From Candidatus Falkowbacteria bacterium CG1_02_37_21 (lineage in GTDB: Bacteria > Patescibacteriota > Patescibacteriia > Patescibacteriales > UBA12465), in assembly GCA_001871165.1 (NCBI GenBank), contig MNUT01000018.1, forward strand, positions 1 to 33,824: DNA of 33,824 nucleotides, written 5' to 3'. Each line of letters opens with the position of its first letter. The first letter of the stretch is position 1. The notes under the pieces were generated by a model that was given only the letters and a program-made list of their open reading frames with translations, had not been told where the DNA came from and made no database searches. The position numbers and the translations under genes were made by a program. This document shows, piece by piece, positions 1 to 33,824 of the stretch.

Positions 1-2053
1 TATCAGTGCCGCCACCGGTCTTTGACGTCATGAGAGAATCAACGCTAGTCGCCGTTGAGTCTAATTTATTGACATATAAGGAATCAGCATGACTTATTGC
101 GGAAGATGGAGGAGAAGAAGATGGTGTTTCAGTATTTTTATCCAGCAACTCTTCGGCGACTACATTATTAGTTCGCGGGGTAGAAGAGGTTGGCGCAGAT
201 TCATTCTGGATATGACGTGCTAAATTATGAATTAATTGACCTCCCAAGAGACCCAACATTGCTCCACCAGTACGAGCTGTCATTTTAAAAACACGCTGAA
301 ACCGATTATCTAATTTATCATCTTTTATTTTTTGCTCAAAAGACTTATTCAACCCTTCTAAGCCAACTTCAGCTTTTTTATTTTCATAAGCATCCGACAT
401 TTTCTTTAAACATAAATATTCTGTCGGATTATTTTTTTGAAAATTACGATCTAATAATTTTGTTCTTACTTCATTATAATCATAATTACCATAAATTTCA
501 TTTGGAGTCTCCTGATGATTATTAGATCTATTTACTATATAATCTCCCGCCAAGGCACCTAAACGATAACCGGCATAAGCTGACATAGCCTGACGAATAC
601 CCGGTATTTCACGAGCGGCAATTCCTAAACCGACAAATACGGCCGTGGAGGCTACCTTTTCCCGTGAACTCTTGCCGGAAATTATATCTTCTATATTTTT
701 AAGCTTATCAAAAATACCTTTTTTATTCATTTTTTCTTCTCTCGCCAAATTAGATTTATCAATATTATCCAAACCTTCTATGGCTCTAATAATTTGATCT
801 TTTTGTTCCATCATCTTGTCGGGGGCAATTTGCATTAAACCACTCCGGCTCTGCTCTTCAATATATTCATCAATTAATTTTGTTCTCTCCCCTTTGTCGT
901 CTAGATTAACTCTAGAAATTTCAATTTTTTTCTTCAAGCTAATAGCGGCAGCTAAACGATCCTGAATAGCAAATTTATCAATCTCAGTTTTCTTAGCCTT
1001 AATTTCTTTTACTTTTTCATCAATTTTTTTCTTTAAACGTCCCTCGGTAATTACTCTATCTAATATTCTAGCTCCAGCAATAATAGAAATACTTGCGCCA
1101 ACTCCAATGCCTAAGGTCGCAACAGCTGAAGTAGTAGATAAAACACCCGCCCCTATGTAGATGGCTGATTTACCAGCAACCAAGCCAATTTTTTTTAAAT
1201 TACTGGAATTTTTATTTATTTCTTTTTTAGCCTCAGATATTAAATTATCTTCTTCTGCTCGATAAACATCTTGAATTTCTTCTTTTGTTAAACCGGTCTT
1301 AACGGCCAAATTCTCTAAATTAATATCTAAATTAGCATTTAACTTTTCCGCAACGAGAGAATCTGATAGTTCTTTTAATTCTTCAGCCAATTCCAAGGAA
1401 ACATTTGCAATCTCCTGGTATTGGCCATTCTTGATTTCTCCTTCTTTAATTTTTAAGTTTTCCAAGTGTCGACGATAATTCTGGGCCGGGCCGGGTTCTA
1501 AGTCAGCTTGAACATCATTAACTTCTTCCGTTTTAGACTTTTCTGTTTTTACTTCCTCCATTTGAGGTTCATTTACTTCAGTTTTTCTTACTTTAGACTC
1601 CTTATTATCAAGCTCCTTTACTTCAACATCTTCTATCTCAGGACCACCCAACTTTATTTTTTTATCCGCCTCACCAGCCTCTTCCTTAGTCATATCCTCT
1701 GCTGTTAAAACTTCCATAGGCTTCAACGTCCCATCTTTATCTAATTCCCCCTGAGAGTCATATTGTTGTATCTTGTCAAAATTAGCATGATAGTTCACGC
1801 CAAAATCTTTTTTAAATTGATTTTTTAATCCTTGAATTTCTTTATTAATTTTGATCTTATTTTTTAAATTTTTATTTTTCTCTTTCAGCGCTTCTATTTC
1901 CTCAAACCTTAATTTCATGTCATTTAAAACTGACTCCTTATTATTTTCCTCGGCGGATGCTTCTAGCTCATCAGGATTCGCATTTACCGACTCGTCAGGA
2001 TTTTTTGTCTTTTTTTTATCAAATAAGTTAGAAAAATTTTCAAAAAATTTCAT
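1..2053 (-). CDS. Large hypothetical protein, coiled-coil/charged N-terminus with several glycine-rich hydrophobic segments; 3' end beyond the window
   Basis: Hand translation of the minus strand from ATG at 2053..2051 (MKFFENFSNLFDKKKTKNPDESVNANPDELEASAEENNKESVLNDMKLRFEEIEALKEKNKNLKNK...) stays open to the window edge (about 684 codons). Absent from the ORF track, presumably because no stop lies in the window. Confidence 0.85.
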   Translation of the reverse strand, partial: MKFFENFSNLFDKKKTKNPDESVNANPDELEASAEENNKESVLNDMKLRFEEIEALKEKNKNLKNKIKINKEIQGLKNQFKKDFGVNYHANFDKIQQYDSQGELDKDGTLKPMEVLTAEDMTKEEAGEADKKIKLGGPEIEDVEVKELDNKESKVRKTEVNEPQMEEVKTEKSKTEEVNDVQADLEPGPAQNYRRHLENLKIKEGEIKNGQYQEIANVSLELAEELKELSDSLVAEKLNANLDINLENLAVKTGLTKEEIQDVYRAEEDNLISEAKKEINKNSSNLKKIGLVAGKSAIYIGAGVLSTTSAVATLGIGVGASISIIAGARILDRVITEGRLKKKIDEKVKEIKAKKTEIDKFAIQDRLAAAISLKKKIEISRVNLDDKGERTKLIDEYIEEQSRSGLMQIAPDKMMEQKDQIIRAIEGLDNIDKSNLAREEKMNKKGIFDKLKNIEDIISGKSSREKVASTAVFVGLGIAAREIPGIRQAMSAYAGYRLGALAGDYIVNRSNNHQETPNEIYGNYDYNEVRTKLLDRNFQKNNPTEYLCLKKMSDAYENKKAEVGLEGLNKSFEQKIKDDKLDNRFQRVFKMTARTGGAMLGLLGGQLIHNLARHIQNESAPTSSTPRTNNVVAEELLDKNTETPSSSPPSSAISHADSLYVNKLDSTATSVDSLMTSKTGGGTD

Positions 2054-2068
2054 AAATTTATAACTAAA

Positions 2069-2422
2069 TTATTTGGTTAAACTGGCAACGGCTTCTTTAA
2101 TAAATTCATCTAAGCCAACTTTCACTTTTTCCGCATAATCGGGAATATATTTATCTAATAGTTCCTGTAATTTTTCCTGATCAGGAATTAAACTATTTTC
2201 TAAAAGTTGCGAATATTCCAAACGACCCTCCTCATTAAGATTTTCCATTATAATTAAACCTAAACGACGAGTAATTTGTAGGGCCAAATTCTCTCTAACA
2301 TAATTTTTATCCGCTTCCGGTAAATTAGATAAATAAGCTTGCTCAATTATTAAATCGGCGATCTCTTTTGATTGATCGGAATTATTTAAATCCGACGTCA
2401 TAGTGTTGGTTGTAACAGACAT
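2069..2422 (-). CDS. Small acidic helical hypothetical protein (117 aa), possibly DUF5663-like
   Basis: Complete ORF with a TGTTATAAT extended -10 upstream; pattern resembles small CPR proteins of unknown function; family assignment from memory and weak. Confidence 0.7.
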   Translation of the reverse strand: MSVTTNTMTSDLNNSDQSKEIADLIIEQAYLSNLPEADKNYVRENLALQITRRLGLIIMENLNEEGRLEYSQLLENSLIPDQEKLQELLDKYIPDYAEKVKVGLDEFIKEAVASLTK

Positions 2423-2448
2423 AATATTATATTTATTTTTATACCAAT

Positions 2449-2457
2449 ATTATAACA
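2449..2457 (-). promoter_or_regulatory. Extended -10 promoter element (TGTTATAAT) upstream of the 117-aa ORF
   Basis: Minus strand reads TGT-TATAAT about 27 nt upstream of the ATG at 2422; no good -35. Confidence 0.45.
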
Positions 2458-2482
2458 TTTATTGCTACTAATAATAAAGTAA

Positions 2483-3244
2483 TTAATTATTAACAAAGTT
2501 CAAGAAACCTTGCGTCAGTTGACCTAATTCAGAAAGTAATTTTTTATTAATTTTTATTTTATGGACTAAAGTAGATGGATTATTAATAATAAATCTAATT
2601 ATTTTAACACAATTATCCGAAATTGTCAATAAATTAGTCAATTCCAGACCTAATTCTTGGCTATTATTACCTTTACTATTCACAAAACAAGACTCACACA
2701 CAATTCCACCGTTTAATAAGTTAAAATAGTTCTTACCCGGAGTTAGCTCTTTTTTGCAAATTAAACACTTAGCCAGCGCCGGTTCATAGCCTAATTCCCT
2801 CAAAAATCTCCAGGTAAAATGTAAAGACAACAGCTCTCCCACACCACGACTAAATTCGTCTGTATAAGCATCAACAAACTTCAACCAATCTAACAATAAA
2901 AAAAAGAGACGGCCATCAGTCTGACTGTCTCTCACTAAACGATCAAAGAGCTTGAGCACTCGACCGGCATAATATAATTTATTTAAGTCACTGCGAATAC
3001 CGGAAAAACTATCGGTCAACAGGGCGGAGCCAATATAGTCAAAACCACGCCCCTTAATTATCATTAAATTAGCCAAGGTCAACGGCTCTAAATGACTGGC
3101 TAATTTAGAGCGTAATTTTTTTGTGCCACGCGCCACTAAAGACAACTTGCCAAAATTTAAAGTATAAGCGGTAATCAAACTATCATGTTCACGATAAGGC
3201 CGGCGCTGTAAAATTAAGGCCGGCGAATTTTTTGTAGCCTCCAT
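2483..3244 (-). CDS. recO: DNA repair protein RecO
   Basis: N-terminal OB-fold-like start (LILQRRPYREHDSLITAYTLNFGKLSLVARGTKK) and CxxC...CxxC zinc motif (CLICKKEL...GGIVCESC). Confidence 0.85.
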   Translation of the reverse strand: MEATKNSPALILQRRPYREHDSLITAYTLNFGKLSLVARGTKKLRSKLASHLEPLTLANLMIIKGRGFDYIGSALLTDSFSGIRSDLNKLYYAGRVLKLFDRLVRDSQTDGRLFFLLLDWLKFVDAYTDEFSRGVGELLSLHFTWRFLRELGYEPALAKCLICKKELTPGKNYFNLLNGGIVCESCFVNSKGNNSQELGLELTNLLTISDNCVKIIRFIINNPSTLVHKIKINKKLLSELGQLTQGFLNFVNN

Positions 3245-3276
3245 AAATCAATTAAAGTTCCCTGCCGACTCCCCGC

Positions 3277-3663
3277 TTACAGTAAATTATCCAAATAACT
3301 CTGTAGAATTAAGGTAGCGGCAATTTCATCTCGCTCAGCTTTTTCTAAGTCGTTACCGTCCAAGGCATCCGCCGCTAAACTACTGAGACGCTCATCCACT
3401 AATTCCACTTGTCGACCGCTACGCTCTTTGAGCTCTTTATAAAAATTCAGCCATAAGGGATTATTAGCTTGAGCACCACTCATTTTCTGCGGTTTGCCTA
3501 AGACAATAATATTAGTTTCTTCTTCTTGTAAGACCTGTAAAACTTCCACTAACGTAGCCACGGTCTTTAAAGGCAGGGCTAATTTAACCTCGCTATCACC
3601 ACTAGCCAAACCAATTCTCTTTTCCCCCCAGTCAATACCTAAATATTGTTTTATCTTTTCCAT
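3277..3663 (-). CDS. ruvX: Putative pre-16S rRNA nuclease RuvX/YqgF
   Basis: YLGIDWGEKRIGLA, VLGKPQKMSG and DERLSS motifs of the YqgF family. Confidence 0.9.
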   Translation of the reverse strand: MEKIKQYLGIDWGEKRIGLASGDSEVKLALPLKTVATLVEVLQVLQEEETNIIVLGKPQKMSGAQANNPLWLNFYKELKERSGRQVELVDERLSSLAADALDGNDLEKAERDEIAATLILQSYLDNLL

Positions 3664-3664
3664 T

Positions 3665-4495
3665 TTATTTAGTTAAAATTTCACAGCCCTTTTCAGTAAT
3701 AGCCAACGTGTGTTCAAAATGAGCACTTAAAGAATCATCTTCGGTTAAAATTGTATAGTCATTATCGGCCACCGTCACTCGCCAGTCGCCGGCATTAATC
3801 ATCGGCTCAATAGCAATTACCATTCCCGATTTTAAAACCAGATTATCGGGAGAATTATCACGAATTTCAAAATTAAAGACATCTGGTTTCTCATGGGGAA
3901 AGTATCCCACGCCATGACCGACCAAATCTCTGACAACACCATAGCCATTCTTCTCGGCTAAGCCCTGCACCGCTCGCGCAATATCATTCAAAGTATTACC
4001 CGGCTTGGCCGCCTTAATACCTAAAGCCAAACAACGCTCTGTTATTTTCAATAATTTTTTAGCCTCATCACTAACTTTGCCGACACCAACCGTTAAACAA
4101 GTATCAGTAAAAAAACCACCTCGCTGAGAATGGGGATTACGAGGAGCTTTAAATTTAGCCCGCAAATCCGAAGTAACTGGCCATTCCATGCCAATATCCA
4201 AATCTACAATATCACCGGATTTAATTATTCTATTAGGCAAAGCCGCCCCATGAACAACCTCATTATTTATAGAGACACAAAGTGTAGAGGGGAAGAAAAT
4301 ACCGCCACCCATAGGATAATTCTTAAAAGCAGAATAACCCCCTGTCTCTTTAATTAATTTATTCGCCAGAATCTCCAGGTCCGCCGTTCGAACACCAACT
4401 TTTGTTGCCTTAGCTATCTGACGCAAAATAGCAGCCAGACGACGACCGCCTTCTTTAAGAATTCTAATTTCTTCGGTTGTTTTTAAATAAATCAT
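3665..4495 (-). CDS. map: Type I methionine aminopeptidase
   Basis: SINNEVVHGAAL, GHGVGYFPHEKP and IAIEPMIN motifs; extra segment between the DLDIG and FTDT metal-ligand regions. Confidence 0.92.
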   Translation of the reverse strand: MIYLKTTEEIRILKEGGRRLAAILRQIAKATKVGVRTADLEILANKLIKETGGYSAFKNYPMGGGIFFPSTLCVSINNEVVHGAALPNRIIKSGDIVDLDIGMEWPVTSDLRAKFKAPRNPHSQRGGFFTDTCLTVGVGKVSDEAKKLLKITERCLALGIKAAKPGNTLNDIARAVQGLAEKNGYGVVRDLVGHGVGYFPHEKPDVFNFEIRDNSPDNLVLKSGMVIAIEPMINAGDWRVTVADNDYTILTEDDSLSAHFEHTLAITEKGCEILTK

Positions 4496-4497
4496 AA

Positions 4498-5430
4498 TTA
4501 AGTTAATTTAAGGTATTTCTTGCCTTGTTTAGCGCTATGAATAGATAAGTACAGAAAAAATCCAAGCAGGACCACCATCGCCAGAGGCGCTAACCAAAAA
4601 GGAAATTCTTGGCCAAAACTTTCCATAATCATAATTGACCCCAGAACACCGATAGCATACATGGCGCCATTTTTTAAATAAGCAAATTTGGCAATTAGAT
4701 CAATACCGCGGACTGTTAATTCTCGGACGACAACCGCTCCGAGACCGTTACCTAAAATAATTAAGGGTACGCTGACGGTAAAAGCAAAAGCGCCAATAAC
4801 CCCATCAATAGAAAAAGAAGCATCCAAAATTTCTAAATATAAAATTTTACTCCAAGCCGCCATCGCCGGATTCAGAAGTTGCTGCTCTTTTTCCTCCGCA
4901 TTTTTTTTAAAACCATCGGTAATAAAGAAAGCGCTAACACCGATAGTCGCCGCTAAGGCCAAGATAGGATTCTGTTGTAAAGAGAGATAAACGACCGTAG
5001 TAGTGATAATTGAAGCTAAGGCATAAAACCAAACCCCTTGACGATGAATAAATCCCTCAACCAAAAAAGCATATTTTTTTTCTTCCAAAAATAGCCAAGA
5101 TAAAAAAACAAAAAATAAATAAATTCCGCCACCTAACAATAAAAGCGGCTTAGAATGCTCTAAATAGGCGTTCATTTCTTGACTACCGGAAAAAGCGTAG
5201 CCAATTACTTGTCCAATACCTAAACTAGGATTAGCCATCCAGACAATTATAAAAGGTAGCAGACCGCGCACCACAAAAACCGCAAATAATAATCCCCAAA
5301 ATAAAAAAATCTTCCGGTATTTCTCCGGCATGGTTTTTAAAATATTGGCATTAACTACAGCGTTATCAACGCTACTAATAATTTCAAACAAAGCCAAACC
5401 AATAATCGTGATAATCAAATTCCCCGACAT
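4498..5430 (-). CDS. DUF475/TerC-family integral membrane protein
   Basis: Multi-TM protein with EIISSVDNAVVNANIL and LDASFSIDGVIGAFAFT motifs typical of the TerC/DUF475 superfamily. Confidence 0.8.
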   Translation of the reverse strand: MSGNLIITIIGLALFEIISSVDNAVVNANILKTMPEKYRKIFLFWGLLFAVFVVRGLLPFIIVWMANPSLGIGQVIGYAFSGSQEMNAYLEHSKPLLLLGGGIYLFFVFLSWLFLEEKKYAFLVEGFIHRQGVWFYALASIITTTVVYLSLQQNPILALAATIGVSAFFITDGFKKNAEEKEQQLLNPAMAAWSKILYLEILDASFSIDGVIGAFAFTVSVPLIILGNGLGAVVVRELTVRGIDLIAKFAYLKNGAMYAIGVLGSIMIMESFGQEFPFWLAPLAMVVLLGFFLYLSIHSAKQGKKYLKLT

Positions 5431-5448
5431 AACATTTTAATATAATAC

Positions 5449-5580
5449 CTAAGTCCGGCTATTACGAAAACCGGGGGGTGGGGTTACAGACTGTCTGCCT
5501 ATTGAATGGCTAGAATCGGGCCCTAAACCGCTACGACTCGGAGCACCGGTTTGATTATCAGCCCTAAGACCACTCCCCAT
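5449..5580 (-). CDS. Possible nested 43-aa ORF or frameshifted tail of the 202-aa upstream paralog
   Basis: MGSGLRADNQTGAPSRSGLGPDSSHSIGRQSVTPPPGFRNSRT, in the -1 frame relative to the 5523..6131 ORF; AGGAG six nt upstream of its ATG; composition matches the S/G/R/N-rich tail upstream. Confidence 0.4.
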   Translation of the reverse strand: MGSGLRADNQTGAPSRSGLGPDSSHSIGRQSVTPPPGFRNSRT

Positions 5581-6131
5581 AATACGCTCCTATTACTTTG
5601 TCCGCTACTTTCTGTTTTTCGCAGGCCGCTAAAAGCTTCTTTCTGCAAACCACGGGCCACCCCACCCGAACCTAAACACTCCATTTTCTGATAGTTTAAA
5701 TCAGCCTTTTTTTGAGCACCACGACTAACTAAATAATCGCCACCACCGCGTAAGCCCGAAGAATGACTATCCTCAAAACCCATAGTACGAGCCGATTGGG
5801 CGACAGTATTTACTAGCTTAGCATCAGTTTTACGCATTCCCTTAAAACCATCTAACATGCCATTAATATCACTCAAGTCACTCTTAGAAAAACCCAATTT
5901 CGATTTATCTTCAAACAAATGATATTTATCTCCTTGTATGGCGGCGCGCGACGGAGCAACACCGCTTCTTACTCTGTTATTATATTTTTTTGCCAAATTT
6001 AAAACTACAGATTGGCTATCTTTATCTAAACTTCTATAACGAGAACTAGAGCGCAACATTTTTGATAAATGCTGTGTTGTTTGCGAACCAGACAAACCTC
6101 TTAATTCTTTAGCAATATTTTTCAAATCCAT
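5523..6131 (-). CDS. Hypothetical protein, paralog of the adjacent 98-aa ORF (202 aa, possibly frameshifted near the C-terminus)
   Basis: Complete ORF; N-terminal ~98 aa aligns with the ORF at 6140..6436. Confidence 0.7.
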   Translation of the reverse strand: MDLKNIAKELRGLSGSQTTQHLSKMLRSSSRYRSLDKDSQSVVLNLAKKYNNRVRSGVAPSRAAIQGDKYHLFEDKSKLGFSKSDLSDINGMLDGFKGMRKTDAKLVNTVAQSARTMGFEDSHSSGLRGGGDYLVSRGAQKKADLNYQKMECLGSGGVARGLQKEAFSGLRKTESSGQSNRSVLWGVVLGLIIKPVLRVVAV

Positions 6132-6139
6132 ACAAAAAT

Positions 6140-6436
6140 TTATTCTTTAAAACTTTCCAAAAGTTTATTAATCTGCTCTAAATCTCTATAGGTTAAACCT
6201 AATTTAATTCTATTTTGATGTAAATAATATTTGTCTTCTCTAACGGTTAAACGTGAAGGCTTAATACCCTTTCTAATTTTTTCTTTATATTTTTTAATTA
6301 AATCCAAAATCAACTCCCGATTATGTCTATCAAGATTCTTGTAATTAGGGTTAGTGCGCATCATCTCCTCTAAGCGCTGTTCAATCCGATAATTATATTG
6401 ATTACTTAAATCTTCGGTAACATCTTTGAGATCCAT
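6140..6436 (-). CDS. Hypothetical protein (98 aa), first member of a tandem paralog pair
   Basis: Complete ORF with a promoter-like sequence upstream; shares MDLK...LD...L.L.KKY...R.G..PSR....KY.L....KLG...L..IN..L..FK with the 5523..6131 ORF. Confidence 0.75.
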   Translation of the reverse strand: MDLKDVTEDLSNQYNYRIEQRLEEMMRTNPNYKNLDRHNRELILDLIKKYKEKIRKGIKPSRLTVREDKYYLHQNRIKLGLTYRDLEQINKLLESFKE

Positions 6437-6497
6437 AAATTTATTTAATTTAAAAATTTGGCTAAAAGATTTTTATGACAAAAGCCCTTATAAATAT

Positions 6498-6506
6498 ATT
6501 ATAGCA
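6498..6506 (-). promoter_or_regulatory. Extended -10 promoter (TGCTATAAT) for the paralog pair
   Basis: Minus strand TGC-TATAAT downstream of the secY terminator-like hairpin and upstream of the ATG at 6436. Confidence 0.5.
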
Positions 6507-6510
6507 CAAA

Positions 6511-6537
6511 AAAAATCAGCCTTAAAGCCAATTTTAT
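6511..6537 (-). terminator. Intrinsic terminator-like hairpin after secY
   Basis: Minus strand AAAATTGGC-tttaa-GGCTGATTTTTTTT. Confidence 0.5.
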
Positions 6538-6579
6538 TACTAACAATGATTCCTCAATGACTATAAAATTACCTAAATA

Positions 6580-7851
6580 TTAAATTCCGTCGTATTCCCG
6601 CATTGTTAACTGAGACTCTATTTCCTTCACGGATTCAATAACTACCGCCACAACGATCAACAAGCTGGTACCACCAATAGCTAAAGACTGAATACCGGTG
6701 AAATAACGCATCACGAGAGGTAAAACAGCAACTACGCCCAAGAATAAAGCGCCAACCAAAATAATTTTATGAGCGGTAGATGATAAATAATCACTAGTGT
6801 TTACACCCGGTCTAATACCAGGAATAAAACCGCCCTGTTTCTGTAAATTTTCAGCAATCTGAGTCGGATGAAAAATAACTTCTGTATAAAAATATGTAAA
6901 AGCAAAAACCAAGATAAAATAAACAATACCGTAGAAAAGCTGATTATTAAACAAAGCAATAGTAGAAGAAGCGGCATTAGCAATCCAAGCAGTTTTAGCG
7001 TGAATTAAGAATTGGGCAATCATAGAAGGAAACAAAACCACAGAGATGGCAAAAATAATCGGAATAACACCAGCCATATTTACTCTAATCGGTAAATGAG
7101 TATTAGTACCGCCAAAAGACTGATTACCACGCACCTGACGAGCATACTGTACCGGAATATTACGCTGACCTTCATTAATGATAACAATGCTGACAACAGT
7201 CACTAAAGTAATCAGAGCAAAAACCAAGACGGTTAAGACCTGGGTAGAATCAAAAGTAACGATAAAACGCTGTAACATGGTCGGTAAACCAGCTACGATA
7301 CCGGCAAATATTAACAGTGAGATACCATTACCAACTTTCTTTTCAGTAATAAGTTCGCCTAACCACATTAAGAAAATAGAACCAGCGGTAATAACTAAAA
7401 TCATGATACCTAAATCCAAGGCACTAATATCGCCTAAAATACCGGCGGAACTTTTACGGAGTAAAGTAATCATACCGTAAGACTGTAAAAGACCGAGCGG
7501 AACAGTTAACCAACGTGTCCACATGTTTATTTTCTGTCGTCCCGACTCTTCCTTCTGCATTTCTTCCACGGATGGCACAATCATTCCTACTAACTGAAAA
7601 ATAATAGAGGAAGTAATATAAGGAGCCACACCCATCATGACAATAGAAAAATTCTCCATACCACCGCCGGAGAACAAATTCATTAAACCTAAAATTTGGT
7701 TGGAGGCAAATAAATTACGTAAAGCGGCGGCATTAACACCCGGTACCGGAATATGAGCCGCTAAGCGAAAAATTACTAACATCGCCAAAACAAAAAGAAT
7801 ATTATTTCTTAGTTCCGGTATTTTCCAAATTTGGCTTAATTTACTAAACAT
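6580..7851 (-). CDS. secY: Protein translocase subunit SecY
   Basis: Multi-TM protein; RLAAHIPVPGVN, GGMENFSIVMMGVAPYITSSIIFQL, NEGQRNIPVQYARQ and MREYDGI. Confidence 0.95.
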   Translation of the reverse strand: MFSKLSQIWKIPELRNNILFVLAMLVIFRLAAHIPVPGVNAAALRNLFASNQILGLMNLFSGGGMENFSIVMMGVAPYITSSIIFQLVGMIVPSVEEMQKEESGRQKINMWTRWLTVPLGLLQSYGMITLLRKSSAGILGDISALDLGIMILVITAGSIFLMWLGELITEKKVGNGISLLIFAGIVAGLPTMLQRFIVTFDSTQVLTVLVFALITLVTVVSIVIINEGQRNIPVQYARQVRGNQSFGGTNTHLPIRVNMAGVIPIIFAISVVLFPSMIAQFLIHAKTAWIANAASSTIALFNNQLFYGIVYFILVFAFTYFYTEVIFHPTQIAENLQKQGGFIPGIRPGVNTSDYLSSTAHKIILVGALFLGVVAVLPLVMRYFTGIQSLAIGGTSLLIVVAVVIESVKEIESQLTMREYDGI

Positions 7852-7872
7852 ATTATAAACGCAAAAAGGATT

Positions 7873-8286
7873 TTATTTAATCTGACTCTTTAATCCTTCA
7901 CTCATCTTAATCTTATCAAATTTAACGGTCACTGTTAACTTTTCCTTACCGAGAATTTTTACCGGCAAAGTACTGGAATTAATCATTTTCTTCGCTAATA
8001 ATGTTTCCGGGCTGACCGTTTCATCGTTTTTAAAATTACTATTAATAGCGCTGACACTAACTACCTGATTTTTCGGCTGGAGAGAGCGGAAACCGCGAGA
8101 TTTAGGAATTTGTAATAACTGTTTCTTCATACCTAAACGCTTCAAACCGGTGACACCGGAACGAGATTTCTGACCTTTTTGACCGCGGGTACTATAAGTA
8201 CCGTGTCCGGAAGCGTTACCGCGACCGACCCGCTTATTTTTCTGGCGAGTACCGCTAGACTTTTTAATGGTATTAAGTGATAACAT
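7873..8286 (-). CDS. rplO: 50S ribosomal protein L15
   Basis: RVGRGNASGHGTYSTRGQKGQKSRSG motif. Confidence 0.93.
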   Translation of the reverse strand: MLSLNTIKKSSGTRQKNKRVGRGNASGHGTYSTRGQKGQKSRSGVTGLKRLGMKKQLLQIPKSRGFRSLQPKNQVVSVSAINSNFKNDETVSPETLLAKKMINSSTLPVKILGKEKLTVTVKFDKIKMSEGLKSQIK

Positions 8287-8293
8287 ATTATTC

Positions 8294-8938
8294 TTATTTA
8301 GTATCTGCCACGCGCAAAGCCTGTAACGCTCCTATAGTACAGCGAGCATTATTAATTTTATTTTTTGAACCTAAGGTTTTACTGGTAACATTTTTAACAC
8401 CGGCTAATTCCAAAATAATACGAGTAACACCACCAGCAATAACACCTCTACCCTGTTTGGCCGGTTTTAACATAATACGAGCGGCGCCCATTTTATGTAA
8501 AACAGCATGCGGAATAGTTTCTTTAACAATCGGGACTTTAACCATAACTTTTTTAGCACGATTTACCGCCTTATTGACAGCCATGGTAACATCAGCTCCC
8601 TTACCTAAACCAACACCGACATTTCCCTTTTTATCACCGATGGCAACACAAGCGCGAAAATTCATTCTTTTACCACCAGCCATAACACGAGTTACACGAG
8701 CAATTTCTAAAATTCTCTGTTCCATATCGTCTTTAGAGCGATCATCACGTCTCCCGCCTCGTCCGCGACCGCGTCCGCCGGCCTGTCCGCCACGTTTGTC
8801 AGTACCATAAACATCCTTAGCAACCGTTGCCGCCGCACTACTACCACTTGTCGGATTATAAGTATTGGCTACTTTAGGGCTAGCAGTAGGAGTCGTGGTA
8901 GCCGTTTCCGGTGTATTGTTTTTTTTATCTTCGGACAT
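8294..8938 (-). CDS. rpsE: 30S ribosomal protein S5 with ~70-aa low-complexity N-terminal extension
   Basis: RVTRVMAGGKRMNFRACVAIGDKKGNVGVGLGKG and GVIAGGVTRIILELAGVKN. Confidence 0.94.
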   Translation of the reverse strand: MSEDKKNNTPETATTTPTASPKVANTYNPTSGSSAAATVAKDVYGTDKRGGQAGGRGRGRGGRRDDRSKDDMEQRILEIARVTRVMAGGKRMNFRACVAIGDKKGNVGVGLGKGADVTMAVNKAVNRAKKVMVKVPIVKETIPHAVLHKMGAARIMLKPAKQGRGVIAGGVTRIILELAGVKNVTSKTLGSKNKINNARCTIGALQALRVADTK

Positions 8939-8949
8939 ATTTTAAAAAT

Positions 8950-9330
8950 TTAAAATTTTAGACCGCCTTCACGCGCGCCTTCGGCCGCCGCTTTAACGCG
9001 ACCATGATACTTATAAGAACTGCGATCAAAAACTACCTTACTAATTTTTTTGTCCAAACCTTTTTTGGCAATCAATTTACCCAATTCTTTACTAACAGCC
9101 TGCTTACCAGTCGGAGTATCGGATTTTTTGTCAGAGTCAGTAATTTTTACCTCTTTCAGGCCAGCACTAGCTAAAGTTTTACCGCTAACATCATCAATCA
9201 ATTGTAAAAACATTCCTTTATTGGAACGATAAACGCTTAAACGAGGACAAACCGCGCTACCCTGAATCTTAGCACGAACCCGGGCATGACGACGAGCTTG
9301 TTTAACGTTTTTTTCTTTATTTTTATCCAT
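8950..9330 (-). CDS. rplR: 50S ribosomal protein L18
   Basis: RPRLSVYRSNKGMFLQLIDD-like L18 core and YKYHGRVKAAAEGAREGGLKF C-terminus. Confidence 0.92.
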   Translation of the reverse strand: MDKNKEKNVKQARRHARVRAKIQGSAVCPRLSVYRSNKGMFLQLIDDVSGKTLASAGLKEVKITDSDKKSDTPTGKQAVSKELGKLIAKKGLDKKISKVVFDRSSYKYHGRVKAAAEGAREGGLKF

Positions 9331-9354
9331 ATAATTAAATACTTAATCCTGACT

Positions 9355-9900
9355 TTATTTGGTTTTAGCAGCTGCTTTTCCAGCCTTGCGACGAATAACC
9401 TCTTCCGCATACTTTACGCCCTTACCCTTATAAGGTTCTGGTTTTCTGAGTTTACGTATTTTAGCGGCCGTTTCTCCCAGTAAACCTTTATTAGCCGATT
9501 CTAAAGTAATAACATTAGCGGCCACGCTAGCTGTTACACCAACCGGTAAAGCAAATTCTATCGGATGAGAATAACCCAGGCTCATATTTATCTTGTCACC
9601 GGCCACTACAGCCCGATAACCAACTCCGTTAATTTCCAGTTTTCTTACAAAACCTTCATGAACACCAATTACAATATTTCGCACTAAACTCCAAGTCAAA
9701 CCCCAGAAGGCGCTAGCGCCTTTTGCTTCCATATCTTTCGGGGAAACCTTTATTTCATCTCCTTCCACAACAACATTAATCAATTTATGCGGAGTAAGAC
9801 TTAATTCACCCTTAGGTCCCTGACAAATAAATTTTTTATTATCAAATTTGACCGTAACGCCGGCGGGTATTTTAATTGGCAATTTTCCTAAACGTGACAT
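9355..9900 (-). CDS. rplF: 50S ribosomal protein L6
   Basis: MSRLGKLPIKIPAGV start and KPEPYKGKGVKYAEEVIRRKAGK; start moved to MSRLGK within the listed ORF. Confidence 0.94.
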   Translation of the reverse strand: MSRLGKLPIKIPAGVTVKFDNKKFICQGPKGELSLTPHKLINVVVEGDEIKVSPKDMEAKGASAFWGLTWSLVRNIVIGVHEGFVRKLEINGVGYRAVVAGDKINMSLGYSHPIEFALPVGVTASVAANVITLESANKGLLGETAAKIRKLRKPEPYKGKGVKYAEEVIRRKAGKAAAKTK

Positions 9901-9922
9901 ATGAGCTGACAATTAATAATAA

Positions 9923-10333
9923 TTAAAAAATTTCACCGATTACTTCCCCACCGAGATGCTGTTTTTTCGCCTCACGATTAGTCATTAGACCAGAAGAGGT
10001 AGAAATTATCGCCATCCCGAGGTTATTTAAAACCGTAGGAAGTTCATCCTTAGAAACATAAATTTTTAAACCAGGACGACTAACTCTCTGTAGAGATAAA
10101 ATCTGGGGTTTACCATTCTTACGGTATTTCAAAGTAATTTTAAGTTCGTCAAAACTGCTGTGATGTCCATTCGGACCACCGGCAACAATTTCCGCCTTCT
10201 TAATCCAACCCTCTGTTTCCAGAATTTTGGCGATTGCATATTTAATTTTACTCAGAGGCATGACAAGCTCCGCCTTCTTAACGGCTGAGGCATTGCGAAT
10301 TCTTGTAAACATGTCTGCGATGGGATCCATCAT
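9923..10333 (-). CDS. rpsH: 30S ribosomal protein S8
   Basis: DPIADMFTRIRNA and VSRPGLKIYVSKDELPTVLNNLGMAIISTSSGLMT. Confidence 0.95.
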   Translation of the reverse strand: MMDPIADMFTRIRNASAVKKAELVMPLSKIKYAIAKILETEGWIKKAEIVAGGPNGHHSSFDELKITLKYRKNGKPQILSLQRVSRPGLKIYVSKDELPTVLNNLGMAIISTSSGLMTNREAKKQHLGGEVIGEIF

Positions 10334-10362
10334 ATTTTTGTGTAGATAATTACTTGAAAATT

Positions 10363-10548
10363 TTACCAGCTGGACTTAGTAATGCCCGGCAAATCACCGT
10401 TATCCGCCAACTCTCGAAAACAGATACGACAAAGTTTAAAATCACCCATGAAACCGTGATTGCGGCCACATCGCCAGCAACGATTTATTTTTCGGGTAGA
10501 AAATTTAGGTTTTCTTTTAGCTTTTACAATTAAAGCGGTTCGGGGCAT
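10363..10548 (-). CDS. rpsN: 30S ribosomal protein S14, zinc-binding (type Z)
   Basis: [26 protein letters not shown]. Confidence 0.95.
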
Positions 10549-10558
10549 ATTGTTTAAA

Positions 10559-11104
10559 TTATTTGTTCACTGACTTAAAAGGAAATCCAATTTGTCTAAA
10601 AAGTAACAAACCGGCCTTACGATCCAAGGCGTTTGTCGCTAAACAGATTTCTAAACCAAAGATGTCCTCTGAATCTTCCACACGAATTTCCGGAAAACAA
10701 CTACAATCCTTCAGACCAACCGTTAAATTACCGTTACGATCTACCGCCTTATCATCAATACCGCGAAAATCACGAACTCGAGGAAAAGTAATGTTTACCA
10801 ATCTTTCCACAAAGTCATACATCTTCTTGCCGCGTAAAGTTACTTTAGAACCAATAATTTGGCCCTCTCTAATTTTAAAGGCGGAAATAGATTTCTTAGC
10901 TTTAGTGAAAACAGCCTTTTGACCACTAATTCTCGCCAAGCTACTTTCCACGCCGGCAGCAAAATCCTTTTCTTTCAAATGTTTACCAAAACCAACGTTG
11001 ATGACTACTTTAGTCAAACGCGGCGCCAAATGCGCATTTTTAAAATCAAGCTCTTTAGCCATTTCTGGAACAATTGTTTTTTGATATTTTTCTTTTAATC
11101 TCAT
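10559..11104 (-). CDS. rplE: 50S ribosomal protein L5
   Basis: [13 protein letters not shown] and [21 protein letters not shown]; start at MRLKEKY gives no overlap with rplX. Confidence 0.94.
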
Positions 11105-11108
11105 ATTA

Positions 11109-11432
11109 TTACTCAATTATTTCCTGACATTTCCGACAAATTCGGAATTTCTGATCACGCGCACCTTCTTTTTTAACTATTTTAAATCCGACTCTCGTCG
11201 CTTTGCCACATTTTGAACAGACTAGGGATACTTTGGAAACGGCGACAAAGGAAGGAAATTCTAAACGCTGACCTTTTTCTCCTTGCTGACGCGGACGTAA
11301 ATGTTTAATTAATAAATTCAAACCCTCCACGCTCACCTTATTGGTCGCCGGTAGAACTTGTAAAACCTTACCGATTTTATCTCGGTCTTTACCGCTCAAC
11401 ATTTTTACTTTGTCATTCTTTTTGATATTCAT
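11109..11432 (-). CDS. rplX: 50S ribosomal protein L24 with C-terminal zinc ribbon
   Basis: [38 protein letters not shown]...RICRKCQ. Confidence 0.93.
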
Positions 11433-11451
11433 ATATGCCCGTCAAAATATT

Positions 11452-11826
11452 TTATAAAACTTCCGGAGCTAGGGAGGCAATTTTCATAAAACCAGCCTTA
11501 CGTATTTCACGTGCTACCGGCCCGAAAATACGTGTACCCTTCGGTTCTTTCTTTTCCGCATCAGCAATAATAACGCAAGCGTTGTCATCAAAACGAAGAT
11601 AAGAACCATCCGCGCGACGAATTTCTTTTTTAGTTCTGACAATCACAGCTTTTACTACATCACTTTTTTTAACAGCAGCGTGAGGAACAGCCGATTTTAC
11701 GGTTACTACAATAATATCGCCGACACCACTGTAATGTCTTTTAAAACCGCCCAAAAGACGAATGCATTGCACCTCTTTTGCGCCGGAATTATCGGCTACT
11801 TTTAAACGTGTTTGTACTTGCACCAT
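11452..11826 (-). CDS. rplN: 50S ribosomal protein L14
   Basis: [26 protein letters not shown] and [11 protein letters not shown]. Confidence 0.96.
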
Positions 11827-11847
11827 ATAATTAAATCTATAACGCTT

Positions 11848-12117
11848 TTAAGCGATTATTCGCCACCGTTTATCTTTACTTAAGGGTCGACATTCAACAA
11901 ATTTTACCTTATCACCAATATGATATTTATTGGTCTCATCATGAACTTTATATTTTTTGCTCACTACATAGCGCTTGTGATATTTCGGATGTTTCTTAAC
12001 GGATTCTACTTTGACAACTATTGTTTTATCACTTTTATCGCTCACGACTACACCATTAAACTGACGACTGATAGTCGCGGAATGAGTTGTTTTTTTGTCG
12101 TCTAAAACTGGCTCCAT
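11848..12117 (-). CDS. rpsQ: 30S ribosomal protein S17
   Basis: FNGVVVSDKSDKTIVVKVES and ECRPLSKDKRWRI. Confidence 0.94.
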   Translation of the reverse strand: MEPVLDDKKTTHSATISRQFNGVVVSDKSDKTIVVKVESVKKHPKYHKRYVVSKKYKVHDETNKYHIGDKVKFVECRPLSKDKRWRIIA

Positions 12118-12118
12118 A

Positions 12119-12304
12119 TTATTTTTTCTTATTTAATGTAGTTAACAGATGAGCAATAGTCTGACGCAAAGACCGAATCTCGCGAACATTCTTTAACTGC
12201 TGATTGGAATTTTTAAAACGCAATTCGCGTAATTTTTCCCGATTAGCCGCTAATAACTGTTGCAACTCTTTAATCTCTTTAGTTTGTAATTCTTTAAAAT
12301 CCAT
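12119..12304 (-). CDS. rpmC: 50S ribosomal protein L29
   Basis: LRELRFKNSNQQLKNVREIRSLRQTIAHLLTTL. Confidence 0.9.
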   Translation of the reverse strand: MDFKELQTKEIKELQQLLAANREKLRELRFKNSNQQLKNVREIRSLRQTIAHLLTTLNKKK

Positions 12305-12327
12305 ATGATTGATAAACTTGATCCGGC

Positions 12328-12729
12328 TTAATCTTTGCTAATAAACAAACACTTTACTGGTAATTTATGGGCGGCTAAATTCATCGCTTTGTCCGCTATT
12401 TCTTTAGTAACTCCCCCCATTTCAAACATGATAGTACCAGGCTTAACAATAGCTACATAGTAATCCACCGCACCTTTACCTTTACCCATTGGAATTTCAC
12501 CGCCATGCGCTGTAACTGGTTTATCCGGGAAAATTCTGATCCAAATCTGACCACCTTTAGCGGTATATTTAGTCATGACCTTACGCGCCGCTTCAATCTG
12601 ACGAGAAGTTACCCAGCAAGCAGTTAAACTTTTCAAACCGTAACTGCCAAAACTAATCTTAATATTACGAGTAGCTTTACCACCTCGGCTTCGTTTATGA
12701 TCTTTGCGCCATTTAGTTTTCTTTGGCAT
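12328..12729 (-). CDS. rplP: 50S ribosomal protein L16
   Basis: MPKKTKWRKDHKR, WIRIFPDKPVTAHGGEIPMGKGKGAVDYYVAIVKPG. Confidence 0.96.
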   Translation of the reverse strand: MPKKTKWRKDHKRSRGGKATRNIKISFGSYGLKSLTACWVTSRQIEAARKVMTKYTAKGGQIWIRIFPDKPVTAHGGEIPMGKGKGAVDYYVAIVKPGTIMFEMGGVTKEIADKAMNLAAHKLPVKCLFISKD

Positions 12730-12760
12730 TAACATATAATTTTCAGGTTAGGAGGAAATA

Positions 12761-13441
12761 TTAACGAGCAATCACTTCACCGGTTACGGTTGGCTCTTTT
12801 TTAAAAATTTCTCCTTTATAAATCCAAACTTTGATACCAATAGCACCATAGGTGGTACGGGCAACTCCGCGAGCGTAATCAATATCAGCTCGTAAAGTTT
12901 GTAAAGGTAATTTTCCCCAGACTAATTTTTCCGAACGAGCGATTTCCGCTCCGTTTAAACGACCGGCAATAACAACCTTCGCCCCTAAAGCACCGGCTCT
13001 CTCTACCTTAGCTAAACCTTGCTTCATAATCTTTCGGAAAGGCTGACGTTTTTCCAAATCTAGAATCATTCCTTGCACGAGTATCTGAGAACTCAAATTA
13101 GGACGACCTACTTCTTTAATATTCAAACTAATTTCATTGGGACGCAAATTTTTTAAAAATTTATCATGTAATTTCTTTTTCAGATCTTCCGCACCATTAC
13201 CACCCCGACCGATAATTAAACCCGGTTTAGCGGTTGTGACGTTAATTTCCATTTTTCCAATAGTCCGAACAATATCCACGGCATCAATTCCCGCTTCACG
13301 AAATTCACGAATCATATATTTACGCACGCTAACATCCTGTTTAACGTTAGTAATATATTTATCCCCACGCTCAAACCATAAAGATGGCCAAGTCTTGGTG
13401 ATACCCATGCGTAGAATTTTCGGATTAACCTTTTTACCCAT
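12761..13441 (-). CDS. rpsC: 30S ribosomal protein S3
   Basis: MGKKVNPKILRMGITKTWPSLWF and KPGLIIGRGG KH motif. Confidence 0.96.
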   Translation of the reverse strand: MGKKVNPKILRMGITKTWPSLWFERGDKYITNVKQDVSVRKYMIREFREAGIDAVDIVRTIGKMEINVTTAKPGLIIGRGGNGAEDLKKKLHDKFLKNLRPNEISLNIKEVGRPNLSSQILVQGMILDLEKRQPFRKIMKQGLAKVERAGALGAKVVIAGRLNGAEIARSEKLVWGKLPLQTLRADIDYARGVARTTYGAIGIKVWIYKGEIFKKEPTVTGEVIAR

Positions 13442-13479
13442 ATTATTGAATTTAGGCGAAACAAATTTAAAAACTAAAC

Positions 13480-13998
13480 TTAACCGGATTTACGGCGGAA
13501 AGTACGGCTAGTAAATCCTTTAGCGCCGGCCTCTCCCTTGGCAGGAGCTTTCTTGTCTTTATCACCGGTAGCTGACTTCAGAGCAGTTTCTCCTTCTTTA
13601 GCTAACTTTTCTAATTTAACCGGTGCCTCAGCTTTAACCACTTTCTTTTCGTGCTTACCGCTATCTTTAATTTCAGCTAGTACTAAATTAATGTGACAAG
13701 CTCTCTTTCGGATAGCAGTCGCACGACCCTGAGCGCGAGGCGCCCAACGTTTTAAAGTTACTCCCGCATCAGCAAAAATTTCCTTAATATATAAATTGTC
13801 AGCCGATAAATCATAAAGATTAACCGCATTGGCAATCCCCGATTTAATTAACTTCGCCACTGACACTGCCGCCAACTTATTCATAAACTGTAACTGTGCC
13901 AAAGCTTTATCAACCGGCATAGTACGGACAACATCAATCACCAGACGAACTTTCTGGGGCGACATGCGCAAATGTTTTAAACTAGCTTTAACTTCCAT
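13480..13998 (-). CDS. rplV: 50S ribosomal protein L22 with ~60-aa charged C-terminal extension
   Basis: LRMSPQKVRLVIDVVRTMPVDKALAQLQFM and KRWAPRAQGRATAIRKRACHI. Confidence 0.94.
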   Translation of the reverse strand: MEVKASLKHLRMSPQKVRLVIDVVRTMPVDKALAQLQFMNKLAAVSVAKLIKSGIANAVNLYDLSADNLYIKEIFADAGVTLKRWAPRAQGRATAIRKRACHINLVLAEIKDSGKHEKKVVKAEAPVKLEKLAKEGETALKSATGDKDKKAPAKGEAGAKGFTSRTFRRKSG

Positions 13999-14010
13999 AT
14001 AGCTAAATAA

Positions 14011-14328
14011 TTATTTTTTAGCGGCGGGTGCCGAACTAGACTTAGAAGATGCCGCGGCCTGAGCCTTAGCCATTTTTCCGCTGTGCGTTACAAACTTACG
14101 TGTTAACGAAAACTCTCCTAAACGATGTCCAACCATATTTTCTACGATATAAACTGGAATATGTTGTTTACCATTATGAACACCCAGAGTAAAACCAACC
14201 ATTTCCGGAGTAATAGTAGCGGCTCGATCCCAAACCTTAATAATAGTCTTATCGTCCGGTTTAGAATTTTTGATTTTGTTTAAAAGTCGCAAATTAATAT
14301 AAGGACCTTTTTTTAAACTTCTAGACAT
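14011..14328 (-). CDS. rpsS: 30S ribosomal protein S19
   Basis: [18 protein letters not shown] and [27 protein letters not shown]. Confidence 0.95.
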
Positions 14329-14353
14329 ATAATTTATTGGCTAAAAACTGACT

Positions 14354-15190
14354 TTATTTCCTTTTTTGACGACGTTTAATAATCAAACGATTACTGCGCT
14401 TCTTTTTTCTGGTTCTAACTCCCAAAGCTGGTTTACCCCACGGAGTTTTCGGATGAGTCAAACCAATCGGCTGGTTACCTTCACCACCACCATGAGGATG
14501 ATCAACCGGATTCATAGCTGTACCGCGAACAGTCGGACGAATACCAAGATGACGACTACGACCGGCCTTACCTAAGGAAATATGACGATGATCAGAATTA
14601 CTAACCGCACCGACAGTACACAAACATTCTTTTTTGACTTGTCTAATTTCACCGGAAGGCATTTTTAACTGAGCATACTTACCTTCCACACCCATGACAT
14701 GAACTACATTACCGGCCCCCCGAGCAATCTTAGCACCCTGACCTGGCATTAATTCTACACAATTGACACCAACACCAGCCGGAATGAATTGTAACTGTAA
14801 AGCGTTACCGGGTTTAATTTCCACTAAAGACTGGGAACTGACGATCTTATCGCCAACTTTCACGTCAGCCGGAGCAATGATATAAGTCTTCACGCCATCA
14901 ACATAAAATAAAAGGGCTAAACGAGCGCCACGATTAGGATCATATTCAATCGCTGACACTACCGCCGGTACATCAAACTTATCACGTTTAAAATCAATCA
15001 AGCGAACATGACGTTTAGCTCCGCCACCACGATGACGAACGGTAATTTTTCCCTGACAATTACGACCACCATTTCTTTTTTTAGGAATAACTAATCGCTT
15101 CTCCGGAGAGAATTTAGTCAGATCAGCAAAATCATCAAAAGTGGCTTCACGCCGACCGGGAGTATTCGCTTTTACTTTTTTAATGCCCAT
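14354..15190 (-). CDS. rplB: 50S ribosomal protein L2
   Basis: RHRGGGAKRHVRLIDFKRDK and GTAMNPVDHPHGGGEGNQPIG. Confidence 0.97.
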   Translation of the reverse strand: MGIKKVKANTPGRREATFDDFADLTKFSPEKRLVIPKKRNGGRNCQGKITVRHRGGGAKRHVRLIDFKRDKFDVPAVVSAIEYDPNRGARLALLFYVDGVKTYIIAPADVKVGDKIVSSQSLVEIKPGNALQLQFIPAGVGVNCVELMPGQGAKIARGAGNVVHVMGVEGKYAQLKMPSGEIRQVKKECLCTVGAVSNSDHRHISLGKAGRSRHLGIRPTVRGTAMNPVDHPHGGGEGNQPIGLTHPKTPWGKPALGVRTRKKKRSNRLIIKRRQKRK

Positions 15191-15215
15191 ATTAACAAAA
15201 TTAGCAAGCTAAAAA

Positions 15216-15659
15216 TTAAACGCCTTCGTAAATCTTGATGGTTTCACCCTTGGCGAGAGTAACCACTGCTTTACGCCAATCACTACGTCGACCGCGTACA
15301 TTACCGCGACTAACAGCCTTGCCTTTAATATTACTGATATTTACTTTCTTAGGACTAACACCATAGACACTCTGAATGGCTTGAGCCACACTTATCTTAT
15401 TGGCGTCATTGGCGACAACAAAAACATATTTGTTTTCTTCATGTAGAGCAGTAGCTTTTTCCGTTACCAGTGGGGACACCAAAACACGATAAGCTTCATT
15501 AGCAACCTTACTCACTTTAGCACCAGCTTTAGTAGCAACTTTTTTAGGAGCCACTTCACTGTACAAATCTTTCATGCTCGCCGCTTCTTTAGCATCAGTT
15601 GTAGTATCAGTTTTAGTGATCTCTTCTTTAGTTGTTTTTTTGGAACTGAATAAAGACAT
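15216..15659 (-). CDS. rplW: 50S ribosomal protein L23 with N-terminal extension
   Basis: VLVSPLVTEKATALHEENKYVFVVANDANK; start at MSLFSSKK avoids overlap with rplD. Confidence 0.92.
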   Translation of the reverse strand: MSLFSSKKTTKEEITKTDTTTDAKEAASMKDLYSEVAPKKVATKAGAKVSKVANEAYRVLVSPLVTEKATALHEENKYVFVVANDANKISVAQAIQSVYGVSPKKVNISNIKGKAVSRGNVRGRRSDWRKAVVTLAKGETIKIYEGV

Positions 15660-15669
15660 ATTTTTCCTT

Positions 15670-16329
15670 TTACTTGTCCGCTTTAACGTAAAGCGCAATT
15701 ATTTTTTTAACCGCTTCTTCCGTTAATAACAAATTCTTATAATTTAAAACATCCAACAAATTGATATTTTCCAAATTAATAATTTTGACTCCGGTTAAAT
15801 TACGAACCGAAAACTGCAATTTTTCATTTTTTACATCGCTCAATATTAAAATATTGCGACGTTCATTTTTCAAAATCTTTTTTTCCAAAACAGACAAAAC
15901 ATCATTAAACTTTTTAGTCTTGTATTCGGTCATGTCCAGATTATCTAAGACGACAAAAGTATTATTGCTAACTTTATCAGATAAAGCCATGAACAAAGCT
16001 TTTTGCTTCATTTTCTGGTTAATTTTCTTTTTAAAATTGCGAGTATTGCGCGGTCCAAACACTACACCACCACCAATCCAAATAGGAGAACGAACAGAGC
16101 CGACGCGCGCGCGACCAGTTCCCTTCTGTTTCCAAGGTTTTTTGCCGCTACCGGCTACTTCACTACGATCTTTAGTATGCGCTAAAATCTGACGAGAATT
16201 TGCTTGCTGAGCAACAATTGCTTGATGAAGTAATTCTTCATTTGGCTTCAAAGCAAAAATACTCTCGGATAGCTCTAAATCCTTAACAATTTCCGCCGCC
16301 TGGTTGTAAACATTAACCTTGAGTGACAT
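15670..16329 (-). CDS. rplD: 50S ribosomal protein L4
   Basis: EVAGSGKKPWKQKGTGRARVGSVRSPIWIGGGVVFGP. Confidence 0.95.
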   Translation of the reverse strand: MSLKVNVYNQAAEIVKDLELSESIFALKPNEELLHQAIVAQQANSRQILAHTKDRSEVAGSGKKPWKQKGTGRARVGSVRSPIWIGGGVVFGPRNTRNFKKKINQKMKQKALFMALSDKVSNNTFVVLDNLDMTEYKTKKFNDVLSVLEKKILKNERRNILILSDVKNEKLQFSVRNLTGVKIINLENINLLDVLNYKNLLLTEEAVKKIIALYVKADK

Positions 16330-16350
16330 ATGTTCTGCACTATTAATTAA

Positions 16351-17196
16351 TTACTGCTTAGACGAATCGGATTCCTTCTCTTCAGCTACCGCATCCTTAA
16401 CTTCTTCCTTTTTAATTTCTTCTTTAACTGGAGTTTCTTCTTTTTTTTCTTCTTTAATTTCCTCTTCTTTAACTTCTTCAACCGGGGTTTCATTATTTAC
16501 AACCGCTTCTTCGGTGACTGGTATAATTTCTTCCTTAACTTCCACTTCTTCCTTCACAACCGGCTGTAAATTTACTTGCAAGTCTCCCAAGCCTTTAATA
16601 TACACATAGCCATTAATTGCACCCGGGATAGATCCTTGTATAAATAAAATATTGTTAACAGTATCAACCGCCTTAATTTTCAAATTAGTTGTGGTAATTT
16701 GACCACCACCCATACGACCACCCATTCTCGTGCCTTTAAAAACATGAGCCGGACCTTTAGGGCCGATAGAACCAGGCATTCTTTCCTGATCTTTAGTACC
16801 ATGAGTTCTGGTTTGTCCCTTAAAATGATAACGCTTAACTACACCCTGAAAACCTTTTCCTTTGGCTATTCCCGTTACAGCCACAATATCACCAACGGCA
16901 AAAGTACCGGCGCTAACAACATCCCCTTCTTTCAAATCGACATCTTTATTTAAACGAAATTCACGAACATAAGCGGGCTGAGTACCGGTTTTTTTGTAAT
17001 GCCCTAACTGCGGCTTATTAATATTTTTCGCCTGACGAGTTCCGTAAGCTAACTGGACAGCAACATAGCCGTCTTTAGCGGTATTTTTAACCTGAGTGAT
17101 AACACAAGGACCAGCCTGAACCGGAGTCACACCGACAACTTTATCATCCACCCAAATTTGGGTCATACTCATTTTTTTTCCACTGATAAATTTCAT
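16351..17196 (-). CDS. rplC: 50S ribosomal protein L3 with ~70-aa Glu/Lys-rich C-terminal extension
   Basis: GKGFQGVVKRYHFKGQTRTHGTKDQERMPGSIG core. Confidence 0.95.
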   Translation of the reverse strand: MKFISGKKMSMTQIWVDDKVVGVTPVQAGPCVITQVKNTAKDGYVAVQLAYGTRQAKNINKPQLGHYKKTGTQPAYVREFRLNKDVDLKEGDVVSAGTFAVGDIVAVTGIAKGKGFQGVVKRYHFKGQTRTHGTKDQERMPGSIGPKGPAHVFKGTRMGGRMGGGQITTTNLKIKAVDTVNNILFIQGSIPGAINGYVYIKGLGDLQVNLQPVVKEEVEVKEEIIPVTEEAVVNNETPVEEVKEEEIKEEKKEETPVKEEIKKEEVKDAVAEEKESDSSKQ

Positions 17197-17216
17197 ATCT
17201 GCGATTCTAAATCTTA

Positions 17217-17248
17217 TTTTAAAAACAAAAACTGGTTTTAAGACCAGC
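17217..17248 (-). terminator. Terminator/attenuator-like hairpin just upstream of rplC
   Basis: Minus strand CTGGT-cttaaa-ACCAG followed by TTTTTGTTTTT, ~20 nt before the rplC ATG. Confidence 0.55.
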
Positions 17249-17279
17249 GCAAAAACTTCACAATAAAAAACTATATTCG

Positions 17280-17306
17280 TTATTTTTTATTTGTTTGTTG
17301 CTGCAA
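17280..17306 (-). other. Possible leader minigene (TTG CAG CAA CAA ACA AAT AAA AAA TAA; MQQQTNKK) preceded by AAAGGAG
   Basis: SD-like AAAGGAG at 17318..17312 (minus), 5-nt spacer, then TTG and an 8-codon ORF in the rpsJ-rplC gap. Confidence 0.3.
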
Positions 17307-17407
17307 CTTGTCTCCTTTAATTTAGTATTTTGTTACCCCGACACTTTCCCTATAAAAATGGAGTTATCATGATATCTCAACACTAATTATTCTATGATGT
17401 TATACTA

Positions 17408-17743
17408 CTACATTTTTATTTCAACGTCAACTCCAGCCGGTAAACTCAAATTCGTCAAATCTTCAATAGTTTTAGCGGTCGGTTCAATAATATCAATCAT
17501 CCTTTTGTGAATACGCATTTCATACTGATCACGAGCATCTTTATGTACAAAAGTAGAACGATTAACAGTATATTTTCGTTTCTCAGTCGGAAGCGGAATC
17601 GGCCCGAAAAATTGGGCGTCAGAACGTTCAATAGTTTCAATTATAGTCCGTGTAGACTGGTCAATGATTTTATGATCAAAGGCCTTAATCTTAATACGAA
17701 TTCTTTGTTTAAAATCCTTTTCTTCTTTTTTAGTTTCGGACAT
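17408..17743 (-). CDS. rpsJ: 30S ribosomal protein S10
   Basis: [47 protein letters not shown]. Confidence 0.96.
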
Positions 17744-17772
17744 AATTTGATTTTTTTAAAATATACACTACA

Positions 17773-17797
17773 AACCCGCCCTAAAATAGAGCGGGTC
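17773..17797 (-). terminator. GC-rich hairpin between tuf and rpsJ (weak terminator or processing site)
   Basis: Minus strand ACCCGCTC-tatttta-GGGCGGGTTTG; U-tract is short. Confidence 0.35.
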
Positions 17798-17804
17798 TAA
17801 GTGC

Positions 17805-18995
17805 TTACTTTATAATCTTAGTTACAACACCCGCACCAACCGTACGTCCACCTTCACGAATAGTGAACTTTTGCTTATCTTCTAAAGCAATCGGGGCAAT
17901 CAATTTAACTGTTAAATTAACAGTATCACCAGGCATAACCATTTCTGTGCCAGATGGTAAAGTAATATCACCGGTTACGTCAGTGGTCTTAAAGTAAAAC
18001 TGGGGCTTATAACCGTTGAAGAACGGCTTATGGCGTCCACCTTCATCTTTACTAAGAACATAGACTTCAGCAGTAAATTCAGTGTGGGGGGTGGTAGAAC
18101 CAGTCTTACATAGAACCTGACCACGCTGAACTTCATCTTTCTTAGTACCACGAAGCAAGATACCAGCATTATCACCAGCCTGACCTTGATCTAATTGCTT
18201 ATTAAACATTTCAATACCAGTAACAACAGTTTTCTTGGTATCCATTAAACCGACGATTTCTACTTCATCACCAATTTTAACAATACCTCTTTCAATACGG
18301 CCGGTAACAACAGTGCCGCGACCTTCAATAGAGAAGATATCTTCAATCGGCATCAAGTAAGGGTGATCAATGTCACGAGTCGGTTCTGGAATATAAGTAT
18401 CCAAGGCTTCCATTAATTTCATAATCGGTTCAGAGTCAGAACCAGTCGGGTTCTCTAAAGCCTTCAAGGCGCTACCACGAATAATCGGAGTAGTGTCGCC
18501 CGGGAATTCATATTTTTTGAGCAAGTCACGAATTTCTTCTTCAACTAAATCAATAAGTTCTGTGTCTTCCACCATGTCGCATTTATTCAAAAAGACAATG
18601 ATGTAAGGGACGCCAACCTGACGAGCCAAAAGAATGTGTTCTCTGGTCTGAGGCATAGGTCCATCAGTGGCCGCTACCACCAAAATAGCGCCATCCATCT
18701 GAGCAGCGCCAGTAATCATGTTCTTAACATAATCGGCGTGACCCGGACAGTCAACGTGAGCATAGTGACGCTTTTCTGATTCGTATTCTACGTGAGCAGT
18801 AGCAATAGTAATACCACGCGCTTTTTCTTCCGGCGCAGCATCAATTTCGCCAACATTTTTCTTGGATGCTTTCATGCCTTTAGCATTAAAAACAGCCAAC
18901 ATAGCGGCGGTTAACGTAGTTTTCCCGTGATCAACGTGGCCAATAGTACCAACGTTAACATGGGGCTTACCTCTTTCAAATTTTTCTGTTGCCAT
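17805..18995 (-). CDS. tuf: Elongation factor Tu
   Basis: [55 protein letters not shown]. Confidence 0.98.
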
Positions 18996-19088
18996 GTTAT
19001 TTGTGTGCGGCCTCCGTTTAAGGCAGAGTTTTTTCCCTTTAAGGAAACCAGCCGAACTTAATTAATTATTTTTAAATTTATAAAAATT

Positions 19089-19475
19089 TTATTCTACTTC
19101 TTGGGCCTTATTTTTCACAATCGGCGGAATTTGCCAGGCCTTTTTAGGCTGGCTATCTTCATCAGAATTAGGGGTATTTTCTTTATTTTTCCACATCAAG
19201 ATTTCGCGATTTATCTTATCAGTTAAATCTTCTTCTGTCAAATTTACCGTTGGAGCTACCGAGGCCTCGGAAACAGGTATATTTTCCGGTACCGGAACGC
19301 TAGAAACATGGCTGATAACTGGGGATAATTTCTGAGATTTATCAAGTAAATCAGAGTAAGAATCAAAGCTCATAACGACATAAGAGTCATCAACACTCGC
19401 GCCGTCATAAATTACTACGCGGTCGCCGGTTTTTTTTACCAATTGTAATATTTTTTGTAACTGCTCTGAGAACAT
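19089..19475 (-). CDS. Hypothetical protein (128 aa) inserted between fusA and tuf
   Basis: Complete ORF in tight operon spacing with fusA (1-nt gap); AAGGA at plausible spacing from ATG; no recognised family. Confidence 0.75.
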   Translation of the reverse strand: MFSEQLQKILQLVKKTGDRVVIYDGASVDDSYVVMSFDSYSDLLDKSQKLSPVISHVSSVPVPENIPVSEASVAPTVNLTEEDLTDKINREILMWKNKENTPNSDEDSQPKKAWQIPPIVKNKAQEVE

Positions 19476-19476
19476 A

Positions 19477-21555
19477 TTATTTTCCTTGTTTTTCTTTAAT
19501 AGTTTCTAAAATATTTTTAGGAACTTCCGCATAATAGGCGAACTCCATAACATAATTAGCGCGACCCTGACTCATAGAACGGAGTGAAGTGGAATAGCCA
19601 AACATTTCCGCTAAAGGAACCTTAGCTTGCACTACCTTGATATTAGCTCTATCACTCATCTCTTCTATCTGACCACGCTTAGAACTTAAGTCGCCAATAA
19701 TATTTCCCATATATTCTTCCGGAGTGGTAACTTCAACTTTCATAATCGGCTCCAATAAAATCGGACCGGCTTTTTGACAAGCTTCACGGAAGGCAAAAAT
19801 AGCCGCCATTTTAAAAGCAATTTCCGAAGAATCAACATCATGATAGGAACCATAAAAAACTGCCGCCTTAACATCAACCATCGGATAACCGGCTAAACCG
19901 CCAGAAAGTAAAGCTTCGCGTACACCTTTTTCAATAGCCGGAATAAATTCCTTGGGGATAACTCCACCCTTAACTTCATCAGCGAACTCAAAACCTTTAC
20001 CCTGCTCTTGCGGTTCAATACGCAAAGAACAATGACCATACTGACCGCGACCACCAGACTGTTTAACATACTTATGTTCTGCTTCCGCTTTCTTAGTAAT
20101 TGTTTCACGATAAGAAACCTGAGGATTACCGACATTAGCTTCCACGCCGAATTCCCGCTTCATACGATCAACAATAATTTCCAAATGTAATTCACCCATA
20201 CCAGAAATCAAAACTTGATTTGTTTCCGTGTCAGTTTCCACTCTAAAAGTAGGATCTTCTTCCGCCAAACGCTGTAAAGCCACACCCATTTTTTCCTGAT
20301 CAGCTTTAGTTTTTGGCTCCACCGCAATTTTAATAACCGGCTCCGGAAAGGTGATAGATTCCATTAGCAATGGATGTTCCTCATCACACAAAGTATTTCC
20401 GGTAGTAGTATTTTTTAAACCAATAATAGCAGCAATATCGCCAGCATATACTTCTTTAACTTCTTCGCGATGATTGGCGTGCATACGCACTAGACGACCA
20501 ACCCGTTCTTTATTATCTTTAGACGAATTGAGAATATAAGAACCAGCCGTTAAAACTCCCTGATAAACACGAACAAAACAAAGTTTACCGACAAAAGGAT
20601 CGGTAGCAATTTTAAAAGCTAAACCAACAAAAGGTTTACTATCATCAGGACTAACTAAGATTTTCTTCTCAATATCACGAATATCACTACCTTCCAAAAC
20701 TGGGACATCAATCGGTGAAGGTAAATAATCATTAACAGCGTCTAAAACTAATTGAACACCAATGTTCTGTAAAGCAGTACCACAGAATACCGGATATACA
20801 GAGTTAGAGATAACACCTTTACGAATAGCTGCTTTTAATTCTTCCAAAGGAATTTCTTGACCGGCTAAATATTTTTCCATGGTTTTTTCGTCTCCTTCCA
20901 CAGCTTTTTCCACGAGTTCATTATGATATTTTTCCACATCAGCTTTCATATCCTCCGGAACCGGAATTTCTTCAACATTCATGCCATTGCTACCGGAAAA
21001 CTGATAAGCTTTTTTAGTTAATAAATCAATCACTCCTTTAAGGTTACTTTCCGCACCAATAGGTAATTGCGCAGCCACCGCTTTAGCACTCAAACGAGTT
21101 CTAATGGAATTTAAGCTCATGTAAAAATCAGCGCCCATCTTATCCATTTTATTAACAAAACAAAGACGAGGCACCTGATACTTGTCAGCCTGACGCCAGA
21201 CAGTCTCTGACTGCGGTTCTACGCCGGCCTGGCCATCAAAAACAGCAATCGCGCCATCAAGGACACGCAAAGAACGTTCCACCTCTACAGTAAAGTCTAC
21301 GTGGCCAGGAGTATCAATAATATTGATCTTATTATGCTTCCAGTAGCAGGTAGTGGCGGCGGAAGTAATTGTAATACCACGTTCTTTTTCCTGTTCCATC
21401 CAATCCATTTCCGCTGCCCCTTCATGTACTTCACCAATCTTATGTTTTTTACCGGTGTAAAACAAAACACGCTCAGTAAAAGTTGTTTTACCGGCGTCAA
21501 TATGCGCCATGATACCAATATTTCTAATGTCTTTTAAATCGTATTCGCGAGCCAT
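19477..21555 (-). CDS. fusA: Elongation factor G
   Basis: [71 protein letters not shown]. Confidence 0.98.
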
Positions 21556-21580
21556 ATTAATTCTTTAAATTACAAAATAA

Positions 21581-22060
21581 TTAGCGGCGACGGGAACGAG
21601 AAAAATGGGCAAAGGCTTTATTAGCTTCAGCCATTTTGTGAACAGACTCTCTCTTTTTAACAGCATTACCTTCGCCATTAGAAGCTTCCAAAATCTCGTA
21701 AGATAATTTTTCCGCTGTACCACGGCCTTTACGGTCTTGAGCGGCTTTGATAATCCAATTACAAGCCAAAAAATAACGTCGTTCGCCTCGGACCTGAAAA
21801 GGTACCTGATAATTAGCACCACCAACGCGCTTACCGCGAACTTCTACCAGCGGTGAAACGCGACGAATAGCTTTGTTGAAAATATGACGCGGATCTTGTT
21901 TAGTCTTTTCTTTAATAATATCTAAAGCGCCATAAACAATTTTTTCGGCCACACTCTTCTTACCGCGTTCCATGACATAATTAATAAACTTCGCGATACC
22001 CTGATCGTTATATTTAGCATCGCCTTCAATATCTCTTTTTGGTGACGGTTTCCCTCTCAT
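21581..22060 (-). CDS. rpsG: 30S ribosomal protein S7
   Basis: MRGKPSPKRDIEGDAKYND... VEVRGKRVGGANYQVPFQVRGERR. Confidence 0.95.
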   Translation of the reverse strand: MRGKPSPKRDIEGDAKYNDQGIAKFINYVMERGKKSVAEKIVYGALDIIKEKTKQDPRHIFNKAIRRVSPLVEVRGKRVGGANYQVPFQVRGERRYFLACNWIIKAAQDRKGRGTAEKLSYEILEASNGEGNAVKKRESVHKMAEANKAFAHFSRSRRR

Positions 22061-22080
22061 AAAATTTAAAAATTATTCTT

Positions 22081-22500
22081 TTATTTTTTCGGTTTTTTAG
22101 CGCCATACTTACTGCGACCCTGACGACGTGCTTCCACGCCGGCCGCATCAAAAACGCCACGAACGATCTTATAACGAACCCCCGGTAAATCCTTAGTTTT
22201 TCCTCCTTTAATCAAAACGATGGAATGTTCTTGTAAATTATGCCCCATACCAGGAATATAGGCAGTTACTTCCATACCATTGGATAAACGAACACGAGCG
22301 ATTTTACGTAAAGCGGAGTTCGGTTTTTTAGGGGTAGTAGTGGTTACCTTTAAACAAACACCCTGCTTAAAAGGAGCACCCTTAGCATTGTCTCTTTTAC
22401 GACGATGCAGGGTATCCAAGCTGGAATGAAGCGCTAAAGCGTTACGACGCTTAGCGATAACCTTGCGACCCTTGCGAACTAACTGATTAATCGTGGGCAT
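22081..22500 (-). CDS. rpsL: 30S ribosomal protein S12
   Basis: [74 protein letters not shown]. Confidence 0.97.
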
Positions 22501-22545
22501 AATCTTAAAATTTCTTTAAAATATAAAAGGGATAGTTTCCCCGTA

Positions 22546-22572
22546 TAAAAACAATCCTGACTATTCAGGATA
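22546..22572 (-). terminator. Intrinsic terminator/attenuator-like hairpin upstream of rpsL
   Basis: Minus strand ATCCTGA-atag-TCAGGAT followed by TGTTTTT. Confidence 0.6.
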
Positions 22573-22601
22573 GGTTTTAGGCTATTTTTTCCTATGAATT
22601 T

Positions 22602-22630
22602 AATTTAACAAAATATAAAATATAAGTCAA
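22602..22630 (-). promoter_or_regulatory. Candidate sigma70-type promoter of the str operon (TTGACT-N17-TAAATT)
   Basis: Minus strand motifs with exactly 17-nt spacing, immediately after the site-2 protease stop codon; -10 is only 4/6. Confidence 0.35.
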
Positions 22631-22632
22631 GG

Positions 22633-23265
22633 TTAAATACCGACAATCAAACGAAACAAGGAATCAACAACTGGGATTACCATATTACCGGCTAACATGA
22701 CAAATAAAATAATAAAAATAAAACCCATCCGTTCATTGCCCAAATAACGGTCGCGCATCTCGGCTGGTAAAAAAGTCGCCAATATTTTTGAGCCATCAAG
22801 GGGCGGAATAGGAATTAAATTAAAGACCATCAAAATCAAATTAATGTAAACAATAATAGACAATAAACTGGAAAATGTTATGTTAAAAAATGGTAAAAAA
22901 CGTAAACAAAGCCCAAATAAAATAGCCAACACTAGATTAGTTAGAGGTCCGGCTAAAGCCACCTTAGCATCACCATAGCGACGGTCTCGCAGGTTATAGG
23001 GATTATATGGTACTGGTTTTGCCCAACCAAAAATAAAAGGCAAGCCGGAAATAACCATCATCAAGGGCAAGAAAAAAGAACCGAACCACTCTAAATGAGC
23101 CAAGGGGTTAATAGTTAAGCGACCGGCGTCTTTGGCCGTATTATCTCCTAATTGATAAGCTGCCCAGCCATGCATATATTCATGTGCCACGGCTGAAAAA
23201 ACTAGAACAATAATTTCAAATATTATTATACTATAATCTCCATTCATATAAATATAGTCTAGCAC
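22633..23265 (-). CDS. Site-2 protease (M50) family membrane metalloprotease
   Basis: VAHEYMHGWAAYQLGDNTAKDAGRLTINPLAHLEWFGSFFLP and NLIPIPPLDGSKIL; exact start uncertain. Confidence 0.88.
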   Translation of the reverse strand: MLDYIYMNGDYSIIIFEIIVLVFSAVAHEYMHGWAAYQLGDNTAKDAGRLTINPLAHLEWFGSFFLPLMMVISGLPFIFGWAKPVPYNPYNLRDRRYGDAKVALAGPLTNLVLAILFGLCLRFLPFFNITFSSLLSIIVYINLILMVFNLIPIPPLDGSKILATFLPAEMRDRYLGNERMGFIFIILFVMLAGNMVIPVVDSLFRLIVGI

Positions 23266-23328
23266 AACTTGATTATTTTTTAAAATGCTGATAAAGTTAA
23301 TCTATTATAAAACTAAAAAAGAATAAAT

Positions 23329-23625
23329 ATGGGAAAAAGATGTGATTTGTGCGGACGCAGCGCTACGGCGGGTGCCAGCCGGTCTCACTCCAAGATTAAA
23401 ACCTTGAAAAGACAAAATATTAATCTGCAAAGTAAAAATATTGACGGTATTAAATTAAAAGTTTGTACCTCCTGTATTCGTACTATAGCTAAAATAGAGA
23501 GAGAAAGAGAGGCTAAGAAATTAGTAGCTAAAACCGGAAAAAAAGTAAAATCTACTAAAAAGACCTCTACGGGATCAACCAAAAAGAAAACTAGTCCAGC
23601 AAAAAAGAAGGCTAGCAAAAAATAA
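23329..23625 (+). CDS. rpmB: 50S ribosomal protein L28 with Lys-rich C-terminal tail
   Basis: MGKRCDLCGRSATAGASRSHSKIKTLKRQNINLQ and VCTSCIRTI; the only convincing plus-strand gene in the window. Confidence 0.9.
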   Translation: MGKRCDLCGRSATAGASRSHSKIKTLKRQNINLQSKNIDGIKLKVCTSCIRTIAKIEREREAKKLVAKTGKKVKSTKKTSTGSTKKKTSPAKKKASKK

Positions 23626-23645
23626 ATTATACTATTTTTGTAGAA

Positions 23646-23675
23646 ACACTTCCCTATCTTGGGAAGTGTTTTTTG
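23646..23675 (+). terminator. Intrinsic terminator after rpmB
   Basis: CACTTCCC-tatctt-GGGAAGTG-TTTTTTG on the plus strand. Confidence 0.8.
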
Positions 23676-23692
23676 TTTATTTAAGCGAACGA

Positions 23693-25057
23693 CTAAAGCA
23701 ATTTCTGACGTAAAAATTTTACTGCTAAAAATAAACCTAGATAATATAGAGCCCCCAGGCGCCAACTAAAATTACTAACATCTACAGCTGCCCAGTCAGG
23801 TCGAGCTAAAATATCGGAAATAATAAAAATAAATTTTAAGATTACATAAGACGGAAAAAACCATATAACACCGAGTAGAGGGATAATACTTGATAACAAT
23901 AAGGCTGTTAGCAACAAGGCAATAAGAAAAGGCATGCTCCAAAGCACCAGCAGATTGGCTAAGGGGGCGATAAGGGATATTTGTTGAAAATTAATCACCG
24001 CTACCGGTAAAATTACTAACTGCGATACTAAGGTTATATTTACAGTATCAAAAATATTATTAATCAAATTACGCCCCGCCCCCTTAATTTTAATTCTAGA
24101 CAAAAGGCGCACCGCCAACTTTTGGCCCAAAGGATAAATGTAAATGATACCAATTAAAGCCAGAAAAGATAATTGAAAGCCAATGTCCGACCTTAAAAGA
24201 CGAGGGTTAAACGCTAACATAACAGCCGCTGCAAAAACCAAAGCCCGGGTTAAAGAAGAGGGACGCCCATAATAAATAGCCAAAAAAGATAAAGTGCCCA
24301 TAACGGCTGCTCGAATTGCTGAAGACGCTAAGCCGGTTAGGATCGGGTAAATAAAAAGAAAGCCGCCAACTAGAAACAAAATTCGGCGGCGAGGCCAACC
24401 AAGGGCCAGAAAAAAATTAATAATCAAAGCACTTAAAATAGTAATATGCGTCCCAGAAATAGCTATAATATGGCTTAAACCAACGCGAGCAAACATGTTT
24501 AAATCTTCTTTATACATCGCCCGCCGATAACCAAGTAAAAGTGCGTTAGCCAAACTGGCAGACGGCTCCGGTAAATTAGAATTAATACTACTAGCCAGCC
24601 TTTGTTTAAAATCTAATAAAAGACGATAGCTCTTCTGCGTCATGCTTAAATTCCCTTCCGTCTTGGTAATTTTAGGATAATACATCACCGAATAAACATC
24701 ATAACGAGCCAAATAGCTCTCATAATCAAAACCTTCTATTTCCGGCGGCGCCTGTAATTGACCAGTAATTTGTAAATAGTCGCCATAGTCATAAATAGGG
24801 TAAAGATCGGTAGTAATAAGAACCCGCCCTTGAGAATCTTGCCCCTGAGCACATACCGTTAAACGTCTGCTTTTATAATCAAGTTCCGCCTCCTTGCAAA
24901 CCTGCCCAACAAAACTTATTTTTTGGCCATTATAAGCGGCCAAATCAGAACTTTTAATATGAGCATCTAAAAAATTAGGATAAAAGCCTCCGATAAAAAT
25001 AAATAATATAAAGCCCAAATTCGCAAATAAAAAAATCCGCGCCAGAGAAAAAGACAT
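23693..25057 (-). CDS. ComEC/Rec2-family competence protein, membrane domain only
   Basis: N-terminal DUF4131-like region and competence-domain motif LGLSHIIAISGTHITILS-like (RVGLSHIIAISGTHITIL), LTGLASSAIRAAVMGTLSFLAIYYGRPSS; ends with no metallo-beta-lactamase domain. Confidence 0.87.
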   Translation of the reverse strand: MSFSLARIFLFANLGFILFIFIGGFYPNFLDAHIKSSDLAAYNGQKISFVGQVCKEAELDYKSRRLTVCAQGQDSQGRVLITTDLYPIYDYGDYLQITGQLQAPPEIEGFDYESYLARYDVYSVMYYPKITKTEGNLSMTQKSYRLLLDFKQRLASSINSNLPEPSASLANALLLGYRRAMYKEDLNMFARVGLSHIIAISGTHITILSALIINFFLALGWPRRRILFLVGGFLFIYPILTGLASSAIRAAVMGTLSFLAIYYGRPSSLTRALVFAAAVMLAFNPRLLRSDIGFQLSFLALIGIIYIYPLGQKLAVRLLSRIKIKGAGRNLINNIFDTVNITLVSQLVILPVAVINFQQISLIAPLANLLVLWSMPFLIALLLTALLLSSIIPLLGVIWFFPSYVILKFIFIISDILARPDWAAVDVSNFSWRLGALYYLGLFLAVKFLRQKLL

Positions 25058-25091
25058 AAAAAAATATCCTTAAGTTAATAAGGATATTTTA
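25058..25091 (-). terminator. Terminator-like hairpin between prfB and comEC
   Basis: Minus strand AAAATATCCTT-attaactt-AAGGATATTTTTTT; T-tract abuts the comEC ATG. Confidence 0.6.
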
Positions 25092-25127
25092 AGCAACGAG
25101 ATATTAAAAAAAGATAAAGCCTCGGAG

Positions 25128-26222
25128 CTAAGCTTTCAGCCACTTTAAATATTCTTCCATAAACGGCTCTAGGGAACCGTCTAAAACGGCATCGACATCA
25201 GAGGTTTCATAATCCGTCCGATGATCTTTAACTAAACGTTTACCGTACAAAAAATAAGAACGAATTTGTTTTCCCCATTCTGCCTTTTGTACTATGCCTT
25301 TTAACTTACGCTCTTCCGCCTCTTTCTCCTGTAGAGCTAATTGATAAAGTTTGGTGCGCAAAAGTTTCATGGCATTTTCTTTATTCTGATGCTGTGAGCG
25401 TTCAGTCTGACAAGTGACAGTAATGCCGGTCGCCAAATGAACAATACGCACGGCCGAATCGGTAGTATTGACGCTTTGCCCGCCCGGTCCACTACTGCGA
25501 AAAACATCAATGCGTAAATCTTCATCTTTAATAACAATCGTGCCATCATCTTTAATTTCCGGAATGACTTCCACTAAAGCGAAGGAAGTGTGACGAGCGC
25601 CGTCAGAATCAAAAGGTGAATTACGAAGTAAACGATGAACCCCGTTTTCACTTTTTAAATAACCATAAGCCCAAGAACCAATAGCTCTAAGTACAACACT
25701 CTTAATCCCGGCCTCATTACCGTAATTACGATCCAAAATTTCTATTTTCCAATGACGTTTTTCCGAAAAACGTAAATACATTCTCTCCAAAATCTGGGCC
25801 CAATCTTGGGCATCAACTCCGCCCGTACCGGCGTGAATCGCTAAAATAGCGCTATTTTTATCATATTTTTCCGAGAATAACGACAAAAATTCTAACTTAG
25901 AAAATTTTTTATCCAGTTCTTCATATTTCTTTTCCATGTCCGTCAAAAGATCTCCACCATCTTCTAGGGCCGCTAAAGCCACCATCTCTTCCGCTTCTCT
26001 GATATCTTTTTGTAAAAGCACCCAAGCTTTAGTTTCCGTGGCCAGCTCTTCCGCCTGCTGTCCCACTAAAATAGCTTCATCTTTATCATCCCAAAAATTT
26101 GGAGCAGACATACGTAAACGTAATTCTTTTTCCTCCACTTCTTTCCTTTCAATATCTAAAATCGTTTTTGTTTTTAAAAAACGTTGGCGCAAATCTTCCA
26201 ATTTTTTTATTAGAGTTTCCAT
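25128..26222 (-). CDS. prfB: Peptide chain release factor 2
   Basis: SPF tripeptide ([18 protein letters not shown]) and GGQ motif ([21 protein letters not shown]); start placed at METLIKK; no frameshift needed. Confidence 0.94.
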
Positions 26223-26265
26223 GCGATAAAATACTGTTCTCAAATTATATATCCTAATTATAACA

Positions 26266-26296
26266 AAAAAACGCCCTCTTAGACAGGGCGTTTTTA
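26266..26296 (-). terminator. Strong intrinsic terminator after rpsI
   Basis: Minus strand AAAAACGCCCT-gtcta-AGAGGGCGTTTTTTT. Confidence 0.85.
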
Positions 26297-26307
26297 TTAC
26301 AGAAAAA

Positions 26308-26823
26308 TTAACGTTTGCTCCACTGTGGCGCTTTACGAGCCTTAAGTTTACCTGGCTTCTTTCTTTCTACATGACGCGGATCGCGAGTCAGAAAACCATT
26401 TACTTTTAAGGCATCTTTAGCAGTCGGATCAATCATTAAAATTGCGCGACTAATACCGAGACGAACAGCCCCTACCTGGCCCTGTACGCCACCACCCTGC
26501 GCTAATACGGAAAAATTAAAATCACGAGCATGACCAGTTACCTTTAAAGGCTGGGAAAGAATATTGCTACCTTCATTTGGGAAGTATTCACTGGCTCGCT
26601 TACCGTTTACCATAATAACACCCTTACCACTCTGGAATAAGCGAACTTTAGCAACAGAACTCTTACGACGACCGACCGCCTTAATATAAGTACCACTAAA
26701 ATCAGCTGTTTCATTCTTAGCCCAGTCCTTATCTTCTTCCTGACTTTCCGGCGCTTCAGAAATTAAAACATCAGCAGATTTCACTTCCTTCTCTTTAGAA
26801 TTTTTCTTATTTTTCTCGACCAT
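26308..26823 (-). CDS. rpsI: 30S ribosomal protein S9 with ~40-aa N-terminal extension
   Basis: [28 protein letters not shown] and [25 protein letters not shown]. Confidence 0.95.
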
Positions 26824-26825
26824 AT

Positions 26826-27182
26826 TTATTTGATAATTAATCTTTTGATCATAGCAGTTCGCAACTTAGTCGGCGGCAACATCTGTGTGACAGCGCGACG
26901 TAAAACATCACCAGGATTTTTTTCAAAAACTTCCGACATATTTTTACTACGTAAACCACCCAGATAACCGGTATAACGATGATATTGTTTCTGATCCAAT
27001 TTTTTTCCGGTAAATTTTACCTGACTGATATTAGATACTTCAACAATGTCACCCAAATCCATGTGCGCTTGAAATTCCGGCTTATTCTTACCACGCAGTA
27101 AAGTGGCAACCTGAGTAGCCAAACGACCGACCGCTTGTCCGGTGGCGTCCAATTTATGTAATTTTCTCTCAATATTTTTCAT
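26826..27182 (-). CDS. rplM: 50S ribosomal protein L13
   Basis: KLDATGQAVGRLATQVATLLRGKNKPEF and YHRYTGYLGGLRS. Confidence 0.95.
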   Translation of the reverse strand: MKNIERKLHKLDATGQAVGRLATQVATLLRGKNKPEFQAHMDLGDIVEVSNISQVKFTGKKLDQKQYHRYTGYLGGLRSKNMSEVFEKNPGDVLRRAVTQMLPPTKLRTAMIKRLIIK

Positions 27183-27185
27183 ATA

Positions 27186-27536
27186 TTATACTAGTTCAAT
27201 TTGGACAATCTGAGCACCATCGCCAGAACGAGTTCCCAATTTAACAATCCGAGTGTAACCGCCCGGGCGACTCTTATAACGAGTACCTAAGACTTCCAAA
27301 GTCTTCTTAACAGCATTTTTCTGTAAGAGAACTTTAATTAAACCACGACGAGCGTTCAAATCACCCGCTTTAGCAGATGTAATCATTTTCTCTACTAAAG
27401 GTCTAACCACCGTTGCCTTCGCCTTGGTAGTCTTCACTTTTTCATACAAAAGAATACTGGATGCTAAATTACGTAACATCAGTTCACGCGGCGCCTTGGC
27501 TCGATCTAAAGTTTTAGTTTTATTACGGTGACGCAT
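27186..27536 (-). CDS. rplQ: 50S ribosomal protein L17
   Basis: MRHRNKTKTLDRAKAPRELMLRNLASSILLYEKVKTTKAKA. Confidence 0.95.
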   Translation of the reverse strand: MRHRNKTKTLDRAKAPRELMLRNLASSILLYEKVKTTKAKATVVRPLVEKMITSAKAGDLNARRGLIKVLLQKNAVKKTLEVLGTRYKSRPGGYTRIVKLGTRSGDGAQIVQIELV

Positions 27537-27538
27537 AT

Positions 27539-28375
27539 TTATTTCTTAGTTTTTTTTACCTTATCTTTTTTAGGCGCTTTCGCTTTTTTTTCAACAACTT
27601 CGTCCTTGTCTGCCTCTTCTTCTATTTCTTCATCCTCAACAACCACTTCTTCTGTTTTTTCATCAGCTTCAACTAATTCTGCTACCTGATAATTAGGGAG
27701 TAAAGAAGAATACTGATTAACTAAAATTTCTACCGCCTTATTAAAAGCTTCTTCCGGAGAAATTGTACCATCGGTCTTAATATTTAAAACAAGCTTATCC
27801 CAGTTAGTCATTTTACCAACACGAGTATTTTCTACGTCAATACTAACTAAAGTTACTGGAGAATAAATGGAGTCAAGCTCAATATAACCAATTTCTCTGT
27901 TCTCTCTTTTTGTTCCTTCCGCCATACGATAACCACGTCCTTCATGGACCACAATTTCCATTTCCAAACTACCAGCTTCATCTGTAATATGCGCCAAAAC
28001 CAAATCAGGATTTTTTACTTCGGCCTGAGTATTTTTAGCTATATCACCAGCGGTCACAACTTTCTTACCTTTTAACTTAAGATCCAAGCGAACTTCGTCT
28101 TCAGTATGAATTTTAAGTCGCAACTGTTTTAAATTTAAAACTATTTCCAAAACATCTTCTTTGACATGAGGCAAAGCCATAAATTCATGGCTAGCTCCCT
28201 TAATTTTGACTCCGACAACGGCCGCACCCGGTAAAGAAGAGAGCAAAACGCGACGTAGAGAATTACCCAAAGTCATACCATAACCGGGGAACAAAGGTTC
28301 TACGGTTACAACTCCTTCTTGAGCGTTTGCACCATTTGTAAATTCAATTTTTTTAGGCAAAGCGATATTTTGCAT
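27539..28375 (-). CDS. rpoA: DNA-directed RNA polymerase subunit alpha, N-terminal domain only plus charged tail
   Basis: [31 protein letters not shown]-like core ([38 protein letters not shown]); C-terminus is acidic/Lys-rich with no recognisable CTD. Confidence 0.94.
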   Translation of the reverse strand: [278 protein letters not shown]

Positions 28376-28406
28376 ATTGTTTTTTTAAATACAAATAACT
28401 TACTTA

Positions 28407-29036
28407 TTATTTGGAATAGTATTCCGTAATCACCTGAATATTCAAATTCAACGGTAAATCCGTATCTTGCGGTTCATGTAAAATTTTAACGCTTAAATCA
28501 TCGGCACTAAAATTTAACCAACTGGGTCGTTCCGCTTTTTTTAACTTTTCGGCGGAATTACGGAAATAAATATTTTTTTCGCTAGTCTTTTTAATCTTAA
28601 TAACTTCTCCGGGTTTAACCATGAAAGAAGGAATATCAGTCATAACTTCATTAACACTAAAGTGTCCGTGGTTAACTAACTGACGAGCAGCCGCTCTAGA
28701 AGTAGCAAAACCGGCACGATAAACTACGTTATCCAAACGCATTTCCAAAGCACGCAAGAAATTTTTACCAGAATCACCGACTTTTTTGACAGCTTTATCA
28801 AAGGTCAAACGGAATTGTTTCTCCGCCAAACCATAGAATTTTTTGGCCTTCTGTTTCTCCGCTAACTGTTGACCATAGTCACTCAAACGCTTATGACCTT
28901 TAGGACCATGAAAACCAGGAGCATAATTGCGCTTAATAATCGCACATTTCGGAGTAAAACAACGCTCCCCCTTTAGAAAGAGTTTTTCTCCTGCCCGACG
29001 GCACTGTTTACATTTATTATCAATATTTCTTCCCAT
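28407..29036 (-). CDS. rpsD: 30S ribosomal protein S4, zinc-binding (C+) form
   Basis: CKQCRRAGEKLFLKGERCFTPKC and LDNVVYRAGFATSRAAARQLVNHGHFSVN. Confidence 0.96.
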   Translation of the reverse strand: MGRNIDNKCKQCRRAGEKLFLKGERCFTPKCAIIKRNYAPGFHGPKGHKRLSDYGQQLAEKQKAKKFYGLAEKQFRLTFDKAVKKVGDSGKNFLRALEMRLDNVVYRAGFATSRAAARQLVNHGHFSVNEVMTDIPSFMVKPGEVIKIKKTSEKNIYFRNSAEKLKKAERPSWLNFSADDLSVKILHEPQDTDLPLNLNIQVITEYYSK

Positions 29037-29068
29037 ATTTATTGAACGGAAAATTTATAATTTCTTTC

Positions 29069-29692
29069 TTAAACCCGACGTGGTTTCTTCGGCCGACAAC
29101 CGTTATGTGGCACGGGGGTCATATCTTTAATTGAGCTAACATTCAAACCGTTAGCGTTCAAAGCTCTAATAGCCGCTTCACGACCGGTACCAACACCGGA
29201 AACAAAGACGCTAACTTCCTCCAGACCATATTCTTCACGCGCTTTCTGAGCTGCTATTTTAGTAATGATTTGCGCGGCATAAGGAGTCGCTTTCTTTGCT
29301 CCTTTAAATCCGGCTAAACCGGCGCTGGCCCAAGAAATAACGTCACCATTAGGATCAGTCAAGGTCATCATGGTGTTGTTATAAGTAGCCTGGATATAAG
29401 CACGACCAACTTTAACAATACGAGCCACCTTCTTTTTCTTTTTCTTAATTAATCTTTTTTTACTGCGAGCCGCTTTATTTTTTTCTAGTTTTTCTTTAAT
29501 ATCAGCCGGTAATTCTTCATTAGTAGAATCAAAAGAAAAATCAGCCCCATCTTTTTCTTCGTCGGACTGAATATCCTCCGTTTCAACGGGAGCAAGATCT
29601 TTAGCACCAGCTTTTAACGGTTTCTCAACCGGGGTAGAAGCCTCGGCTGTATCAACAATTTTTTTATTTTCCTCTTTTACTTCTTCAGACAT
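29069..29692 (-). CDS. rpsK: 30S ribosomal protein S11 with ~78-aa charged N-terminal extension
   Basis: [46 protein letters not shown] and [13 protein letters not shown]. Confidence 0.95.
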
Positions 29693-29715
29693 AATTAAAG
29701 ACTGATTATTTTAAC

Positions 29716-30111
29716 TTAAGTTTTCTGTAGACCGGCCTTGCTCTTACCACTACCCATAGTAACACGCTTGTTACCGCGAACCGTTCGACTATTAGTCTTA
29801 GTTCGCTGACCGCGAGCCGGTAAATGCTTAGCGTGACGCAAACCACGATAAGAACCGATTTCTTTCAAACGTTTAATATTTCCCTGCACTTCACGACGTA
29901 AGTCGCCTTCCACTGAATGTTTTTTCTCTACGACTTCGCGGAGAACATTAGCTTCTTGTTCAGGTAAATCTTTAACTTTAGTATTAGGATCAATTTCAAC
30001 CGTCAAAAGAATTGTTTTGGCCAAACTACGACCAATGCCATGAATATAAGTCAAAGCAATTTCTATTCTTTTGTCGTTAGGAAGATTAACTCCCGCTATT
30101 CTTAATGCCAT
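29716..30111 (-). CDS. rpsM: 30S ribosomal protein S13
   Basis: [32 protein letters not shown] and [25 protein letters not shown]. Confidence 0.96.
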
Positions 30112-30122
30112 AGAAATAATTA

Positions 30123-30236
30123 TTAACCCTGTCTCTGCTTATGCTTGGGGTTCTTACAAATAACATGAACCCGGCCTTTACGGCGAACCACTTTACAGTC
30201 CTTACAAATTTTTTTTGCGCTCGCTCTAACTTTCAT
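30123..30236 (-). CDS. rpmJ: 50S ribosomal protein L36 (37 aa; missing from the ORF track because of length)
   Basis: Hand translation [37 protein letters not shown]. Confidence 0.96.
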
Positions 30237-30247
30237 AATAATAAATT

Positions 30248-30505
30248 TTACATTCGATAAGTAATCCGCCCTTTAGTTAAATCGTAAGGGCTAATCTGCA
30301 ATTTTACTTTATCTCCAGGTAAAAGACGAATTCTATGAAGTCTCATCTTACCGGATAAATGCGCCAGGATTTCATGACCGTTCTCTAAGGCAACCTTAAA
30401 AGTTGCTGCCGGCATTAATTCCAAAACCTCTCCCTGCATTTCAATAAAATCTTTAGCGTTCAGGGTGGCGGCGCTGGCGTCATTATTTTCTTGTTCTTTT
30501 GACAT
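30248..30505 (-). CDS. infA: Translation initiation factor IF-1
   Basis: [65 protein letters not shown]; start placed at MSKEQ. Confidence 0.95.
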
Positions 30506-30511
30506 TAACAC

Positions 30512-30549
30512 AAAAAAATTTGATAAAGACAACTTTCGCCTTATCAAAA
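30512..30549 (-). terminator. Terminator/attenuator-like hairpin immediately upstream of infA
   Basis: Minus strand TTTGATAAGG-cgaaagttgt-CTTTATCAAA followed by TTTTTTT, a few nt before the ATG. Confidence 0.6.
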
Positions 30550-30687
30550 TTCTTTAAAAATTAATTAAATTATTTTGGAGAATCTGATATTTCTAATCTA
30601 TCTTGTTAATATCTTCAATCCTAACAATATTCGCTAAAAAAAGAAAACTACTTTTTTCTTTTATTTCACTTATTTGTTAATAAAATC

Positions 30688-30716
30688 ATTATAGATATAA
30701 GACTAAAAATTGTCAA
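30688..30716 (-). promoter_or_regulatory. Consensus sigma70-type promoter TTGACA-N17-TATAAT upstream of infA
   Basis: Minus strand exact TTGACA, 17-nt spacer, exact TATAAT. Confidence 0.85.
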
Positions 30717-30749
30717 TAGATAATAAGGAATAATTAGCGATAATTTTAG

Positions 30750-32621
30750 CTAGCTTTGCAGAATAGCTTTAATACGTCTCACACCAGCGCTAGAAGCTTC
30801 TTCTTTCTGTATCTTAAAATTACCTAATATTCCAGTATTTTCTACATGCGGACCGCCACAAATCTCTTGAGAAAAGGCCATTTTTAAATTAGGCTTTTTA
30901 TAATTATCCAAATGACTAATGGAATAAACCTTGACCAACTCACCATATTTTGAATTAAAAACTCCCATAGCACCACGCTGTCTGGCCTTGTCCAAAGATA
31001 ATTCTTCACAGCTTACCGTATAATTTTCTTTAATAGCACCATTAACCAAATCTTCCACCTGTTTGATTTGTTCCGGTGTCATCTTATCAGGATGAGAAAA
31101 ATCCAAACGCAATCTTTCAGCGGTAATATTACTTCCCTTTTGGACGACATTATCTCCTAAAACTTTTCTTAAAGCAGCCAATAACAGATGGGCCGTGGTG
31201 TGTAATTTTACCGTCTCGTCACCAGCATCGGCCAAACCACCTTTAAAGCGACCAGCTGAAGCGGTACGAGAAAGATCTTGATGTTTTTTCATTTCCGCCG
31301 CAAAACCTTGGAGTAAAAATTCTCCAGTATCAGCTTTTAAAACATAATTATGTGAAGATGATTTTTTTCGTGATTTTAATTCCTCTAAAGATAGTTCCAC
31401 GGGAAAACCAAAACTCTGATACAAATTAAATAAATCTTGACCAGTTAATTCTTTCTTATCTTGTATTATTTTATCTAATTCTTTCAAACCATTTTCCAAA
31501 GTTCTACTAAACTTCTCCTCCTCTTTATCTAAATTATCAAAAATAAACTGCTGGTGCTTCTCCAATTCGCCATAGACTTCTTTATAATCATTAATAACTA
31601 CCGCCGCCACATCCTTAGTCCATGACTCTTTTTGAATGTTTAATTGACGCCCGTAACGAACGGCGCGACGAATTAAGCGACGCACGACATAGCCCTGATC
31701 AGTGTTAGAAGACACTATACCTTTATCGTCACCAATAATAAATGTGGCTGCTTTTAAATGGTCGGCCACGATTCTAATAGATCTAGTCGTCTCCACGTCC
31801 TCTCCATACTTATGCCCACTCAGTTCTTCAATTTTATGGACAATATTAATAAATAAGTCGGTCTGATAATTATCATCTAAGCCATTCAAAGCGGCTAAAG
31901 TCCTTTCCAAGCCTAAACCGGTATCAACATTTTTCTGCTGCAAAAGTTCAAATTTGGCATCGGTGTTTTTATTATATTGCATAAAAACATTGTTCCAGAT
32001 TTCCACCCATGAATTATTATCATCATTAAAACTAGCAGGAACCTTGTTTTCCTCTCCCACCCAATAAAAAATTTCCGTATCCGGACCACAAGGACCGGTT
32101 ACTCCCGCCGGTCCCCACCAATTATTTTTCTTAGGTAAGCGAGCAATACGCTCTAAAGGTAAATTATTTTCCGTAAATATGACCGACCAGGCGTCATATG
32201 CTTCTTGGTCAAAACCGGAATCTTCATCGCCCACGAAAACCGAAACAGCTAAACGATTTTTATCTAAAGACAAACCCTGAGCATCAGTCAAAAACTCCCA
32301 ACTATAATTAATGGACTCTTTCTTGAAATAATCCCCCAAGGACCAATTTCCCATCATCTCAAAAAAAGTGTGATGTGTTTTGTCGCCCACTTCTTCAATA
32401 TCACCAGTGCGGATACATTTCTGGGCTCCGACTAAGCGTGAACCAGCTGGATGTTTACCGCCTAGGAGGTAGGGCACTAAAGGATGCATACCAGCGGTAG
32501 TAAATAGGACAGTCGGATCGTTTTCCGGAATTAAAGAAGCACTACCAATAATCGCATGATTACGGAGCTTAAAAAAATCTAAATATTTTTGTCGCAGTTC
32601 AATTGAAGTCATGGAAGTCAT
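30750..32621 (-). CDS. alaS: Alanine-tRNA ligase, short form ending after the editing/SAD domain
   Basis: LFTTAGMHPLVPYLLGGKHP, HHTFFEMMGNWSLGDYFKKE, HTTAH and CGGPHVENTG; ends at SAGVRRIKAILQS. Confidence 0.94.
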   Translation of the reverse strand: MTSMTSIELRQKYLDFFKLRNHAIIGSASLIPENDPTVLFTTAGMHPLVPYLLGGKHPAGSRLVGAQKCIRTGDIEEVGDKTHHTFFEMMGNWSLGDYFKKESINYSWEFLTDAQGLSLDKNRLAVSVFVGDEDSGFDQEAYDAWSVIFTENNLPLERIARLPKKNNWWGPAGVTGPCGPDTEIFYWVGEENKVPASFNDDNNSWVEIWNNVFMQYNKNTDAKFELLQQKNVDTGLGLERTLAALNGLDDNYQTDLFINIVHKIEELSGHKYGEDVETTRSIRIVADHLKAATFIIGDDKGIVSSNTDQGYVVRRLIRRAVRYGRQLNIQKESWTKDVAAVVINDYKEVYGELEKHQQFIFDNLDKEEEKFSRTLENGLKELDKIIQDKKELTGQDLFNLYQSFGFPVELSLEELKSRKKSSSHNYVLKADTGEFLLQGFAAEMKKHQDLSRTASAGRFKGGLADAGDETVKLHTTAHLLLAALRKVLGDNVVQKGSNITAERLRLDFSHPDKMTPEQIKQVEDLVNGAIKENYTVSCEELSLDKARQRGAMGVFNSKYGELVKVYSISHLDNYKKPNLKMAFSQEICGGPHVENTGILGNFKIQKEEASSAGVRRIKAILQS

Positions 32622-32648
32622 AGAAATAACGATAACATTAATTTAGAT

Positions 32649-33668
32649 CTATATTATATTAACTTCTTCGTGTAAATCAAGGCCGAAACTTTTTTTAACG
32701 GTTTGCTTAATTTTTTTAACTAAGTTTAAAACCTGTCGGGCGGAAGCGCGTCGATAATTTATTAAAACTAAGGCTTGATTTTTGTGCATACCAACCGCCC
32801 CAAATTTCTTACCCTTAAAACCGGCCGTTTCAATTAACCAAGCAGCGGGAATTTTGACCTTAGTTTTACTGATCGGCCAACTCGGCATATCAGGATATTT
32901 CTTCTGCAAAGCTTTAAATTTTATTGTGCTAATTTCAAGATTTTTAAAAAATGAACCGGCGTTTGGCATTTTCACCGGATTCGGCAATTTTTCTGTCCTA
33001 ATAATCTTAATAGTGGCAGATACATTTTTCAGGCTAGGCTTCTTGATACCCCGCTCCAGAAGATGGGCGCGAATAGCGCCATAATCAAGCTGTAAGGTAG
33101 CCATTTTCTGTAATTTAAAAGTCACGGCATAAATAAAATACTTCCCCTTCAATTTATTTTTAAAAATGCTCTCCCGATAAGCGAAATGACAATCCGGTCC
33201 GGAGAATATTCTCTCTTGCCCACTTTTAAGATCAATGGCATGTAGATGATAGAAAGAGTCTTTAATTTCCACACCATAAGCACCAATATTTTGCATCGGG
33301 GCCGCTCCCACCGTCCCGTAAATTAAACTTAAATTCTCCAAACCATGCCAATTATGACGAACACTCCAATCCACAAAATCACCCCACAATTCTCCGGATT
33401 TAGCCTCAACTAAAATATAATCTTTATTTTTTTCCACTACTTTAATTCCCTTGATTTCATTCTTTAGGGTTAGGCCCTTAACAGTCTGGGAAATTAAAAC
33501 ATTGGAACCGCCGCCCAAGATAAATAATGGCTTTTTATTTTTTTTAGACCAAACAATTGCTTCCTGCAAGTCTTCCTTGCTTTTTAAAATAGCAAAAAAC
33601 TCCGCCCGAGCGCTTAGCTGTAAAGTGGTGTAAGCTTTTATATTTTTATTTTTTTCTATTTTCAACAC
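32649..33668 (-). CDS. murB: UDP-N-acetylmuramate dehydrogenase MurB (GTG or TTG start)
   Basis: FILGGGSNVLIS, GLENLSLIYGTVGAAPMQNIGAYGVEI, NPVKMPNAGSFFKNL, AAWLIETAGFKGKKFGAVGMHKNQALVLIN. Confidence 0.93.
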   Translation of the reverse strand: MLKIEKNKNIKAYTTLQLSARAEFFAILKSKEDLQEAIVWSKKNKKPLFILGGGSNVLISQTVKGLTLKNEIKGIKVVEKNKDYILVEAKSGELWGDFVDWSVRHNWHGLENLSLIYGTVGAAPMQNIGAYGVEIKDSFYHLHAIDLKSGQERIFSGPDCHFAYRESIFKNKLKGKYFIYAVTFKLQKMATLQLDYGAIRAHLLERGIKKPSLKNVSATIKIIRTEKLPNPVKMPNAGSFFKNLEISTIKFKALQKKYPDMPSWPISKTKVKIPAAWLIETAGFKGKKFGAVGMHKNQALVLINYRRASARQVLNLVKKIKQTVKKSFGLDLHEEVNII

Positions 33669-33708
33669 AATTTAATTATAAAGAAAAATGCTTAAAAAGT
33701 CTAAAATA

Positions 33709-33824
33709 TTATTCAATGTCTCCTAAGAACTGCAACCTTAATAATTCGGCATATAAACCACCTTCAGTCTGCGCTAAAGAGGCATGATTGCCTTCCTCCG
33801 CCACCTGGCCATTCTTTAAGACAA
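33709..33824 (-). CDS. C-terminal fragment of an ABC transporter ATP-binding/permease protein (5' end beyond the window)
   Basis: Hand translation ...VLKNGQVAEEGNHASLAQTEGGLYAELLRLQFLGDIE*, a typical exporter NBD C-terminus. Confidence 0.8.
   Translation of the reverse strand, partial: VLKNGQVAEEGNHASLAQTEGGLYAELLRLQFLGDIE

What the first reader, a model, noticed from the sequence alone, without database searches (positions are those of the whole stretch)
5523..6436. Tandem paralogs of an unrecognised family downstream of secY
The ORFs at 6140..6436 and 5523..6131 share MDLK[DN]...L...M[ML]R[TS]..Y[KR][NS]LD[RK]......L.L.KKY....R.G[IV].PSR.....KY[YH]L....KLG....L..IN..L[ED].FK over their first ~98 residues, which indicates duplication. 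One copy gained a long Gly/Ser-rich tail. They occupy the region after secY where adk is common in the canonical spc operon, with a dedicated extended -10 promoter. A basic, helical KKY...R.G..PSR motif could suggest nucleic-acid binding, but this is speculative.
Basis: partly seen in the sequence, partly recalled or inferred. Interest (0 to 1): 0.6.

Follow-up and report, generated by a model that had tools for sequence, protein, structure and literature searches.

The report
Unnamed small helical protein family, Falkowbacteria
The two neighbouring genes are real relatives and belong to a small helical protein family that no database recognises; it is confined to one class of ultra-small bacteria and often sits right behind the protein-export gene secY, but its job is unknown and probably that of a modest helper or adaptor.

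Summary
ORF98 (6140-6436, -) and residues 1-98 of ORF202 (5523-6131, -) are homologous: 37% identity, z = 41 against shuffles. The window belongs to a Ca. Falkowbacteria-type Patescibacteria genome. ORF98 is the founder of an undescribed family: usually single copy, near-constant 98 aa, in 58 of 111 genomes of the order, under strong purifying selection (dN/dS 0.05-0.10), with no Pfam, NCBIfam, PHROG or PDB match. AlphaFold gives a four-helix domain (pLDDT 84), and Foldseek finds no match. Divergent members occur in other families of the class, repeatedly in the slot secY-FAM-adk-map. ORF98 therefore did not replace adk; adk left the locus, and G000 has adk elsewhere. The promoter is real and conserved (TGnTATAAT in 17 of 20 loci). 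In most congeners a second gene carries a diverged copy of the domain plus a disordered tail. ORF202 looks like that second gene with a fresh ORF98-type domain on an old tail, and it is frameshifted near 5590. Nucleic-acid binding is not a family-wide property, since net charge runs from -4 to +17. Best guess: a helical protein-interaction (adaptor) domain, possibly membrane-peripheral in part of the family. Function remains unproven.

The parts
6140..6436 (-). ORF98: stand-alone 98-aa member of the family
   Evidence: coding frame score; dN/dS of orthologs 0.05-0.10; AF2 model pLDDT 83.7
5523..6131 (-). ORF202 as given by the open frame: second family domain plus tail; C-terminal ~20 aa probably read in the wrong frame
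5838..6131 (-). shared family domain (residues 1-98 of ORF202), closest to ORF98-type rather than gene-2-type domains
5610..5729 (-). conserved ~40-aa tail motif (A-x-LNYxxMxxLGxxxxARxLQKxxFxxLxK) shared with second genes of G004, G006, G009, G011
5449..5580 (-). frame-2 continuation of the tail (MGSGLRADNQTGAPSRSGLGPDSSHSIGRQSVTPPPGFRNSRT), the probable original C-terminus before a frameshift or assembly indel
   Evidence: codon score per frame; sequence
6498..6506 (-). extended -10 promoter TGCTATAAT, conserved upstream of ORF98 in relatives
6508..6535 (-). weak terminator-like hairpin plus T run after secY; strong GC hairpins at the same place in several congeners
   Evidence: the stricter scan did not report one in G000
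6580..7851 (-). secY, the gene upstream
4498..5430 (-). DUF475/TerC-type membrane protein between gene 2 and map; patchy in the genus
3665..4495 (-). map, the next conserved gene of the transcription unit (then ruvX, recO)

Best explanation
ORF98 and ORF202 are two members of one undescribed small-protein family (a domain of about 70-98 residues, predicted as a four-helix bundle) that is lineage-specific to one class of Patescibacteria. SHOWN by computation: homology, distribution, purifying selection, recurring position directly behind secY (before adk where adk is still there), own conserved promoter, and a second gene in most congeners made of a diverged copy of the domain plus a fast-evolving polar tail. 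INFERRED: the domain is a protein-protein interaction or oligomerisation module rather than an enzyme or a dedicated nucleic-acid binder. ORF98 would be the stand-alone module and gene 2/ORF202 the same module carrying a disordered tail with a short binding motif (LNYxxMxxLG...ARxLQKxxF), so that the tandem pair forms or regulates one complex. Part of the family in other families of the class begins MG[LF][LF]xx[IL]F, which looks like a short amphipathic membrane anchor, so the complex is plausibly membrane-peripheral. ORF202 is most likely the old gene 2 whose domain was replaced by a copy of ORF98 (duplication or gene conversion) and which has since suffered a frameshift in its tail (or an assembly error).
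For: Homology of the two ORFs. Profile-profile links of ORF98 to the secY-adk-slot proteins (prob 94.8, E 5.5e-8), to the KTGSAF type (97.2, 3.5e-11) and to gene-2 domains (53, 1.4e-4), against column-shuffled controls of at most 4.4% and E >= 0.0094. Adding gene-2 domains to the alignment raised the AF2 model from pLDDT 67/pTM 0.47 to 84/0.70, as expected if they share a fold. Conserved positions are structural (hydrophobics, Gly57, Arg76, Asp85 at the helix-4 cap) with no catalytic-looking cluster. Purifying selection: ORF98 0.05-0.10, gene-2 domain 0.08-0.13, tail 0.21-0.26. Tail motif in five congeners. Domain recombined with tails on either side: C-terminal tail in the genus, N-terminal tail in f81 behind miaA. 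MG[LF][LF]xx[IL]F N-termini in 11 of 26 class-level members versus 1 of 679 background proteins.
Against: No experiment and no homolog of known function. Foldseek finds nothing significant in PDB or viral models (best E 0.77), so the adaptor role rests on the lack of alternatives. The N-terminal hydrophobic motif is absent from all 51 order-level members, ORF98 included, was chosen after inspection, and its hydrophobic moment is only moderate. Position near secY is not universal: other families of the order have it beside trpS/gdh/phosphomannomutase, which weakens any translocon link. The AU test does not formally reject grouping ORF202's domain with the gene-2 domains (p = 0.079).
Confidence: 0.4

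Rival explanations
1. Nucleic-acid (rRNA, tRNA or nucleoid) binding protein: the basic helices contact RNA or DNA, tying ORF98 to its ribosomal-operon neighbourhood.
For: Order members have median pI 9.4 and mean net charge +4.7; gene-2 domains net +11 to +14, C-terminal 100 aa of f81 members +12 to +17.
Against: Charge is not conserved: order members range from -4 to +14 and secY-adk-slot members from -3 to +6. Conserved positions are mostly hydrophobic/structural. Structural matches are not significant. bS20 itself coexists with the family in nearly all genomes.
Confidence: 0.25
2. ORF98 is a leader-type regulator of its own transcription unit (ORF98-gene2-terC-map-ruvX-recO).
For: First gene behind a conserved extended -10 promoter and, in several congeners, directly behind a terminator.
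Against: The gene keeps its sequence when it sits beside trpS/gdh/pmm or lgt in other families, without map downstream. No DNA-binding family match.
Confidence: 0.1
3. ORF202 is a decaying pseudogene: a duplicate of ORF98 that ran into gene-2 remnants, of no function. (This concerns ORF202 only and is compatible with the best explanation for ORF98.)
For: Frame shift near 5590; long branch of the domain; gene 2 is lost or reduced to a tail in several congeners.
Against: The domain and the tail motif keep coding-like codon scores and the motif is well conserved; an assembly indel cannot be excluded.
Confidence: 0.3
4. A toxin-antitoxin or other selfish pair inserted after secY.
For: Two adjacent small genes, patchy distribution.
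Against: ORF98 is usually alone, is strongly constrained and vertically syntenic over a family; the two genes are paralogs of each other; no match to TA families in Pfam or NCBIfam.
Confidence: 0.03

Closest known systems
Ribosomal protein bS20 (PF01649)
   Different: No sequence match; bS20 is present alongside the family in 94 of 109 order genomes; bS20 is strongly basic
SHOCT-type C-terminal helical hairpins (SHOCT-like_DUF2089-C, PF22746)
   Same: Last two helices with a turn of the type ...(G/K)x(I/L)(S/T)xxD...K..
   Different: Best Pfam score E = 0.2 in one member, far below cut-off; the family domain has two further helices
Ribosome recycling factor, helical domain
   Same: One RRF (G553) was hit by the broad profile A5 at E 8.9e-4, and the helix-GKIT-ED-helix turn looks alike
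   Different: Covers part of one domain only; PDB RRF at E 0.44; probably a convergent helix hairpin
DUF7174 (PF23796), unknown function
   Same: Five family members give weak matches, best E 2.7e-5
   Different: Partial match (about 45 of 153 profile positions, member 1) scoring 14.6 bits against a cut-off of 27
Adenylate kinase slot of the spc operon (secY-adk-map)
   Same: The family gene occupies the position between secY and map
   Different: Not an adenylate kinase; where adk is retained the order is secY-FAM-adk-map; 98 aa, all-helical, no P-loop

Membership tests
ORF98 family (defined here) | Match to the family profile over the whole 98 positions | tested here: met
   ORF98 2.6e-41, ORF202 residues 1-97 1.0e-26 with profile A1; ORF98 is a row of A1, ORF202 is not
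ORF98 family (defined here) | Predicted four-helix domain | tested here: met
   AF2 pLDDT 83.7, pTM 0.70 for ORF98; ORF202's domain was not modelled on its own
Adenylate kinase (PF00406) | Match to the ADK profile | tested here: not met
   Pfam scan of both ORFs; adk of G000 is on C15
bS20 (PF01649) or its functional replacement | Sequence match, or complementary distribution with bS20 | tested here: not met
   No match of the ORFs; bS20 coexists with the family in most order genomes
SHOCT-like hairpins | Pfam match above the curated cut-off | tested here: not met
Nucleic-acid-binding protein | Conserved basic character | tested here: not met
   net charge -4 to +17 across the family; tested on net charge only, not on a mapped surface
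Nucleic-acid-binding protein | Binding in vitro | not testable with these tools
   needs protein
Peripheral membrane protein with N-terminal amphipathic anchor | Hydrophobic/amphipathic N-terminus MG[LF][LF]xx[IL]F | tested here: inconclusive
   11 of 26 class-level members, 0 of 51 order members, 1 of 679 background
Any known Pfam/NCBIfam/PHROG/PDB family | Match above curated cut-off or E < 1e-3 over most of the domain | tested here: not met

The most novel reading that the evidence does not exclude
A class-specific accessory protein of the translocon or of the ribosome, encoded in the secY-adk slot of the spc operon and moved elsewhere in some families, with a tailed paralog that recruits clients; that is, an extra component of a core machine that model bacteria lack.
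Probability: 0.12. Interest if true: 0.65.

Novelty: new variant of a known kind. Interest (0 to 1): 0.4.

Why it matters
A constrained, usually single-copy family in about half of an order, repeatedly placed directly behind secY in one of the most conserved operons of bacteria, is a good candidate for a lineage-specific helper of a core process. Its profile could annotate small proteins that current libraries miss. Lineage-specific small families of unknown function are common, however, so the case is useful rather than startling; that is why it is filed as a new variant of a known kind although the family itself is undescribed.

Tried and rejected
Replacement of adk: rejected. Replacement of bS20, suggested by weak structural hits and by bS20 missing from G000: rejected, bS20 is found in 94 of 109 order genomes and its absence from G000 fits an incomplete genome. 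Tail motif as a widespread module: only the five known genomes, no other protein in 60 relatives. Family outside the class: none found in the secY-adk slot of 32 genomes of other classes; the one phylum-level hit was RRF. Genome-contig scan with ORF98 alone found nothing; with a close alignment it found nine Falkowbacteria-type contigs. AF2 with close sequences only was poor. Literature searches for the locus gave nothing relevant. Homology between the genus tail motif and the f81 N-terminal tails (RDxLxYxxM look): only E 0.079 in a small set, not claimed.

Full report
What is there. On the minus strand the window reads rplO, secY (7851-6580), ORF98 (6436-6140), ORF202 (6131-5523), a DUF475/TerC-type membrane protein (5430-4498), map, ruvX, recO. 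The genome has 696,515 bases in 32 contigs. Congeners held under names are Ca. Falkowbacteria and other Parcubacteria-group records, so this is a Patescibacteria genome; in GTDB the class is probably ABY1, which is my recollection and not a tool result. ORF98 and the first 97 residues of ORF202 align without gaps at 37% identity, E 6e-28, z = 41 against shuffles.

Family. A protein search found relatives in 37 of 60 related genomes. A profile of 27 members (A1) finds the family in 58 of 111 genomes of the order, one copy per genome except G000 (two), nearly all 97-100 aa (lengths). dN/dS between congeners is 0.05-0.10, so the gene is maintained. Pfam, NCBIfam, PHROGs and PDB sequences give no match above cut-off. 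Broader profiles reach other families of the class: 51 of 381 class genomes at E <= 0.01, including the order itself and some hits that will be chance; almost nothing outside the class. Profile-profile comparison ties ORF98 to the class-level groups with E 5.5e-8 and 3.5e-11 and to the gene-2 domains with E 1.4e-4; reversed and column-shuffled controls stay at E >= 0.0094 and probability at most 4.4%.

Position. In the window's family the order is secY-ORF98-(gene 2)-(terC)-map-ruvX-recO. In other families of the order the gene is mostly beside trpS, a Glu/Leu/Phe/Val-type dehydrogenase and a phosphomannomutase, or near lgt (names of these neighbours were read by me from the sequences). In other families of the class it lies between secY and adk: directly so in G132, G205, G251, G120, G162, G288 and G214; in front of adk with the secY side off the stretch or not identified in G299, G312, G181, G209. 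The 32 genomes drawn from other classes show secY-adk-map or other arrangements without it. So the slot behind secY may be the old place, and adk was lost from the locus in the window's family; G000 has adk on contig C15. In f81 genomes the domain is C-terminal to a long polar tail and sits behind miaA.

Promoter. TGnTATAAT lies upstream of ORF98 in 17 of 20 secY-linked loci (2% in shuffles), often just behind a hairpin plus T run that would end the secY transcript; a simple rule finds such a hairpin in 9 of 20 (6% in shuffles), and it misses some hairpins visible by eye. In G000 the hairpin is weak, and the stricter scanner does not report one. Mono-nucleotide shuffles and related sequences make these numbers indicative only. 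ORF98 is thus probably the first gene of a map transcription unit.

Second gene. Eight congeners carry a second gene whose first ~100 residues are a diverged copy of the domain, followed by a polar tail (G001, G002, G003, G005, G008, G010, G011, G015; truncated by the contig end in G005 and G008); three have a tail-only gene (G004, G006, G009); others have none or an unrelated short ORF. The tail evolves fast (dN/dS 0.21-0.26, many gaps), but a 40-aa motif is shared by G000, G004, G006, G009 and G011 and occurs nowhere else in 60 genomes at a convincing score. ORF202 combines this tail with a domain that groups inside the congeners' ORF98 proteins (support 88/78) and not with the gene-2 domains; forcing it to the latter costs 16 log units, AU p = 0.079, not a formal rejection. 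The simplest history is duplication or conversion of the ORF98 domain onto an old gene 2. The codon score moves from frame 0 to frame 2 near 5590, and frame 2 runs on to 5449 with relative-like composition, so the hydrophobic end of ORF202 is probably the product of a frameshift, genomic or of assembly.

Structure and mechanism. With eleven close sequences AlphaFold2 gave pLDDT 67; adding six gene-2 domains gave pLDDT 84, pTM 0.70, helices 15-28, 37-55, 62-74, 83-95. Foldseek finds no significant match in PDB or viral models. Invariant positions in A1 are Leu35, Gly57, Leu72, Arg76 and Asp85, which look structural. Net charge varies from -4 to +14 in the order and from -3 to +17 in the class, so nucleic-acid binding is not a shared property. 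Eleven of 26 class-level members start MG[LF][LF]xx[IL]F or a close variant, against 1 of 679 background proteins (pattern chosen after inspection), resembling short amphipathic membrane anchors such as that of E. coli EIIA-Glc (recalled, not tested); ORF98-type proteins lack it. My best guess is a helical interaction domain, used alone (ORF98) and with a tail bearing a short motif (gene 2). This is inference by elimination, confidence about 0.4.

Verdict. Real, ordinary in kind, new as a family. The interesting part is the recurrent place behind secY; the function is open.

Noticed in passing
window 4498-5430 (-): A DUF475/TerC-type membrane protein sits between gene 2 and map in G000, G004, G011-G013, G015, G018, G026, G034 but is absent at that place in other congeners: repeated gain or loss in a core operon.
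   Followed up: partly
L103:4278-4967, L104:3941-4627, L184:3261-3962, L185:3311-4021, L189:3091-3738: f81 genomes carry the family domain at the C-terminus of a 215-236 aa protein with a long Ser/Thr-rich tail containing repeats of the type TTSI(G/S)R and a conserved (R/D)xLRYxxIR motif, often directly behind miaA.
   Followed up: partly
L151:1486-2022: G016 has a further tailed gene-2-like protein (178 aa) next to a TRM11-like methyltransferase, away from secY; its domain lies between the two groups in the tree.
   Followed up: partly
window 2069-2422 (-): DUF5663 protein downstream of recO; unknown function.
   Followed up: no
upstream of ORF98 in L032-L051: The terminator hairpin of secY and the extended -10 of the next unit lie within a few bases of each other in many congeners, a compact terminator-promoter junction.
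   Followed up: partly
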